Origin: Bacteroidales bacterium | GTDB taxonomy: Bacteria; Bacteroidota; Bacteroidia; Bacteroidales; UBA10428 | Direction of reading: 5' to 3' | DNA length: 64,000 bases | Assembly: GCA_016934395.1 (NCBI GenBank) | Contig: JAFGSZ010000094.1 | Location: 1-64,000, forward strand | In this document: positions 1 through 64,000 of the stretch, piece after piece | Position numbering within the stretch: position 1 is the first letter of the stretch | Layout: the number at the start of each line of letters is the position of its first letter | Notes under the pieces: model-generated | Database searches by the model: none | Seen by the model: only the letters and a program-made list of their open reading frames with translations | Told to the model about the DNA's origin: nothing | Program-made: the position numbers and the translations under genes

Positions 1-69
1 AATTTTTTCCAATATCTTTCAACAATTGTTCAAAATTACAAATAAGAATAATAAAATCACATCATTGTC

Positions 70-828
70 ATGAAATTTAAAAAAATTCTGGGAATAGATA
101 TCGGGGGTTCAGGAATTAAAGGAGCGCCGGTAAATATTAAAAAGGGTACTTTAATTGGCGAACGGTACAGAATTCCGACACCCGATCCGGCAACCCCTGA
201 TGCAGTGGCTGAGGTAATAGTGCAGATTATTAAACATTTCAAATGGGAGGGCCCAGTAGGTGTGGGTTTCCCGGGAGTAATCCAGAGCGGGGTTGTTCGC
301 ACTGCAGCCAACATAGATCATGCATGGCTTGACCTTGATGCCCAGAAACTTTTTAAAAAAGTTACCGGCTTGCCTGTTAGTGTTTTAAATGATGCGGATG
401 CGGCCGGATTAGCCGAAGTTAAGTATGGGGCCGGACGAAAAATAAAGGGTGCAATTTTATTAACTACGGTGGGTACGGGAATCGGAACTTCATTGTTTAC
501 CCGGGGAAAATTATTCCCGAATTGTGAACTGGGGCATATCATTTATAATGGAATGGATGCGGAAACCTGGGTTTCTGATGCGGCACGAAAACGGGAAGCC
601 CTCTCATGGGAAGAATGGGCACAGCGGTTTAATGAATATTTACTTGAACTGGAGCGTTTGTTCTGGCCAGAGCTGATTATTATTGGCGGGGGTGTGAGTA
701 AAAAAGATAAAAAATTCTCGGATTTTCTTTCTGTAAAAGCAAAAGTAGTGCCCGCAACATTATTAAATGAGGCCGGTATTATTGGTGCTGCATTATCCGC
801 TAAAGTAAACAGTGATCAAATTATGTAG
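70..828 (+). CDS. ppgK: Polyphosphate glucokinase, ROK family
   Basis: The 252-residue protein opens with the ROK-family phosphate-binding motif ([11 protein letters not shown], about residues 9-19). It has a second ATPase-fold motif ([10 protein letters not shown], about 137-146) and a late adenosine-binding glycine stretch (IIIGGG). Together with the compact length and the GFPGVI and NDADAAGL segments, this matches strictly polyphosphate-type glucokinases, which phosphorylate glucose in the cytoplasm using polyphosphate or ATP. General ROK kinases are usually near 300 residues and carry a zinc-binding cysteine cluster, which I do not see here. The ATG at 70 directly precedes the motif. The gene stands alone, with recR convergent downstream. 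Alternative: a ROK kinase of other sugar specificity. Confidence 0.85.
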
Positions 829-907
829 CGGGTTAAGTCTACGTTGACAGATTAAAGGTATGCAAGGATTATTTACTTATTTACCCCGAACCCTAATGGG
901 AGAAAGT

Positions 908-957
908 AGAAAAATCAACCTGTTCCCTTTAGGGATTAAGGGTAAAAACAGGTTGAT
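908..957 (-). terminator. Long hairpin terminator behind recR
   Basis: Positions 914-924 (ATCAACCTGTT) are the exact inverse complement of 947-957. A nested CCCTT/AAGGG stem lies at 925-929 and 938-942. Read on the minus strand, the hairpin follows the recR stop and runs into TTTTTCT, as expected for an intrinsic terminator of recR. It has no T-run on the plus side, so it is less convincing as a terminator for ppgK. Confidence 0.6.
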
Positions 958-987
958 ATTAAAATATGTTAAAGTAGATTTAATAAA

Positions 988-1614
988 TTAAGAAGAAAAC
1001 GTGGATTCAAAGGGCAACCGGTTTAAAATCGACCGGCCCAGCGTAATTTCATCAGCATATTCAAGTTCGTCGCCAATAGATACACCGCGGGCAAGTGTGG
1101 TGATCTTTATATTATAATCCTTAAATTTTTTATACAGGTAAAAGTTTGTGGTATCTCCTTCCATGGTGGTACTCAGTGCAAATATCAATTCATTAATATC
1201 CCCCTGTTTAAGTCTTTCTTCAAGTTCGGTAATCGTCAGGTCCCCGGGCCCTATTCCATCCATGGGCGATATTATTCCTCCCAGTACATGATATACCCCT
1301 TTAAATTGATGGGTATGCTCAACAGACATTACATCCTTAACATTTTCAACAACACAGATTGTTGAGAAATCCCTGTTTTTATCGCCGCAAATATTGCATG
1401 TTTTACTGTCTGAAATATTCTGACAAACAGTACAATACTGAATTTCTTCACGCAGCCGGATCAAAGTTTTCCCGAAATTTATGGTATCTTCTTTATCCTG
1501 CCTCAGTAAATGTAATACCAGCCTGAGGGCTGTTTTTTCCCCTATACCGGGAAGTTTCGAAAATTCCATTACTGCTGCTTCCAGTAATCTCGATGGAAAG
1601 TCGGAATAACTCAT
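988..1614 (-). CDS. recR: Recombination mediator RecR
   Basis: 208 residues, the usual RecR size. In order it shows a helix-hairpin-helix segment ([10 protein letters not shown], about residues 20-29), a four-cysteine zinc site (CTVC...CNIC, about 61-76), and a Toprim domain beginning at ICVVEN (about 86-91) with the downstream [11 protein letters not shown] segment typical of RecR. RecR works with RecO, and with RecF where present, to load RecA on single-stranded DNA at gaps. The ATG at 1614 is supported by the position of the HhH motif. The gene is monocistronic here, diverging from the symporter gene and followed by a hairpin terminator. Confidence 0.95.
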
Positions 1615-1759
1615 GCACGTGCTATTAAAAATTTAGAATCCCCTGCTTTTTTTAAAGCGGCTTAAAATTAATATCATTTCTATGAGATCACAATTTTTTT
1701 TATATGAAAGTGTTTTATTATCCTTGTACAATGTTTTTTAGTCTTTTATTTTCGCCTTT

Positions 1760-3214
1760 ATGAATCCTTTACTGGTATTATCAATAGTTACTGCCTATTT
1801 TTCAATTTTATTACTGATCTCATATTTCACGGGCAGACATTCCGACAACCAGGGATTTTTCCTGGGAAATCGCAAATCACCTTGGTACATCGTTGCTTTT
1901 GGTATGGTGGGCGCTTCGCTTTCGGGGGTTACTTTTATCTCGGTACCCGGATGGGTTGGCCCCAGCAGTTTTTCGTACATGCAGATTGTATTTGGATATT
2001 TGCTGGGTTACCTGGTGGTGGCGAATATTTTAATGCCTTTATATTACCGGATGAACCTGACTTCAATTTATACCTATCTCGAATCACGGTTCGGGAAAGT
2101 ATCCTATAAAACCGGGGCATCATTTTTTCTGATATCACGTATTATCGGAGCCTCTTTCAGACTGTATCTTGTAGCCAGTGTTTTGCAGCTTTCCGTATTC
2201 GATTCATTTCATATCCCATTTTCAATAACTGTTATTGTCACAATTTTCTTAATCTGGCTCTATACCTTCAGGGGAGGAATAAAAACCATTATCTGGACCG
2301 ATACCCTGCAGACTTTTGCCATGCTTGTAGCCGTTATAACCACCGTAATTTATATTTCCAAAGAGCTGGGCTTCGATTTTTCGGGAATGATGAACACGGT
2401 TAAACAAAGCCATTATTCGAAAATTTTCTTTTTTGAAGACTGGCATGATAAAAAGTTTTTTCTGAAACAGTTTTTTAGCGGGGCATTTATAACTATTGTT
2501 ATGACGGGTCTTGATCAGGACATGATGCAAAAAAATTTAAGCTGTAAAAATATTCATGAGGCGAAAAAAAACATGTACTGGTTTAGTTTAATCCTGGTGC
2601 CGGTAAATTTGTTATTCCTGTTTCTTGGGGCATTATTATTTATTTTTTCCACAAAAAACGGTATAACCATTCCCTCCCAAACCGATGATCTTTTTCCGAT
2701 TTTGGCTACACAGGGGCATCTTCCGGTAATTGTAGGTGTTCTTTTTATTATCGGGTTAATCGCTGCGGCCTATTCAAGCGCCGATTCAGCCCTTACGGCG
2801 CTAACCACATCATTTACCATGGATATTTTAAATACCAGGAACACTTCGGAACAGCGGCTTAAAAAAATAAGAATATTAGTACATGTATTAATTTCAATAG
2901 TATTAATTATTGTAATATTAATTTTTAAGGAAATTAATAACCAGAATGTAATCAGCGCCCTTTTTGATGCTGCCGGTTATACATATGGTCCTCTGCTGGG
3001 TTTATATGCATTTGGATTATTTACAAAAAAACAGGTAAAAGATCATTGGGTACCCCTGGTTGCCCTGTCTTCTCCTGTTCTTTGTTATATCATTTCCAGA
3101 AATTCAGAATCCTGGTTTGGAGGATACAAATTCGGATTTGAAATATTAATTCTTAACGGCCTGTTGACCTTTTTTGGTCTGTTGCTGATCAGCCGTTCAT
3201 ATCGCCGTGCTTAG
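1760..3214 (+). CDS. Sodium:solute symporter (SSS family)
   Basis: 484 residues, almost entirely hydrophobic segments, consistent with the 13 or so transmembrane helices of the SSS/LeuT-fold family. The N-terminal part (FFLGNRKSPWYIVAFGM, then SGVTFISVPGWV, about residues 33-69) is the family hallmark. The GLIAAAYSSADSALTALTT segment (about 332-350) corresponds to the sodium-site region of helix 8. The substrate cannot be inferred; Bacteroidota carry many such paralogues for sugars, acids or sialic acid. The stop codon overlaps that of the convergent acyl-CoA synthetase gene by four bases, so no terminator fits between them. Confidence 0.85.
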   Translation: MNPLLVLSIVTAYFSILLLISYFTGRHSDNQGFFLGNRKSPWYIVAFGMVGASLSGVTFISVPGWVGPSSFSYMQIVFGYLLGYLVVANILMPLYYRMNLTSIYTYLESRFGKVSYKTGASFFLISRIIGASFRLYLVASVLQLSVFDSFHIPFSITVIVTIFLIWLYTFRGGIKTIIWTDTLQTFAMLVAVITTVIYISKELGFDFSGMMNTVKQSHYSKIFFFEDWHDKKFFLKQFFSGAFITIVMTGLDQDMMQKNLSCKNIHEAKKNMYWFSLILVPVNLLFLFLGALLFIFSTKNGITIPSQTDDLFPILATQGHLPVIVGVLFIIGLIAAAYSSADSALTALTTSFTMDILNTRNTSEQRLKKIRILVHVLISIVLIIVILIFKEINNQNVISALFDAAGYTYGPLLGLYAFGLFTKKQVKDHWVPLVALSSPVLCYIISRNSESWFGGYKFGFEILILNGLLTFFGLLLISRSYRRA

Positions 3215-4989
3215 CGCACATTATAAATACCTTTTAATAATTCATCATATTTCTCATATACAAAATTTCTTCTCAATTTAAGTGTGGGCGATAATTCTCC
3301 GGTTTGCGGGGTCCATTCCTCCTGCACCAGCCGAAAACGTTTAATTTGTTCTGTAAGGCCGAGTTGTTTATTTATAGTATTCACTTCTTTCTGATACCTG
3401 CTGATAACTTTCTGATCGCAGATTAATTCAAAATTATCACGGAATTTAACATCGTGAAGTGCACACCAGTTATGTAAAAACTGAAAATTAGGGGAAATAA
3501 TTGCACTGGCAAATTTTTCATTTTCACCAATAACCATTACCTGTTCAATAAATAATGATTCTTTAAGCATATTTTCAATAACCTGGGGAGCTATATATTT
3601 TCCACTGGAAAGTTTAAAAATTTCTTTTTTCCTGTCCGTAATTTTCAGATATTTTCCATCCACCATTTCACCAATATCCCCGGTATGCAGCCAGCCATCT
3701 TCATCAATGGTTTCTTTGGTGAGTTCGGGTTCATTATAGTACCCTAACATTACATTGGGGCCTTTGCATAATATTTCTCCATCATCGGCAATTTTAACCT
3801 CCACTCCTTCAAAAACAGGTCCCACGGTTCCTACCATTATTTCTCTGCTCACCAGGTTATTCACTGCAATTACCGGTGATGTTTCCGTTAGTCCGTACCC
3901 TTCAAGCACAGGAATGCCTGCAGCGCCAAAAACTCTTGATAACCGGGGTTGCAGGGCTGCTCCGCCAACAATAATCAATCCTGTTTGGCCTCCCAGCGCT
4001 GCCTTCCATTTTTCAAAAACAAGTTTTCTGGCAATTTTTAAACGAAAATTATACCACCAGCCGCGTTTTTTCATATAATCGAATTTTAAGCCGAGGTTTA
4101 CCGCCCAGAAAAATATAGATTTTTTTATTCCTTTAAGATCTTTTCCAACTTGTATAATCTTATCGTATACCCGTTCAATTAACCGCGGTACGGAAATAAA
4201 AACCTGAGGTTTTACTTCTTTAAGATTATCGGCAATGGTACCCATATTTTCGGCATAATAAATACTAACCCCCACCGACTGGAAGTGATAATTGACCATA
4301 CGTTCGAGAATATGGCACAAGGGTAAAAAACTAAGTGTACGATGCGAGTCGTTAAAGGGATGAATATTCCGGGCGGATAAAAAATTACTCACAATATTAC
4401 TATGCGAAAGCATAACACCTTTCGGATTTCCTGTGGTTCCTGATGTGTAAATCAAAGTAACCAGCTCTTCGGGAAGAATACCGGAACGTATTTTTTCTAA
4501 TTCATTTTTATACTTTTCTTCATTCTTTTTTCCTATATCTACAATCTCCTGCCAATTAACGGCGCCTTCAATTTCATTATAAGTATACAATTTTTGAATT
4601 GCTGAAATTTTTTCTGCTAACGGCTGAATTTTTTGGAATAATAATTTATCAGAAACAATTACAATTTTAGGTTTTGCGTGGTTTAATATATAGGCATACT
4701 CATCAGCGCTAATTGTGGGATAAATCGGAATATGTATAATTCCCGCCTGACTCATGCCCATATCCATAAAATTCCATTCCGGGCGATTATTGGATACTGT
4801 GGCAATACGGTCGCCCTTTTTTAAACCAAGCGCCAGTAAACCGTAGCTTACATAATTTGCTGTTTCAACATATTGTTTTGAAGAGTATTTTACCCATATT
4901 CCCTGCTCTTTTGCGGCGAGAGCATCTTCTTTATCAGGAAAGTTTTCGAGATAATTGGGCAAAATGTCAAAGGTTCTTTTAATGTTCAT
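3211..4989 (-). CDS. Long-chain acyl-CoA synthetase, AMP-forming
   Basis: 592 residues from the ATG at 4989; a TTG 18 bases further upstream is also in frame, but ATG is the likelier start. The adenylate-forming core is complete: P-loop-like LIYTSGTTGNPKG (about residues 180-192), the YGLTETSP motif, and the GWLHTGDIG and ITDRKKEIFKLSSGK hinge region. The last of these is typical of long-chain (FadD15/FAA-type) enzymes. It activates fatty acids to acyl-CoA for lipid synthesis or breakdown and is probably peripheral to the inner membrane. It is convergent with the symporter gene, sharing a four-base stop overlap. Chain-length preference is not readable from sequence. Confidence 0.88.
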   Translation of the reverse strand: MNIKRTFDILPNYLENFPDKEDALAAKEQGIWVKYSSKQYVETANYVSYGLLALGLKKGDRIATVSNNRPEWNFMDMGMSQAGIIHIPIYPTISADEYAYILNHAKPKIVIVSDKLLFQKIQPLAEKISAIQKLYTYNEIEGAVNWQEIVDIGKKNEEKYKNELEKIRSGILPEELVTLIYTSGTTGNPKGVMLSHSNIVSNFLSARNIHPFNDSHRTLSFLPLCHILERMVNYHFQSVGVSIYYAENMGTIADNLKEVKPQVFISVPRLIERVYDKIIQVGKDLKGIKKSIFFWAVNLGLKFDYMKKRGWWYNFRLKIARKLVFEKWKAALGGQTGLIIVGGAALQPRLSRVFGAAGIPVLEGYGLTETSPVIAVNNLVSREIMVGTVGPVFEGVEVKIADDGEILCKGPNVMLGYYNEPELTKETIDEDGWLHTGDIGEMVDGKYLKITDRKKEIFKLSSGKYIAPQVIENMLKESLFIEQVMVIGENEKFASAIISPNFQFLHNWCALHDVKFRDNFELICDQKVISRYQKEVNTINKQLGLTEQIKRFRLVQEEWTPQTGELSPTLKLRRNFVYEKYDELLKGIYNVR

Positions 4990-5161
4990 AGGTATAAAGG
5001 TTAGCAAAGATCAAAGATAAAAAAATATACCAATCTGCAAACTTTTGCAATTAAATACAGATTTTACCTTCCGATTAAAACACATTAAATCAATAGTTTA
5101 ATTTATGCTGTTTCTGATTTGAGCATGGAAAATATGCATATTAAGATATTAGGGAATTGGT

Positions 5162-5169
5162 TATATTTG
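5162..5169 (+). promoter_or_regulatory. Candidate -7 promoter element
   Basis: TATATTTG matches the Bacteroidota -7 consensus TAnnTTTG and lies 33 bases before the hydrolase ATG. No clear TTTG box is seen 19-21 bases upstream, so this is a half-supported promoter. Confidence 0.4.
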
Positions 5170-5202
5170 ATAATAATCTCAGTATAATATAAACTTTTTA
5201 CT

Positions 5203-6618
5203 ATGAAGAAATTTTTCGGTTATCAAGCTGGAATCATTATTATTTTCTGCCTTTTTCATTTAAATCTTTTCTCACAAAATAATCAAAATATGCTTGAGGG
5301 TTCATGGCTGGGAATACTGGAAGTTAATGCCATTAAACTACGTATTGTTATTAACTTTAAAAATTCAGGGACAGATTCTCCTGAGGTTACCATAGATAGT
5401 CCTGACCAGAGTGCATATGGAATACCCGCCGGATTATTATATTTCGAAAATGATTCAATAAGTGTAGGAGCGCCCTCCATAATGGGAAGATATTCCGGAA
5501 ATTTTGATGCAGGATCAAAAACTTTTAAAGGACAATGGTTTCAGGGACCCTTAAGCCTGCCGCTTAATCTTGAAAAAAGTGATAAGGAGGTAATTATTAA
5601 CAGGCCCCAGGAGCCAAAACCGCCATTTCCTTACATGGAAAAAGAGGTTAATTTCCGAAATACACTGGCAGGAATTCAGCTAGCCGGTACTCTGACACTG
5701 CCTGCCGAAGGAAATAATTTTCCGGCAGTGGTATTGATTAGCGTTTCGGGCCCGCAAAACCGGGATGAAGAAACCTTTGCTCATAAACCCTTTCTGGTAA
5801 TTGCAGATTTTTTAACCCGTAATGGTATTGCCGTGTTGCGTTATGATGATCGTGGTACAAGTAAATCAGAAGGAGCTTTTGGTGTGGCTACTACGTTTGA
5901 TTTTGCTCTTGATGCAGAATCGGCTGTAAGGTTTTTACAACATCATCCGGATATTAATTCAGAAAATATTGGAGTTATTGGTCACAGCGAAGGGGCGTTA
6001 ATTGCAGCCATTCTGGCATCAAAAAAGGAATTAACCCTGAAATTTGCTATTATGCTTGCAGGACCGGGGGTGCCCGGAGACCAGATTATTGTCAGGCAGG
6101 GTGAACTAATACAACAGGCTATGGGTGTAGACCCGGAAAAAATAAAAGAGGACATAGGTTTACGTGAACAAATATTTAATATAATTAATTCGGAAACTGA
6201 CGATCAGGTTGCCCAAAAAAAAATAGCAGGCCTGTTCTATAAGTTTTTTGAGGATTCCGAAATGGATGTCAGTATACAGTCGAGAATTAGCATGGAGATA
6301 TCCAATATGTTGTCTCCCTGGTTTCGGAATTTTCTTTCGCTCGATCCCTATATTTATTTAAAAGATATCCGGTGTCCGGTACTGGTAATAAATGGTGAAA
6401 AAGATCTTCAGGTAGATCCTAAACAAAATCTTCCGGTAATTGAAGAAATACTGAAGGAAGCAGGGAATTTAAATTATAAAATTGTTGAACCTGCAGGACT
6501 TAATCATATGTTCCAGCATACAGAAACAGGTCTTCCTTCTGAATATTCCATAATTGAAGAAACCTTCTCTGAAGATGTTTTGATTATTATTGCCGAATGG
6601 ATTAAAAATATTCCATAA
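5203..6618 (+). CDS. Secreted alpha/beta hydrolase
   Basis: 471 residues beginning with a signal peptide (basic MKK, hydrophobic core, cleavage near LFSQ, about residue 24). The first 140 residues form a beta-rich domain found before many Bacteroidota hydrolases. The hydrolase domain follows, with the nucleophile elbow GHSEGA (serine near residue 262), an acidic residue in NGEKDLQ (near 405) and a histidine in LNHMFQH (near 436). It is probably a periplasmic or surface esterase or acyl-peptidase-like enzyme; the substrate is unknown. Upstream lies a TAnnTTTG element. Downstream, alaS is convergent with only a weak inverted repeat between. Confidence 0.8.
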   Translation: MKKFFGYQAGIIIIFCLFHLNLFSQNNQNMLEGSWLGILEVNAIKLRIVINFKNSGTDSPEVTIDSPDQSAYGIPAGLLYFENDSISVGAPSIMGRYSGNFDAGSKTFKGQWFQGPLSLPLNLEKSDKEVIINRPQEPKPPFPYMEKEVNFRNTLAGIQLAGTLTLPAEGNNFPAVVLISVSGPQNRDEETFAHKPFLVIADFLTRNGIAVLRYDDRGTSKSEGAFGVATTFDFALDAESAVRFLQHHPDINSENIGVIGHSEGALIAAILASKKELTLKFAIMLAGPGVPGDQIIVRQGELIQQAMGVDPEKIKEDIGLREQIFNIINSETDDQVAQKKIAGLFYKFFEDSEMDVSIQSRISMEISNMLSPWFRNFLSLDPYIYLKDIRCPVLVINGEKDLQVDPKQNLPVIEEILKEAGNLNYKIVEPAGLNHMFQHTETGLPSEYSIIEETFSEDVLIIIAEWIKNIP

Positions 6619-6681
6619 AATAAAAACCATACAGGAATACTATTATGGATGGTTTCTTAAGTTCTAAAACGGGCAGTATAC

Positions 6682-9300
6682 TTATAATATATATTCTTCT
6701 GCTTTTTGAAGCGCCCTTTCAATGCCCTCCGTATTTTTTCCTCCGGCTGTGGCATAAAAAGCCTGTCCGCCGCCGCCGCCATTAATTTCTTTTGCCAACT
6801 CACGAATTATTGAACCTGCATTAAAGTTTTTTTCTTTTACCAGGTTATCTGAGATCATTACGGTGAGATGGGCTTTTTCATGAATATCGGCTCCCACCAC
6901 AAGGAATAAATTATCAATTTCGTTGCGCAACTGGTAGGCAAGGTCTTTTACCAACTCGGGAATTTCTGCGGAAATCTTTTCAGAAATATAATTTATGCCA
7001 TTCACTTTTCTTACATTTCCTTTTAAGTTGTTTTTTATCCTGCTGATTTCCTGCTGAGCAGCTTTTTCTACTTTTTTCCGGAGTTCGGAATTTTGTTCAC
7101 TTAGGGCCAATATTGATTGCCGGAGATCGCCGGGGCTATCGAGTATTTTTTCAATATCCGATAAAATTCCTAGGTGAGTGTTTATGTATTCTTCTGCTTT
7201 TTCACCGGTGTATGCCTGAATACGACGAATTCCTGCAGCAATAGATGTTTCGGAAATTATTTTGAAATATCCGATATTACCGGTGGATTGAACATGAGTC
7301 CCACCGCATAGTTCCACAGATTCCCCGAATTTGATTATTCGTACAGTATCTCCGTATTTTTCGCCAAACAATGCCATGGCACCCATCTCATTAGCCTTTG
7401 AAACGGGGACTTCTGTAAATTCCTCCAGAGGTTCATTTTCCCTTATTTTTCGATTTACAAGCTGTTCAATACTTCGCAGTTCATCGTCGGTTATTTTTTG
7501 AAAATGAGAGAAATCGAATCGAAGATAATCCGCATGTACCAGTGATCCCTTTTGTTCAACATGGTTTCCAAGTACTTTTCTAAGCGCATTATGAAGCAGA
7601 TGAGTGGCAGTATGGTTATTAGCTATGGATTGCCGGGTTATACTATCCACCACTGCATGAAACGGGGCCTGCAGATCGACAGGTAATTTTTCAGTAATAT
7701 GAATAATCAGATTATTTTCCTTTTTCGTATCAATGATAGGTATTCGTTCTTTTCCATTATCAATATAACCGGTGTCTCCCACTTGTCCGCCACTTTCGCC
7801 ATAAAACGGGGTAAAATTAAAAACAAGCTGATAATGTGTTTTTCCCTGTATGGTAATTTTTCGGTACCGGGTTATTTTAATGTCCGATTTCAGATAATGG
7901 TACCCTATAAATTCCTGAATGGCATCATCGAATAAAATAATCCAGTCTTCGGTTTCTATTTCAGATGCTTTACGGGAGCGGGTTTTTTGAGCAAGCATTT
8001 CCCGGTCAAATTCATTCAGGTCAACACTTAATTTATGTTCCCGCAGAATTAACTGGGTAAGATCCAGCGGAAATCCAAAGGTATCATAAAGTTCAAATGC
8101 TTTTTTCCCGCTTACAATTTCAAGTTTATTGTGTTGTGCATCAGTTATTATGGCATCCAATAAACGAATACCGGAGTCGAGGGTTTTTAAAAAAGAAAGC
8201 TCTTCATCCTTAATAACTTTTTCGATGAGTTGCTGCTGGCTTTTAAGTTCCGGAAAAGCATCGCCCATATTTTGAATAAGAGCGGGGAGAAGCAGGTAAA
8301 TAAACGGTTCCTTCTGATCTAAGAATGTATAATAATAGCGGATAGCCCTTCTTAATATTCGCCGGATTACATAACCTGCTTTTGCATTTGATGGCAGCTG
8401 TCCGTCTGCAATGGCAAAAGCAACAGCTCTTAAATGATCTGCCACAACCCGCATTGCAGTGTCTGCTTCAGGAATTTTGCCGTAAGGAATACCTGACTTT
8501 TCGGAAATAGTATATATTAAAGGTAAAAAAATATCCGTATCGTAATTCGAGGTTTTGCCTTGCATTACCATACATAATCTTTCAAATCCCATGCCTGTGT
8601 CTACATGTTTTTGAGACAAAACTTCCAGGTCGCCATTTGCTTTCCGGTTATATTGAATAAAAACCAGGTTCCAAATCTCAATAACCAAAGGATGGTCTTT
8701 ATTTACCAGGTTTTTTCCATCTGTTTTTTTTCTTTCTTCTAAGGAGCGCAGGTCAACATGAATTTCGGAGCATGGTCCGCAGGGACCTGTATCACCCATT
8801 TCCCAGAAATTATCTTTTTTAGAAAAAGCAAGAATTCTGTCTTCATCAAGAAATTTTTTCCAGTATTCAAAGGCTTCATTGTCTTTTTCCAATTTATCTT
8901 CATTGCTCCCTTCAAAAACAGTTGCATAAATCTGATCTTTCGAAATTTTCATTTCTTCTACCAAAAATTCCCATGCCCATGCTATGGCCTCTTTTTTGAA
9001 ATAATCACCAAACGACCAGTTTCCCAACATCTCAAACATGGTATGATGATAGGTATCATGACCAACCTCTTCCAGGTCATTATGTTTACCGGAAACCCTA
9101 AGGCATTTTTGTGTATTTGCTATTCGTTTATTTACAGCCGGGGCGTTTCCAAGAAAAATATCTTTAAACTGGTTCATCCCTGCATTTGTAAACATTAAAG
9201 TAGGATCACCTTTAACAACCATAGGGGCCGAAGAAACAATTGTGTGAGCTTTTGATGAAAAAAAATCAAGGAATTTTTGACGAACAATCTTTGAATTCAT
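6682..9300 (-). CDS. alaS: Alanyl-tRNA synthetase
   Basis: 872 residues, full length for AlaRS. The N-terminal class II catalytic domain includes the motif 1-2 region ([11 protein letters not shown], about residues 33-43) and CGPCSEIH. The tRNA-recognition domain is followed by the editing domain with HTATHLLH (about 561-568) and the CGGTHV zinc/editing motif (about 661-666). The C-terminal oligomerisation/C-Ala domain ends with the GGGGGQ loop and the final helix. It charges tRNA-Ala and clears misactivated serine and glycine. The gene diverges from the M23 peptidase genes across a 139-bp gap, an arrangement I recall as common in Bacteroidota. Confidence 0.97.
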
Positions 9301-9363
9301 GTAAACCTTTCAATTAATATGATTAAAATCTATTATCTCTTTAACAATCTTTAATTCAAATAT

Positions 9364-9395
9364 TTTGTAAAATTAATTTTTTTCTTTTAGATTTG
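9364..9395 (+). promoter_or_regulatory. Bacteroidota-type promoter for the M23 operon
   Basis: TTTG at 9364-9367, a 20-base spacer and TAGATTTG at 9388-9395 give a near-perfect match to the phylum's primary sigma consensus (TTTG, 19-20 nt, TAnnTTTG). Transcription would begin near 9401, about 40 bases before the inferred TTG start of the first peptidase gene. Confidence 0.6.
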
Positions 9396-9439
9396 TTGCA
9401 AACGGCCCGAAAGATAATATTATAACATAAATTTCACAA

Positions 9440-10396
9440 TTGGTTTCAAAAAATAAAAGATATCAATTTAGCGAGCAAAATTTAAAATTTGAGGAGCTAA
9501 AAAATACTCCAGGGCGGAAAGTAATAAACACCCTGGTTTTTCTGTTTATTACCAGTATGCTTGCTTTAGTGATTCTTGTATTTACAAAAGTTATCTTTGG
9601 CTCACCCTATGAAAGGTTACTTCAGAATAAAGTTCAGCAAATAACCGGTAAATTTTCGATATTAGAACAGCGAGTTGACTATTACCATGATATATTAACT
9701 CAAAATCATTATGCTAATGACAATTTTTATCGTGGTATTCTGGGATTAGATTCGTTGCCTGTAACCATTCGTGATGCAGGTACCGGAGGTACTGAAAAAT
9801 ATACTAAATTTGATAATCTGCAAAATGCCGAAAAAGTAAAAATTATTTCCCAGAAAATTGACATCATAAAAAACCAGCTCAGAATTCAGGAAAACTCATA
9901 TAACCTTTTATCAGACAAGGCTGAAATCAGGCTTAAACAAATGGCTCAGATTCCGGCTATTTTACCTATATCTGTTAAAGAATTAATCTTTATAAGTTCA
10001 TATTTTGGTGTTCGGCAGGATCCCTTTACCGGAAGTCAGAAAGCTCATTATGGAATTGATTATGTTGGAAAAAAAGGAACAAAAATTTACGCTACAGGTG
10101 ATGGAATTGTAACTTTATCTGAGAATTCACGTAATGGCTATGGAAATGAGATTGTTATTGATCATGGATTTGGATATAGTACCTGTTATGGTCATTTGAA
10201 GAAGATCATGGTCAATGAAGGTGAGACTGTAAAACGAGGTCAGGTTATAGGATTAATGGGCAATAGCGGACGTTCAACAGGGACCCATCTTCATTACGAG
10301 ATCAGACACAATAATAATCCGGTTAATCCGGTTTATTATTATTCAGATGACCTGACTGGGGAGGAGTACGAACAAATTGTTAAACAAAGTAACTAG
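9440..10396 (+). CDS. M23 family metallopeptidase (first of tandem pair)
   Basis: 318 residues. A short cytoplasmic N-terminus, one membrane helix (about residues 30-50) and a coiled-coil stretch (about 55-160) precede a LytM/M23 domain. The zinc-site residues are present: H.....D in KAHYGIDY (near 205) and HLH in GTHLHYE (near 286). Such proteins sit in the inner membrane facing the periplasm and either cut peptidoglycan cross-links or regulate amidases. An in-frame stop at 9428 leaves no ATG before the membrane helix, so TTG at 9440 is the probable start. It is followed 21 bases later by a paralogue with the same architecture. Confidence 0.85.
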   Translation: MVSKNKRYQFSEQNLKFEELKNTPGRKVINTLVFLFITSMLALVILVFTKVIFGSPYERLLQNKVQQITGKFSILEQRVDYYHDILTQNHYANDNFYRGILGLDSLPVTIRDAGTGGTEKYTKFDNLQNAEKVKIISQKIDIIKNQLRIQENSYNLLSDKAEIRLKQMAQIPAILPISVKELIFISSYFGVRQDPFTGSQKAHYGIDYVGKKGTKIYATGDGIVTLSENSRNGYGNEIVIDHGFGYSTCYGHLKKIMVNEGETVKRGQVIGLMGNSGRSTGTHLHYEIRHNNNPVNPVYYYSDDLTGEEYEQIVKQSN

Positions 10397-10417
10397 ACTG
10401 ACGAAATTTTTTGAATT

Positions 10418-11389
10418 ATGGGTAAAAGTAGATTTCGATATAATCCTGAGACGTTGAGCTATGATGAAATAAAACTTTCATTAAAGCAACGCTTATTTAA
10501 ATACTTCACCTACTTTTTTGCAAGTATAATGCTGGCATTAGCCTATTATATAGTTTTTACATTTTTTTTTGACTCCCCCAAAGAAAAAGGATTAAAACGA
10601 CAAATAAGTGAGTTGGAGCTTAATTACGATCTGTTAAATAATCATCTCGGACAAATAGAATCTGTGCTTTCTGATATGCAGGATCGGGATGATAATATTT
10701 ACAGGACCATTTTTGAGGCTGAACCTATACATAAATCTGTCAGAAATGCAGGGTTTGGTGGTACAAACAGGTATAAAGATCTTGAAGGACTAAAAAATTC
10801 TGAAATTATTATTTCAACGGCAAAACATATGGACCAGATTGTTCAAAAAATTGCAGTTCAATCAAAATCCTATGACGAGCTTGTTGATCTGGCTGTAAAC
10901 AAAGAAAAAATGCTGGCTTCGGTACCTGCAATTCAACCTGTTTCAAATAAAGACCTGAAAAGAACAGCTTCCGGCTGGGGTTACAGAATACATCCGATTT
11001 ATAAAATACGAAAATTTCACTACGGTATGGATTTTACCGCACCCACAGGTACCGAAATCTATGCTACCGGTGACGGAGTAATTAGAGAAACAGATCAGTC
11101 TAAGCGCGGATATGGGAATAAAATTGTTGTAGATCATGGTTTTGGATATCAAACACTTTATGCTCACATGACCGCTTTTAATGTTCGACAGGGTCAAAAA
11201 GTGAAACGCGGTGATGTAATTGGATTTGTTGGAAATACAGGTCTGTCAACGGCGCCCCATCTTCACTATGAAGTAATATATAATGGGAAAAAAGTAAACC
11301 CGGTAAACTATTACTTTAATGATCTATCACCGGAAGAATTCGACAGAATGCTCGATATATCTTTGAAGGCTGGTCAGTCGTTTGACTAG
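10418..11389 (+). CDS. M23 family metallopeptidase (second of tandem pair)
   Basis: 323 residues with the same plan as its neighbour: cytoplasmic N-terminus, one membrane helix (about residues 28-48), coiled coil and a C-terminal LytM domain. Zinc-site residues are seen in KFHYGMDF and APHLHYE. The region just before the coiled coil (NAGFGGTNRYKDL) parallels DAGTGGTEKY in the first copy, so the pair arose by tandem duplication. Both copies keep the zinc-binding H, D and HxH residues, so both may be active peptidoglycan endopeptidases. Start ATG at 10418. The beta-propeller gene follows 24 bases downstream, suggesting cotranscription. Confidence 0.87.
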   Translation: MGKSRFRYNPETLSYDEIKLSLKQRLFKYFTYFFASIMLALAYYIVFTFFFDSPKEKGLKRQISELELNYDLLNNHLGQIESVLSDMQDRDDNIYRTIFEAEPIHKSVRNAGFGGTNRYKDLEGLKNSEIIISTAKHMDQIVQKIAVQSKSYDELVDLAVNKEKMLASVPAIQPVSNKDLKRTASGWGYRIHPIYKIRKFHYGMDFTAPTGTEIYATGDGVIRETDQSKRGYGNKIVVDHGFGYQTLYAHMTAFNVRQGQKVKRGDVIGFVGNTGLSTAPHLHYEVIYNGKKVNPVNYYFNDLSPEEFDRMLDISLKAGQSFD

Positions 11390-11413
11390 TGGCTGTTGTT
11401 AACTATCTTATGA

Positions 11414-12907
11414 ATGATTAAAAGAAATTCGAGGCAGGTATTATTTTTAATCTCCCTTATTATTTTAAGTACGTATTCGTTTGGTCAGATTCCGGAGGTG
11501 ACCCCTGTAATAAATCCCAAAACTATCTCGGCTATCCGGCCGGTAATTCCTACATTTCTGGGTAATGAACAAAGAAATTATTATGGAAATGAGGCTCCGT
11601 CTGAATTGAATATTATCTGGAAACTTTACCTGGGCAAAGGTGAAACTATTATATCAAGGAAACTTGGATCGCGCATCTGGGCAGGGGCAGGCTGGACAGG
11701 CCAACCACTTTTGGTGGAAGAAGATACTGCACTGTTTATTATTCAGGGAGCATATGATCATAATTTAAAAAAGATTAATGCGCAAAACGGTAAACTTGTA
11801 TGGCAATACAAGTATGACGATGTAATAAAAGGTACTGGAACTTTATGGGATAATATTTATTCCGGTGATCTTAAAAACCGGCTTGTAATTTTGCAAGGCA
11901 GCAGACTGGGCGTGGGAAATTATTTGGATACAAAACATATCCCAAGTTACAGGGCAATATCATATTTTACCGGGGAAGAACTCTGGCGTCTTGATGTAAA
12001 GTGGACAGATAGTTACAGCAGAGATGTGGATGGATCTGCCCTGGTAATAAACGATACTGCATATCTGGGCCTTGAGAATTCATTATTTACCGTGTTTGAT
12101 CCTGATTATAATAATGCCGTCTTAAAAGATGGTATGCTGCAACCCAAAATTTTTCAGGAGACCAAACTGTATGAGAAAAAGGATGCTGTTTTTCATAAAA
12201 ATAATATTGTTACAGAATCATCCCCTTCGTTAATTGATGGCATAATTTATATTGCCTCCGGTTCAGGTCACGTATATGGATATGAAATTTCTTCAAAAAA
12301 ACTGGTCTGGGATTTTTATATAGGTTCTGATATTGATGGATCGGCTGTGGTTACAAAAGATAAATGTATTTTAGTATCGGTTGAGAAACAATACATCAAA
12401 GGTAATGGAGGGGTATTTAAACTTGATCCTTCAAAAGCGCCGGAGAATGCCGTAGTCTGGTATTTACCTACAGGCGACAAAAAGTTTTCAAGTTGGGAAG
12501 GCGGAGTAATTGGAAGCGCAGGCATTAGTGATTCTTATGTAGATCAAAATGGACCATACCTGGCTGCAGTATCAGCTATAGACGGTTATCTTTATATTGT
12601 TAATCATACATCCGTTAATAAAGACAGTCTGGTTTTTGGACCGGACAGTATAACAAAATACCCTGTTCCTGAAATCGTATTTAAAAAATATACCGGCCCC
12701 TCCATTTCAACCCCAATTATTGTTGGTAATAAGATAATTTCAGGCGGATATAACGGGTTGTATCTTTTTGAATATGATCAAAACCTGAACATTAGTCTTT
12801 TGGCCAAATTACCAGTCCCTTTCGAGTCTACCCCCATTGTGCATAACCGTAAAATTTATGTTGCTTCACGAAATGGTTATTTTTATTGTTTAGGTGATAA
12901 ATTGTAA
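11414..12907 (+). CDS. Exported PQQ-like beta-propeller protein
   Basis: 497 residues with a clear signal peptide (hydrophobic LFLISLIILSTYSFGQ, about residues 10-25). Repeated blade motifs of the PQQ/WD-like type follow, for example INAQNGKLVWQYKY, YFTGEELWRLD, GYEISSKKLVWDFY and SAIDGYLYIVN. The fold resembles PQQ-dependent enzymes and BamB-type scaffolds, but I see no quinone-site signature, so a binding or scaffold role is likelier than catalysis. It lies directly downstream of the two peptidoglycan peptidases, which hints at an envelope role. The specific function is unknown. Confidence 0.7.
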   Translation: MIKRNSRQVLFLISLIILSTYSFGQIPEVTPVINPKTISAIRPVIPTFLGNEQRNYYGNEAPSELNIIWKLYLGKGETIISRKLGSRIWAGAGWTGQPLLVEEDTALFIIQGAYDHNLKKINAQNGKLVWQYKYDDVIKGTGTLWDNIYSGDLKNRLVILQGSRLGVGNYLDTKHIPSYRAISYFTGEELWRLDVKWTDSYSRDVDGSALVINDTAYLGLENSLFTVFDPDYNNAVLKDGMLQPKIFQETKLYEKKDAVFHKNNIVTESSPSLIDGIIYIASGSGHVYGYEISSKKLVWDFYIGSDIDGSAVVTKDKCILVSVEKQYIKGNGGVFKLDPSKAPENAVVWYLPTGDKKFSSWEGGVIGSAGISDSYVDQNGPYLAAVSAIDGYLYIVNHTSVNKDSLVFGPDSITKYPVPEIVFKKYTGPSISTPIIVGNKIISGGYNGLYLFEYDQNLNISLLAKLPVPFESTPIVHNRKIYVASRNGYFYCLGDKL

Positions 12908-12972
12908 ACAGTTGGTTTATTATGATTTATTTACTAATTTAGAATCTGCTTTTACGATTTTATCTTTAAGTT

Positions 12973-13308
12973 ATGCCATACAAAGAAAAAAAAGTTGAAA
13001 AATTATATTATTCAATTGGCGAGGTTGCAAAAATATTCGATGTGAATACATCGCTGATACGTTTTTGGGAAAAAGAGTTTGATATCATTAAACCAAAAAA
13101 AAATAAGAAGGGGAATCGTTTTTTCACAAAACAGGATATTGATAATTTTCATATCATTTTTCATCTTGTAAAAGAAAAGGGGATGACATTAAGTGGTGCA
13201 AAGAAAAAATTAAAAGAAAATAAAGAAGATTCTGTGAATAATTTTGAAATAGTAAAATCACTCTCGGAGATTAAAAATCTTCTGAATGAAATAAAAGATA
13301 CCCTTTAG
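12973..13308 (+). CDS. MerR-family transcriptional regulator
   Basis: 111 residues. The N-terminal winged helix-turn-helix matches MerR (YYSIGEVAKIFDVNTSLIRFWEKEFDII, about residues 12-39), including the RxWEKEF segment typical of the short Bacteroidota members. The tail is a lysine-rich helix and a short coiled coil, with no metal-binding cysteines. The target is unknown. It lies in line with the M23 peptidase genes, a neighbourhood I recall in several Bacteroidota where M23, MerR and LemA genes occur together. The LemA/TPM genes are indeed nearby here, on the other strand. Confidence 0.85.
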   Translation: MPYKEKKVEKLYYSIGEVAKIFDVNTSLIRFWEKEFDIIKPKKNKKGNRFFTKQDIDNFHIIFHLVKEKGMTLSGAKKKLKENKEDSVNNFEIVKSLSEIKNLLNEIKDTL

Positions 13309-13364
13309 TTCAAATTCTTTCTGATTAAGCCGGAGGTTCAAAAAATTCTGTCAAAATTCAAGTT

Positions 13365-14459
13365 ATGATCCTGTCTGATATTATCTCCATCCTGGAAAAA
13401 CATGCCCCGTTAAATTACCAGGAATCTTATGATAATTCGGGCCTCACTGTTGGTGATCCGGCAATGGAAATATCCGGCGCAATATTAACACTTGATGTTA
13501 CCGAGGAGGTGATAACAGAAGCTATCGATCTCAACTTTAACCTCATTATTTCGCACCATCCGGTTGTGTTTTCCGGAATAAAAAAAATCACAGGCAGAAA
13601 TGCAACCGAAAAAATCCTGATAAAAGCTATACAAAATAATATTGCACTTTATGCTGTTCATACTAATATTGATAGTGTGAGATATGGTGTAAACTCCAAA
13701 ATATGCGAAAAGATAGGATTGGAAAATTGTTCCATTCTGGCGCCTGTTAGCGGAGAGCTTTTAAAATTAGTAACTTTTGTGCCTTCAGCACAGGCCGATC
13801 AGGTTAGAATGGCCATGTTTGAGGCTGGCGCCGGGCATATAGGAAATTACGATCAGTGCAGTTATAATATTGAAGGATATGGCACTTTCAGAGGGTTGGA
13901 GAATACAAAACCATTTGCAGGAAAACAAGGAGAATTACATTTTGAAAAGGAAGTACGCATTGAAACCATATTTCCCAAAAATCTCCAAAATAAAATTACT
14001 GAAGCTTTGCTGAAATCCCATCCCTATGAAGAGGTGGCCTATGATATTTACCCCCTGGCAAATGTTTTTGATCAGGTGGGTATGGGGATGAAAGGTGATT
14101 TAACAAATCCTGTTGATGAGACGGAATTTTTAAAATTATTAAAATCGGTTTTTGAAACTAAAGTGATCAGACATACCAAACTGTTAGGTAAAAAAGTAAA
14201 TAAAGTGGCGGTTTGTGGAGGAAGCGGAAGTTTTCTGATAAACAAGGCAATTGCCTCAGGAGCCGACGTTTTTGTAACAGGAGATGTAAAATATCATCAG
14301 TTTTTTGAGGCTGAAAACAAACTTGTAATCGCTGATATCGGACATTTTGAAAGTGAACAATTTACAAAGGAAATTTTTTATGATTTACTTAAGAAAAATT
14401 TCCCTAAATTTGCGATCCGGTTATCGGAAGTAAATACAAATCCAATAAAATATTATTAG
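13365..14459 (+). CDS. Nif3-like dinuclear metal centre hexameric protein
   Basis: 364 residues, the long YqfO-type form of the Nif3/YbgI family with a PII-like insert domain. Metal-binding histidines are visible in IISHHPVVF (about residues 62-70), AVHTN (about 97-101) and the C-terminal DIGHFESE (about 325-332). The N-terminal ENxxPLxxQExYDNSGL-type segment is also diagnostic. These proteins bind two metal ions in a toroidal hexamer and have been linked to GTP cyclohydrolase I-like activity, but their role is not settled. The start of the next gene lies three bases after the stop, so the two are probably translationally coupled. Confidence 0.88.
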   Translation: MILSDIISILEKHAPLNYQESYDNSGLTVGDPAMEISGAILTLDVTEEVITEAIDLNFNLIISHHPVVFSGIKKITGRNATEKILIKAIQNNIALYAVHTNIDSVRYGVNSKICEKIGLENCSILAPVSGELLKLVTFVPSAQADQVRMAMFEAGAGHIGNYDQCSYNIEGYGTFRGLENTKPFAGKQGELHFEKEVRIETIFPKNLQNKITEALLKSHPYEEVAYDIYPLANVFDQVGMGMKGDLTNPVDETEFLKLLKSVFETKVIRHTKLLGKKVNKVAVCGGSGSFLINKAIASGADVFVTGDVKYHQFFEAENKLVIADIGHFESEQFTKEIFYDLLKKNFPKFAIRLSEVNTNPIKYY

Positions 14460-14462
14460 AAT

Positions 14463-15242
14463 ATGGCGGAAGTTAAAAATAAAACTGCGGAACATGCAGA
14501 GCTTTCTGTAGAAGCAAAGTTAAGAGCATTGTACAGTCTTCAGAAAGTGAATTCAGATGTTGATAAAATCAGGACTTTACGTGGAGAATTACCACTTGAG
14601 GTGCAGGACCTGGAAGATGAAATTGTTGGTTTGGAAACCAGGATACAAAATTTCCAGGAGGAAATTAAAAAACTGGATACCAGTATAGCGAACAAGAAAA
14701 ATGAGATTATAAATGCTCAGGCCCTGATTAAAAAATATGAAGAACAGCAGAATAATGTTAAAAACAACCGGGAGTACGATTCTTTATCAAAAGAAATGGA
14801 ATATCAGACCCTTGAAATAGAATTATGCGAAAAGAGGATCAAAGAATTTACCATTCAAATGAATGATAAAAAAAGTACAATCGAAGAATCGAAAAAAATT
14901 CTTGTTGAGCGCCAGAGTGACCTGGCAAATAAAAAATCAGAACTGGAAGAAATTGTTTCAGATACACAAAAAGAAGAGCAGCAAATTGAGAATAAAATTA
15001 CTGAAATTGAAACAATTGTTGAAGAACGTTTATTAATTGCATTCAACAAAATTCGAAAAAACGCCCGGAACGGTCTTGCTGTGGTTACCGTTGAACGCGA
15101 TGCCTGTGGCGGATGTTTTAATAAAATACCACCTCAGCGGCAGCTCGATATCCGGTCGAGGAAAAAAATTATTGTATGTGAATACTGTGGAAGGATACTT
15201 GTAGATGAAGATATTCTTGAGGATATTAAAGAAACAAACTAA
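14463..15242 (+). CDS. Coiled-coil C4 zinc-ribbon protein (CdsZ-like)
   Basis: 259 residues. About 170 residues of heptad-rich coiled coil are followed by a C-terminal zinc ribbon with four cysteines (CGGC near residues 216-219, then CEYCG near 239-243). This is the CdsZ/DUF164 architecture, found next to Nif3-like genes in many bacteria, as here. Nucleic-acid binding or an adaptor role has been proposed for relatives; the function in this organism is unknown. The ATG at 14463 follows the upstream stop by three bases. A strong bidirectional terminator lies 16 bases after the stop. Confidence 0.82.
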   Translation: MAEVKNKTAEHAELSVEAKLRALYSLQKVNSDVDKIRTLRGELPLEVQDLEDEIVGLETRIQNFQEEIKKLDTSIANKKNEIINAQALIKKYEEQQNNVKNNREYDSLSKEMEYQTLEIELCEKRIKEFTIQMNDKKSTIEESKKILVERQSDLANKKSELEEIVSDTQKEEQQIENKITEIETIVEERLLIAFNKIRKNARNGLAVVTVERDACGGCFNKIPPQRQLDIRSRKKIIVCEYCGRILVDEDILEDIKETN

Positions 15243-15257
15243 GGATATTTTGTGAAT

Positions 15258-15289
15258 AAAAAAGCCGGTAGTTTATGCCGGCTTTTTTT
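15258..15289. terminator. Bidirectional intrinsic terminator
   Basis: A six-base A-run, a GCCGG/CCGGC stem (15264-15268 and 15278-15282) with a nine-base loop, then seven T residues. It works in both directions, ending the Nif3/zinc-ribbon operon and the convergent CapA-like gene, whose stop codon (15288-15290) overlaps the T-run. Confidence 0.85.
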
Positions 15290-16427
15290 ATGGGCTTAAT
15301 TTATAATTCAGATAAAAATTATCTTCCGCCGAATTCTTCAAATGTTCCTTTGTATTGTTATAAAATCTGCTGATCTTATAATCATCATGATCGGAAAAAT
15401 TAAAAAAATCTTTGTTTTGCTCATACAGCTGCGAAGGTAACACATAAAAAACCGATCCTTCAGGTTTATCTTCACGATATACCCAGGCCGGGAGATAAGT
15501 GTATTTTTTTATACTTGTTTTTGAATTTGTTTTAGCCAGTGTCAACTTAATTAGAATTCCCCCATCCCTGTATTGCTCGCGTTGATTGGAGACAAAATTC
15601 CCCTGAGAATATGCAACAAGATTATATGCTGATGAATCTGTAATATTTCGGTAATATTCGCGCATTGGCTGCACTACATGCGGATGTGAACCAATAATTG
15701 CATCTGCCCCCTGATTTAAAATAAAATCTGCAAGCGATCGCTGTGTTTCGTTTTCAATACGTTCATATTCATTTCCCCAATGAATGGTTACAATAATATA
15801 ATCAGGATCGGCTAATTTTGCTTTATTCAGGTCTCTTCTGATCTGAGCAGTATCAATACGGTTTATAATAGATGGCAGCGATATTTTTAGTCCGTTTGTT
15901 CCATAAGTATAATTGAGGAGTGCAATTCTGATATCATTTTTTTCAACCAGTAAAGGGAAATTATAATTCCGTTCTTCCTGATCGCGGAAAGTACCTGTGC
16001 GTATTATTTTTAATGAGTCAAGTACATTATGAGTGCGATTAAAACCGCTTTTTCCCCGGTCCAGTGCATGGTTATTCGCATTAATAAAAATATCAAATCC
16101 TGCATCGCGCGCTGCTACAGCCAGTTCATCAGGACTTGAAAACTGTGGATATCCTTTATAGGGTGGCCCGGCTAAGGTAACTTCCAGGTTGCCGATTGCA
16201 ATGTCGGCACTTTTAATAAAAGGCGCAATATACCTAAATGTGGGCTCGTAATTATAAGCTTTCAGGGAAGGGTTATAAGCACTTTCAATCTGGGCATCAT
16301 GCCCCATAATGTCGCCGGCAAATACTAAAGTCAGAAAGGTCGTATCCTTTTCTGATGCCCGGATATGAATTCTGAAGCTGAGAAATATTAAAACAGCTAT
16401 GAATAATAAATTTCTTTTGTTACACAT
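15288..16427 (-). CDS. CapA/PgsA-like metallophosphatase domain protein
   Basis: 379 residues from the ATG at 16427; an in-frame TTG six bases upstream is less likely. After an N-terminal hydrophobic segment (signal peptide or anchor), the protein has the PGA_cap signature: LVFAGDIMGHD (about residues 33-43), IGNLEVTLAG, INANNHALDRG and later IIVTIHWGNEYE and IGSHPHVVQP. These calcineurin-like motifs occur in the CapA component of poly-gamma-glutamate synthesis, but no capB, capC or capE gene is adjacent, so capsule synthesis cannot be claimed. It is probably a periplasmic or surface metal-dependent phosphoesterase of unknown substrate. Confidence 0.78.
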   Translation of the reverse strand: MCNKRNLLFIAVLIFLSFRIHIRASEKDTTFLTLVFAGDIMGHDAQIESAYNPSLKAYNYEPTFRYIAPFIKSADIAIGNLEVTLAGPPYKGYPQFSSPDELAVAARDAGFDIFINANNHALDRGKSGFNRTHNVLDSLKIIRTGTFRDQEERNYNFPLLVEKNDIRIALLNYTYGTNGLKISLPSIINRIDTAQIRRDLNKAKLADPDYIIVTIHWGNEYERIENETQRSLADFILNQGADAIIGSHPHVVQPMREYYRNITDSSAYNLVAYSQGNFVSNQREQYRDGGILIKLTLAKTNSKTSIKKYTYLPAWVYREDKPEGSVFYVLPSQLYEQNKDFFNFSDHDDYKISRFYNNTKEHLKNSAEDNFYLNYKLSP

Positions 16428-16439
16428 AGGCAAAATTAG

Positions 16440-17222
16440 TTACCAGCTTCCTCCTGCGCCTCCGCCGCCAAAGCTTCCGCCGCCAAAGCCTCCAAAACCA
16501 CCGCTGCCCGACGAAAAATTCCCAAAACTTCCTCCTCCGCGGGATGAAGACCCAAGCATAGATAAGGCAATCCAAAAAGGAATACCACGACCAATAGAAT
16601 TTCTTCTGACATTCCGGGTTCCGCCAAATATTCTTGAGAAGATCACGGCAAAAATAACCAGCATAAAGATCATACTAAAAATACTGCCTCCTTCACTGGT
16701 TTTTTCCTCATATTCTTTAGCGCTAAATTCTCCGAGACTTAAAGACATTAACGTGCTGGTAGCGTTATCCAGTCCTGTATAAAATTGATTTACCTTGAAT
16801 GCCGGAATCATTTCATGTTCTACAATTCGTTTTGCAGTTGCATCGGGTATTACAGATTCTAAACCATAACCTATAGCAATAAATGTTTCACCTTTTGAAT
16901 CTGCAGTTTTGTTTTTAACCAGGATCACTACACCGTTATCAAAACCTTTTTGTCCAACCTTCCATGTTTCACCAATCTGGTATGCAAAGTCGGCCTTATC
17001 ATAACCATCAAGAGACTGAACGGTAACAATTACAATTTGTGTAGTAGTTTGTTTTGAAAAATTTACCAGTTTTTCTTCAAGTTTCTCTTTTTCCTGAGCA
17101 GTCAATAAGCTTCCAAGATCATTAACTAACCTCGGTGGAACGGGCTTTTTGGGAATATCCTGTGAAAATACGACGAGACCTATACTCAATAAAAAAAGAA
17201 ATACGAAACTTTTAATCTTCAT
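16440..17222 (-). CDS. TPM-domain membrane protein with glycine-rich tail (YgcG family)
   Basis: 260 residues from the ATG at 17222, which precedes a signal peptide (MKIKSFVFLFLLSIGLVVFSQ) and lies four bases after the upstream TPM gene's stop; a longer frame starting at 17264 would overlap that gene. The TPM domain (about residues 25-165) contains LVNDLGSLLTAQEKEKLE and VVILVKNKTAD. A membrane helix (about 186-205) and a glycine/serine/phenylalanine-rich tail ending GAGGSW follow. Such proteins accompany LemA and may act in envelope stress or membrane-protein quality control. It is third in the LemA-TPM-TPM operon. Confidence 0.85.
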   Translation of the reverse strand: MKIKSFVFLFLLSIGLVVFSQDIPKKPVPPRLVNDLGSLLTAQEKEKLEEKLVNFSKQTTTQIVIVTVQSLDGYDKADFAYQIGETWKVGQKGFDNGVVILVKNKTADSKGETFIAIGYGLESVIPDATAKRIVEHEMIPAFKVNQFYTGLDNATSTLMSLSLGEFSAKEYEEKTSEGGSIFSMIFMLVIFAVIFSRIFGGTRNVRRNSIGRGIPFWIALSMLGSSSRGGGSFGNFSSGSGGFGGFGGGSFGGGGAGGSW

Positions 17223-17226
17223 AATT

Positions 17227-17667
17227 TTAATTTTTTCCAAATGAAATATCATCAGATAATTCATTTACATCATTTTGTAAATGGGGAAAATGGGATTTTA
17301 ATTGTTCACCAGCCATGGATATTCCCCGCGCCAGACCTTCGGCAAACTTCGATTCTTTAAAAAATGGAACCATGGTCTCTTTAATTTTATCCCAGAAATT
17401 ATCTGGCACTACGGCATTTATTCCTGCATCTCCAAGAATAGCAAAATTTTTGTCTTCATAAGAAAGATAAAACAGCACCCCGTTACGCTTTTCTGTTTTA
17501 TGCATTTTTAATTTTTCGAATAAAAAGGCAGCGCGATCCAGAACATCTTGCGGGCATCTTCTTTCAATATGTACCCGAATTTCTCCGGAAGTATTTAATT
17601 CGGCCTCTTTAATGGCATCAATAATTTGCTTCTTTTGTCCGGAATCAATAAATTCTGTCGTTTTCAT
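17227..17667 (-). CDS. Short TPM-domain protein
   Basis: 146 residues, a single TPM domain (LNTSGEIRVHIERRCPQDVLDRAA, then VLFYLSYEDKNFAILGDAGIN) without a signal peptide. It is therefore cytoplasmic, or held at the membrane through its operon partners. It lies between LemA and the longer TPM protein on the minus strand. LemA followed by one or two TPM proteins is a widely conserved trio whose biochemical function is not established. The ATG at 17667 is well placed. No catalytic motif is apparent. Confidence 0.82.
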   Translation of the reverse strand: MKTTEFIDSGQKKQIIDAIKEAELNTSGEIRVHIERRCPQDVLDRAAFLFEKLKMHKTEKRNGVLFYLSYEDKNFAILGDAGINAVVPDNFWDKIKETMVPFFKESKFAEGLARGISMAGEQLKSHFPHLQNDVNELSDDISFGKN

Positions 17668-17733
17668 TCATTTATATTCTTTGGTGGGGTAAACAAATAT
17701 TTTTATGAGAAAAAATCCACACTATTTCCTGAT

Positions 17734-18324
17734 TTAGAAAGATACTTCCGGTACTCTTTCAGAACCCTGTTCTGCCTGGAAATAGGCTTTTTCATCAAAA
17801 TTAAAAATATTGGCAAAGATGTTCTGCGGAAACATTTTTATTGTTGAATTATATTGTTGGGCAGCCTCATTAAATTTACGTCTTTCAACAGCAATACGGT
17901 TTTCGGTTCCTTCGAGTTGTGCCTGAAGTTCCAGAAAATTCTGATTTGCTTTTAATTCCGGGTAACGTTCAACAACAACCATTAATCTGGATAAAGCGCC
18001 ACTTAGGGCAGATTGTGATTCCTGAAACTGCTGAAGATTTTCAGCAGTAAGGTTGTTGGCATCAACATTTACTGATGTGGCTTTTGCACGGGCTTCGATA
18101 ACCTGTGTGAGCGTTTCTTTTTCAAAATTAGCATATCCCTTTACGGTATTTACCAGGTTAGGAATAAGATCGGCCCTTCGCTGATATACATTTTCCACAT
18201 TCGCCCATTGTTTGGTAACATTCTCATTTAAAACCACCATTTTATTATAGGTGCCTTTTGAACACGAATAGGTCAGCAAAAACAAAACACCTACAACGAT
18301 TAAAATAATCCAGCCTTTTTTCAT
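17734..18324 (-). CDS. lemA: LemA family protein
   Basis: 196 residues. The N-terminus is a membrane anchor (MKKGWIILIVVGVLFLLTYSCSKG) with a cysteine at residue 21 in a loose lipobox context, so lipoprotein processing is possible. The rest is the LemA helical domain with its hallmark segment QWANVENVYQRRADLIPNLV (about residues 39-58) and VKGYANFEKETL. LemA proteins have a small cytoplasmic tip and an extracytoplasmic helical bundle; their function is unresolved. It is the first gene of the LemA-TPM-TPM operon, with a strong promoter match 34 bases upstream. Confidence 0.92.
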   Translation of the reverse strand: MKKGWIILIVVGVLFLLTYSCSKGTYNKMVVLNENVTKQWANVENVYQRRADLIPNLVNTVKGYANFEKETLTQVIEARAKATSVNVDANNLTAENLQQFQESQSALSGALSRLMVVVERYPELKANQNFLELQAQLEGTENRIAVERRKFNEAAQQYNSTIKMFPQNIFANIFNFDEKAYFQAEQGSERVPEVSF

Positions 18325-18357
18325 ATTGATTATAATTTTAAAACTTTATGATTTATT

Positions 18358-18389
18358 CAAATATAGTTGTAATACTATCTATTTTCAAA
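18358..18389 (-). promoter_or_regulatory. Bacteroidota-type promoter for lemA operon
   Basis: On the minus strand TTTG (18386-18389), a 20-base spacer and TATATTTG (18358-18365) match the phylum's housekeeping promoter at both elements. The -7 box lies 34 bases before the lemA ATG. Confidence 0.65.
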
Positions 18390-18841
18390 GATAACCTGTT
18401 TACTTATAAAAATTAAATTAAATTTTTATAATTTTCCCCATTTCAATATTATTGACATTATAAAATTGAGAAAGCTTTTTTTACATAGGCGTAAAGAAAT
18501 TACTATGGAAAAATGAAAAACATTTTTGAGGTGTTTTCATTTTATCCCTCCGGATTTTAATTGCACATAGAGCGAATTTACAAAACTACGGTATTAAAAT
18601 CCATCTATGAATTGTTTGTATTATAAATGACTTGTTAAAGTTTCATCAATTAGAATTGGATTTTAGAATATTTTAAAGTCAGCTTTCTGAACAACAACGG
18701 GAAAAATATTTTTTTACCAACGATTAAATAGCAACCGGTGCAGGATGAAACTTAGTTGCAAGGCTATTTATCCATATTTGCCGGATACTATTTTTTTCTT
18801 TGATTTAAATTCAGATTATTATAAAAGGAAGTTTTTTAGTA

Positions 18842-18871
18842 TTTGAATTTCAGAGGGTTTTTTGTATATTG
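18842..18871 (+). promoter_or_regulatory. Candidate promoter for the universal stress protein gene
   Basis: TTTG at 18842-18845 and TATATTG at 18865-18871 are separated by 19 bases. The -7 box differs from TAnnTTTG by one missing T. The element ends 28 bases before the ATG. Confidence 0.5.
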
Positions 18872-18899
18872 TAATGTTATTTAACTCAGCTATATCACA

Positions 18900-19796
18900 A
18901 TGGAAAAGCCTGATAGTAATAAAATCGAAAATATTCTAGTTCCTATTGATTATTCTGAATATTCGTTGTTGGCATGCCGTTATGCAATAAAAATTGCAGT
19001 CAAAACCAAGGCGAAAATTAAACTTTTTCATGCCTATTATTCTCCTGCCCTCGATCTGATTGACCTGGCAGGAACCAGTCATACTCAAATGCAATTGAGA
19101 ACCGATGTAGTACAGAATCTGGAGGATACTGAAAAAATTTCAATAGAAAATTTTATTAAAGAGCTTATACCCTATTGCAAGGATAGTAAATACGATACTA
19201 AGAATGTTACTTACGATATTGTTCCGGGAATAGCGGAAGAAGCCATTGTAAATTACTGCAGTGATTTTAGCCCTGATCTGGTAGTAATGGGAACCCGGGG
19301 AAAAGATAAACGTGCCAATGCGATATTGGGAAGTGTAACAGCCATGGTCATCGAACGGATTAAGTTTCCGATTCTTGCAATTCCAGAACAGTACGAATTT
19401 ATAGGTGAAGAAAATGTAGACCACATTCTGTATGTCACCAACTTCGATGAATCGGATTTTGTATCGATTCAAAAGTTGATGAAACTTACCATACCGCTTA
19501 ATTTAAAAATATTTTGTGTTCATATCAGTGATCAGCCGGAAAATTGGAATTCGGTTAAAATGGATGGACTGAAAGAATATTTTAAAAAGGCATATGGTGA
19601 AACCAGGGTGGAATGTGGTTTTATTGAGAGTAATAATTTATTGCACAATATTGAAGACTACGTACTTCATAATAAAATAAATATTGTCTCTTTAACTTCT
19701 CGTCGTCGTAGTCTTTTTGAGAAAATATTTAAAACCAGCCTTACAAAAAAACTTTTTTATCATACCAATATACCTTTACTGGTTTTTCACAGTTAA
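18900..19796 (+). CDS. Tandem-domain universal stress protein
   Basis: 298 residues made of two UspA folds. The first domain (about 10-162) starts ILVPIDYSEYSLLACRYA and ends with the ATP-binding pattern GTRGKDKRANAILGS (G-x2-G-x9-G-S, about 131-145). The second (about 170-298) begins HILYVTNFDESD and has lost the canonical phosphate loop, as is common in double Usp proteins. It is a soluble cytoplasmic nucleotide-binding stress protein with no assigned reaction. Its stop overlaps the convergent VTT-protein stop by four bases. Confidence 0.88.
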   Translation: MEKPDSNKIENILVPIDYSEYSLLACRYAIKIAVKTKAKIKLFHAYYSPALDLIDLAGTSHTQMQLRTDVVQNLEDTEKISIENFIKELIPYCKDSKYDTKNVTYDIVPGIAEEAIVNYCSDFSPDLVVMGTRGKDKRANAILGSVTAMVIERIKFPILAIPEQYEFIGEENVDHILYVTNFDESDFVSIQKLMKLTIPLNLKIFCVHISDQPENWNSVKMDGLKEYFKKAYGETRVECGFIESNNLLHNIEDYVLHNKINIVSLTSRRRSLFEKIFKTSLTKKLFYHTNIPLLVFHS

Positions 19797-20371
19797 CTCA
19801 GGATATTTGCTTCCCAGATTATCCAGGCATATACCCCGAATCTCAGAAATCGTGATGTTGAGAATAACAGGAATTTTCGCACAGGAAATTTTACTGATCC
19901 AACAAGCATACTTACTCCGGAATAGGGTAAGGGCGTTACGGCAGCTACTATTATCAGATAAAGGCCATAATCATTTAATCTTCGTTCTAATTTGCTCAGA
20001 AACCTTCTGCGCACAAAACGATACAACCGGGTAGTGTTTAAATATGATCCAAATAAATACCCTATATATCCCGCTCCATAAGATAAAAAGGCAAGCATAA
20101 TAATAAACAGGATGTACTCTGAAACGGAATCGTTTTTCAGGGCCCAAAGCATAAATATTTCAGGGGGTATTAAACCAACGATTAGTTCAGAAAGAATAAA
20201 AATTAAAATTACCCAGCCGGGATGTTTATATACAGGTTTGAGCAATTCAAGATAATTTACATCTACTTTTGTTTTGAGAAAAAGGAATATCCCTATAATT
20301 ATGGCAAACCATAAGAATCCGCGTCCTAAATTTTTAAGAAGGTAAATATGTTTTTCGTTAAATAAGGCCAT
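19793..20371 (-). CDS. VTT/DedA-like membrane protein
   Basis: 192 residues with about five hydrophobic segments. The middle (GLIPPEIFMLWAL, then FLSYGAGYIGYLFGSYL, about residues 65-115) and the C-terminal VTPLPYSGVSMLVGSVKF (about 150-167) fit the VTT (SNARE-associated, DedA-like) family, whose members include lipid flippases in other bacteria. It is probably an integral inner-membrane protein; the cargo is not predictable. It is the last gene of a leftward series after the CoA-binding protein, from which it is separated by 95 bases, and its stop overlaps that of the Usp gene. Confidence 0.72.
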   Translation of the reverse strand: MALFNEKHIYLLKNLGRGFLWFAIIIGIFLFLKTKVDVNYLELLKPVYKHPGWVILIFILSELIVGLIPPEIFMLWALKNDSVSEYILFIIMLAFLSYGAGYIGYLFGSYLNTTRLYRFVRRRFLSKLERRLNDYGLYLIIVAAVTPLPYSGVSMLVGSVKFPVRKFLLFSTSRFLRFGVYAWIIWEANILS

Positions 20372-20466
20372 AATAAGTCAAAATCAAATTTAAAAAATCC
20401 TAAAGTTTATTTATAGCTTGAAGGTTAATTTTTATTTATTTCGGTATATAATATAATTGTTACATA

Positions 20467-20826
20467 TCAAAACGAATTGGTGTTTAGCATAACAAGGGCA
20501 CAATCATATACAGCCTCGATATTATTAATTACCAGCATTTTTTTTAATTCTTCATTTTCGGTTCCCGGATTAAATATTACTCTTTTAGGGTGTAATTCAA
20601 CTATGTAATTATAATATTCAACTTGTCTTTTAGGGCCAAGGTAAAGCAATACCGTGTGCACATCTTTTACCTGGGGTTTTCCTTTAATTATTTTCACATC
20701 CCCAATGGAATCTTCTTTATATCCTACTGCAACTACATCAAAGCTTCTTCGTCCTAAACTTTTAACTGCTTTATACGAAAACCGTAAAGGATTTGGGCTG
20801 GCTCCAAGGACAATAATTTTATCCAT
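20467..20826 (-). CDS. CoA-binding domain protein (YccU type)
   Basis: 119 residues forming a single Rossmann-like CoA-binding domain. It has the N-terminal IIVLGASPNPLRFSY loop (about residues 4-18), VVAVGYKEDSIGDVKIIKG (about 31-49), and RVIFNPGTENEELKKML with the typical asparagine-proline-glycine turn (about 83-99). Stand-alone proteins of this family are common and bind CoA in structures, but no cellular role is established. It lies downstream of ispF on the same strand, 182 bases away, so cotranscription is uncertain. Confidence 0.8.
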   Translation of the reverse strand: MDKIIVLGASPNPLRFSYKAVKSLGRRSFDVVAVGYKEDSIGDVKIIKGKPQVKDVHTVLLYLGPKRQVEYYNYIVELHPKRVIFNPGTENEELKKMLVINNIEAVYDCALVMLNTNSF

Positions 20827-21008
20827 TTCGCAATTTTAGTTTGATTTGGCAACATTCATAAAATTTATGAGCATAATGAGTTCAGTCAGGCTTTTGAATT
20901 CACCAAAGGTAATCAAATATGATATTTATTTCTGTGGTAAGTTTAGCAATACCGAAAATCCTTCAGTATGGATCATATCTACTAAAAAAATTAATAAAAT
21001 ATTTAATT

Positions 21009-21494
21009 TTAAGGAGTATTCCGGCTGATTAAAACAACAGCAGAGGCTGTTATTCCGTCTTCTTTACCCACAAAGCCCAATTTTTCAGTAGTAGTTGCTT
21101 TTATTGATATATCTTCAGGAGCAATTCCCATAGTCTGGGACAGAATGTGTTGCATTTCCGGAATCCGGTCTTTGATTTTTGGTTTTTCAAGGCAAACCGT
21201 TGAGTCTATATTTTCTATTGAATAACCATGCGATTTAAGAATTTTAATGGTTTTTTTAAGGAGGATTTTACTGTCTATTCCCTTTAATTCCGGGTCATTA
21301 TCAGGAAAGTGAAAACCAATATCCCTGAGATTTGCCGCACCAAGCAAGGCATCACAAATAGCATGAATAAGTACATCACCGTCTGAATGGGCAACGCAGC
21401 CCTTTTCGTGCGGTATCGTGATACCACCTAATACAAAAGTATTCCCGGGTTTGAGCTGGTGAACATCATATCCAAAACCAACTTTTAGTTTCAT
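21009..21494 (-). CDS. ispF: 2-C-methyl-D-erythritol 2,4-cyclodiphosphate synthase
   Basis: 161 residues, full length. The metal ligands are in GYDVHQL (D and H at residues 8 and 10) and in the HAICDALLGA segment (about 44-53). The LRDIGFHFPDND loop (about 56-67) and the C-terminal ATTTEKLGFVGKEDGI (about 133-148) complete the signature. It makes the cyclic diphosphate intermediate of the MEP isoprenoid pathway as a trimer. Its ATG lies three bases after the porV stop, so it is probably expressed with porV; no other MEP gene is in the window. Confidence 0.97.
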   Translation of the reverse strand: MKLKVGFGYDVHQLKPGNTFVLGGITIPHEKGCVAHSDGDVLIHAICDALLGAANLRDIGFHFPDNDPELKGIDSKILLKKTIKILKSHGYSIENIDSTVCLEKPKIKDRIPEMQHILSQTMGIAPEDISIKATTTEKLGFVGKEDGITASAVVLISRNTP

Positions 21495-21497
21495 ATT

Positions 21498-22703
21498 TTA
21501 ATTAAAGGCTCTGAATTTATCGAATTGAAATCCCAGGGTAAACCGTATTGTATTGGCCAGCGGATTGTTTCTTCCCGATGTAGGTGCAAGATATGCAAAA
21601 TCGAGTGAGAATACATTAAACTTCAACCCTATACCAAGGGTAAAATATTTCCGGTTACCCTTTGTGGCATGTTCATGAAAATATCCGCCGCGAACAGCAA
21701 ACTGGTTTTTATACCAATACTCCATTCCTATTGAATACATTATCTCGCGTATTTCTTCTTTAAATCCATGCGGTGCATCATAAAATGATTGAACCAGGCT
21801 TAAAGGTACCGAAATATCATCATCGTAACCGGCAAGAATTACAATATCTCCTGTAACTGTATCTTTATCTGTTATTGGTGGTGAAGGAACTAATAATTTA
21901 TTAAGATCAGCAGCCAGTGAAATGGTATTATATTCATCGAGATTTATGGACAATCTTCCTCCCAACCGTAAATTCATCGGAATAAATTCTTTGTTCTGAT
22001 CCTGGGTGTATGAAATCTTGGTACCTATATTAGTGATGCTTAAACCAAAAGCCATTTCAGATTCTTTTTCGTCTATTTCAATTTCTTTCTGGTAATACAC
22101 ACCCAGGTCGGTTGCAAAAGAAATACCGGCATTATACTCGGTTCCGGAACCAATACCGCCACCGGTAATATCTGATCGAATAAAGCGGAATGATAAAGCG
22201 CCTGAGAAATGATCGGAAAATAATCGCGAATAACCAAAATCAACAGCAAATTCATTAGGCGCTCGCTGTCCCTGGTAATCTCCAAATTCATTTCTGAAAA
22301 TAATATCACCCAGGCTGAAATAGCGTAACGATCCGCTTATTACCTGCCGGGTATCAATTCTGTAATACCCCACGAGGTAAGCCAGGTTAATATCGTTTAC
22401 CAGATTTTTAAGCCAGGGGGTATATGAAAGCGCAACTCCGCCTTCTCCTTCAAGAAAAGCATATTTTGCGGGATTCCAGTGCTGTGAATTAATATCGGGA
22501 GAAGTGGCAACTCCAACATCGCCCATGGCACCGGCTCTTGAATCGGGGGCAATAGAAATAAAAGGAATCGCAGTTTTAATGGCATTTAAAGCATCTTCAT
22601 CTGCCCCTGTAAGACCGGATGGTGTTGTAGGTTGAGAAAAAGTAATTTCAAACAAACATAATATTGTAAAAATCAATAGGGTAATTTTCTTGTACGATGT
22701 CAT
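21498..22703 (-). CDS. porV: Type IX secretion outer-membrane protein PorV
   Basis: 401 residues with a signal peptide (cleavage near FSQ, about residue 24). The family hallmark follows: ISIAPDSRAGAMGDVGVATSPDINSQHWNPAK (about residues 49-80). The remainder alternates in beta-barrel fashion and ends in phenylalanine-rich strands (FTLGFQFDKFRAFN). PorV, also called LptO, is a FadL-like barrel that carries T9SS cargo from the translocon to the attachment complex with PorU, PorQ and PorZ. It directly follows porU on the same strand, the standard arrangement, and is followed by ispF. Confidence 0.95.
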   Translation of the reverse strand: MTSYKKITLLIFTILCLFEITFSQPTTPSGLTGADEDALNAIKTAIPFISIAPDSRAGAMGDVGVATSPDINSQHWNPAKYAFLEGEGGVALSYTPWLKNLVNDINLAYLVGYYRIDTRQVISGSLRYFSLGDIIFRNEFGDYQGQRAPNEFAVDFGYSRLFSDHFSGALSFRFIRSDITGGGIGSGTEYNAGISFATDLGVYYQKEIEIDEKESEMAFGLSITNIGTKISYTQDQNKEFIPMNLRLGGRLSINLDEYNTISLAADLNKLLVPSPPITDKDTVTGDIVILAGYDDDISVPLSLVQSFYDAPHGFKEEIREIMYSIGMEYWYKNQFAVRGGYFHEHATKGNRKYFTLGIGLKFNVFSLDFAYLAPTSGRNNPLANTIRFTLGFQFDKFRAFN

Positions 22704-22723
22704 TTTTAAAATTTTTTGTGGAG

Positions 22724-22731
22724 CAAAGATA
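22724..22731 (-). promoter_or_regulatory. Candidate -7 element upstream of porV
   Basis: On the minus strand TATCTTTG matches TAnnTTTG exactly, 20 bases before the porV ATG, in the 57-base gap after porU. No convincing TTTG box lies at the right distance. It may be a secondary promoter within the porU-porV operon. Confidence 0.4.
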
Positions 22732-22760
22732 AAATAATTATTACTAATACGATTTATTCT

Positions 22761-25700
22761 TTATTTTATTATCAATAGTTTACCGAACTTTTCAGTAGTT
22801 TGATTATCAGTTGTTTCAACTCTAATTCTATATATATAAATTCCTTCACCAACCAGGTTTCCATGTTCTGTAGTTCCATCCCATAATATGGGTTCTGAAG
22901 TATAACCTGCTGAGTATGATTGATAGTGCAAAATTTTAACAATTTTTCCGGAAAGGTCTAAAATCCGAATGGTAATATTTTGTTCAGTTCCAGGCTTATT
23001 GTGTTCATATCTGAAGTAGGTATTTTCTGAAAAAGGATTGGGATAATTATAGACATTTTCCAGAACCAGCGAATTTTCACCCAACACATTAAATTCAATG
23101 GTTTTGTTTGATGAATTATTAAAGCTGTCCCAGACTTTTACAGAGAGTGAATGGGTGCCGGCAGTTATATCTGTAAGCTGATATTTTATCGTCCCTTTTT
23201 GATAATTGTCAAGTTCGGATTCATAATAATCGTTAAGAAGTATTGGATTTGCCAGGTCTCCGTCAAGTACTCCAACAATATCATGACCAATACCGTTTCC
23301 TATACGGTTAATCCCGTTCTCGTCGGTAATTACAGCATAAATTAATGGATTTTTATCTGTGATCCCCCCGGAAATAAAAAGACTGTCGTTCATATATAAA
23401 TCCAATTCTGGTCCGTAATAATCTGAAGCCATTTCATTGCCGGTTCCTCCAATATAAAAATCCCTGAAATAACCCTGTGCATCTATTGAAGAATTTTCCG
23501 CGTAATAGGTAAGTTTCCCTTTTCCGATATTGTATGAAATATCTTTTGGTACAATAAAAGAAAAATTGAACATGCCGTCTTTAACGGTTGCTTTTCCTTT
23601 ATAAATTATATTGGTCTGCTCACTGAATTCATAAGGTTCAATTCCGTCATTCCCCTGGGTAAACATGGTAACCGGTTTATCAAAGACTGATGGAAATATG
23701 GTTCCGTTAAAAGTATTCATAAGCGTACTGTCGGTGTTTACCACATGTCCTGAAATGGAAATTTTACTGAATGCCTTTAATGTATCAAGGGGGTTGAGGA
23801 TACTAACATTATTAATGGAGTCGGATACCACCTTGTATTCAGGATACGCGAGGCTAAGGGCCGGATCTCCCAATAAAGTAAAGTTTAATTTATTGTCCCC
23901 GAAAGTAGCATTTTTGGTAAGCTTCATTAAGTCTCCCAGACGGTATTTTTTATTGTGTTCATCCTTTTCAAATGCATAATTAAAGAAGTTTTTATTCAAT
24001 GTAAAATTACCGCTTGAATATACCAGGCGTGTTGTAGTTAATAATCCTATTCCGCCTCCTCCGGGATGCAATAACACCATTTCTCCTGCAGAAGTTTTGG
24101 TTTTGATTTGATTACTTTTTTCATCAATTTCCACATCATCAAACCGGCTGAATTCACATGTAGCAGTAATAAATAGTGGCAACCTGTTGTAATTTTTCCA
24201 GGTTGGGATGTCATTGGATGTAATAATATGTTCCGTTGCCAATCCATCTTCGTTGCCATGTCCAAGGTAATTGAAGATTAATAATCCGCGATTAATATTA
24301 TTGACTATGGCTTTATTCACATCAGGATATGTAGGGCCGGTGGAAGTAGTTTCCTGTTTATATGCATCCAGTAATATTTTATCAACGGTAAATTCGGGGT
24401 AATTTTCTTCAACAAAATCTCCAAGATAGCTCGCCTGTGACATGTGTAAGGATCCGTCGTTATATTCTCCGTCGTCTGCAACAAAACAAAGTAAATTTCG
24501 CCAATCCAGCATATTTGTAGCTAAATTGTATCTTTTAATTTTATCTACTACCGCCTGAGCTTCAGTTTCATCTCCCTGTCCGGATTTCACAGGGAGTCTT
24601 CCTATTCCGATATCCAAAAGCCCAATAGCTTCACCTTCGTCATCATCTAAAAGACCAAAAAAATCATCGGTAACATATGAATTCACCTGGTGTAGTGAAT
24701 TATCCGACTGATAGGTTAAGATATAATTTGTGTTGCCCGGCTGGTTTATGTGATTAATATATGACCCGTCACCAAAAAGCAACAAATATTTAAGTGAATT
24801 ATTATCACCGGTTGACCTGTCATAGATCATCTTTACAAAATCTCGTATAGCTGAAACATCAGGTTTACCGGATGAAAACTCATTATATATTTGATCCGGT
24901 GTTACCACATACACGCTCATATTATCTTTTTCTCTGTGAAAATCTGCAAGTTCATTGGCCTGATTCAAGAAATTGCTGTGCGTTACAATAATAAGGTTAT
25001 GAGGTGTAACAGAATGAAGGTCCTGATTTTCTATAAATCCAACATCACCCTGAGCAATATCGATAATAGGTTTTGGGAAAGCATAGGTTTTATTAAAAAC
25101 AACATATTGATTAATCTGATCTGCTAATGCTTTAAAACTTAATACGGAACCATTAAGCTGTGAAGGTATACTTTGTACTGAGGAAATATCAGAGATATTC
25201 CACACAAAAAGGCCCGGGGTTGTATTACTGATCTGAAAACTTGCAATATTTTCTTCACCGGCAGATGTTGCATCTCTGAAATATAAAGGAACCTGCTCGT
25301 ATCGTAACGATCGGCGGGCATTTAAATCCAGATAATCCAAATATCCTTCATCTCTGGTATCAGTATTATTATATTGAATTTCAATTAGAATATTATCTGA
25401 AGAGGATGTGTAATTAAAGTACCTGGTTTCTGATCTGGCATACAGGCCGGTATGGCTGTCAAGATTTACAGAACCAAGCGGAATTGAACCTAAAACCTGA
25501 TTATTTGCTTTTATTGTAAATGATCTGTCGGTTTGAGATCTGCTGATAACGGCAACTTTAACTTTTACCGGTTCTGAACTTATACTATTCGGGAAAATAT
25601 AGGATTTTGAAAAATTAACTCCCGAACCTAATTTCTCGCCATACCACTGACGACCTGATTTGATAAGGTTATTCAGATTTTGCTCATTGTAATAATAATC

Positions 25701-26666
25701 ATCAAATTCAGTAACTGATATATTTGGATTTCCGGCAGGAATAACTGCTTGCTGTATAATTTTACTCGGCCCTTTATCTGTTGTTAAATAGTAATAAGAA
25801 TATTCGGAATACAAATGCTTCGAATGCTGATAGAAATTATTCAGGGTATCATAATTCCAGACAACCGGGCCCTGTGCATAAAACAGAATATAGTCACCCG
25901 TATTAAATATATTATCACTTCCTTTATCCATATAAATGGCGTTTTCAATAAGATCATCCGGACGGTCATCAGCATTCAGATAGGGCAGCTGTTTACCTCC
26001 ATTTCCATAAACGCGGATATTCTGAGGATTGCTAAGTCCCATTCCCACAATATCTGAATAGCTAAGCTTGTATATGCCGGATTCCGAAATTTTAATTTTA
26101 TACCATGTTCCCGAGGAAAGTACAGAATTCTCAGCGTAAATTCTTGCATTATTAGCATCAATCCGAACCTGGGCAGCCGATCTTTTTTCCGTAAAATTCA
26201 CAGTAAAATTCACAGTAAAATTCACAGTAAAATTCACAAGCTTTTCAATGTTTCCTGTTTCTTTATTTTTTCTTAACGGGATAAAACTTAATTGTACTTT
26301 TTGTTTTTTTGATTCATTTGCATATTTCAGTTCAGGTAGTATGGTATCCGGTATTTGGTCAAGAAAATCAATATTTTTTGAATCCTTTAAAGGCTCGAAT
26401 TCCATATTTTCCAAAATAACAGATAAAGAATGGTCTGTTTCTCCGGCATCGAAAAGTTCATAATAATATGGAAGCAGTGTGTGGTTGTTTTGGTAGGATA
26501 CACCTTCAAAATATAAATAATCTCTTACAATATGATTATTCGTATCTTCGTTTGATTTTTTATAGATGCTTTTTTCAGGTGTCCAATGGATTTTTCGGGT
26601 ATAATTCTGTCCGGTAACCAGCATTATACTGTTGAAAAATAAAATTATAATAAACAAAATTCGCAT
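22761..26666 (-). CDS. porU: Type IX secretion system sortase PorU
   Basis: 1301 residues with a signal peptide and a long beta-rich N-terminal region. The gingipain-like C25 peptidase domain has its catalytic histidine in YLGHGNEDG (near residue 800) and its cysteine in TATCEFSRFDD (near 837). The protein ends in a T9SS C-terminal domain (YNYPNPFSEN... ending GKLLIIK). PorU removes the C-terminal signal of T9SS cargo and links the cargo to lipopolysaccharide, working at the cell surface with PorV; its own C-terminal domain is normally retained. Around residues 143-158 an NFTV motif is repeated four times, encoded by a perfect 12-bp tandem repeat. porV follows at 57 bases. Confidence 0.95.
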   Translation of the reverse strand: MRILFIIILFFNSIMLVTGQNYTRKIHWTPEKSIYKKSNEDTNNHIVRDYLYFEGVSYQNNHTLLPYYYELFDAGETDHSLSVILENMEFEPLKDSKNIDFLDQIPDTILPELKYANESKKQKVQLSFIPLRKNKETGNIEKLVNFTVNFTVNFTVNFTEKRSAAQVRIDANNARIYAENSVLSSGTWYKIKISESGIYKLSYSDIVGMGLSNPQNIRVYGNGGKQLPYLNADDRPDDLIENAIYMDKGSDNIFNTGDYILFYAQGPVVWNYDTLNNFYQHSKHLYSEYSYYYLTTDKGPSKIIQQAVIPAGNPNISVTEFDDYYYNEQNLNNLIKSGRQWYGEKLGSGVNFSKSYIFPNSISSEPVKVKVAVISRSQTDRSFTIKANNQVLGSIPLGSVNLDSHTGLYARSETRYFNYTSSSDNILIEIQYNNTDTRDEGYLDYLDLNARRSLRYEQVPLYFRDATSAGEENIASFQISNTTPGLFVWNISDISSVQSIPSQLNGSVLSFKALADQINQYVVFNKTYAFPKPIIDIAQGDVGFIENQDLHSVTPHNLIIVTHSNFLNQANELADFHREKDNMSVYVVTPDQIYNEFSSGKPDVSAIRDFVKMIYDRSTGDNNSLKYLLLFGDGSYINHINQPGNTNYILTYQSDNSLHQVNSYVTDDFFGLLDDDEGEAIGLLDIGIGRLPVKSGQGDETEAQAVVDKIKRYNLATNMLDWRNLLCFVADDGEYNDGSLHMSQASYLGDFVEENYPEFTVDKILLDAYKQETTSTGPTYPDVNKAIVNNINRGLLIFNYLGHGNEDGLATEHIITSNDIPTWKNYNRLPLFITATCEFSRFDDVEIDEKSNQIKTKTSAGEMVLLHPGGGGIGLLTTTRLVYSSGNFTLNKNFFNYAFEKDEHNKKYRLGDLMKLTKNATFGDNKLNFTLLGDPALSLAYPEYKVVSDSINNVSILNPLDTLKAFSKISISGHVVNTDSTLMNTFNGTIFPSVFDKPVTMFTQGNDGIEPYEFSEQTNIIYKGKATVKDGMFNFSFIVPKDISYNIGKGKLTYYAENSSIDAQGYFRDFYIGGTGNEMASDYYGPELDLYMNDSLFISGGITDKNPLIYAVITDENGINRIGNGIGHDIVGVLDGDLANPILLNDYYESELDNYQKGTIKYQLTDITAGTHSLSVKVWDSFNNSSNKTIEFNVLGENSLVLENVYNYPNPFSENTYFRYEHNKPGTEQNITIRILDLSGKIVKILHYQSYSAGYTSEPILWDGTTEHGNLVGEGIYIYRIRVETTDNQTTEKFGKLLIIK
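26191..26238 (-). repeat. 12-bp in-frame tandem repeat within porU
   Basis: Four perfect copies of a 12-base unit (gtaaaattcaca on the plus strand) lie head to tail. Because the unit is a multiple of three, it encodes four NFTV repeats in the N-terminal beta-rich region of PorU without breaking the frame. Copy number could vary by replication slippage. Confidence 0.95.
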
Positions 26667-26811
26667 TACCGGTAAAGATTTTTATTTTTTTAAATACAAT
26701 AATAATAACATATGTAGTTATTTACACTTAACGACTCAAAAATAATTATATTATTTGTAAACAATTTCGTTTGACCAATGGGTATATTTTTAACATTAAT
26801 ATAACATTTTC

Positions 26812-27801
26812 TTGAAGCAAAAGAACTTATATATTTTCTTTTTATTATTTTTTATTGTTACTGAACAGGTAAGCTTTTCACAGGATCTTATTTTTTCCAA
26901 TTATTTTTCAAACGGGTTATATTATAATCCTGCCTATGTTGGTTTGCTGCAAAATCCGGAACTTTCGGTTACTTACCGGAATCAATGGCCCGGCTTATCC
27001 GCTTCATTTGTTACCTATGCCGCATCATATGCACAGCCACTTGAAGTTTTACATGGCGGACTGGGGGTTTATATTAATAATGATGTACAGCAAAAGGGTA
27101 TTATATCTAATACAATGATTAGCGGAATGTATAGTTACTATGTAAATTTAACACCTGTAATTCGTGTAAGTTCGGGGTTACAGGCATCATATTATTTCAA
27201 AACCCTATCCACTTCAGGTTTAGTTTTTGAGTCAGATATACAAAATAATATGGGGATTCCGGGGCAGAATGAAACCATTCAGGGATATACAAAAAGTTTT
27301 CCGGATTTTTCTTTGGGTTTTATTGCTGAAATTGATAAAAAATATTCTTTCGGTCTGGCAGTTCATCATCTGTTACAACCTGAAGTATCATCAGAATCTG
27401 TTATAGCTGATAAACTGGCAAGAAAATATACTGTTTCTGCTCAAGCCAGATTTGACCTAAAGAGCAGCGGTTTTGAAAATTCCACCTCCATTCAACCTGG
27501 TATAATTTTTCAACAGCAACAAAGTTTTCAACAATTAAGTTATGGTGTTACATATATAATGAAACCTATATCTATGGGTGTTTGGCTTCGACAGGACCTG
27601 AATTTTAACTATGATGCATGTATTATTTCTATTGGTTATTTGCACACAAATTTTAATTTTGTTTATAGTTATGATGTGAATTTATCGGGAGGCAGATTTT
27701 TTTTCACAAAGATGGGGGCTCACGAAGTAACATTTTTATTGAATTTGGAGTATAAAAGCAAAAGAAAAAAAATCAGGGCAATAAAATGCCCTAAAATTTA
27801 G
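26812..27801 (+). CDS. PorP/SprF family T9SS membrane protein
   Basis: 329 residues. The N-terminus is a signal peptide (MKQKNLYIFFLLFFIVTEQVSFSQ), followed at once by the PorP/SprF hallmark DLIFSNYFSNGLYYNPAYVGL. The body is a predicted outer-membrane barrel with alternating strands (GLGVYINNDVQ, YSFGLAVHHLL, SMGVWLRQDL). The only start that keeps the signal peptide is TTG at 26812. PorP/SprF proteins help T9SS deliver or anchor particular cargoes, and Bacteroidota often encode several. This one is divergent from porU and upstream of gldJ, with no peptidoglycan-binding (OmpA-like) partner beside it. Confidence 0.88.
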   Translation: MKQKNLYIFFLLFFIVTEQVSFSQDLIFSNYFSNGLYYNPAYVGLLQNPELSVTYRNQWPGLSASFVTYAASYAQPLEVLHGGLGVYINNDVQQKGIISNTMISGMYSYYVNLTPVIRVSSGLQASYYFKTLSTSGLVFESDIQNNMGIPGQNETIQGYTKSFPDFSLGFIAEIDKKYSFGLAVHHLLQPEVSSESVIADKLARKYTVSAQARFDLKSSGFENSTSIQPGIIFQQQQSFQQLSYGVTYIMKPISMGVWLRQDLNFNYDACIISIGYLHTNFNFVYSYDVNLSGGRFFFTKMGAHEVTFLLNLEYKSKRKKIRAIKCPKI

Positions 27802-27843
27802 TTATTTTCAAAAGTATTCATTTACTCTGTAAAATATTGTTAT

Positions 27844-27851
27844 TATATTTG
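27844..27851 (+). promoter_or_regulatory. Candidate -7 element for gldJ
   Basis: TATATTTG matches TAnnTTTG exactly and lies 19 bases before the gldJ ATG. The matching upstream TTTG box is not evident, so support is partial. Confidence 0.42.
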
Positions 27852-27870
27852 GAATTAAAATCGTAATATC

Positions 27871-29367
27871 ATGAAATTAAAGATTTCTGCTGTTCCTAAA
27901 CTGGCTTTAGTTGCTATGTTATTTGCTGCTTGTGGTGGCGGAGGAAAAAATGCTTCATCTACTACAGGATGGAAATACAATGATCCTGATGCCGGTGGAT
28001 TTGAAGTGCAAAGTGGGTATGAACAGGAAACCGGGCCGGGACTGGTATTGATTGAAGGCGGAACTTTTACAATGGGCAGGGTTGAACAGGATTTACTGTA
28101 TGATTGGAACAATATGCCCCGAAGGATAACGGTAAGTTCATTTTACATGGATCAAACCGAGGTTCGAAATATTGACTACAGAGAATATCTGCACTGGATT
28201 AGTCGCGTATTTTTAGATTATCCTGAAGTTTACAGACAAGCGCTGCCAGATACACTGGTGTGGCGCAGACCAATGGCTTATAACGAGCCTTATGTGGAAT
28301 ATTACTTCCGTCATCCCTCGTATAATGAGTATCCGGTGGTTGGTGTAAACTGGTTACAAGCCAATGATTACTGCTCCTGGAGAACCGACCGTGTTAATGA
28401 GGGAATTTTGATTAAAGAAGGAATTCTTACTCCAGATCCGAATCAAATTGGTGAAGAGAATTTTAATACTGAAGCTTATCTTGCCGGACAGTATGAAGGT
28501 TTGGTGAATCAAAACCTTCCAAGTCTTGATCCCAATAAAGAATCGCGTAGGGTAATGCTCGAAGACGGTTTATTATTGCCTAAGTACAGATTGCCCAGTG
28601 AAGCCGAATGGGAATATGCTGCGGTTGCACTCATCGGTAATTCATACGATGAAAGAGTTTATGAAAGAAGAATTTATCCCTGGGATGGCCACAACGTAAG
28701 GAATGATTCTAAAAAATACCGGGGAGAAATGCGGGCCAACTTCGTAAGAGGAAAAGGCGATTTAATGGGTGTTGCAGGTAGTTTAAATGATAATGCAACA
28801 ATTCCTTCTCCTGTAAATTCATACTGGCCAAACGACTATGGATTATATTGTATGGCAGGTAATGTTAACGAATGGGTATATGATATCTATCGTCCGTTAA
28901 CCTTTGAAGAATTCGATGAATTTAATCCTATTCGTGGTAATGTTTTCCAAACATTGGTTCGTGATGAAGAAGGAAATATTGCAGAAAAGGATAGTCTAGG
29001 CAGACTTAGATACCGCGAGGTTACAGAGGAAGAAGCTATTAACCGTTGGAATTATAAAAAAGCAGATTACAGAAACTATCGTGACGGTGATTATGAATCA
29101 AGCATTGTAGACGGATCAGACTGGTCTGCTGAAGCTGCACAACAGGAAAGCGGATCACAAAGAATGTATACTCTAAATAAAGAATCTGGTGATGTATCTT
29201 CACTTATTAATGATCATACAAGAGTTTATAAAGGTGGATCGTGGAGAGACAGGGCGTATTGGTTAAGTCCCGGAACCAGAAGGTATCTTGATGAAGAAGC
29301 TTCTCGTGATGATTTAGGATTCAGATGTGCAATGACACGGGTAGGAAGTCCTGCCGGTCATTATTAA
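27871..29367 (+). CDS. gldJ: T9SS/gliding lipoprotein GldJ
   Basis: 498 residues. A lipoprotein signal (MLFAAC, cysteine at residue 21) is followed by TTGWKYNDPDAGGFEVQ and a formylglycine-generating-enzyme-like domain starting GLVLIEGGTFTMG (about residues 53-65). It contains SFYMDQTEVRN, PVVGVNWLQANDYC, the RLPSEAEWEYAA motif and the C-terminal GGSWRDRAYWLSPGTRR and LGFRCA. This domain is non-catalytic in GldJ and GldK. The TGWKYND segment and the location next to porU and porV favour GldJ over GldK/PorK. It is a periplasm-facing outer-membrane lipoprotein needed for T9SS function and gliding in flavobacteria. A terminator follows, then murF. Confidence 0.85.
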   Translation: MKLKISAVPKLALVAMLFAACGGGGKNASSTTGWKYNDPDAGGFEVQSGYEQETGPGLVLIEGGTFTMGRVEQDLLYDWNNMPRRITVSSFYMDQTEVRNIDYREYLHWISRVFLDYPEVYRQALPDTLVWRRPMAYNEPYVEYYFRHPSYNEYPVVGVNWLQANDYCSWRTDRVNEGILIKEGILTPDPNQIGEENFNTEAYLAGQYEGLVNQNLPSLDPNKESRRVMLEDGLLLPKYRLPSEAEWEYAAVALIGNSYDERVYERRIYPWDGHNVRNDSKKYRGEMRANFVRGKGDLMGVAGSLNDNATIPSPVNSYWPNDYGLYCMAGNVNEWVYDIYRPLTFEEFDEFNPIRGNVFQTLVRDEEGNIAEKDSLGRLRYREVTEEEAINRWNYKKADYRNYRDGDYESSIVDGSDWSAEAAQQESGSQRMYTLNKESGDVSSLINDHTRVYKGGSWRDRAYWLSPGTRRYLDEEASRDDLGFRCAMTRVGSPAGHY

Positions 29368-29392
29368 TCCAATATAATACTTTATAATAAAC

Positions 29393-29425
29393 AAAACCTC
29401 ATTATAAATATAATGAGGTTTTTTT
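29393..29425 (+). terminator. Intrinsic terminator after gldJ
   Basis: A perfect CCTCATTATA/TATAATGAGG inverted repeat (29397-29406 and 29409-29418) with flanking A and T runs follows the gldJ stop by 26 bases. It ends 25 bases before the murF start, so murF would need read-through or its own promoter. Confidence 0.8.
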
Positions 29426-29449
29426 AATTTTACCATAAATTATATTCCA

Positions 29450-30763
29450 TTGAATATACCAGACATTTACCAACTTTTCCTCGAAAATCCGGTTATATCA
29501 ACCGACTCAAGATCTGTAGTCCCCGGATCACTTTTTTTTGCACTGAAAGGAGAAAATTTCAACGGGAATCTTTTTGCACTGGATGCGATTGATAAAGGTG
29601 CCCGATATGCTATAGTAGACGACAAAAATGTAGTTCAGGATGAACATTTTGTGCTTGTAAGTGATGTTTTAGATACACTTCAAAAACTTGCAAATTATCA
29701 CAGGAAACAACTGGGATTAAAAATTTTGGCTATAACAGGTTCAAATGGAAAAACTACTACAAAGGAATTAATTTATGAAGTATTATCTGTTAAACTAAAA
29801 ACTAAAGCAACACAGGGTAATTTAAACAATCATATTGGCGTTCCGCTTACTATTCTTTCATTTGATGAATATACTAAAATGGGTATAGTAGAAATGGGGG
29901 CTAATCATCCAAACGAAATAAAAAAATTGTGTGAAATTGCCGAGCCGAATTACGGTATAATTACAAATATTGGTAAAGCGCATCTTGAAGGTTTTGGGAG
30001 TTTACAGGGTGTGCAAAAGGCAAAAGGTGAATTATTTGACTTTCTGGCAAAATCAAAAGGGACTATATTTTATAATGCATCAAATGCATTCGTGCGCAAT
30101 ATTTTACCGGGTATTGGTAAAGAAATTCCTTATGGTACAAAACCTGTTTTAGATACTTATGGTAAAATAATTTCCGCGGAACCTTATGTTAAAATCAAAA
30201 TAGTAGCCAAAACATGTATGGAGGTTCAGAAATATGAAATAAATACCCAATTGGTTGGACAATATAATCTTGAAAACGTAATGGCTGCTGTTACGATTGG
30301 ACAATATTTTGGTATTCCGGATAAGCAAATTAAGCAGGCAATTGAAAACTATAAACCCCAGAATAACCGGTCACAGTTTATTAAAAGTAAAAAGAATGAA
30401 ATAATTCTCGACGCTTATAATGCCAATCCGGATAGTATGAAACTGGCTATTCACAATTTTCTGGAATTTGAGAAAAAAAATAAAATGGTTATTGTTGGTG
30501 AAATGCTCGAATTGGGAAGTCTAACTAATGATGAACATAAACAATTATATAATTTACTTAAGGAAAACCTAAATAATAATAAAATTTCAAAACTGATTTT
30601 TGTTGGAAGAAATTTTCAAAGCTTTTGTGAAGATACGGATCTGTTTTTTAATAATGTTGATCAGCTAATTGATTGGATACATACAAATCCCTTGAATCAT
30701 TCATTTATATTAATTAAGGGTTCCCGCGGGAATAAGCTGGAAAAGGTTATCCCCTTTCTATAA
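29450..30763 (+). CDS. murF: UDP-MurNAc-tripeptide--D-Ala-D-Ala ligase
   Basis: 437 residues, complete for MurF. The N-terminal domain has ISTDSRSVVPGSLFFALKGENFNG (about residues 17-40). The ATP-binding loop ITGSNGKTTTKE lies near 98-109, TQGNLNNHIGVPLT near 123-136, and the C-terminal domain has ILDAYNANPDSMK and VGEMLELG. It adds D-Ala-D-Ala to the cytoplasmic peptidoglycan precursor. The start is a TTG at 29450: the encoded MNIPDIYQLF aligns with typical MurF N-termini and no ATG is available. Its position after gldJ agrees with what I recall of Flavobacterium gene order. Confidence 0.95.
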   Translation: MNIPDIYQLFLENPVISTDSRSVVPGSLFFALKGENFNGNLFALDAIDKGARYAIVDDKNVVQDEHFVLVSDVLDTLQKLANYHRKQLGLKILAITGSNGKTTTKELIYEVLSVKLKTKATQGNLNNHIGVPLTILSFDEYTKMGIVEMGANHPNEIKKLCEIAEPNYGIITNIGKAHLEGFGSLQGVQKAKGELFDFLAKSKGTIFYNASNAFVRNILPGIGKEIPYGTKPVLDTYGKIISAEPYVKIKIVAKTCMEVQKYEINTQLVGQYNLENVMAAVTIGQYFGIPDKQIKQAIENYKPQNNRSQFIKSKKNEIILDAYNANPDSMKLAIHNFLEFEKKNKMVIVGEMLELGSLTNDEHKQLYNLLKENLNNNKISKLIFVGRNFQSFCEDTDLFFNNVDQLIDWIHTNPLNHSFILIKGSRGNKLEKVIPFL

Positions 30764-30834
30764 TAGGATAAAAAATAGTATTTACCAGGTAAATTTCTTA
30801 TAACATTCTAATAACTGATTAACAAAAGTATTTA

Positions 30835-31260
30835 CTAAATGTGTACGGAATTTAGAATAGTGCTTCTATGCAGCAAATCATCAAGTGTTGCCAGGAGCTG
30901 CGCGCTGTCGATATGTTTATTAATAAAGGTATCACAACCAGATTCAAGACTTTTTATTTCGTCTTTGTAAGAATCGTGATTTATAAATGCAATAATTGGT
31001 AAGAACGGATAATGATCCCTAATCTCTTTTACAAGATTAAAGTTGATATTATCAGGTATTGAAGTGTTTATAATTATCAGATTTACTTTATTTCTCTTTA
31101 AATATTCAAAAGTTTGAAAAGCAGTATATGTCTGGTTTATATTAATAAAAGTATTTATAAGAACTTCTTTCAGAAAAAGATATTGAGCATAATCATCTTC
31201 AATTATTAATATTTTTAGATTGTCCCAGTTATACCATCCTTGTAAGTGATTATTTTCCAT
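30835..31260 (-). CDS. Degenerate response-regulator receiver protein
   Basis: 141 residues forming a single CheY-like receiver fold (KILIIEDDYAQYLFL at about residues 16-30) with no output domain. The acidic pair (D22, D23) and the late lysine (K115 in FINKHI) are kept. The phospho-acceptor aspartate position is asparagine (N65 in LIIINTSIPD) and the conserved threonine/serine site is isoleucine (I93 in IIAFIN). It therefore probably does not accept phosphate by the usual route and may act as a constitutive protein-binding module. No histidine kinase is adjacent; it is convergent with murF. Confidence 0.75.
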   Translation of the reverse strand: MENNHLQGWYNWDNLKILIIEDDYAQYLFLKEVLINTFININQTYTAFQTFEYLKRNKVNLIIINTSIPDNINFNLVKEIRDHYPFLPIIAFINHDSYKDEIKSLESGCDTFINKHIDSAQLLATLDDLLHRSTILNSVHI

Positions 31261-31580
31261 GTGAGAACCATTAATTATTTATTCAACCTAGATATTTCGA
31301 TTATTCATTTATTCGACAATTAATTCTTATAATCGTTGGAAAGTAACCCCGATTTTTTTCTAATATGAGCCCTAATTTTGCAATAGATTCCATTCGTTTG
31401 ATATTCTATGATTTATCAATAGTCAAAACAGGCAGGAACAATTTTTATTAAAATTATCGCCTGTATTTACCTGCATTTATTAGAAAGATGATAAATATTA
31501 CCGCGAGAGGGCTAACTAATTTAAATACTTTTCGTTAACTAAGAATAATTTACTATTTTGAAAAAATTTTACATTTACAT
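31261..31580. other. 320-bp intergenic region
   Basis: AT-rich divergent gap between the receiver gene and the outer-membrane protein gene. I see one composite inverted repeat (ACAGGC at 31428-31433 with GCCTGT at 31459-31464, and AATTTT/AAAATT nested inside). There is no convincing promoter pair, open frame or known RNA element. Confidence 0.5.
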
Positions 31581-32639
31581 ATGTTTTATTTGCGGGTACT
31601 ATTTTTTGCGGGTTTCATACTAACTTCTTATTTACTGAAAATTGAAGCTCAGTCTTTTTATTGGAAATCAGGTTTAAACGTTTTTTTCGATAATCGTGAA
31701 TTTTATAACGATTATGCTTATCCTCAAACAATGTTTGGCTCCAGAATAAACGGTGAGGCCGGATTTAAGTTTGATGAACAAAATAAGTTTATGTTCGGGG
31801 TAGATTTTCTGCATGAAATGGGCAGCAATAAGGTTGTTTTGCCCCCTGATTTTATAATGTATTACCAACTTAATAAAAAGAATGTTGAAATGTTTGCCGG
31901 GTCTTTTCCCAAACGGGATGTTATTTCTATGCCAAGAGTATTGATGGATGATTCAATTTTTTATTATAAGCCCTTAATGGAGGGAATATTTTTAAATTGG
32001 AAAAATAACCTGGGTTATGTGAATGGTTGGATTGACTGGACAAGTAAGCAAACAAAAAGTGAACATGAAGCATTTATAGTCGGTCAAAGTATGAAGCTGC
32101 AAAAAAACCATTTCTTTTATAAACACGATTTTTTAATGTACCATTTTGCGCATACTGCCCAGCGTATGCCGGATGATTATATTCGGGATAACGGCGGACT
32201 TGTGGCTGTGGGAGGTTTTGAATTTAAAGGGGAAAAACTTAAAACACTGCAATTATCAGTGGGTTTAGCTATGTCTTATGATCGGAAAAGAGGCCTTTAT
32301 GATTTAATTTTTAGTTCGGGATTATACCATGAATTTTTAATGGAATATGATAAATTTGGTATCCGTGGTAATTACTATCATGGAAGCAGCAGGCTTGAAA
32401 CTTCTGAAGGATCGTGGAAAAAAAGCAATGAAGGATTAACGGTATTACAAGGTGATAAGTTTTATAAGTCGGGAGATTACGGAAGACTCGATATTTATTT
32501 TATGCCATTAAAAAAGAACAGAATACAATCAAAAATACAACTTTCAGTACACTTAATTCCAGGGGCTATCGATTATTCACAACAGTTTTACCTGTTTATA
32601 AATATCGATGGGAAACGAGATTTAAAAAATCGAGAATAA
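31581..32639 (+). CDS. Predicted outer-membrane beta-barrel protein, unassigned
   Basis: I do not recognise this 352-residue protein. It has a signal peptide (MFYLRVLFFAGFILTSYLLKIEAQ), then alternating aromatic and polar residues typical of an outer-membrane barrel: NKFMFGVDFLHEMG, YYQLNKKNVEMFAG, KTLQLSVGLAMSYD. The motif GSFPKRDVISMPRVLMDDSIFYYKP (about residues 112-136) resembles segments of porin-like proteins in which a planar inner loop follows an early strand, but I cannot name a family. It is convergent with the nucleotidyltransferase gene, 14 bases from its stop. Function unknown. Confidence 0.6.
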   Translation: MFYLRVLFFAGFILTSYLLKIEAQSFYWKSGLNVFFDNREFYNDYAYPQTMFGSRINGEAGFKFDEQNKFMFGVDFLHEMGSNKVVLPPDFIMYYQLNKKNVEMFAGSFPKRDVISMPRVLMDDSIFYYKPLMEGIFLNWKNNLGYVNGWIDWTSKQTKSEHEAFIVGQSMKLQKNHFFYKHDFLMYHFAHTAQRMPDDYIRDNGGLVAVGGFEFKGEKLKTLQLSVGLAMSYDRKRGLYDLIFSSGLYHEFLMEYDKFGIRGNYYHGSSRLETSEGSWKKSNEGLTVLQGDKFYKSGDYGRLDIYFMPLKKNRIQSKIQLSVHLIPGAIDYSQQFYLFINIDGKRDLKNRE

Positions 32640-32653
32640 AATTATTGATTTTA

Positions 32654-33430
32654 CTATAAATCTCGTTGGAAACCCGATAAATCCTCCGGTGTTCCCATAT
32701 CTTTTGATGTTCCGGTATCAAATATTACACTTTCAATTGTTAATCCATCCTTTATAGCCGAGTGAATAACATCACCAATATACAGTTCACGAGACTGATT
32801 ATTCTCTTCTATCACTTTCCCGTTGGGTGAAGTTTTAAGATGTTTCTGTAAATAAAGATGTAAATATTCTGTAAATGCCGGCCCCCAAATTGCAATGGTC
32901 CATCCGTATTTCAAATCGGGCCTGTTTTGTTTAATAATGATATTATTAATTTCACCCTTATTATCCAATTCCACCATATCCGATCTTAAATAATCATTTA
33001 TTGGGAAGATGCCTAAAACTATATCAGCCTTTGAGAAATTTATTTTTTTTACAAGTTTTTCATACGCATCTTCAGGTGTGAAAATTATATCAGGAAACCC
33101 AATAGCAACATATTTGTTTTTAACAAATGAATAGGCCTGATCGAATGTAAATGGTACACCATAGGGCAGATTCATCAATAAATAGCCAATATTCATATTG
33201 AGATTACTACCATCACCAAAGTAATTTGGAATATCCCATTTACCTTTGCGAATAATAAAATAAACCCGGGTAATATTTGCTTTCCGATATGAGTGTAATA
33301 AATATTCGGATAATACTTTTGGTTTGCGGGTATTTATATTTAAATAAACCGGGAGGATTTCCTTACTACAGGGTAATTGTCCTAGCCGTTGGGCAAGACC
33401 TGATGCTGGTATTAGGCCTATAGTTTCCAT
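32654..33430 (-). CDS. Sugar-phosphate nucleotidyltransferase-like protein
   Basis: 258 residues with a divergent NTP_transferase fold. The N-terminus IGLIPASGLAQRLGQLPCSKEILPV (about residues 4-28) corresponds to the nucleotide-binding loop (G-x-A-x-R-L, then K). GFPDIIF (about 111-117) supplies the metal-binding aspartate that is usually in LGDN. The tail DTGTSKDMGTPED (about 239-251) matches the DVGTPED region of glucose-1-phosphate thymidylyl- or cytidylyltransferases. The loop differs enough from the standard GGxGTRL that the substrate, and even the activity, is uncertain. No polysaccharide gene cluster is adjacent. Confidence 0.62.
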   Translation of the reverse strand: METIGLIPASGLAQRLGQLPCSKEILPVYLNINTRKPKVLSEYLLHSYRKANITRVYFIIRKGKWDIPNYFGDGSNLNMNIGYLLMNLPYGVPFTFDQAYSFVKNKYVAIGFPDIIFTPEDAYEKLVKKINFSKADIVLGIFPINDYLRSDMVELDNKGEINNIIIKQNRPDLKYGWTIAIWGPAFTEYLHLYLQKHLKTSPNGKVIEENNQSRELYIGDVIHSAIKDGLTIESVIFDTGTSKDMGTPEDLSGFQRDL

Positions 33431-33698
33431 TAAAATAGTTTATTAATAAAAATGCAATTCCTTCTGATTAATTTTTATTTCAGTTCCATTGTAATGAAAA
33501 TGAAACTGTTCTGATTAATATTAAAATAAAAATATCAGGACATTATTGATAACAAAAATAAGTCTTTAATTTTATAGATAGATTTAATAAATAAAAGTAA
33601 GTTTTATGTTCAAAGGTATTTAATAAATTTCCTTACCTAAGATTACTTGCTGTTCTTGATAAACCGATGGTTCTTTTAATAATATAAAACAATAAATT

Positions 33699-34178
33699 AT
33701 GAAAAATAATTTAACGAGCTTTTTTATTGGAATAGTTACAGGTATAATTCTTATACTGGTGTTATTTTATATATTTTTACCTGGTTTTCTGATTAAAGAA
33801 AATCAGGCAAAATATTCTTTTGAAGAAACTGCTGCGAAATTTGAAGAAATTGTTGTTTCAAATAACTGGAAAATACCTATTATTCATGACCTTCAGGCCA
33901 CTATGTTAAAATTTGGCAAGGAGGTTCAGAAGGTAAAAATATATGAAATCTGTCAACCCGATCAGGCTTATAAGATTTTAACCGAAGACGATGAAAGAAT
34001 TGTATCTTCATTAATGCCTTGCAGAATTGCCATTTATGAGAAATCAGACGGGAATGTGTATATCTCCCGTTTAAATTCGGGATTTGTTTCAAAAGCTTTT
34101 GGAGGTGTTGTAGCTGATGTAATGAGCCAGGTAACCGAGGAGAATGAAAGCATGCTTAAGAATATTGTAAAAGAATAG
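33699..34178 (+). CDS. Membrane-anchored DUF302 protein
   Basis: 159 residues. An N-terminal membrane helix (SFFIGIVTGIILILVLFYIFLPGFLI, about residues 7-32) is followed by a DUF302 domain with the recognisable YSFEETAAKFEEIVVSNNWKIP start (about 40-61). The segment IYEICQPDQAYKIL and the C-terminal SPLMPCR-like SSLMPCRIAIYEK are also typical. DUF302 domains are small, TBP-like folds of unknown biochemical function. The domain faces the periplasm if the helix is a simple anchor. The S4-domain gene follows 29 bases later. Confidence 0.78.
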   Translation: MKNNLTSFFIGIVTGIILILVLFYIFLPGFLIKENQAKYSFEETAAKFEEIVVSNNWKIPIIHDLQATMLKFGKEVQKVKIYEICQPDQAYKILTEDDERIVSSLMPCRIAIYEKSDGNVYISRLNSGFVSKAFGGVVADVMSQVTEENESMLKNIVKE

Positions 34179-34207
34179 TATCATAATCAAATGTTGTTTC
34201 ATAAAAT

Positions 34208-34429
34208 ATGGCTGATCATAAAGAATTAACTTTTTCACTGGAAACAGATTTTATTGAACTTATAAAATTATTAAAACTTGTTCGAATTGCCTCCAGTGGC
34301 GCTGAGGCTAAAATGTTTGTTGGTGAGGGAATGGTCTGCCGAAACAAGGAAATAGAAACCCGGAAACGTGCAAAACTTATAAAGGGCGATATTATCGAGG
34401 TTGAAGGAATACGTGTGACAATTATTTAA
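34208..34429 (+). CDS. Small S4 RNA-binding domain protein
   Basis: 73 residues, essentially one S4 domain of the YbcJ/YlmH-like type: FIELIKLLKLVRIASSGAEAKMFVGEGMVCRNKEIETRKRAKL (about residues 16-58), then the GDIIEVEG turn. Stand-alone proteins of this kind bind structured RNA, and homologues in other bacteria have been linked to ribosomal RNA. The ATG at 34208 is well placed. The following membrane-protein gene starts five bases after the stop, so the two are probably cotranscribed. Confidence 0.85.
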   Translation: MADHKELTFSLETDFIELIKLLKLVRIASSGAEAKMFVGEGMVCRNKEIETRKRAKLIKGDIIEVEGIRVTII

Positions 34430-34434
34430 TTCCG

Positions 34435-34959
34435 ATGGTTAATACAGGGTCTCAAATTTGTGGAGTATGGTCAGGTAATTCTGTTTTGGTTATTGTTGAA
34501 GAACATCCTAATGCATATGTATTACTTATTATACTTGGGATATTTTTTGTTCTAATTTCGCTGATCTTATTTTGGAATAGAATATATTATTCCATTCGGT
34601 TTCCGATAAAAGGAACAAAACGGATCAGATTATCAGTTAAGAAAATTTCAAACGGTAGTCGTTCCGGTAAAAATAAAGCCTTATATATTATTATTGAAAA
34701 TACGGGAAGGATTCAAATTGAAATAACCGCACCTGTATTAGAATTGTTAAAAGACAGGAACATTAAAAAGTTTCAACCTAAAACAGGAGGTTCAGCAGAG
34801 TTTCCTTTATTGTTGCTGCCCGGTACATCTCATGAGTTTAAAATCGACATCGGTAAAATAAAAGACGCTAATGCGGAATTAAGAGCGTATAAAAATGCCC
34901 GGATCATTATTTCTGATACTTCACATTCATTTATTAAAAGAAAATTATTAAATATCTAA
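34435..34959 (+). CDS. Hypothetical single-pass membrane protein
   Basis: I do not recognise this 174-residue protein. It has one strong membrane helix (AYVLLIILGIFFVLISLILFW, about residues 27-47). A basic stretch and a beta-rich soluble domain with a hydrophobic/polar alternation (ALYIIIENTGRIQIEITAPVLELL, about 82-105) follow, and the C-terminus is basic. No catalytic or binding motif is visible. It follows the S4 protein gene by five bases, and its stop overlaps that of the convergent histidine kinase gene by four bases. Confidence 0.6.
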   Translation: MVNTGSQICGVWSGNSVLVIVEEHPNAYVLLIILGIFFVLISLILFWNRIYYSIRFPIKGTKRIRLSVKKISNGSRSGKNKALYIIIENTGRIQIEITAPVLELLKDRNIKKFQPKTGGSAEFPLLLLPGTSHEFKIDIGKIKDANAELRAYKNARIIISDTSHSFIKRKLLNI

Positions 34960-36314
34960 AAGGTTAGCGTAAATACGGTTTCCTTGTCGGGAATTGACTG
35001 TGCAGTAATTGTACCGTTATGGAGACGAAGAATTTGTCGGGATAAACTAAGGCCGATTCCTGATCCGGAAGGTTTAGTCGTGAAAAAGGGAATAAAAATT
35101 TTATCAATCACATCACTTAAAATCCCCGGACCATTATCAATTACCTGGATGGTTACCTGGCTGCGTTTATTTAAAAATCCGATCAATTTAATAATTCCGT
35201 TTTCTTTGCCGTTAAGAGCATGCAGCGAGTTTTTAATAAGATTTATAAGTACCTGTTCAATCAGCTGCTCATCGCAGGTGAAGGTAATTTCTTCAGGTTC
35301 TATGCGGGTTTCAAATTGCAGTTTATGTTTAATTATTTCTTCGTCCATCAACCGCTGAATGTTAACAAACATATCGTTTACATGGCACACTTTAAAATTA
35401 GGCTTGGGAATTCTTGTAAGGTTCCGGTAAGTATTTACAAAATGCAGCAAACCGGTGCTTCGCCGGTTAATTGTTTGTAAGGCTTCCTGAATTTCCTGCA
35501 AACTGTCCATCTCTATGGTAACTTGTTCATTCCCTTCATTTTCTCCAGAAATATTTTTTAGCATAATATCTAAAGTAGATGACAAAGAAGCAATAGGAGT
35601 GATCGAATTCATTATTTCATGAGTCAATACCCGAATTAATTTTTGCCATGCTTCAGTTTCCTGTTCTTCCAATACATGTTGAATATCTTTTATGGTAGCC
35701 AGTGTAATTAAGGTGTCTTTAATTTTAATGGTTGTGGCATATATGGCCAGTTGAAGGATATCATCTTCCTCCTGAACTTTTACCAGTTTATTTTCACCCG
35801 GACGAATAGTAAGCAGGGTTTGTACGAGTTCTTTGCTTAATTCGGCAAGAGCATTAATATTTTTCAAGCTGCTGATCTGAAACAGTTTTTTTGCCGCTTT
35901 ATTAATAAGCTCAATATTTCCATCTTTTTTAAAGGCAATCAGGCTTACATCAATATTCTGTACAATAGTTTGGAGGTAATGAAAATGCTCTTCTTTTTCG
36001 GTGCGGACCTTTTGGAAATCCTCAATTACTTCATTAAATGCACGGTTCAATTCGTCAAAAGAACTTCCCATACCTTCGATTTTAAACGATCGTGTAAATT
36101 CAGAAAATCGTATTGATTCCAGGAAACTGGTTAGTTCCCTGTTTGTCTTATCAAGATATCGTATTAATGAGGAAATCTGAAATATTATGATGACTGCAAT
36201 TATGATGGGGGTAATAAAATAATTGGTTTGAAACGAGTAATAAAACAGAAATATGGTTCCGGTAATCAGCAGAACGCGAACGATTAAATGAAGTCTGAAA
36301 TTTTTAAAGCCCAT
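34956..36314 (-). CDS. Sensor histidine kinase, NtrB/AtoS type
   Basis: 452 residues. Two closely spaced membrane helices (about residues 11-50) with almost no periplasmic loop are followed by a HAMP-like linker, a PAS-like domain (about 105-215) and the HisKA box LTHEIMNSITP (histidine at 232). The HATPase region has N-box NLIKNSLHAL, G1 DNGPGI and G2 SGSGIGLSLS. The missing sensory domain suggests it senses a membrane or intracellular signal. It overlaps the upstream regulator gene by 11 bases, a clear two-component operon. Probable target: the divergent efflux operon. Confidence 0.9.
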   Translation of the reverse strand: MGFKNFRLHLIVRVLLITGTIFLFYYSFQTNYFITPIIIAVIIIFQISSLIRYLDKTNRELTSFLESIRFSEFTRSFKIEGMGSSFDELNRAFNEVIEDFQKVRTEKEEHFHYLQTIVQNIDVSLIAFKKDGNIELINKAAKKLFQISSLKNINALAELSKELVQTLLTIRPGENKLVKVQEEDDILQLAIYATTIKIKDTLITLATIKDIQHVLEEQETEAWQKLIRVLTHEIMNSITPIASLSSTLDIMLKNISGENEGNEQVTIEMDSLQEIQEALQTINRRSTGLLHFVNTYRNLTRIPKPNFKVCHVNDMFVNIQRLMDEEIIKHKLQFETRIEPEEITFTCDEQLIEQVLINLIKNSLHALNGKENGIIKLIGFLNKRSQVTIQVIDNGPGILSDVIDKIFIPFFTTKPSGSGIGLSLSRQILRLHNGTITAQSIPDKETVFTLTF

Positions 36315-37689
36315 ATTTTTCCATTCTACGGTATAAAGATGTTCTTGTGAGTCCCAATTCGCGTGCTGCCTGGGTTATATTTCCCTGATTTTGTTTCAGA
36401 ACCTTTAAAATAATTTGTTTTTCCATATCTTCCAAATTATAGGTTTCGAGTTCTGTAAGTCCGGATTTTTTTCCCTGATCGGTTAAAATAAAATCATCAG
36501 GACTCAATAGCGTCGATTCACTCATAATTACCGCTCTTTCAATAGCATGTTGCAGTTCTCGTACATTTCCCGGCCAGGGGTACTGATTGAGTTTTTTAAG
36601 CGCAGCGGATGAAATTCCTTTTATTGGTTTGCGATATTTTTTTACATAAACTTTAAGAAAATGGTCTGTAAGCAAAGCAATGTCTCCGGTTCTTTCTCTA
36701 AGCGGGGGCAGATGAATTTCTACGGTATTTACCCGGTATAATAAATCCTGACGGAATTCATTTTCATTTACCATTGTATGGATGTCGTTGTTGGTAGCAC
36801 AAATCAGGCGTACATCGATGGAGATGGGTTTATTGGCCCCGACCCGTGTTACTTCGCGGCGTTCAATAGTGGTAAGTAATTTAGTTTGCAGAGGAAGGGT
36901 TAAATTACCGATCTCATCGAGAAATATAGTTCCTTTTGAAGCAATTTCAAACCGCCCTGGTTTTGCATTTTTAGCATCTGTAAATGCCCCTTTTTCATGA
37001 CCAAATAATTCACTTTCAAACAAGGTTTCACTTATCGATCCGAGGTCAACGCTGATAAAAACTTCCTCATTCCGAAGCGAATTACGGTGCAGTGCCCTTG
37101 CTACCAGTTCTTTTCCGGTTCCATTTTCACCTAATATAAGAACATTTGCGTCTGTTTGAGCTACTTTTTTAATGGTGGTAAACACCGCCTGCATTTCGGG
37201 TGAATTCCCGATAAATTCGTGGAATGGCTGATCAAGTACCGCACAAATCTCTTTTTGTTTACTTCTAAGAGTGTCGGTTTCTTGTCTTGATCTTCGCAGT
37301 TTAATACAGGAAAATATTGTTGCCAGCATCTTTTCGTTTTGCCAGGGCTTAAGGATAAAATCGGTTGCCCCCGATTTAATAGCTCTTACGGCTTTTTCAG
37401 CATCACCATAAGCAGTAATAAATACCACAACGGCTTTGGGATCAATTTCCAGAATTTTTTCAAGCCAGCCAAATCCTTCTTGTCCGCTAATGGCATCTTT
37501 GGTAAAATTCATGTCAAGAAGAATCACATCAAAGTATTCTTTAGATAACAATGCGGGCAATCCATCCGGCCGGTTAAGGATTTCTATTTTTTCAACATGC
37601 GGTTTTAGCAATAATTTTAATGCAAATAATATATCCTCATTATCATCTACAATAAGAACATTGCCTGTTTTATCACTCATATCCTGCAT
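36304..37689 (-). CDS. NtrC-family sigma-54-dependent response regulator
   Basis: 461 residues: receiver domain with VLIVDDNED and VILLDMNF (phospho-acceptor aspartate near residue 59), AAA+ domain with Walker A GENGTGKE (near 183-190), and a C-terminal Fis-type helix-turn-helix (NITQAARELGLTRTSLYRRM). The sigma-54-contact loop reads GAFTDA rather than GAFTGA, a variant I recall from Bacteroidota homologues. Starts at 37689 and 37680 are both possible. It is the partner of the histidine kinase downstream. The 229-base gap to the divergent HlyD-type gene holds candidate binding sites and a sigma-54 promoter, making that operon the likely target. Confidence 0.93.
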   Translation of the reverse strand: MQDMSDKTGNVLIVDDNEDILFALKLLLKPHVEKIEILNRPDGLPALLSKEYFDVILLDMNFTKDAISGQEGFGWLEKILEIDPKAVVVFITAYGDAEKAVRAIKSGATDFILKPWQNEKMLATIFSCIKLRRSRQETDTLRSKQKEICAVLDQPFHEFIGNSPEMQAVFTTIKKVAQTDANVLILGENGTGKELVARALHRNSLRNEEVFISVDLGSISETLFESELFGHEKGAFTDAKNAKPGRFEIASKGTIFLDEIGNLTLPLQTKLLTTIERREVTRVGANKPISIDVRLICATNNDIHTMVNENEFRQDLLYRVNTVEIHLPPLRERTGDIALLTDHFLKVYVKKYRKPIKGISSAALKKLNQYPWPGNVRELQHAIERAVIMSESTLLSPDDFILTDQGKKSGLTELETYNLEDMEKQIILKVLKQNQGNITQAARELGLTRTSLYRRMEKYGL

Positions 37690-37736
37690 ATTTAAAACTT
37701 TATGTAATAATTGGTATATTAGTTAGTTGATCAACA

Positions 37737-37744
37737 CAAATGTA
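37737..37744 (-). promoter_or_regulatory. Candidate -7 element for the regulator/kinase operon
   Basis: On the minus strand TACATTTG matches TAnnTTTG exactly, 47 bases before the ATG at 37689. Its -35-side region falls on the TGTCCGG sequence at 37763-37769, so regulator binding there could autoregulate the operon. Confidence 0.42.
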
Positions 37745-37762
37745 ATTATATTATTTAATAAA

Positions 37763-37800
37763 TGTCCGGAATCGTACTATTTATGTCACATATTCGTACA
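37763..37800. promoter_or_regulatory. Candidate paired activator-binding sites
   Basis: Two related imperfect inverted repeats lie 22 bases apart: TGTCCGGAATCGTAC (37763-37777) and TGTCACATATTCGTACA (37784-37800). Each pairs a TGTC half with a CGTAC half. Spacing of about two helical turns, roughly 80 bases upstream of a candidate sigma-54 promoter, is what an NtrC-type oligomer needs. This is inference from sequence only. Confidence 0.4.
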
Positions 37801-37864
37801 TGTTTATTTAGAATCAATTTTTTAATATAATTATAAATTCCATAAAATCAATTATATGCATTTT

Positions 37865-37881
37865 TTGGCATAATTAGTGAT
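37865..37881 (+). promoter_or_regulatory. Candidate sigma-54 promoter for the efflux operon
   Basis: TTGGCAT (37865-37871) fits the -24 box. GTGAT (37877-37881) sits at the correct spacing for the -12 box but has GA in place of the conserved GC. It lies about 38 bases before the adaptor ATG and downstream of paired CGTAC sites. Confidence 0.35.
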
Positions 37882-37918
37882 AATTTGGATTCATTAAAAT
37901 TTTCATAATTCGCTGTAC

Positions 37919-39181
37919 ATGGATGGAATGGATCGTAAAATTGAGAAGAAAAATCAGTCCCTTAAAAAAATTCTGTGGATTAGTTTTGCGGGAATTCTTA
38001 TTTTTCTTGTGTTCTTTAAAATTGTTTTCGGAGATAAAAGTACCAAGCTTAATGTTGATACCGAAAAGATTACAATTAAACCGGTAATCTTCAGCAAATA
38101 TCAGGATTATATTTCGGTAAACGGAACAGTTGAGCCGATTAAAACAATATACCTTGATGCTGTTGAGGGGGGCAGGGTTGAAGAAATTCTTATAGAAGAA
38201 GGCAATAAGGTTAATAAGGGAGATGTTATTATCCGCTTGAGCAATACGAATTTATTGCTTGAAATTTCGAATAACGAAGCCGGGGTGGAACGCGCCATAA
38301 ACGATTTAAATGCTACAAAGATTAACTTCGATAATCAAAAACTGAACACCCTTTCAAATATATTAAATTACACCTATGAACTAAAAAAACTTGAACGTAC
38401 TTATAATTATAATAAAACACTGTTTGAGAATAATCATATATCTAAAGAAGAATATGAATATTCTAAAGAACAATATGCACTTACAACAGAACAATTAAAG
38501 TTATTACAACAAAAATTTGTGCGGGATTCTATATTTATGACCAACAGGTTATTGAATACAGAGGAATCCGTAGCCCGAATGCAGGACAACTTAAAGCTTG
38601 TTCGGGGCCGTTTGGATAATCTGAATATTAAGGCTCCTGTTAAAGGGGAACTGGCCTTATTAAATCCTGAAGTAGGAGAAGTGGTGAGTTATGGATCAAG
38701 AATCGGAACGATAAATATTCTGGATTCTTATAAAATGAAAGTAGACATTGATGAACACTACATTGCCCGGATAATGAAAGGACTAAAAGGGGAGTTTGAA
38801 TTTGCCGGGGGAAATCATGATCTGGTGATTACCAAGGTGTATCCTGAAGTCAGAAACGGAACATTTGCTGTTGATATGGAATTTACCACAAACATTCCGA
38901 CACAGATCAGGATTGGGCAAACAACCCGAATAAGGCTTGAGCTGGGAGAGTCTAAAGACGCGTTGCTGCTTCCCAAAGGTGGATTTTACCAGAGTACCGG
39001 AGGCCAATGGGTATACGTGGTAAGTGAAAATGATAATATAGCTGTAAAAAGAAATATCAAAATAGGCAGGCAAAACCCAAGATTTTATGAAGTTCTTGAG
39101 GGATTGAATGAAGGAGAAAAAGTAATTGTCTCAAGTTATGATAATTTCGGGAATATGGATAAGCTTATTTTAAAAAAATAA
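37919..39181 (+). CDS. HlyD/MacA-type periplasmic adaptor
   Basis: 420 residues. One N-terminal membrane helix (about 17-37) is followed by a lipoyl-like half (YISVNGTVEPIKTIYLDAVEGGRVEEI, about residues 62-88) and a long coiled-coil hairpin (about 115-225). A second lipoyl half (NIKAPVKGELALLNPEVGEVVSYG) and a beta-barrel and membrane-proximal domain follow. This is the membrane-fusion protein of a tripartite exporter. An ABC ATPase and a TolC gene follow in the same direction, but no permease. ATGs at 37919 and 37928 are both plausible starts. Confidence 0.88.
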   Translation: MDGMDRKIEKKNQSLKKILWISFAGILIFLVFFKIVFGDKSTKLNVDTEKITIKPVIFSKYQDYISVNGTVEPIKTIYLDAVEGGRVEEILIEEGNKVNKGDVIIRLSNTNLLLEISNNEAGVERAINDLNATKINFDNQKLNTLSNILNYTYELKKLERTYNYNKTLFENNHISKEEYEYSKEQYALTTEQLKLLQQKFVRDSIFMTNRLLNTEESVARMQDNLKLVRGRLDNLNIKAPVKGELALLNPEVGEVVSYGSRIGTINILDSYKMKVDIDEHYIARIMKGLKGEFEFAGGNHDLVITKVYPEVRNGTFAVDMEFTTNIPTQIRIGQTTRIRLELGESKDALLLPKGGFYQSTGGQWVYVVSENDNIAVKRNIKIGRQNPRFYEVLEGLNEGEKVIVSSYDNFGNMDKLILKK

Positions 39182-39212
39182 TCAGATATTTATATCTCAA
39201 AATAAAATCCAA

Positions 39213-39896
39213 ATGATAAAAACGGAAAACCTTGTAAAAATTTTCAGAACAGATGAGGTTGAAACAACTGCTCTGAATAAAGTTAATCTTTCAGTTGAAT
39301 CCGGTGAATTTGTTGCTATTATGGGCCCTTCAGGATGCGGCAAATCCACCTTACTAAATATTATTGGTTTGCTGGATAATCCCAGCTCGGGAAAATACTG
39401 GTTTAATGGTGAAGAAGTGGCCAAGTATAAAGAAAGAAATCGTACTAACCTCCGTAAGGGAAATATAGGTTTTGTTTTCCAGAGTTTTAATCTTATCGAT
39501 GAACTCACCGTATATGAGAATGTTGAATTGCCCTTGTTATATCTTAGGGTTTCAGCATCGGACCGGAAAAAGAAAGTGGGTGAAGTACTCGACAGGATGA
39601 AAATTGCCCACAGGAAAAAACATTTTCCGCAACAACTTTCAGGCGGCCAGCAACAACGGGTTGCCATTGCCAGGGCTGTGGTTGCCAATCCAAAACTTAT
39701 TCTTGCAGATGAGCCTACAGGAAACCTCGATTCGGCAAATGGTGAGGAAGTAATGAATTTGCTTACCGAGCTTAACAATGAAGGAACCACCATTGTTATG
39801 GTTACCCACTCACCCTCGGATGCTGATAAAGCCCACCGGATAGTGCAGCTCTTCGACGGGCATATTGTAACTGAAAATATTAAGCAAGTACTTTAA
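39213..39896 (+). CDS. ABC transporter ATP-binding protein (MacB/LolD type)
   Basis: 227 residues, a stand-alone nucleotide-binding domain of the MacB/LolD/FtsE group. Walker A is GPSGCGKST (about residues 38-46), the Q-loop is in FVFQSFNLIDELT, the signature is LSGGQQQRVAIARA (about 139-152) and Walker B is LILADEPTGNLD. The C-terminus ends soon after the H-loop (VTHSP), so no fused permease is present, unlike full-length MacB. It would energise an FtsX/MacB-like permease, but none lies in this operon; the partner must be encoded elsewhere or the locus has lost it. Confidence 0.92.
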   Translation: MIKTENLVKIFRTDEVETTALNKVNLSVESGEFVAIMGPSGCGKSTLLNIIGLLDNPSSGKYWFNGEEVAKYKERNRTNLRKGNIGFVFQSFNLIDELTVYENVELPLLYLRVSASDRKKKVGEVLDRMKIAHRKKHFPQQLSGGQQQRVAIARAVVANPKLILADEPTGNLDSANGEEVMNLLTELNNEGTTIVMVTHSPSDADKAHRIVQLFDGHIVTENIKQVL

Positions 39897-39912
39897 TTAA
39901 AATAAATGGGCG

Positions 39913-39918
39913 GAGGAA
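39913..39918 (+). promoter_or_regulatory. Shine-Dalgarno-like ribosome binding site
   Basis: GGAGGA lies six bases before the ATG at 39925. Purine-rich sites of this strength are rare in Bacteroidota, and I see few others in the window, so it supports this small gene being real and well translated. Confidence 0.55.
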
Positions 39919-39924
39919 AATAAA

Positions 39925-40215
39925 ATGAAAGAATTATGTGTTCCTGTTCCTAATTTTAAAGACAACGAGGTAGCTGAAGTTGAAGTAAAACTTCAGAATA
40001 AAATTATCAAATACAATTTCAGGGTGGAATCTTTTCCCTGGGAGATAAAGGATGAAATGTCGAATCTTGAACACCCGTTAGAAAAATCGCTGGCAAGAAT
40101 TACCCGGTTGAAAAACGCTATTGAAAGTTATGATAAAAACTGGGAGCTTATCCAGATATTTAATCCCTCTGAAAATTCGGATTTTATTCAGGTATTATAC
40201 AGAAAAAAGCAATAA
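39925..40215 (+). CDS. Conserved-looking 96-residue protein in efflux operon
   Basis: I do not recognise this protein. It is 96 residues, soluble, without a signal peptide or membrane helix. It opens with MKELCVPVPNFKDNEVAEVEVKL, carries the motif RVESFPWEI (about residues 34-42), and ends with IQVLYRKKQ. A good Shine-Dalgarno sequence and its place between the ATPase and TolC genes argue that it is a real cytoplasmic protein. A regulatory or assembly partner of the ATPase is conceivable, but nothing in the sequence proves it. Confidence 0.62.
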   Translation: MKELCVPVPNFKDNEVAEVEVKLQNKIIKYNFRVESFPWEIKDEMSNLEHPLEKSLARITRLKNAIESYDKNWELIQIFNPSENSDFIQVLYRKKQ

Positions 40216-40257
40216 ATTAAACTTTAATTAATTATAAATATAGATAAACACTGTTTT

Positions 40258-41595
40258 ATGAAAAAAATATTTTTTAGTACAATAGGCATTTTACTCTTTT
40301 TAAATATTTCATTTTCCCAGGAACCATGGACAATTGAACAATGTATTGAATATGCCCTGCAAAACAATATACAGATAAAACGACAGGAACTGGCTACTGA
40401 GGTTTCAGCTAAGGATCTTCAACAGTCAAAATACCAGATTTTACCCGATTTGAATGGTAGTATAGAACATCAATTTAGTTCGGGCAGATCTTTAAATACT
40501 GAGACTTATGAATGGGAAATGAGCGACAAGGAACAAGGTTCCCTGGGTATCGGAAGTAGTTTGAATATATTTAACGGATTACAAAACTATAATACAATTC
40601 AAAGAAATAAATACAATTTCCTTGCGAGCAAAGCAAATTTTGAGAAGGCAAAAAATGATATTTCCCTGCAAATAGCATCGGCTTATTTACGTATTCTTTT
40701 TGATAAAGAAATTCTGAATGTAGCTGAACAACAATTAATGGTGGTAAATCAGCAGGTTGAGCGAACAAGCAAACTGGTGGAAGTAGGTAATGTGGCAAAA
40801 GGCGAGTTACTCAGAATAAAAGCACAGGCTGCAAATGAAAGGGTTAACAAAACAAATGCAGAAAACAGTCTCGATATAAGTTACCTGAATCTTACACAGA
40901 TTCTTGATCTTGATTCGGCAGAAGGATTTGAGGTTTATATTCCTGAGATTATTACACCCGGACAATATGAGATTCCATCTGTTGCGGTAATTTATCAGGA
41001 GGGATTGCAACAACTGCCCCAGATAACAAGTGCAGAATATAATGTTAAAGCAGCTGAAAAAGACCTGGCTATTTCTAAAGGTATGCTTTCACCAAGATTG
41101 AGCCTGTCTGGTTATTATACCACAAGGTATACATTAGGAATTATGGATCCTACTAATATTTTAAACGATTGGACTTTTCGTGATCAGCTTAGGGACAACC
41201 AGTATAAACAGGTTTCTATTAGTCTGGATATTCCCATTTTTAATAAAATGGCAATAAATACAAACATACAGAAAACAAGAATTGCATTAAGTGATGCCAA
41301 TTTTCAACTATCATTGGCACAACAACAATTGTATAAAGAAATTCAACAGGCAAGGTTAGATGCAATTGCCGCTCTTGATAAATTTGAATCATCCCAGGAG
41401 GCTGTAAATTCGAATGAAGAAGCTTATAAATATGCTGAACAAAAATTTAATGTAGGTCTGTTTAATACGCTTGAATACAATCAGGCAAAAAACGATCTGA
41501 TTTCAGCACAATCAGAGTTGCTAAAAGCTAAATACGAGTATATTTTCAGTATTAAAATACTGGATTTTTACAGAGGTATTCCAATCGGACTTTAA
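40258..41595 (+). CDS. TolC-family outer-membrane efflux protein
   Basis: 445 residues with a signal peptide (MKKIFFSTIGILLFLNISFSQ). The TolC-family pattern follows: WTIEQCIEYALQNNIQIKRQELATEVS (about residues 24-50) and a second repeat ending in helical segments such as ALDKFESSQEAVNSNEEAYKYAEQKFNVGLFNTLEYNQAKNDL. TolC trimers form the outer-membrane and periplasmic tunnel of tripartite exporters. This gene closes the HlyD-ATPase-96 aa-TolC operon and is followed by a strong terminator. The exported compound is not predictable. Confidence 0.9.
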   Translation: MKKIFFSTIGILLFLNISFSQEPWTIEQCIEYALQNNIQIKRQELATEVSAKDLQQSKYQILPDLNGSIEHQFSSGRSLNTETYEWEMSDKEQGSLGIGSSLNIFNGLQNYNTIQRNKYNFLASKANFEKAKNDISLQIASAYLRILFDKEILNVAEQQLMVVNQQVERTSKLVEVGNVAKGELLRIKAQAANERVNKTNAENSLDISYLNLTQILDLDSAEGFEVYIPEIITPGQYEIPSVAVIYQEGLQQLPQITSAEYNVKAAEKDLAISKGMLSPRLSLSGYYTTRYTLGIMDPTNILNDWTFRDQLRDNQYKQVSISLDIPIFNKMAINTNIQKTRIALSDANFQLSLAQQQLYKEIQQARLDAIAALDKFESSQEAVNSNEEAYKYAEQKFNVGLFNTLEYNQAKNDLISAQSELLKAKYEYIFSIKILDFYRGIPIGL

Positions 41596-41632
41596 TTGTT
41601 TACTAATACAACTATAATTTCAGCTTTTAATT

Positions 41633-41660
41633 AAAAAAGCCGCTTTAGGGCGGCTTTTTT
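41633..41660. terminator. Bidirectional terminator between tolC and GNAT genes
   Basis: Six A residues, a GCCGC/GCGGC stem (41639-41643 and 41650-41654) with loop TTTAGG, then six T residues. The symmetry lets it end both the efflux operon and the convergent acetyltransferase gene. Confidence 0.88.
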
Positions 41661-41677
41661 ATTTTATAATGCGGGGA

Positions 41678-42178
41678 TCAAATACTTTTTTCGTAACAAA
41701 CAAATGGCGTTTTTTGATAATCAGAATAAAATTCGCCGGATTTTATATAGGCGTTGCCGGTAATTAATTCCTGTGCAACAATATCTTTACTGAATATATC
41801 GAGCCGAAGGTGTGTGTATCCGTTTTCCTGGGCATATTTTTCTGCAAATTCAAGAAGCATTTTAGCAATGCCTTTGTCCTGCCAGTTTGGATGAACGGCA
41901 AGATTATGAATATAGAGTACTTTATCGCTTTTATTTTGCCAGTTAATATCCTTATATTCTTCCGGAATAATATTATTTAGGGTAATCATACCTTTACAAA
42001 CGCCTTTATCTTTAACAAGAAATACAGATTTTTTCTCTAAATCGTGCACAAGAACTTTTCCTCCGGGATAAAATGTGTTCCAGTTCTTTAATCCTTTTGC
42101 ATTCATATCGATTACACATTGTTTGACCAGATACATAATTTCAACCAGGTCAGGTAATTCCGCTTTTAAAATGTCCAT
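41678..42178 (-). CDS. GNAT family N-acetyltransferase
   Basis: 166 residues with a GNAT fold. The acetyl-CoA-binding motif is HNLAVHPNWQDKGIAKMLLEFAEKYA (about residues 91-116; pattern Q-x-x-G-x-A), followed by LRLDIFSKDIVAQ. The early segment VKQCVIDMNAKGLKNWNTFYPGGKVL (about 18-43) resembles a subset of acetyltransferases in Bacteroidota and Firmicutes. The acceptor substrate is unknown. It is a cytoplasmic enzyme and monocistronic, sharing a bidirectional terminator with the tolC gene. Confidence 0.82.
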   Translation of the reverse strand: MDILKAELPDLVEIMYLVKQCVIDMNAKGLKNWNTFYPGGKVLVHDLEKKSVFLVKDKGVCKGMITLNNIIPEEYKDINWQNKSDKVLYIHNLAVHPNWQDKGIAKMLLEFAEKYAQENGYTHLRLDIFSKDIVAQELITGNAYIKSGEFYSDYQKTPFVCYEKSI

Positions 42179-42349
42179 TATGAAATTAATTATTCAAAAT
42201 AAGTATTGTTAAATCAAATATAATAAAATAAATATAATTCTAAAATCAATGTTATTATGTGTGTAAAGCAGGTTTATCTTTATAATAATACTTTAGATTT
42301 TCCATGGCCGTTATTTATCTGTATTAATTTAATTAAATTTTAAATTTCT

Positions 42350-42357
42350 TACATTTG
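42350..42357 (+). promoter_or_regulatory. Candidate -7 element for the beta-helix gene
   Basis: TACATTTG matches TAnnTTTG exactly, 17 bases before the ATG at 42375. A TTTG box at the usual distance is not evident. Confidence 0.42.
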
Positions 42358-42374
42358 TTTGTTTGTCAAATTGT

Positions 42375-43847
42375 ATGAGAAATAATATAACAAGCAATAT
42401 TTTTCTTCTGATATTTCTGGCTTTGGTACTTTATCAATGCCGCAAAGATGAATATATTACACGCAGCGATGCAAAATTAAAGTTTTCTGCCGATACCGTA
42501 ACTTTCGATACCATTTTTACAACCATAGGTTCTACTACAAAAAATTTCAGGGTATACAATCCTTATAAACAATCCTTAAGAATAAATTCTATACGGTTGG
42601 CAAACGGTGAAGATTCAAAATTCCGAATGAATGTTGACGGTCAAATGGCAAGCCATGTTGAAGATATTGAACTATTCTCAAACGACAGCATGTTTATTTT
42701 TATAGAAGTTACCCTTGATCCTGTGAACAGCAACGATCCTATGGTGATTCTTGATTCTGTATTATTCGAAACAAATGGAAATCAGCAAAACATAAAACTT
42801 GTAGCGTTTGGCCAGGATGTACATCTGATCAATGGCGAACTCCTGAATACTCAAACCTGGACAGCCGATAAACCCTATTTAGTGTATAATTCCATGGCAA
42901 TTGACGAAAATGAAGTGCTGACCATTCAGGAAGGAGTACGTGTACATTTTCACTCTGCCAACTCAAGCATGCTGGTATTGGGGACCTTAAAAGTGGAGGG
43001 CACAAAAGATAATCCTGTAATTTTCCAGGGTGACCGGCTTGAAGATTTTTACGATAATATTCCCGGTCAGTGGGGGACTATAGTATTTTTCCCGGGAAGT
43101 AAGAATAATGAAATGGACTATGCCATAATAAAAAATGCTGTTGCCGGTATGCAGGTAGGGTTTTATAACGATTATAGTGTTCCCGGCATCATCATTAGAA
43201 ATACGCTAATTCAAAATATGTCCTTTGCCGGCATTTATGCTTTCGGAGCAAAAATTGATGCTTCCAATTCTGTAATCGCGTATTGTTCCAATGCTGCCTT
43301 GGCATTGTTACGGGGTGGTGAATATAATTTTTATCAATGTACAATATCCAATCTTGGGGATTTTTATGCCCCCAATGATGAATCTGCAGTTGTTATCAGC
43401 AACCGGATAATTTATCCTGAACTTGATACGGTAGAACAAGTTTATTATAATGTGGAATATACCGATGACCTGACAAAAGCTTTTTTCAGCAACAGCATAA
43501 TTTATGGTTCAATGGCAAATGAACTGGTGCTGGCAGATAATGGAGTGAATATGTTTGAATATAAATTTGATCATTGCATAATTAAAAATAATCCCGATTC
43601 TGTGGAAAGTAATAATGCGGGTCGTTTTAATGAGGTACTGTTTAACAAAAATCCAAAGTTTATTTCCGTGGAGCGGGATAAATTAAATCTTCAGCTCGAT
43701 ACACTGTCTCCGGCAAAAGATATTGGCGATCCCGCATTGCTGTTATTGTATCCTTATCTTGAATTTGATATTATTGGAAATTCACGGATCCAGGATGGGA
43801 TGCCTGATCTGGGGGCTTACGAAAGAACCGAAATACCCGGCGAATAA
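42375..43847 (+). CDS. Beta-helix surface lipoprotein
   Basis: 490 residues from the ATG at 42375; an in-frame TTG 12 bases earlier is less likely. A lipoprotein-like signal (FLLIFLALVLYQC, cysteine near residue 22) precedes the segment ADTVTFDTIFTTIGSTTKNFRVYNP, which is typical of a Bacteroidota-specific family. A right-handed parallel beta-helix region follows (about residues 150-400, with repeated I-x-N and G-x-x-V turns). The end, DIIGNSRIQDGMPDLGAYE, is the usual tail of such proteins. It is probably attached to the outer membrane; the ligand is unknown. The EEP-family gene starts three bases after its stop. Confidence 0.75.
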   Translation: MRNNITSNIFLLIFLALVLYQCRKDEYITRSDAKLKFSADTVTFDTIFTTIGSTTKNFRVYNPYKQSLRINSIRLANGEDSKFRMNVDGQMASHVEDIELFSNDSMFIFIEVTLDPVNSNDPMVILDSVLFETNGNQQNIKLVAFGQDVHLINGELLNTQTWTADKPYLVYNSMAIDENEVLTIQEGVRVHFHSANSSMLVLGTLKVEGTKDNPVIFQGDRLEDFYDNIPGQWGTIVFFPGSKNNEMDYAIIKNAVAGMQVGFYNDYSVPGIIIRNTLIQNMSFAGIYAFGAKIDASNSVIAYCSNAALALLRGGEYNFYQCTISNLGDFYAPNDESAVVISNRIIYPELDTVEQVYYNVEYTDDLTKAFFSNSIIYGSMANELVLADNGVNMFEYKFDHCIIKNNPDSVESNNAGRFNEVLFNKNPKFISVERDKLNLQLDTLSPAKDIGDPALLLLYPYLEFDIIGNSRIQDGMPDLGAYERTEIPGE

Positions 43848-43850
43848 TAT

Positions 43851-44903
43851 ATGAATAAAGTTTTTGCCTTTATCCTGTTAATCCTGATTTCCGGATGGTC
43901 CGGAGGTAATTTGCCACCTGAAAATTTATTACATAACAGTGCAGATACTTCCGATAAAACAATTCGGATTATGTTCTATAACGTGGAGAATCTTTTTGAC
44001 ACTCAGGATGACAGCATTAAAAATGATAATGAATTTCTTCCGGAAGGATCACGGAGATGGAATAATTCAAAAATGTATGATAAAATTAACAAGCTTTATA
44101 AAGTTATTGTTGCTGTTGGAGGATGGTCGCCTCCGGATATTATCGGATTGTGTGAAATTGAAAATCGCTTTGTTATTAGCCTTTTGTTGAATTATACTCC
44201 CTTGCAAAAATTTAATTATGGTGTAGTTCATGCAGAGTCTCCTGATCAACGTGGCATTGACGTGGCAATTTTGTATAACAGGGATCGAATAAATAAGATT
44301 TCTGAAGAGTTTATAAGTGTCCATTTTCCGTTCAGTCATAATACAACCCGCGACATTGCCTATATGAAAGCCCGGGTTAACAATAAAGATACACTTCATA
44401 TATTTGTAAACCACTGGCCGTCGCGCCTGGGGGGTGAGAAAAAATCGGAACCCAACCGGATGTTTGTTGCCGGAATATTGAAAAGCAAAACCGATTCGAT
44501 ATTCAAATTGCCGGGCAGTAAAAATATTGTAATTATGGGTGATTTTAATGACGAACCGGTAAACAACAGTTTAATAAACGGGCTAAAGGCCCGAATCGAA
44601 TTTACAGATATTTTATTCAGCAGCTTATACAATCTGTCGGCCTGTGATCCGCTAAATTTTTACGGAACCTTAAAATATCAATCCGGCTGGCAAATTTTTG
44701 ATCAGTTTATCGTTTCGGGCCAGCTTCTTGATAAGAAGAGTAATTTGACCACATCCTGTGAAAATTTCCATATTTTTAATGCGGATTTTTTACTTGAGCC
44801 CGATGAAAAATATATGGGAAAAAAACCTTTCAGAACGTATTCGGGTTTTAAATACAACCATGGTTACAGCGATCATTTGCCAGTTTATCTGGACTTAAAT
44901 TAA
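43851..44903 (+). CDS. Exported endonuclease/exonuclease/phosphatase family protein
   Basis: 350 residues with an N-terminal signal segment (MNKVFAFILLILISGWSG). The EEP catalytic motifs are in order: FYNVENLFDT (about residues 44-53), IGLCEIEN (about 99-106), RGIDVAILYN, FVNHWPSR (about 184-191), IMGDFNDEP (about 228-236) and YSDHLPV near the C-terminus. Such enzymes hydrolyse phosphodiesters in DNA, phosphoinositides or other substrates with a divalent metal. It is probably periplasmic or surface-located, perhaps for nutrient scavenging. It is coupled to the beta-helix lipoprotein gene by a three-base gap. Confidence 0.85.
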   Translation: MNKVFAFILLILISGWSGGNLPPENLLHNSADTSDKTIRIMFYNVENLFDTQDDSIKNDNEFLPEGSRRWNNSKMYDKINKLYKVIVAVGGWSPPDIIGLCEIENRFVISLLLNYTPLQKFNYGVVHAESPDQRGIDVAILYNRDRINKISEEFISVHFPFSHNTTRDIAYMKARVNNKDTLHIFVNHWPSRLGGEKKSEPNRMFVAGILKSKTDSIFKLPGSKNIVIMGDFNDEPVNNSLINGLKARIEFTDILFSSLYNLSACDPLNFYGTLKYQSGWQIFDQFIVSGQLLDKKSNLTTSCENFHIFNADFLLEPDEKYMGKKPFRTYSGFKYNHGYSDHLPVYLDLN

Positions 44904-44962
44904 ATTATATATCTGCATATGTTTTTCTTTCCGTATATCACAGGTTTTTTCAATTTTGCATA

Positions 44963-47914
44963 ATGAACCAGAAATTCATAATTGCATTCTCAGAGCACCG
45001 GGTATTAGGACCCGTATTAGGCCACTATTTTATAAGAGAAGGGGAAAATAATGATTATTATGTGCTGCACGAAAAAGTTACCCTGGCCAACCTCGACTTT
45101 TACCGGCCGGTATTATCTCCCGATGAAGTTCAACTGGTTAAGCTAACCGAACAATATAACGATCAGAATCTTTTGCAGGCCTTTTCAAAAAAAAAGATAA
45201 GTACACAGGTTTTTTTAAATTCCATTACAGAAAAGCAACTTACCGAGCAGGTAAGGCCTTATATAGAGCGCCGGATTATGAAGTGTATTGATATACTAAA
45301 ATATACCGATCTGCCCATTTATTTTAAACGGCATTCGAATAATATTTATGAATCCGACCGGATCTACCTGCATCACGAAGAGGTAGAGACCATTTTTAAT
45401 TTTCATAAAGACCCTGATGGATTAAGATATTATTTAAGTATTTTATATAACAATATTGAAATAACCCTTACGGATAAAGAGGGTGTTATCCTGGTAAATG
45501 ATCCCTGTTATCTGATACTCGAAAATCAGCTGTTTGTTTTCCAGGATATTGATGGTAAAAAATTAATGCCCTTTTTTAAAAAGAACTTTATAGATGTTCC
45601 AAAAAAATCAGAAAAGGAATACCTGAAAACTTTTGTAAGAAAAGCAATTAAAAAGTATAAAGTTAAAGCCAGGGGTTTTGAAATTATCGATCAGAATGTT
45701 AAGCCGCAACCCATATTATCTCTTGAAAATGACCTGTCCGGATTACCGAGATTGTTGCTTAAATTTAAATATAATGAGGATACCCTGTATTATGCAAATA
45801 AGAAAACCGAGTTAAAAGTTGTTCTTGATGAAGATGGAGAAAAACTGGTTTTCTACAGGCTTAATCGTGATTATGATTTTGAAAATAGTTGTATTACCCA
45901 TTTGCTCGGTTTGGGACTCGTTAATCTGGAGTTTGCCTATTTTTCGCCCATAATTAAAAAGCATGATACCAGTAATGAGTCTTTGTATGGTCTCGTAAAC
46001 TGGATCAATTTTAATGTCCCTGAACTTGAAAGCTCCGGATATAAAATACATCAGAATTATAAAAATCTGAATTTTTACCTTCAAACACTGGATCTTGATG
46101 TTAAAGTATCGGCTGAAGAAGGTGACTGGTTTGATATTTATGCTAAAGTTAAAATCAAGGATTTCGAAATCCCTTTTATTAAATTCAGAAATAATATTGT
46201 TAACAGCATCAGGGAATATACACTGCCCGACAATGAAATTGTGATTTTGCCTGAAGAATGGTTTTCGCGGTTTAAAGATTTGTTTTCATTCGGAAAAGAA
46301 GATGGTGAACGGCTGGTGCTTGATAAACAGCATTATACGCTGATCAGTAAAAATCTTGATGGTATTAGTAATTCTTATAAAGAGAAGTTGAAGAATTGGT
46401 TCTCAGGAAGTACAAATCAGGAAATTTCAATACCCCAGAAAATTACTGCTACTCTAAGAAATTACCAGGTTGAGGGATTCCGGTGGATGTATAATTTATA
46501 TTCCAATGGTTTTGGCGGATGCCTGGCAGATGATATGGGATTGGGCAAAACCCTGCAGACAATTACCATTGTTCAGCAGGTAATTGATGAAATGGTTAAT
46601 TCTTCAGATAAGAGGGAAACAACAGGTGTGGTTCAGCAGTTGTCGATTTTCGATCTGCCGGGTCAGTCAAATCAGGCTCCAGTATTGAGCAGCCTTGTAA
46701 TAGTGCCCACATCGCTGGTTTTTAACTGGGTAAACGAAATTAATAAGTTTGCTCCGCAGATAAAAGTGGTACCCTATGTGGGTTCAACCCGGCGGGAGTT
46801 AATGGAATATACCCTAGAGGCTGACATTATTATTACTTCCTATGGAATTGTAAGGAATGATCTGGCAAAATTTCTTCAGCACAAATTTTTGTACCTGGTA
46901 CTTGATGAAAGTCAGATGATCAAAAATCCGGCTTCTAAAACATACCAGGCTGTAACACAGCTGGAATCGGAATATAAACTCGTACTAACCGGTACACCAA
47001 TTGAAAATTCATTGATTGATTTGTGGGCCCAGCTTAATTTTTTAAATCCGGGATTACTCGGCAACCTTAATTTTTTTAAAAAAGAGTTTGTTACGCCAAT
47101 AGAAAAACTTTCAGACGAAGAGAAGAAAGAAAAACTGCAAACTTTAATCCATCCTTTTGTACTCCGGCGCACTAAGGAATTTGTGGCCAGGGACCTGCCG
47201 CCGGTTAGCCAGCAGGTTGTTCTTTGTGAGATGGATGAATACCAGGAACAGTATTATGTTAAAGAAAAATCAAAAGCCAGGAATGCCATTCTTGAAAATA
47301 TTAACAGGTATGGTTTTGATAAATCTTCAATAATGATTTTACAAACCCTGACAAAGCTTAGACAGATTGCCAGTCATCCGCTAATGGCAGATGAGGAGTA
47401 TTTGGGTGGTTCGGGTAAGTTTGAAGAGGTACAGCGAAATTTACTTAATTTAATTGCTGAAGGACATAAAGCAATAATTTTCTCTTCATTTGTAAAACAC
47501 CTTGTGTTATTTCAGAAATATCTTGATAGTGAAAAGATAAATTATGCATTGCTAACCGGTAAAACAAAATCAAGAGAAGCAGAAATTGCAAAATTCCAGG
47601 AAAACAATAATTGCCCCATATTCTTAATTTCATTAAAGGCAGGCGGGGTAGGATTAAACCTTACTGCGGCTGAATATGTTTTTTTGCTTGATCCTTGGTG
47701 GAATCCGGCTTCTGAATTACAGGCCCTGAGCCGTGCGCATCGTATTGGCCAGGATAAACAGGTTTTTGTATACCGGTTTATCAGTAAAGATACAATTGAG
47801 GAAAAAATTATTAAACTCCAGGATAAAAAATCAAAACTTGCTGATATTTTTATAAATGAGGGCAGCACCCTGAAATCTATTCCCCAGGAAGCCATCCTGA
47901 GTTTATTTGATTAG
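44963..47914 (+). CDS. SNF2-family DEAD/DEAH-box helicase
   Basis: 983 residues. The N-terminal half (about 1-480) is a family-specific region without a motif I can name. The SNF2 ATPase follows with motif I ADDMGLGKT (about 518-526), SLVIVPTSL (about 579-587), motif II LDESQ (DESQ in place of DEAH), and motif III LTGTPIEN. The helicase C lobe has SLKAGGVGLNLT and the motif VI region SRAHRIGQDKQV. Such proteins are double-stranded DNA translocases that remodel nucleoprotein complexes, akin to RapA. No methylase or nuclease gene is adjacent, so a defence role is not indicated. Confidence 0.88.
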   Translation: MNQKFIIAFSEHRVLGPVLGHYFIREGENNDYYVLHEKVTLANLDFYRPVLSPDEVQLVKLTEQYNDQNLLQAFSKKKISTQVFLNSITEKQLTEQVRPYIERRIMKCIDILKYTDLPIYFKRHSNNIYESDRIYLHHEEVETIFNFHKDPDGLRYYLSILYNNIEITLTDKEGVILVNDPCYLILENQLFVFQDIDGKKLMPFFKKNFIDVPKKSEKEYLKTFVRKAIKKYKVKARGFEIIDQNVKPQPILSLENDLSGLPRLLLKFKYNEDTLYYANKKTELKVVLDEDGEKLVFYRLNRDYDFENSCITHLLGLGLVNLEFAYFSPIIKKHDTSNESLYGLVNWINFNVPELESSGYKIHQNYKNLNFYLQTLDLDVKVSAEEGDWFDIYAKVKIKDFEIPFIKFRNNIVNSIREYTLPDNEIVILPEEWFSRFKDLFSFGKEDGERLVLDKQHYTLISKNLDGISNSYKEKLKNWFSGSTNQEISIPQKITATLRNYQVEGFRWMYNLYSNGFGGCLADDMGLGKTLQTITIVQQVIDEMVNSSDKRETTGVVQQLSIFDLPGQSNQAPVLSSLVIVPTSLVFNWVNEINKFAPQIKVVPYVGSTRRELMEYTLEADIIITSYGIVRNDLAKFLQHKFLYLVLDESQMIKNPASKTYQAVTQLESEYKLVLTGTPIENSLIDLWAQLNFLNPGLLGNLNFFKKEFVTPIEKLSDEEKKEKLQTLIHPFVLRRTKEFVARDLPPVSQQVVLCEMDEYQEQYYVKEKSKARNAILENINRYGFDKSSIMILQTLTKLRQIASHPLMADEEYLGGSGKFEEVQRNLLNLIAEGHKAIIFSSFVKHLVLFQKYLDSEKINYALLTGKTKSREAEIAKFQENNNCPIFLISLKAGGVGLNLTAAEYVFLLDPWWNPASELQALSRAHRIGQDKQVFVYRFISKDTIEEKIIKLQDKKSKLADIFINEGSTLKSIPQEAILSLFD

Positions 47915-47928
47915 ATAAGCTGACGGTT

Positions 47929-49347
47929 TCAGTTTATTTTATTTGATTTTAAAGTAAGGCCTAATTCATCGCCAATCTTTAGCATTAACTGGTAGGCCTC
48001 TTTAAAATTGTTTCTGATGTCGCCATCGAGTATCGATTCTTTAATCCTGTTTTTAATCACACCGATTTCCCTGCCCGGTCCTATTCCAAATGTTTCCATA
48101 ATTATTTCACCGGTCACGGGGGGCTGGAAATTACGGACAGCATCCTGTTCTTCAATTTCTTTAAGTTTTTTTCTAACGAGTTTAAAATTTTTCAGATACC
48201 GTTTTACCTTCTCATCGTTTTTTGAGGTAATGTCTGCCTCGCATAAAGTCATCAGGTCGTCAATGTCATCTCCAGCCTCAAAAAGTAATCGTCTTACGGC
48301 GCTGTCTGTTACCTGCTCCTGGGCGAGCACAATTGGACGTAAATGAAGGGCAACAAGTTTTTGTACGTATTTTAAATGTGGCCCTAACGGAAGTTTTAAT
48401 CTTCTGAAAATCGAAGGAAGCATTTTTGCTCCCAAATAGTCGTGGGCATGGAAAGTCCATCCCTGGTCTGCCTGGAATTTTTTTGTTCTTGGTTTTCCAA
48501 TATCGTGCAAAAGGGCAGCCCATCTGAGCCATTCATTTTTGGTGTTTTTTGCAACATTGTCAAGCACTTTTATTGAATGAAGGAAATTATCTTTATGCCC
48601 TTGTCCGTCTTTAATATCATATCCTTTCATTTCATCAACTTCAGGAAGGATAATTTTTAAGAGCCCTGTTTTTTCAAGCAACAGGAATCCTTTAGAGGGT
48701 TTCTCAGAGAGCATTATTTTTTTTAGCTCTTCACTGATTCTTTCCTGGGATACAATTTTTATCCTGTCCTTATTCTTGTTTATTGCTTGTAAAGAATCTG
48801 TTTCAATTTCAAAGTTTAATTGAGTGGCAAACCGTATAGCCCGCATCATTCTTAAGGGATCGTCGGAATAGGTTTGGTCGGGAGTTAAGGGGGTGCGCAG
48901 TAATTTACTTTTGAGATCCGATACTCCGTTAAAAGGATCAATAAGTTTACCGTAAGTTTCTTTATTCAGCGAAATGGCCAGTGCATTAATTGTAAAATCC
49001 CTGCGCCTCTGGTCGTCTTCAAGAGTACCGTCTTCAACAACCGGTTTTCTCGAGTCAAAATTATAAGATTCTTTTCGTGCTCCAACAAACTCAATTTCAT
49101 ATTCAGGAGTTTTGAGCATTGCAGTACCAAAATTTTTAAAAACAGTAACCTTAGTATTCCCAAGCTTTTTAGCCACTTTTTTTGCCAGGCTTATACCATC
49201 ACCTGTAACAACAATATCAATATCTTTAGATGGCCTGTTTAATAAGGCATCACGTACATAACCCCCAATAACAAAGCAGGCAATTTTTTCACTGTCAGCA
49301 ATATCTGAAATGATTTTAAAAATGTGCTTATTAAGGTATTTATCCAT
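47929..49347 (-). CDS. tRNA nucleotidyltransferase (CCA-adding type) with HD domain
   Basis: 472 residues. The class II polymerase-beta head contains GGYVRDALLNRPSKDIDIVV (about residues 24-43, catalytic DxD in DID). The neck region has RRDFTINALAI (about 114-124) and LRMMRAIRFA. A C-terminal HD domain has LLHDIGKPRT (about 289-298). This is the Bacteroidota CCA-adding enzyme architecture; poly(A) polymerase I cannot be excluded from motifs alone. It matures tRNA 3' ends in the cytoplasm. It is convergent with the helicase gene, 14 bases away, and divergent from the thioredoxin gene. Confidence 0.88.
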   Translation of the reverse strand: MDKYLNKHIFKIISDIADSEKIACFVIGGYVRDALLNRPSKDIDIVVTGDGISLAKKVAKKLGNTKVTVFKNFGTAMLKTPEYEIEFVGARKESYNFDSRKPVVEDGTLEDDQRRRDFTINALAISLNKETYGKLIDPFNGVSDLKSKLLRTPLTPDQTYSDDPLRMMRAIRFATQLNFEIETDSLQAINKNKDRIKIVSQERISEELKKIMLSEKPSKGFLLLEKTGLLKIILPEVDEMKGYDIKDGQGHKDNFLHSIKVLDNVAKNTKNEWLRWAALLHDIGKPRTKKFQADQGWTFHAHDYLGAKMLPSIFRRLKLPLGPHLKYVQKLVALHLRPIVLAQEQVTDSAVRRLLFEAGDDIDDLMTLCEADITSKNDEKVKRYLKNFKLVRKKLKEIEEQDAVRNFQPPVTGEIIMETFGIGPGREIGVIKNRIKESILDGDIRNNFKEAYQLMLKIGDELGLTLKSNKIN

Positions 49348-49377
49348 AAATTTCCTGTAAACTTTTTATGTTGCCGA

Positions 49378-49385
49378 CAAAATTA
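49378..49385 (-). promoter_or_regulatory. Candidate -7 element for the CCA enzyme gene
   Basis: On the minus strand TAATTTTG matches TAnnTTTG, 30 bases before the ATG at 49347. The upstream TTTG box is not seen at standard spacing. Confidence 0.38.
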
Positions 49386-49505
49386 CAATTATTTGAAAAT
49401 ATAAAGCATTTTTCATTAAATCGGAATAAATCATTTTCAAGTAGTATAATATTCGTAAATTTACCTGAAGAGAATATAGATTTAGTTTCATTAAAAAAAT
49501 TTATT

Positions 49506-49862
49506 ATGCCAGAACACTTAACCAAAGATACTTTTAAAAATAAGGTTTTTAATTTCGAAGTAAATAAAGAATGGAAATATGAAGGAGATAAACCCTGCAT
49601 AATTGATTTTTATGCTGATTGGTGCGGGCCTTGTAAAATGGTGGCTCCCATTCTCGAAGAGCTCGCTGAGGAGTTTAAAGACAAAATGTATGTTTATAAG
49701 GTGGATACCGAGGCGGAGCAGGAATTGGCGGCTATGTTTGGTATTCAGAGTATTCCCTCATTATTATTTGTACCGGTTGAGGGACAACCCCAGATGGCTA
49801 TGGGGGCTTTACCCAAAGATACTTTTATAAAAGCCTTTAAAGAAGTGCTGAATGTAGAATAA
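49506..49862 (+). CDS. Thioredoxin
   Basis: 118 residues from the ATG at 49506. An in-frame upstream extension to 49368 is low-complexity and lacks thioredoxin similarity, so it is not taken as coding. The redox motif is in DFYADWCGPCKMVAPILEEL (cysteines near residues 42 and 45), followed by VDTEAEQELAAMFGIQSIPSLLF with the cis-proline. There is no signal peptide, so it is a cytoplasmic thioredoxin that reduces protein disulfides. A hairpin terminator follows, just before the TPP riboswitch. Confidence 0.92.
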   Translation: MPEHLTKDTFKNKVFNFEVNKEWKYEGDKPCIIDFYADWCGPCKMVAPILEELAEEFKDKMYVYKVDTEAEQELAAMFGIQSIPSLLFVPVEGQPQMAMGALPKDTFIKAFKEVLNVE

Positions 49863-49883
49863 TTTTCTTCTTAAAATATTTGC

Positions 49884-49910
49884 AACCGGAAACCAAATTC
49901 CGGTTTTTTT
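49884..49910 (+). terminator. Intrinsic terminator after thioredoxin gene
   Basis: AACCGGAA (49884-49891) pairs with TTCCGGTT (49898-49905) across a six-base loop and runs into a T tract ending at 49910. It isolates the thioredoxin gene from the riboswitch transcript. Confidence 0.85.
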
Positions 49911-49926
49911 ATTTCCTGTAATTTCA

Positions 49927-49934
49927 TACATTTG
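49927..49934 (+). promoter_or_regulatory. Promoter -7 element of the TPP-riboswitch transcript
   Basis: TACATTTG matches TAnnTTTG exactly. Transcription would begin at about 49940, right at the 5' edge of the TPP aptamer, which supports the assignment. The upstream box is a degenerate GTTTT sequence near 49903. Confidence 0.55.
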
Positions 49935-49939
49935 CACCA

Positions 49940-50022
49940 GTACTCTAAGGGGGTGCCTTAATATTTCGGGCTGAGATCATACCCTTAGAACCTGATCCGG
50001 GTAATTCCGGCGAAGGGAATGG
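49940..50022 (+). ncRNA. TPP riboswitch (THI element)
   Basis: The conserved aptamer parts are in order: AAGGGGGTGCC (49947-49957), CTGAGAT (49971-49977), ACCC (49981-49984), AACCTGATCCGGGTAATTCCGG (49989-50010) and GGCGAAGGGAA (50009-50019). These are the pyrimidine- and pyrophosphate-sensing helices of the thiamine pyrophosphate riboswitch. A small GCAATG/CATTGC hairpin (50025-50041) follows and may be part of the expression platform; it lacks a T-run, so control is more likely translational. It governs the TonB-dependent receptor starting at 50075, which should be repressed when TPP is plentiful. Confidence 0.95.
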
Positions 50023-50074
50023 AGGCAATGAAAATCATTGCTCGTAATTTTCATAAATTTTAAACAATACTAAA

Positions 50075-52474
50075 ATGAAGCGAGTACTTGTTATACTTGC
50101 ATTTGTTGGAGTGTATGCCAATTCTTTTTCTCAGCATTCAATATCCGGCAATGTAAGTGATACTGAAAACAGGCCTTTAATCGGGGCCAATGTAATTCTT
50201 GAAGATACCGGATATGGTTCTGTTACCGATGAAGGCGGGAATTTTCTGCTTAAAAATTTACCGGGCGGGGAATATAATCTTCGCATATCGTATGTGGGAT
50301 ATGAGACTGCTGTTGTTAAAATTATTCTTAACCAGTCTCGTGAAGTAAATGTTAAACTGGAATATTCTACAATTCTCGGAGAGGAAGTTATTGTAAAAGC
50401 AACGCGTGCCGGAGATAATACTCCTACAACATTCAGCGTAATTGAGAAGTCCAGGTTAAGTCAAAATAACCTGGGCCGGGATTTACCCTATTTATTAAGT
50501 ATGGAACCCTCTGTAGTTACAACCTCTGATGCTGGAACCGGTGTAGGGTATACAGGAATGTGGATCAGGGGCAGCAATATACAGCGGATTAATGTTACGG
50601 TGAATGGCATACCCATTAACGATCCGGAATCTCACGGAGTATTTTGGGTAAATATGCCCGATTTTGCCTCGTCAGTTGAAAGTGCCCAGTTGCAACGGGG
50701 AGTGGGAACATCAACTAACGGCGGCGGAGCTTTTGGCGCCACTATTAATTTTGAAACGGATCATTTTAATCGTGAAGCATTTGGAGAATTAAACAGTTCT
50801 GCCGGATCGTTTAATACCTGGAAAAACAGCTTACGCTTTGGTTCAGGACTTATTAACGGCCATTGGGCTGTGGAAGGACGGTTGTCAAAGATTACTTCAG
50901 ACGGGTACATCGACAGGGCATCATCCGATTTGAAATCTTTTTTTATTCAGGGAGGATATTATAGTGCGAAAACTACCCTGAAAGCAGTTGTTTTTAGTGG
51001 AAAGGAAGTAACCTACCAGGCATGGAATGGAATAGACAGTGAAACCATGAAAAACCACAGGACTTTTAATTCTGCCGGAGCTGTTTATGATGAAAACTGG
51101 AATATCACCGGATTTTATGATAATGAGACCGATAATTATCAACAGGATCATTATCAATTACATTTCTTACAAAACCTGGCGCCCGGATTTAATATGAATG
51201 CTTCATTGCATTATACGTATGGAAGAGGATATTACGAGCAGTTTTATTCAAATGAATTTCTGGCAGACTACCCGATCGGGAATCAGTATTTTGGCCTTGA
51301 TAGCATGGATACCGGAGCCGGATTTGAATATTTTTACCACGATACGGTTCAATATGCCGACATGATTGTAAGGCGCTGGCTGGAAAACGATTTTTACGGA
51401 ACTACCTTTTCATTAAATTACACAAATAATAATATCGACCTGATTTTAGGCGGCGCCTGGAACAAATATGCAAATGCCAAACATTTCGGAGAAATTATCT
51501 GGGCTGAATATACCGGGAATATGAACCTGGGGGATACTTATTATAATAATATTTCAGACAAAACAGATATTAACACATATATAAAAGTTAATTATTCGTT
51601 TTTCAACGGATTTAATGCTTTTATAGATTTACAAGTTCGCAACGTGGTGTATCTGGCTGAAGGCACTGATAAAAGCGGGGATATAATTTCTATTGATAAA
51701 AAATATACTTTTTTTAATCCCAAGGCCGGAATTAGTTATAATCTTAAAGATGTGGGATTGTTTTATTTATCTTATGCTGTGGCCAATAGGGAACCCATCC
51801 GTACAGATTTTATTGATGCCCCTAACAGTATAGTACCTCAACCCGAAAGACTTAAAGATATGGAACTTGGAATTCGTTATAAATCCGGAAATTATTTCTA
51901 TAACGCCAATGTATTTTTAATGAATTACACCAACCAACTGGTTCTTACCGGAGAGATCAATGATGTGGGTTCACCAATTCGGGCAAATGTAGGTAAAAGT
52001 GTCCGGTATGGAGTAGAATTGGATGGGGGAAAACAATTCAATGAATTATTGTCATTTCGTATGAATATTCTTTATGGCAATACTCAAACAAATTTTAAAC
52101 GGTTGGAAGATGAAGAGATAGTTAGCTATAACAAGGTTTCCTTGTCTTTTTCACCAAAAATTGTAAGTGGTGGCGAACTTATTTTTAGTCCTTTTCAGGG
52201 TTTTTCAGCAGCCTTGCTGGGTAAATATATCAGCAGACAGTATCTTGACAATACACAGAATCGAAACAAAAGTATAGATGCCTATTTTGTAAATGATCTA
52301 AGACTCGCATATACTTTAAAGCCAAAATTAATTGAACATATAACCTTTACATTTATGATAAACAATATAACTGACAGAGAATATTCTTCGAACGGATATT
52401 TATGGGGAGAAACGCCATATTATTATCCGCAGGCGGGAATAAATTTTTTAGGCGGCATTCAGGTAAGATTTTAA
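50075..52474 (+). CDS. TonB-dependent receptor, thiamine-regulated (Omr1-like)
   Basis: 799 residues. A signal peptide (MKRVLVILAFVGVYANSFSQ) is followed by a carboxypeptidase-regulatory-like domain (ISGNVSDTENRPLIGANVIL, about residues 23-42). A plug domain has MWIRGSNIQRINVTVNGIPIND (about 162-183) and QLQRGVGTSTNGGGAFGATINFET (about 209-232). A 22-strand-type barrel ends in phenylalanine (GGIQVRF). The upstream TPP riboswitch indicates thiamine, its phosphates or a precursor as ligand, as proposed for Omr1 proteins of Bacteroidota. The usual partners, PnuT permease and thiamine pyrophosphokinase, are not next to it. Confidence 0.9.
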   Translation: MKRVLVILAFVGVYANSFSQHSISGNVSDTENRPLIGANVILEDTGYGSVTDEGGNFLLKNLPGGEYNLRISYVGYETAVVKIILNQSREVNVKLEYSTILGEEVIVKATRAGDNTPTTFSVIEKSRLSQNNLGRDLPYLLSMEPSVVTTSDAGTGVGYTGMWIRGSNIQRINVTVNGIPINDPESHGVFWVNMPDFASSVESAQLQRGVGTSTNGGGAFGATINFETDHFNREAFGELNSSAGSFNTWKNSLRFGSGLINGHWAVEGRLSKITSDGYIDRASSDLKSFFIQGGYYSAKTTLKAVVFSGKEVTYQAWNGIDSETMKNHRTFNSAGAVYDENWNITGFYDNETDNYQQDHYQLHFLQNLAPGFNMNASLHYTYGRGYYEQFYSNEFLADYPIGNQYFGLDSMDTGAGFEYFYHDTVQYADMIVRRWLENDFYGTTFSLNYTNNNIDLILGGAWNKYANAKHFGEIIWAEYTGNMNLGDTYYNNISDKTDINTYIKVNYSFFNGFNAFIDLQVRNVVYLAEGTDKSGDIISIDKKYTFFNPKAGISYNLKDVGLFYLSYAVANREPIRTDFIDAPNSIVPQPERLKDMELGIRYKSGNYFYNANVFLMNYTNQLVLTGEINDVGSPIRANVGKSVRYGVELDGGKQFNELLSFRMNILYGNTQTNFKRLEDEEIVSYNKVSLSFSPKIVSGGELIFSPFQGFSAALLGKYISRQYLDNTQNRNKSIDAYFVNDLRLAYTLKPKLIEHITFTFMINNITDREYSSNGYLWGETPYYYPQAGINFLGGIQVRF

Positions 52475-52624
52475 TTTGAAGATTTTGGTTGTTAATAAAT
52501 TCACATTAAAAATGAAACCTTATAACAGCCAAATCGTTAAATTAGTCGTTGGGTTAATAACAATAAATAGTTTAAGTTAGGTTTGAAGATTTTCTCTCGT
52601 AGGATTTTTGTAAAATTTTAGGTT

Positions 52625-52639
52625 TAATTTTTAGGGTTA
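52625..52639 (+). repeat. 15-bp direct repeat, left copy
   Basis: TAATTTTTAGGGTTA, identical to 53601-53615. The two copies bracket the trypsin-fold gene and its upstream terminator. Confidence 0.8.
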
Positions 52640-52640
52640 G

Positions 52641-52668
52641 ACCGGGTGCAAGACACCCGGTTTTTTTA
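52641..52668 (+). terminator. Intrinsic terminator after the TonB-dependent receptor
   Basis: ACCGGGTG (52641-52648), loop CAAGA, CACCCGGT (52654-52661), then a T-run. It lies 166 bases after the receptor stop, so the receptor mRNA has a long 3' end. It lies about 90 bases before the pseudo-protease ATG. Confidence 0.85.
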
Positions 52669-52757
52669 TGGGTTACTTTTAAACGAACGAACGAATTAAC
52701 ATTTTGAAAATCCAATTGGGTAATAAAACTACCTGAATAAATAAACCTGCTAAACCT

Positions 52758-53588
52758 ATGATGACGTATAAACAAATTTGGCAACTGGCTAAAAATTCGG
52801 TCTGCTCTCTTCGGTTCTTTAATTCTTCAGGCATTGAAATGGCCCGGTATACGGGTTTTAAATCCGGAAATTTTATTTTTACAAGTGATCATGTGAATTG
52901 TATTAATCGTGTACATTCCGTTGAAATTAATTTTTTTGAAACTCATAGTAGTCAAACGGAAGGGGCTGTTAAAATTAGTGCAGAGAATTTCTGCAATCGT
53001 ATAATTACCATTGACGATAAAGATTTTACGGGATTTTCTTTAATTAGTACTGAAGACTTAAGATTTGAATATATTCCATCTCTAAACTTAGCAAGGCACA
53101 AAACCTATTCTGTTGGGCAATCATTAGTCGTTTTAGGATATCAGATCGATCATACTGAACTTACATTAAAAAAGGCTGTATTATCTTGTTTTACACGTTA
53201 CAAAGATTTTACCTATATTCAATTTGATGGTGTAATCGTATCAGGGAATTACGGCAGCCCGATATTTGATACCGAAACCGGTGATGTAATTGGTATTTTG
53301 AACCATTCTATTAACCGGGATAACAGGGCTTATGAGAATATGAACGAAATTATTAATTCCAATATTAAACTGCTCACACATGCTCTGGGTAAACTGAATG
53401 CTTCAGATGTGGATCCCATTCAGGTTTTAATTGCCGGACAGCACCAGATTAAACGATTATCTTCTGAAATTTATAAACAATCCACTCAAGGTATTGGATA
53501 TGCATTGGATGTTATTGATATATTACAATTATTATCCTCAAGGGGACTTGAGATATCCAATCTGAGCAGTTCATACATCGAAGTTTAA
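52758..53588 (+). CDS. Cytoplasmic trypsin-fold protein, catalytic serine replaced
   Basis: 276 residues without a signal peptide. The N-terminal 190 residues fit a trypsin-like fold with histidine 45 (FIFTSDHV), aspartate 89 (KDFTGFSLI) and the nucleophile loop SGNYGSPIF. The usual GNSGSP serine is tyrosine 165 (codon TAC at 53250-53252), so it is probably a pseudo-protease. The C-terminal 85 residues are predicted helical. The ATG is doubled (ATGATG). A perfect 15-base repeat flanks the gene and a short AACG tandem repeat lies upstream at 52682-52695. It has no operon partner. A binding or sensing role is inferred; function unknown. Confidence 0.65.
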   Translation: MMTYKQIWQLAKNSVCSLRFFNSSGIEMARYTGFKSGNFIFTSDHVNCINRVHSVEINFFETHSSQTEGAVKISAENFCNRIITIDDKDFTGFSLISTEDLRFEYIPSLNLARHKTYSVGQSLVVLGYQIDHTELTLKKAVLSCFTRYKDFTYIQFDGVIVSGNYGSPIFDTETGDVIGILNHSINRDNRAYENMNEIINSNIKLLTHALGKLNASDVDPIQVLIAGQHQIKRLSSEIYKQSTQGIGYALDVIDILQLLSSRGLEISNLSSSYIEV

Positions 53589-53600
53589 TAAGATGGGTTA

Positions 53601-53615
53601 TAATTTTTAGGGTTA
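53601..53615 (+). repeat. 15-bp direct repeat, right copy
   Basis: TAATTTTTAGGGTTA, identical to 52625-52639, 12 bases after the trypsin-fold gene stop. Possible footprint of an insertion, or chance similarity in AT-rich spacer DNA. Confidence 0.8.
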
Positions 53616-53639
53616 AAAAAAGAATAAAAATTATCAAGT

Positions 53640-53775
53640 CGTACCATTAGCATTGGAATGATCCTGATGCCTGGCAATCGGGATCTTATGGATTTAATTG
53701 GATTCGCCAATCTCGTAAACCCGGTTTCCTGAACCTTTTGCAAGCGCCGGGAACTGTTCAGCGGCGGCGCTGATG
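53640..53775. other. GC-rich, hairpin-dense intergenic segment
   Basis: In AT-rich surroundings, 53660-53775 is about 53% G+C by my count. It folds into several local hairpins: 53660-53685 (GATCC arm, one bulge), 53697-53711 (ATTGG/CCAAT) and 53744-53770 (GCGCCG/CGGCGC). One plus frame stays open for about 39 codons but has no start codon after an in-frame TAG. It could be an unrecognised structured RNA or the remnant of a decayed gene or element; I cannot decide between them. Confidence 0.4.
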
Positions 53776-53842
53776 TGTTTTAAGAATAAAATTTCTATAA
53801 AATACCTTGTTAGTTTTGCCGTGAACTGGTTCATTTAATATT

Positions 53843-54052
53843 TTACGGGTTGTCAGTATCAATCTCATTAATTATTTTTTCAACTTCTTTTTCCGTATTC
53901 TTAAGCTTATCCCGGCAGATTTTCAGTAATTCAGCTGCTCTTTTAACTTTATGGGTAAGTTCATCCACATCGAGTTCATCGTTTTCAATTTGTTGAAGAA
54001 TGATTTCTGCTTCCTGGATGGCTTGTTTGTAAGATAGTTTATTTGATGGCAT
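53843..54052 (-). CDS. xseB: Exodeoxyribonuclease VII small subunit
   Basis: 69 residues, the typical XseB size and pattern: LSYKQAIQEAEIILQQIENDELDVDEL (about residues 5-31) followed by VKRAAELLKICRDKLKNTEKEVEKII. XseB forms the helical extension of exonuclease VII with XseA and helps degrade single-stranded DNA in both directions. It lies 12 bases after xseA on the same strand. Confidence 0.93.
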   Translation of the reverse strand: MPSNKLSYKQAIQEAEIILQQIENDELDVDELTHKVKRAAELLKICRDKLKNTEKEVEKIINEIDTDNP

Positions 54053-54064
54053 GGATTTAATATT

Positions 54065-55441
54065 TTAATTTTGTTTTTCTATTCTGCTTTTTATTTTACC
54101 CTCGAACAATATGGTCTCAATAATATCATTTTCCTTAACATCAACGGCCCGCTTTATTAGTTTCCCTTCTTTTCTTGTAACAGAGTAGCCTCTTTTTAAT
54201 ATATACAGCGGATCAAGGAAGGTATTTTTGTCGATAAGCAATTCAAATTTGTTTTTTTTACTTTCAATAAAAATCTTACTTTTTTCGATAAGTTTTTCAT
54301 CAAATCGTGTAATATAAAACTTTTTTGTGAGCACATAACGGGCAGTCCCGGATTTAATCTTTGTTTCATTTTTATCCATATTCCTTAATTTACGGAATAG
54401 AAATGTATCTGAAGCATGCTGTATATCTGTTTTTAGTAACCCAAGTTTATGCTGACTCCGGAATATCAATCGTTGTAATTTTGGCTGAATACTTGTACCA
54501 AAATGGACCAGTTCTTCTTTTTTCACCTGCAAATATTCAGAAGTATATTCATAGATTTTTTCATGAATATGGGCAACATAGTTTTCGAATTCCTCAAGTC
54601 TGGAAATTAAAAATTCCGCGACGGCAGTTGGTGTTTTTAAACTGGAGTGAGCAACAAGATCCACAATTGATTCATCCTGTTCGTGGCCAATACCTGCAAT
54701 TACCGGGAGGGGAAACTGAGCGATATTATATGCCAGCCAATAGCTGTTAAAACTGTTTAAATCCGATTTTGCACCTCCGCCCCGGATAATTACAACAACA
54801 TCGAAAAAATCTTCGTATGCATAAATTCTTTCCAGAGCTTTAATTATTGAACTTTCTGTTTCACTACCCTGCATAAGAGCAGGAAAAAGCTTAGGATAAA
54901 ATTTATATCCATAGGGATTTTTCAGCAACTGATCCATAAAATCCTCATATCCGGCAGCGGTTTTTGATGATATAACAGCGATATTTTGCGGCAATTCCGG
55001 AAAAGTAAGTTCCCGGTTCATATGAATTACTCCTTCTTCTTCGAGTTGTCGAATTATTTTTTGCTTTTGTAAAGCCAGTTCTCCAACAGTATAACCCGGT
55101 TCAATGTCCCGTATGTTTAAACTATATCCGTATAACTCATGAAATTCTACAGTAATTTTCACCATAATTTTAATTCCTGCAGTTAATGCCTGCCCTGTAG
55201 CGGTTTCAAAATAGGGTTTAATCATCCGAAAGGTAGAAGCCCAGATTGTTGCCCTGGCTTTTGCAACAAGGGTATCGGATTTCGAACTTTTTTCTATAAG
55301 TTCGAGATAACAATGTCCACTGGGATTTATATTAATTTCACTTATTTCTCCAACCACCCAGTAGGAGGGGGCAAGAGTATTTTTTAAAGTGTTTTTAACT
55401 AACTCATTCAGATGAAATATTGAAAGCGCCTCATTATCCAT
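54065..55441 (-). CDS. xseA: Exodeoxyribonuclease VII large subunit
   Basis: 458 residues. The N-terminal OB fold starts YWVVGEISEININPSGHCYLELIE (about residues 23-46). The catalytic domain contains IAVISSKTAAGYEDF (about 154-168), VVIIRGGGAKSDLNSF (about 218-233) and the conserved GIGHEQDESIVDLVAHSSLKTPTAVAEFL (about 250-278). A long coiled coil and the final YSVTRKEGKLI segment complete it. The enzyme cuts single-stranded DNA processively into oligonucleotides. It is 16 bases downstream of the S8 peptidase gene and directly upstream of xseB. Confidence 0.95.
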   Translation of the reverse strand: MDNEALSIFHLNELVKNTLKNTLAPSYWVVGEISEININPSGHCYLELIEKSSKSDTLVAKARATIWASTFRMIKPYFETATGQALTAGIKIMVKITVEFHELYGYSLNIRDIEPGYTVGELALQKQKIIRQLEEEGVIHMNRELTFPELPQNIAVISSKTAAGYEDFMDQLLKNPYGYKFYPKLFPALMQGSETESSIIKALERIYAYEDFFDVVVIIRGGGAKSDLNSFNSYWLAYNIAQFPLPVIAGIGHEQDESIVDLVAHSSLKTPTAVAEFLISRLEEFENYVAHIHEKIYEYTSEYLQVKKEELVHFGTSIQPKLQRLIFRSQHKLGLLKTDIQHASDTFLFRKLRNMDKNETKIKSGTARYVLTKKFYITRFDEKLIEKSKIFIESKKNKFELLIDKNTFLDPLYILKRGYSVTRKEGKLIKRAVDVKENDIIETILFEGKIKSRIEKQN

Positions 55442-55457
55442 GATACAAATCTATCAA

Positions 55458-57113
55458 CTATTTCTTAATAATTTTCTTATGAAACACCTTATCTCCCGTA
55501 TTGAATTGTAACAGATAAATACCGGCAGGTAAAATGGGTAAATTACTGATGGTTAGAATATTGGTTTGTTCAAGAACCGGATAATCCTGTTTAAATACAT
55601 TTTTCCCCGACATGCTAAACAGCCCGATTTCTACTTTGTGTATACTATCCGGTAACCATTCAATGTAGAAAATATCTGAAAAAGGATTGGGATATATTTC
55701 CATTTCGAAGAATTTTTCTGGATTTTCGCTGGTTTCTACCTGAAGCAATCTATAGGCTATATTAAAATCTGGAATTCCGTATCCATATGTTGAATCGGGG
55801 GTATAATATTTCGAAGCGCTTTTTCGAATGGCTGAAAGTATTTCTATGCTTGTTGACCGGGGAAAAGCCTGCCATAAACATGCTGCAAGGCCTGAGATAA
55901 TGGGGGCGGAATATGAAGTGCCATTTCCTTGTCTTACATCGCCATATCTGCTTTGATGAAAAGTTCCCTGACCCATGGCCACCACATCGGGTTTTATCCT
56001 TTTATCGAAAGAAGGCCCGCGTGAACTGAATGTACTGATGTTATCCATTAAATTAACCGATCCCACAGTTAATATACTATCAGCATCAGCAGGGGCTGAA
56101 ATATAGTGCCAGGGAGTGTTCCCTTCATTACCGGCACTTACTACTACCACCATTCCTTTTGAGGCTGCAATTGATGCTGCCTGAGAGATTCGTGTGCTTT
56201 TGCCGTTCATCTCAGCATAAGAGTGATTTTGCGTGGAGTCGTCAAAAACAGAATAACCCAGCGAAGAGTTAATTATATCAACTCCCGCACTATCTGCAAA
56301 TTCTGCCGCTGCAATCCAATTGTCTTCTTCAACCAGATATTCGGAATTCCCGTCTTCACTGCGAAGCAGCCAGAAATCCGCATAAGGGGCTGAACCGGTA
56401 AGCTGGCCTGGAATATTTCCCCCGATAATCGATAAAACTGACATTCCATGAGAATGGCTGCTAAAAATATGATTTGTATCTTTTACAAAATCGCAGGTCC
56501 CCAGAATTCGATTATTTGCCCAAAGACTATCAAATGCCGGATAGATATCGGCAAATGAAAATCCTGCATCAATTACCGCAATTTGTTTTTCTGAACCCTT
56601 AAAACCATACTGATGGAGTACCTGTCCGTTTACCATTTCAAGTTGTTTGGTGGCTAAATTGTAATCGATTAGTGGCATTTCAGCTGTAATTTCCGGGAAC
56701 TTTCCCGGAAGGAAAACTGAATCGACAAAGGCTTTGGTTGCAGAAGATTTTAAGGGAATGTTTTTTTTTATAAATGATAACTCAGACAAGGTATCTATTA
56801 ATTGTGTATCGGCAGAAAATATTGATGCAGCATTAAACCATTTTGAAATATTCAGTACTTTAATTCCCAGGGATTTCAAACTATCAATATAATATTTTGA
56901 AACCGGCAGATCTTCCGGTTTAATCGGGATGTTTTGATTATTACGGCGCTGAAGGGCCCTTTCTGATAAAAATTCTTCAGGATGGATTAGCTGGTAATCA
57001 TTGTTAAATTTATCGGTAAATTCAATCCAGTATTTTTCCGGTGCGGTTTTAATTTGAGCAAAAGTATTACCAGATAATAAAATTAAAAGTAGTATTCCAA
57101 TTTGCTTTATCAT
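55458..57113 (-). CDS. T9SS-exported S8 subtilisin-like serine peptidase
   Basis: 551 residues: signal peptide (IGILLLILLSGNTFAQ), a short prodomain, then a subtilase domain. The catalytic residues are D in IAVIDAGFSF (near 182), H in HSHGMSVLS (near 223) and S in NGTSYSAPI (near 403). The C-terminal 80 residues form a type A T9SS sorting domain (IYPNPFSDIFYIEW ... KKIIKK). It should be exported and then processed by PorU, also in this window. It lies ten bases after the MORN-like protein gene and 16 bases before xseA, so the four genes may be one operon. Confidence 0.92.
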   Translation of the reverse strand: MIKQIGILLLILLSGNTFAQIKTAPEKYWIEFTDKFNNDYQLIHPEEFLSERALQRRNNQNIPIKPEDLPVSKYYIDSLKSLGIKVLNISKWFNAASIFSADTQLIDTLSELSFIKKNIPLKSSATKAFVDSVFLPGKFPEITAEMPLIDYNLATKQLEMVNGQVLHQYGFKGSEKQIAVIDAGFSFADIYPAFDSLWANNRILGTCDFVKDTNHIFSSHSHGMSVLSIIGGNIPGQLTGSAPYADFWLLRSEDGNSEYLVEEDNWIAAAEFADSAGVDIINSSLGYSVFDDSTQNHSYAEMNGKSTRISQAASIAASKGMVVVVSAGNEGNTPWHYISAPADADSILTVGSVNLMDNISTFSSRGPSFDKRIKPDVVAMGQGTFHQSRYGDVRQGNGTSYSAPIISGLAACLWQAFPRSTSIEILSAIRKSASKYYTPDSTYGYGIPDFNIAYRLLQVETSENPEKFFEMEIYPNPFSDIFYIEWLPDSIHKVEIGLFSMSGKNVFKQDYPVLEQTNILTISNLPILPAGIYLLQFNTGDKVFHKKIIKK

Positions 57114-57122
57114 TAATACGTT

Positions 57123-57941
57123 TTAGTAACCACTATTTCCCGGGAAAAAATCTTCCGGTACAGGGTCTGAATATTTCCCTTTATTACGTTCCATTAAATT
57201 AAAAAACTCCTGTTCCTTTTCGGTAAGTTCTGTTTGATTTTCGGGTATTCCGAATACATAATTTATTTTTGCCTCCGGATTTCCCTGCTCATCGAAATAA
57301 GTCCATATTCCGTGCATTACATTTTCTTTATAAAAACCCGAAATCTGAACTTTTCCGGCTACATTAAAAACAATAAATTCACCTGAAAGTTGGCCATCAG
57401 TATATTTTGCCAACATTTTATTTTTCCCATTTTCAAAATATTGTATCCAATCTCCATGCTTTTTATCATTTACCCAGTATATTTCTTCGAACAACCTGCC
57501 ATTGGGATAAAATTGCTGGGATTTACCCTGTTTAATTCCTTTTTCAAATCGTTCGGTTGAAGTGAGTGAACCCGTATAATAACTAAAGTATTTCCAGATG
57601 CTGTCTTTTTTTGACTGGTAATAATTACCTTCAGCCATCAGGCTGCCGTTCTCATAATATAATTTTGCTTTTGCATAATCACCGTTTTTATCAAATGTCA
57701 TAAGCGCTTTTATTCCTTTTTTTTCATGATACCGGACCATTTGACCAACCGGCTTATCATTAACAAAAAATGCAGTATAACTTAAATTCCCGTTTGGAAA
57801 ATACTTTTTCCAGTATCCCTGTTTTAAACCATTTTGATCGGTTTGGTTAAATACGGTATCCTGAAATGCTGAGCTTACAACGGCACGGGTTTGGGTTAGA
57901 AAAGAGAATCCTACAATAAAAACAAAAATTATATTTTTCAT
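57123..57941 (-). CDS. MORN-repeat (YwqK-like) exported protein
   Basis: 272 residues with an N-terminal signal segment (MKNIIFVFIVGFSFLTQTRA). Seven or so MORN/YwqK-type repeats of about 23 residues follow, each built on G-x-W/L-x-x-Y/F-x-x-x-G-x-L (for example LKQGYWKKYFPNGNLSYTAFF, HGDWIQYFENGKNKMLAKY, HGIWTYFDEQGNPEAKINY). These form an elongated beta-solenoid. Relatives are called antitoxin-like YwqK proteins, but I see no toxin gene here. It is the first gene before the S8 peptidase in the same direction. Periplasmic; function unknown. Confidence 0.78.
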   Translation of the reverse strand: MKNIIFVFIVGFSFLTQTRAVVSSAFQDTVFNQTDQNGLKQGYWKKYFPNGNLSYTAFFVNDKPVGQMVRYHEKKGIKALMTFDKNGDYAKAKLYYENGSLMAEGNYYQSKKDSIWKYFSYYTGSLTSTERFEKGIKQGKSQQFYPNGRLFEEIYWVNDKKHGDWIQYFENGKNKMLAKYTDGQLSGEFIVFNVAGKVQISGFYKENVMHGIWTYFDEQGNPEAKINYVFGIPENQTELTEKEQEFFNLMERNKGKYSDPVPEDFFPGNSGY

Positions 57942-58097
57942 CGATCAATTATTTAATTGGATATCTGAACGTTTCATAAATCAATTCAGCTTGTACAAAT
58001 TTAATAAGAAAAAATTTGGTGTCAGACTATTTTATCGGAATGTTACCGATAATCAATACATCCTTTTTCAGCGGCAATTTATTTTACTGACGTATTC

Positions 58098-58128
58098 AAA
58101 AAAAAAGCTCCTTTACGGAGCCTTTTTA
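58098..58128 (-). terminator. Intrinsic terminator after dnaK
   Basis: On the minus strand a GCTCC/GGAGC stem (58117-58121 with 58107-58111, loop GTAAA) runs into a T-run from the plus-strand A tract. It lies about 20 bases after the dnaK stop. Confidence 0.82.
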
Positions 58129-58147
58129 ATTTATCGTATGGTTGATA

Positions 58148-60055
58148 TTATTTTACTTCTTCAAAATCCACATCGGTTACTTCCTGATCGTTGCCGGAAT
58201 CCTTTTTCCCATCGCTTTGGGTTGCGTCAGCAGTTGGTCCTGCACCTGAAGCCTGACTGGCTTTGTACATTTCTTCTGATGCAGCCTGCCAAACTGAATT
58301 TAATTCAGCTGTAGCTTTATCAATGGCTTCAATATCCTGATTCTTATGTGCTTCTTTCAGAACGGTTACTGCTTTTTCAATGGGTTCTTTTTTATCTGCC
58401 GGAATTTTATCTCCAAACTCTTTGAGTTGTTTTTCTGTCTGGAAGATTAAACTGTCAGCAGCATTTAATTTATCAATGGTTTCACGTTGTTTTTTATCCT
58501 CAGCTTCGTTGGCTTTTGCTTCTTCCCGCATCTTTTTGATTTCATCATCGGTTAATCCGGAAGATGCTTCAATTCTGATGCTCTGTTCTTTTCCGGTTCC
58601 TTTATCTTTTGCAGAAACATTTAAAATACCGTTTGCATCAATATCAAAAGCTACTTCAATTTGAGGTATACCTCGTGGTGCCGGTGGAATGCCATCCAGA
58701 TGGAATCTTCCAATGGTTTTGTTTCCTGCAGCCATCGGGCGCTCACCCTGAAGTACATGAATTTCAACGGAAGGCTGGCTATCTGCAGCTGTGGTAAATG
58801 TTTCAGCTTTTCGTGTAGGTATTGTTGTATTCGCATCGATTAACTTCGTCATTACACCGCCCATTGTTTCAATACCAAGCGATAATGGGGTAACATCCAG
58901 CAACAATACATCTTTAACCTCACCGGTTAAAACGCCACCCTGAATAGCCGCCCCAACAGCAACTACCTCATCCGGATTCACACCTTTAGAAGGTTTTTTG
59001 CCAAAGAATTTTTCTACAACTTCCTGGATTGCCGGAATACGTGTAGATCCTCCAACGAGTATTACTTCATCAATTTCAGATTGGCTTAGACCGGAATCTT
59101 TTAGGGCTTTTTTACAAGGTTCCACGGTGCGCTGAATTAATACATCTGCAAGACTTTCAAATTTTGCACGTGTAAGTGTTTTAACAAGATGCTTTGGTAT
59201 ACCGTCCACGGGCATTATATAGGGAAGGTTGATTTCGGTTGATGTAGCACTTGAAAGTTCAATCTTCGCTTTTTCTGCTGCTTCTTTTAAACGCTGCATA
59301 GCCATAGGATCTTTTCTCAGATCCAAACCTTCATCTTTTTTAAACTCGTCAGCCAGCCAGTCAATAATTACCTGGTCAAAATCGTCACCACCAAGATGAG
59401 TATCACCATTTGTTGACTTTACTTCAAATACGCCATCCCCCAGTTCAAGTATGGAAATATCGAAGGTTCCTCCTCCAAGATCATATACTGCAATTTTCAG
59501 GTCATGATTTTTTTTATCTAGTCCATAAGCTAACGCTGCAGCTGTAGGTTCGTTGATTATTCTTTTAACCACTAATCCAGCAATTTCTCCGGCCTCTTTG
59601 GTTGCCTGACGCTGTGAGTCGCTAAAATATGCTGGTACGGTAATTACGGCATCATGAACTTCCTGTCCGAGATAATCTTCAGCAGTTTTTTTCATTTTCT
59701 GCAGAATCATTGCCGAAATTTCCTGTGGAGTATATTTACGGTCATCAATCTGTACCCTTGGCGTATTGTTATCACCTTTTAAAACTTTATAGGGTACCCT
59801 GTTGATTTCTGTTTGTACTTTATCATAAGTTTCGCCCATAAATCGTTTAATTGAATACACCGTTTTATGTGGATTTGTAATCGCTTGTCTTTTTGCCGGG
59901 TCACCAACTTTTCTTTCTCCGTTATCAATAAATGCGACCATAGAAGGAGTTGTTCTTTTCCCTTCACTGTTAGGGATAACTACAGGTTCATTACCTTCCA
60001 TTACGGATACGCAAGAGTTGGTTGTACCTAGATCGATTCCTATTATTTTACCCAT
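58148..60055 (-). CDS. dnaK: Molecular chaperone DnaK (Hsp70)
   Basis: 635 residues, full length. The ATPase domain starts [20 protein letters not shown] (residues 2-21), with [17 protein letters not shown] (about 190-206) and [13 protein letters not shown]. The substrate-binding domain contains [22 protein letters not shown] (about 380-401), and the lid ends in an acidic [11 protein letters not shown] tail typical of DnaK. It refolds and delivers proteins in the cytoplasm with DnaJ and GrpE. The gene is monocistronic here: neither dnaJ nor grpE is adjacent, and I see no CIRCE operator upstream. Confidence 0.98.
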
Positions 60056-60300
60056 TTTACTATTATATTTATTAATTTAATATTATTGTTTCATTTTGGT
60101 GAATTGAAATACTCAATGATTATGCCAATAACCTAATCTGTCATTTTTTCAAACTAGTTTTCGGGAAACTCTGCAATTCAGGGAATATTTTGTGACAAAA
60201 AGACAGCACAGCATTGAATCATGTAAAAAAAATCATTTTTGGGAATGTCAATTCATAATATTTGTCAACTTTGCAATTATTAATAAATAATATCAACATC

Positions 60301-61116
60301 ATGTCGGTTCAAGCAAAAGCCAAAAAAGTTACTACACATGTACTTCATGAAATGAAATTAAGAGGCGAAAAAATTGCCATGCTTACAGCTTATGATTTTT
60401 CTATGGCAAGGATTCTCGACAGTGCCGGAATTGATATAATATTGGTTGGTGATTCCGCTTCAAATGTTATGGCGGGAAATGATACTACATTGCCCATTAC
60501 GCTTGATAATATGATTTACCATGCCTCGTCGGTGGTAAAAGGTGTTACCCGTGCGCTTGTTGTGGTTGACCTTCCGTTTGGTACCTACCAGGGAAATTCG
60601 AAAGAAGCCTTGTGCTCGGCTATTCGCATTATGAAAGAAACCGGCGCAGGCGCGGTGAAAATGGAAGGGGGCGAAGAGATTAAAGAATCTGTTGAACGTA
60701 TCTTATCAGCCGGAATTCCGGTAATGGGGCATCTGGGGCTTACTCCTCAGTCGATCCATAAATTCGGAACTTATGTGGTGCGTGCAAAGGATAACAGCGA
60801 AGCGGACAAATTGCTCAGAGATGCCCACATATTAGAAGAGATCGGATGTTTTGGAATAGTGTTGGAAAAAATTCCAGCCAGCCTTGGCGGGCAGGTTAGT
60901 AAAGAATTAAAAATCCCCATAATTGGTATAGGCGCCGGTTCGGGTGTTGATGGTCAGGTGCTCGTATTACACGATATGCTTGGAATTACCCAGGAGTTTT
61001 CGCCACGGTTTTTACGCAGGTACCATAACCTGTTTATGGAAATTAAGGGGGCCGTTGAAGTGTACATCCAGGATGTGAAAAACCTCGATTTTCCAAACGC
61101 TAAGGAACAATATTAA
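60301..61116 (+). CDS. panB: 3-methyl-2-oxobutanoate hydroxymethyltransferase
   Basis: 271 residues from the ATG at 60301. An in-frame TTG at 60262 would add 13 residues with no family similarity, so ATG is chosen. Motifs are complete: [33 protein letters not shown] (about residues 27-59), [10 protein letters not shown]-like [11 protein letters not shown] (about 87-97), VKMEGG (about 119-124), [10 protein letters not shown] (about 142-151) and IPIIGIGAG near 210. PanB makes ketopantoate, the first committed step to pantothenate and CoA. The pseudouridine synthase gene follows after 13 bases. No panC or panD is nearby. Confidence 0.97.
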
Positions 61117-61129
61117 TGTAATTGACTTC

Positions 61130-61810
61130 ATGTCCCACGGTTTGGAAATTCTATACGAAGACAACCACATTATTGCGGTAAATAAAACCAACCACGATCT
61201 TGTTCAAAAAGATAGTACCGGTGATATTTCACTGGACCAGAAAGTAAAATTATACATTAAAGAAAAATACAATAAACCCGGTGATGTTTTTCTGGGGGTT
61301 ACCCATCGATTAGACCGACCTGTAAGCGGGGTTGTGTTATTTGCGCGAACCAGTAAAGCGCTAACCAGGTTAAATGAAATGTTCAGGCAAGGTGATATGA
61401 ATAAGGAATACTGGGCTATTGTAAAAACCAAACCTCCGAAGATTGAAGATACCCTGGTGCATTATATGTTGAAGAATACTAAACAAAATAAGTCGTATTG
61501 TTATAATCAGGAAAAACCCGGATCAAAAATGGCGAAGTTGAACTATAAGATTATCGGACAATCAGACAGGTATTTCCTGCTCTCTATCCGGTTATTTACC
61601 GGAAGACATCATCAAATCCGCTCCCAGCTTGCCAGTATAGGCTGTCCGGTAAAGGGCGATCTTAAGTATAATTTTCCAAGATCAAATCCGGACGGTGGTA
61701 TAAGTTTACATTCAAGAAAGATTGAATTTACCCATCCTGTAAAAAAAGAACTTTTAATTATTTCTGCGGATACACCATCCGAAGAACCGCTTTGGAAACA
61801 ATTCAGCTAA
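61130..61810 (+). CDS. RluA-family RNA pseudouridine synthase
   Basis: 226 residues, a compact RluA-type enzyme without an S4 domain. The catalytic motif is GVTHRLDRPVSGVVLFARTSKA (about residues 57-78; aspartate in HRLDR). EYWAIV (about 97-102) and the C-terminal TGRHHQIRSQLASIGCPVKGDLKY (about 158-181) are also diagnostic. It converts uridine to pseudouridine in rRNA or tRNA; the exact target base is not readable. It is probably cotranscribed with panB. Confidence 0.88.
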   Translation: MSHGLEILYEDNHIIAVNKTNHDLVQKDSTGDISLDQKVKLYIKEKYNKPGDVFLGVTHRLDRPVSGVVLFARTSKALTRLNEMFRQGDMNKEYWAIVKTKPPKIEDTLVHYMLKNTKQNKSYCYNQEKPGSKMAKLNYKIIGQSDRYFLLSIRLFTGRHHQIRSQLASIGCPVKGDLKYNFPRSNPDGGISLHSRKIEFTHPVKKELLIISADTPSEEPLWKQFS

Positions 61811-61940
61811 TATATTTCTGTAATATTTAAAGTATTAATTTTAATGCACATTGGCCGGTCAATGAACTTTTATTGTGCCATACACAATTCGTTGTTAAAA
61901 ACATAGTTTACTATTCACAGCAATCTTTATGCGAAATAGA

Positions 61941-61948
61941 TAGTTTTG
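61941..61948 (+). promoter_or_regulatory. Candidate -7 element for the glucosaminidase gene
   Basis: TAGTTTTG matches TAnnTTTG, 22 bases before the ATG at 61971. No clear TTTG box at the usual distance. Confidence 0.38.
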
Positions 61949-61970
61949 CAGAAATAAATTTCACAGGCAT

Positions 61971-62999
61971 ATGAAGATTACAGGACTTCTCTCAATACTG
62001 TTTGTTTATGCTTTCACTCCAATAGCAGCTCAAAGAAATACGCCCAAAATATCACGCGAGGAATATATCCTTAAGTACAAGGATCTGGCAATTGAAGAAA
62101 TGCAGCGAACAGGAATTCCTGCCAGTATTACACTTGCACAGGGAATGCTAGAATCAGGAAACGGAAACAGCCGTCTTGCACAAAAAGCCAATAACCATTT
62201 TGGTATAAAATGCCACGATTGGGAAGGGAGAAAAATACATCATCATGATGATGCGCGAAATGAATGTTTCAGAAAATATAAATCTGCAGAAGAATCTTAC
62301 AGGGATCATTCTGATTTTTTAACCGGCCGAAGCAGATACGCGTCTCTTTTTGATCTTGACGTACATGATTATAAGGGTTGGGCAAAAGGATTAAAAAAAG
62401 CAGGGTATGCTACCAGTAACACTTATGCAGATGCCCTGATTAAACTTATTGAGGAGAATAAACTTTACGAATTGGACCAGGGGGTATACTTTGCCGATAA
62501 AAAGAAAAGAGACAGAACTTCCGGGAAGGATTTTTTACAGATTAGCGCCGTGAGTGACCGGGAGGTCTTTTTAAGAAACCGGATAAAATATATTTATGCT
62601 AAGGAAGGAGACACGTTTGAAAATATTGCCGGTGAATTTGATATGTTGTTTTGGCAGCTTCCTAAATACAATGAGCTTGCAGAAAGTTCAAATCTGATGC
62701 AAGGGCAGATTATTTATTTACAGCCGAAAAGAAACAAGGCGGAGGCTGGCAACCAGGTGCATATCGTAAAAGAGGGTGAAACCTTTTATGACATTGCCCA
62801 ATGGTACGGTATAAAACTGGAAAAACTGTTAGAGAAAAATTTACTTGATGAAAATTCATTGCCTGTGCCCGGGCAGACCTTACAGTTAAGAAGGAAAATT
62901 AAAAACGCAAAATCAGCCGGGAAAAAGATCAGAGATATAGATATTAAAGAAAAAGAGGATGAGGAGGATATCGAATTTGAATTTCGGCTAGATGATTAA
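61971..62999 (+). CDS. Exported glucosaminidase with LysM repeats
   Basis: 342 residues with a signal peptide (MKITGLLSILFVYAFTPIAAQ). The glucosaminidase (LytG/FlgJ-like) domain spans about residues 30-170. It contains ITLAQGMLESGNGNSRLAQKANNHFGIKC (catalytic glutamate near 62), then YRDHSDFLTGRSRYASLF and KKAGYATSNTYADALIKLIE. Two LysM-like modules follow (about 205-250 and 260-310; for example IVKEGETFYDIAQWYGIKLEKLLEKN). It cleaves peptidoglycan glycan strands and is held at the wall by LysM. The acidic C-terminus overlaps the convergent fmt gene by 12 bases. Confidence 0.92.
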   Translation: MKITGLLSILFVYAFTPIAAQRNTPKISREEYILKYKDLAIEEMQRTGIPASITLAQGMLESGNGNSRLAQKANNHFGIKCHDWEGRKIHHHDDARNECFRKYKSAEESYRDHSDFLTGRSRYASLFDLDVHDYKGWAKGLKKAGYATSNTYADALIKLIEENKLYELDQGVYFADKKKRDRTSGKDFLQISAVSDREVFLRNRIKYIYAKEGDTFENIAGEFDMLFWQLPKYNELAESSNLMQGQIIYLQPKRNKAEAGNQVHIVKEGETFYDIAQWYGIKLEKLLEKNLLDENSLPVPGQTLQLRRKIKNAKSAGKKIRDIDIKEKEDEEDIEFEFRLDD

Positions 63000-63959
63000 A
63001 TGCCATTCATGTAGTTGCGGAAATCCACGTAAAAATTCTGAAACATGGAGTTTCTTTTTTCCTTCTAGCTGCAGTTCAAGTATGTTTATAAATCCATTGT
63101 TTACAGCAACTTTTAAAAAGATTTTATTATCTGTGTGGATACTTGCGGGGGTAAAATTATGCTCTTTAAAAACGGGTTCGGCTTTAAAAATTTTCAAGGA
63201 TAAATGAGTATCTGATTTGCTTATTTCTGTCCATGCTGTGGGATAAGGACTTAATCCCCTGATAAAATTATGAATATTTTCAGGAGTATCATTCCAGTTT
63301 ATCCGGCAATCTTCTTTAAAAATTTTAGGTGCAGATTTTAAAGAAACACCAGCTGCAATTTCCTGTTGCCGGGTAATGGAAAAGTTTCCATGTTGAATGG
63401 CTTTTACAGTTTTCACCAGTAAATCAGCTCCTGTTATTTTAAGTTTGTCGTGAAGATCACCCGCTGTATCATCAGGAGTAATATTCACTTCGTCAGAAAA
63501 AAGAATATTTCCTGTGTCAATTTCCTTTTCAATAAAAAAAGTGGTTACTCCGGTCTTTTTTTCCCCGTTAATAATTACCCAGTTAATTGGCGCCGCACCA
63601 CGATAATCAGGTAGCAACGAAGCATGAAGATTTATGGTGCCAAGAGGGGGCATGGACCATATTATTTCGGGAAGCATACGAAATGCCACTACAACAAACA
63701 AATCGGCATCTAAGCTTTTTAGTTCTTCGATAAATGAAGGGTCTTTAAGGTTAGCAGGTTGAAATACAGGGATGTTCTTATCTGCTACAAAAAGTTTTAC
63801 CGGAGATTCCTGAAGTTTTTTACCGCGGCCGGCTGGTTTATCAGGTGCCGTAATTACTGCAGATACAGAGATGCTTTTATCTTCAATTAGCTTTTGCAGG
63901 GAAGCCGTTGCAAATTCGGGCGTTCCCATAAAAACTATTTTCAGTGTTTTCTTTTCCAT
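62988..63959 (-). CDS. fmt: Methionyl-tRNA formyltransferase
   Basis: 323 residues, full length. The N-terminal IVFMGTPEFATASLQKLIE (about residues 8-26) and the catalytic region INLHASLLPDYRGAAPINWVIINGEKKTGVTTF (about 109-141) are diagnostic, as are FIRGLSPYPTAWTE (about 238-251) and the C-terminal OB-fold domain. It formylates initiator Met-tRNA in the cytoplasm. The final codons overlap the convergent glucosaminidase gene. An unidentified gene ends 18 bases upstream at the window edge. Confidence 0.97.
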   Translation of the reverse strand: MEKKTLKIVFMGTPEFATASLQKLIEDKSISVSAVITAPDKPAGRGKKLQESPVKLFVADKNIPVFQPANLKDPSFIEELKSLDADLFVVVAFRMLPEIIWSMPPLGTINLHASLLPDYRGAAPINWVIINGEKKTGVTTFFIEKEIDTGNILFSDEVNITPDDTAGDLHDKLKITGADLLVKTVKAIQHGNFSITRQQEIAAGVSLKSAPKIFKEDCRINWNDTPENIHNFIRGLSPYPTAWTEISKSDTHLSLKIFKAEPVFKEHNFTPASIHTDNKIFLKVAVNNGFINILELQLEGKKKLHVSEFLRGFPQLHEWHLII

Positions 63960-63976
63960 GCCTTACACCTGAAAAA

Positions 63977-64000
63977 TTAAGAATCTCCGTCATCATCATT
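63977..64000 (-). CDS. C-terminal end of an unidentified gene (partial)
   Basis: The last 24 bases read on the minus strand as NDDDGDS followed by TAA, an acidic tail such as often ends a protein. The gene lies upstream of fmt in the same direction, 17 bases away, and continues beyond the window. Nothing more can be said about its identity. Confidence 0.35.
   Translation of the reverse strand, partial: NDDDGDS

Follow-up and report, generated by a model that had tools for sequence, protein, structure and literature searches.

A TPP riboswitch-controlled TonB-dependent receptor in a Bacteroidales genome, and a NadR-like kinase as candidate thiamine kinase

The analysed stretch of DNA (the window, 64,000 nucleotides of a Bacteroidales genome, G000) contained a single Rfam match over the gathering score. 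This match was a TPP riboswitch aptamer (THI element, RF00059) at 49939-50035 on the forward strand, which scored 68.9 bits (E 1.8e-11 in the 64-kb window), the gathering score being 54.3. The alignment spanned the full model (1-105), with ten positions of the variable P3 arm absent from the aptamer. It was also the sole TPP match in the 4.53-Mb assembly. A promoter element of the form TAnnTTTG (TACATTTG, 49927-49934, forward strand) ends four bases before the aptamer; we take this motif to be the -7 promoter element of Bacteroidota. The gene behind the aptamer (50075-52474, forward strand) encodes a TonB-dependent receptor of 799 aa of predicted thiamine type (Omr1/OMthi-like) with CarboxypepD_reg-like (PF13715), Plug (PF07715) and TonB barrel (PF00593) domains, the latter two over the cut-off. 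An intrinsic terminator on the same strand (52639-52663; 10-bp stem with 6 G-C, then a T-run) follows the receptor gene, and the next gene (52758-53588) is trypsin-like. An initial annotation had described a complete TPP aptamer from 49940 to about 50022 and a lone TonB-dependent receptor followed by a terminator, and had named a scan with the RF00059 covariance model beforehand as a check; the scan gave a significant match, and both descriptions agree with the features found.

Of 58 riboswitches of relatives, 45 had TAnnTTTG no more than ~30 nt ahead of the aptamer, as did 28 of the 32 receptor-linked ones, compared with 183 of 14331 background windows of 33 bases (1.3%). Two of 60 loci were excluded from this count because the contig end was too close or the upstream sequence was repeated. 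Given this enrichment and the four-base gap, a transcription start at the aptamer edge, as the initial annotation had proposed, is well supported. A short hairpin after the aptamer (50024-50042, forward strand; 8-bp stem, tail CGTAATTTTC) is possibly part of the expression platform. Similar hairpins were seen by eye at the same place in some relatives, e.g. L046, L047, L050, L067 and L091. As a transcription terminator, the hairpin was rejected for its lack of a T-run, and the stretch from the aptamer to the receptor start has no terminator. An 11-codon frame (50028-50063) behind GGAGG at the aptamer end was considered as a leader peptide; a short frame near this position occurred in only 4 of 33 receptor leaders of relatives, with a Shine-Dalgarno-like stretch in 4, and the frame was therefore taken as chance. 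Free folding of the leader did not recover the aptamer structure, and folding was left unused.

The locus was compared with those of relatives in a set of 118 genomes, comprising 23 of the family of G000 and 95 from 95 other families of the order. A TPP match was present in 97 of the 118. The 60 riboswitch loci studied are a subset, consisting of nearly all those of the family and then the strongest of the order; L038 and L045, from two genomes and identical as printed, were both counted. A receptor homologue (BLAST score >200) lay directly behind the aptamer in 34 of the 60 loci. The receptor gene stood alone in 24 of these, a PnuT-family gene came after it in 6, and the contig ended in 4. 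The other 26 carried something else, for the most part operons of thiamine biosynthesis or salvage as judged by eye; one of the 26 ends at the aptamer. The lone riboswitch-receptor layout is thus ordinary, and is a known arrangement. The initial annotation had stated that in many Bacteroidota the receptor is followed by PnuT and thiamine pyrophosphokinase (TPK); within the order, this applied, for the PnuT-family gene, to the 6 of 34 loci above. A NadR-like kinase gene was absent from all 60 riboswitch loci of the order, and the receptor was 42-49% identical to eight receptors encoded behind such a kinase in other Bacteroidota. Profile matches to solved relatives were other TonB receptors, none of them named for thiamine.

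In Bacteroides thetaiotaomicron, OMthi (BT2390; Omr1 in other papers) is a TonB-dependent receptor controlled by a TPP riboswitch; it is reported to matter for growth at low thiamine, its loss in a strain lacking biosynthesis increasing the thiamine requirement ~10-fold (PMC5613172). The receptor described here is like OMthi in being a TPP-riboswitch receptor apart from pnuT, a likeness of arrangement. The same paper reports no significant change of B. thetaiotaomicron transporter mRNAs with thiamine (PMC5613172); an mRNA assay might therefore fail even if the switch acts on translation. The product of 50075-52474 is best read as a TPP-controlled receptor for the import of thiamine-family compounds, as proposed by the initial annotation, in view of the genuine aptamer, the homologues behind aptamers in relatives and the OMthi analogy.

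The assembly contained a single gene of the PnuT/PnuC family (PF04973, 203 bits), at 32507-33061 of contig C143. The inner-membrane step, which the initial annotation had placed elsewhere in the genome, may thus be assigned to this gene. A kinase gene lies directly behind it. The two overlap by 40 bp when the kinase is started at its first ATG; a later ATG beside the transporter stop is the alternative start (frames 8460-9092 and 9053-9607 of locus L003). The kinase product has 184 aa and consists of a kinase domain only; it matched AAA_28 and, below the cut-off, ATPase_2, and among solved structures it is nearest to NadR. The transporter-kinase pair has no TPP riboswitch, the sole TPP match of the genome being the receptor leader. 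A thiL gene was found at 73389-74375 of contig C126 (309.5 bits, cut-off 184). Searches of G000 gave no match for TPK (PF04263), for TMP synthase (ThiE, PF02581), or for ThiK at E 0.01. Thus, of the genes sought elsewhere in the genome on the strength of the initial annotation, a pnuT-family gene was recovered; a thiN-like kinase and other TPP riboswitches were not, and the place of the implied TPK partner behind the transporter is taken by the NadR-like kinase. ThiL requires TMP as substrate. The presence of ThiL, with TMP synthase, TPK and ThiK unmatched, implies either an unrecognised route from thiamine to TMP or import of TMP in G000.

The kinase was compared with NadR. It scored 94 bits with the NadR profile TIGR01526 (cut-off 341), and the NMN adenylyltransferase domain is absent from its 184 aa. 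When 143 kinases were aligned with 7 NadR domains, K94 was present in 124 of the 143 kinases and W96 in 125 (Y in 17), versus mostly Q (4/7) and Y (6/7) at the same positions of the NadR domains. Such a difference would be consistent with a different substrate but is no proof of one. Predicting the fold from one kinase sequence alone gave a poor model (pLDDT 58), which was dropped; a model of the homologue L130, made with a 40-row alignment, had pLDDT 94.7. NadR entries were the top five matches of the L130 predicted fold (Z 20-23, rmsd 2.1-2.6 over 170-180 residues), followed by thymidylate and deoxynucleoside kinases (Z 15-17). A shared fold of this kind is not proof of substrate.

Among the 118 genomes, the kinase was found in 62, TPK in 20, and both in none; the transporter was found in 87 and TMP synthase in 48. 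In these counts, kinase matches in G004 (8e-5) and G101 (1.5e-10, full-length NadR) were dropped, fragmentary kinase matches in G017, G057, G073 and G096 were included, and ten TMP-TENI matches of E 3e-9 or weaker, one of them (G059) over the Pfam cut-off, were dropped. ThiK was unmatched in 117 of the 118 genomes, the single match having E 0.0085. For the 95 other families, the kinase was present in 46 and TPK in 20, with no genome having both versus 9.7 expected (Fisher 2e-7, descent ignored). Exactly one of the two enzymes was present in 66 of the 71 of these genomes that have the transporter, and neither in 5; the 24 genomes lacking the transporter had neither kinase nor TPK. The kinase gene lay within 1.5 kb of the transporter gene in 54 of the 62 kinase genomes. 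The 70 genomes of the whole set without TMP synthase comprised 51 with the kinase, 6 with TPK and 13 with neither, three of which have the transporter.

A tree of 152 transporters was built by a quick method and rooted on E. coli PnuC. All 15 TPK-partnered rows and 43 kinase-partnered rows fell within one 67-row group (SH-aLRT 97), which includes the G000 transporter. Five of the six transporters adjacent to full-length NadR, together with one orphan and E. coli PnuC, fell outside a larger group of 145 rows (SH-aLRT 97), within which the 67 rows lie. The sixth NadR-partnered transporter (L237) was placed at the base of the 145-row group, beside L197, i.e. on the PnuT side. TPK- and kinase-partnered transporters share the 67-row group, suggesting one transporter lineage common to both kinases. 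By its PF04973 family and its position within the TPK-partnered group, the C143 transporter is classified as of PnuT kind. From the tree, the partnership with the kinase looks older than that with TPK.

Linkage of the kinase to thiamine genes was found outside the order, among named kinase loci (of 572, the best 80 were used) and 32 phylum loci (part of a phylum-wide set of 95 genomes, picked for spread over genera). A receptor homologue was encoded downstream of the kinase, on its strand, in 4 of the best 80 named loci (L190, L197, L199, L205) and downstream in 13 of the 32 phylum loci (L251, L255, L280-L282, L284-L291). Most of the latter were within 2.4 kb; in L280 and L290 the receptor lay at 7.2 kb and was cut by the end of the stretch. 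Four further short loci (L212, L213, L233, L236) also had a kinase-linked receptor. No linked locus had the receptor on the strand opposite the kinase. Thirteen of the 21 linked loci belong to family f101, and the rest to f102 (two), f105, f106 and the four named ones; together they represent perhaps eight lineages. Of the 17 named and phylum loci, 16 were scanned for an aptamer before the kinase-linked receptor; it was confirmed or judged likely in 12. Its score exceeded the gathering threshold in L190, L197, L205, L251, L255 and L289, and was below it in L282, L286, L287 and L291 (35-47 bits) and in L199 and L284 (39-50 bits), with E 6e-7 to 3e-3 for these six. None was found before the receptor of L285 even at E 0.01, or of L281, L288 and L290 at the gathering threshold. 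Locus L281 (G323) had been picked with knowledge of a strong TPP match ~17 kb away, distinct from any aptamer ahead of its receptor; its match at 486-583 is another aptamer.

The flavobacterial gene order was small protein, transporter, kinase, DUF4301, aptamer, receptor, with variations. Of the small proteins encoded before the transporter in seven flavobacterial loci, six matched Thiamine_BP (PF01910), with E 3e-7 to 2e-4 and with two of the six over the Pfam cut-off; that of L199 had no match. DUF4301 was encoded behind the kinase in L284 and was fused to the kinase in L281. No transporter gene directly adjoined the kinase gene in 20 of the best 80 named loci and 9 of the 32 phylum loci, many of which have several kb upstream, suggesting that part of the family may use other transporters or substrates.

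Taken as a whole, the locus is probably the regulated entry of a thiamine salvage pathway composed of the receptor, PnuT, a NadR-like thiamine kinase and ThiL, as far as can be judged from sequence. At low TPP, the receptor would be made and thiamine would enter the periplasm. PnuT, encoded on C143 without a riboswitch, would pass thiamine through the inner membrane, and the kinase encoded right behind it would convert thiamine to thiamine monophosphate, trapping it. ThiL, encoded on C126, would then make TPP, which would shut the riboswitch. The new step would be the action of a single-domain relative of the NadR kinase as thiamine kinase, instead of thiamine pyrophosphokinase. The mutual exclusion of kinase and TPK within the order, the shared transporter lineage and the linkage to TPP-riboswitch receptors make the NadR-like kinase the best candidate for the TMP-forming step. 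We also consider it likely, with slightly less assurance than for the pathway itself, that the kinase acts on thiamine, a role so far unrecognised, and was the partner of PnuT in Bacteroidota before TPK, that TPK replaced it later in some lineages, and that most vitamin B1-dependent members of the order use the kinase and ThiL.

The proposed pathway combines features of several known systems. B. thetaiotaomicron has a pnuT-tnr3 operon under a TPP riboswitch and its own thiamine synthesis (PMC5613172). G000 differs in that its PnuT-family gene has no riboswitch and is followed by a NadR-like kinase gene, and in that it lacks TMP synthase. The C143 pair resembles the PnuT-TPK (ThiN/Tnr3) pair of Bacteroidota in its transporter group and in the kinase gene directly behind; however, G000 has a NadR-like AAA_28 kinase and ThiL. 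TPK (PF04263) converts thiamine to TPP in one step. With PnuC-NadR nicotinamide riboside salvage, the pair shares the transporter family and the kinase fold, but the kinase lacks the NMN adenylyltransferase domain and has K94/W96 in place of the mostly Q/Y of NadR, and the transporter stands apart from five of six NadR-partnered ones. In E. coli, ThiK converts thiamine to TMP, on which ThiL then acts. The reaction proposed for the G000 kinase is that of ThiK, for which G000 gave no match at E 0.01. The literature searched, mostly open papers (among them PMC5613172, PMC7221760, PMC6593275, PMC12442306 and PMC10881298), gave no link between a NadR-like kinase and thiamine, which does not prove the absence of one.

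Several findings count against the proposed pathway. By sequence and by fold, the closest enzymes to the kinase are those acting on nicotinamide riboside. Other points are the 13 genomes lacking TMP synthase, kinase and TPK alike, the placement of L237, the kinase genes with no adjoining transporter gene, the lack of a riboswitch at the C143 pair, and a linkage seen in other Bacteroidota but not in the order, with most linked loci from f101. The main rival is that the C143 pair is an ordinary PnuC with a nicotinamide riboside kinase serving NAD salvage, and that the thiamine transporter and kinase are other proteins. Pfam and NCBIfam name the transporter NMN_transporter/PnuC, over the NCBIfam cut-off, and NadR kinase domains are the best relatives of the kinase by both measures. 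However, the transporter groups with TPK-partnered PnuT, none of the 118 genomes has both kinase and TPK, and kinase genes are linked to TPP-riboswitch receptors and Thiamine_BP-like genes. Moreover, full-length NadR with its own PnuC exists besides the separate kinase in G015, G303, G166 and G263, although in the last three no transporter adjoins the kinase. (In G101, full-length NadR and its own PnuC coexist with PnuT-TPK.) We therefore regard NAD salvage by the C143 pair as unlikely.

The set of enzymes in G000 would also fit import of thiamine monophosphate for ThiL by the receptor and an unknown inner-membrane carrier, for which a thiamine kinase would be unneeded. We know of no TMP carrier in Bacteroidota, and such import would explain neither why transporter and kinase are paired nor why the pair excludes TPK; we consider it very improbable. 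Still less credible is that TPK or ThiE was missed as too diverged or because it lies in gaps of the assembly, which has 155 contigs, 98.6% completeness and 4.3% contamination: TPK was unmatched in all 23 genomes of the family and in 75 of the 95 other families, and the same search was positive in 7 of 14 control genomes, including Bacteroides ihuae. Hardly any weight attaches to the notion of a relic aptamer ahead of a receptor for compounds unrelated to thiamine, its phosphates or its precursors, as the aptamer is full length and well over the gathering score, and its pairing with the receptor is kept in more than half of the 60 relatives' loci and in other Bacteroidota. The preferred reading thus remains thiamine salvage through the NadR-like kinase.

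The assignment of the kinase is the new part of this reading, the riboswitch and receptor alone being ordinary. If true, it would fill a missing enzyme for many Bacteroidota dependent on external B1, and genome-based predictions would stop scoring such Bacteroidota as unable to use thiamine. It would also allow true PnuC-NadR (B3) pairs to be told from PnuT-kinase (B1) pairs, which are named alike in databases, and would show one enzyme replaced by another next to a single conserved transporter. In G085, the transporter, RlmL and the next gene were 48, 51 and 49% identical to those of G000, with the order conserved. There, 46 bases and no kinase gene separate the transporter from RlmL; the genome had no kinase match and has TPK elsewhere. 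An S41 peptidase gene stands ahead of the transporter in G000 and is absent from that place in G085.

In flavobacterial loci, DUF4301 (PF14134), a domain of unknown function, was either fused to the NadR-like kinase (the proposed thiamine kinase) or located immediately downstream of it. The fusion was confirmed by Pfam in locus L281 (16187-18301, minus strand) and judged from frame length in L286 (7017-9137) and L288 (6884-8983), both on the minus strand; in L284, a Pfam-confirmed DUF4301 (8465-10006, plus strand) lay immediately behind the kinase. A thiamine-related role for DUF4301 would follow from this fusion or adjacency. A Flavo-1 sRNA match (RF01705, 48 bits) was present in L291 (4252-4326, plus strand), a few kb from the transporter-kinase-receptor cluster.

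Small genes matching Thiamine_BP (PF01910) above Pfam's cut-off were located directly upstream of the PnuT-family gene in L287 (9251-9511) and L285 (8820-9080), both on the minus strand. The NadR-like kinase had no PnuT-family neighbour in L245, L246 and L248 of family f105, or in 20 named loci (e.g., L174 and L194). In G003, G012, G013, G018, G019, G024, G025, G039, G065, G075, G078, G079 and G088, genome searches counted neither TMP synthase nor TPK nor the NadR-like kinase; the transporter was present in G025, G065 and G078. Either these 13 genomes are incomplete or a third way is in use.

In the window's riboswitch leader, an 11-codon open frame (50028-50063), preceded by GGAGG at the aptamer 3′ edge, ended 11 bases upstream of the receptor start. 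Because short frames occurred near this position in just 4 of 33 relatives' leaders, it is probably due to chance. A trypsin-like gene (52758-53588) lies downstream of the receptor; by eye, the start of a similar gene lies downstream of the receptor in L039 and L051, from two same-family genomes.
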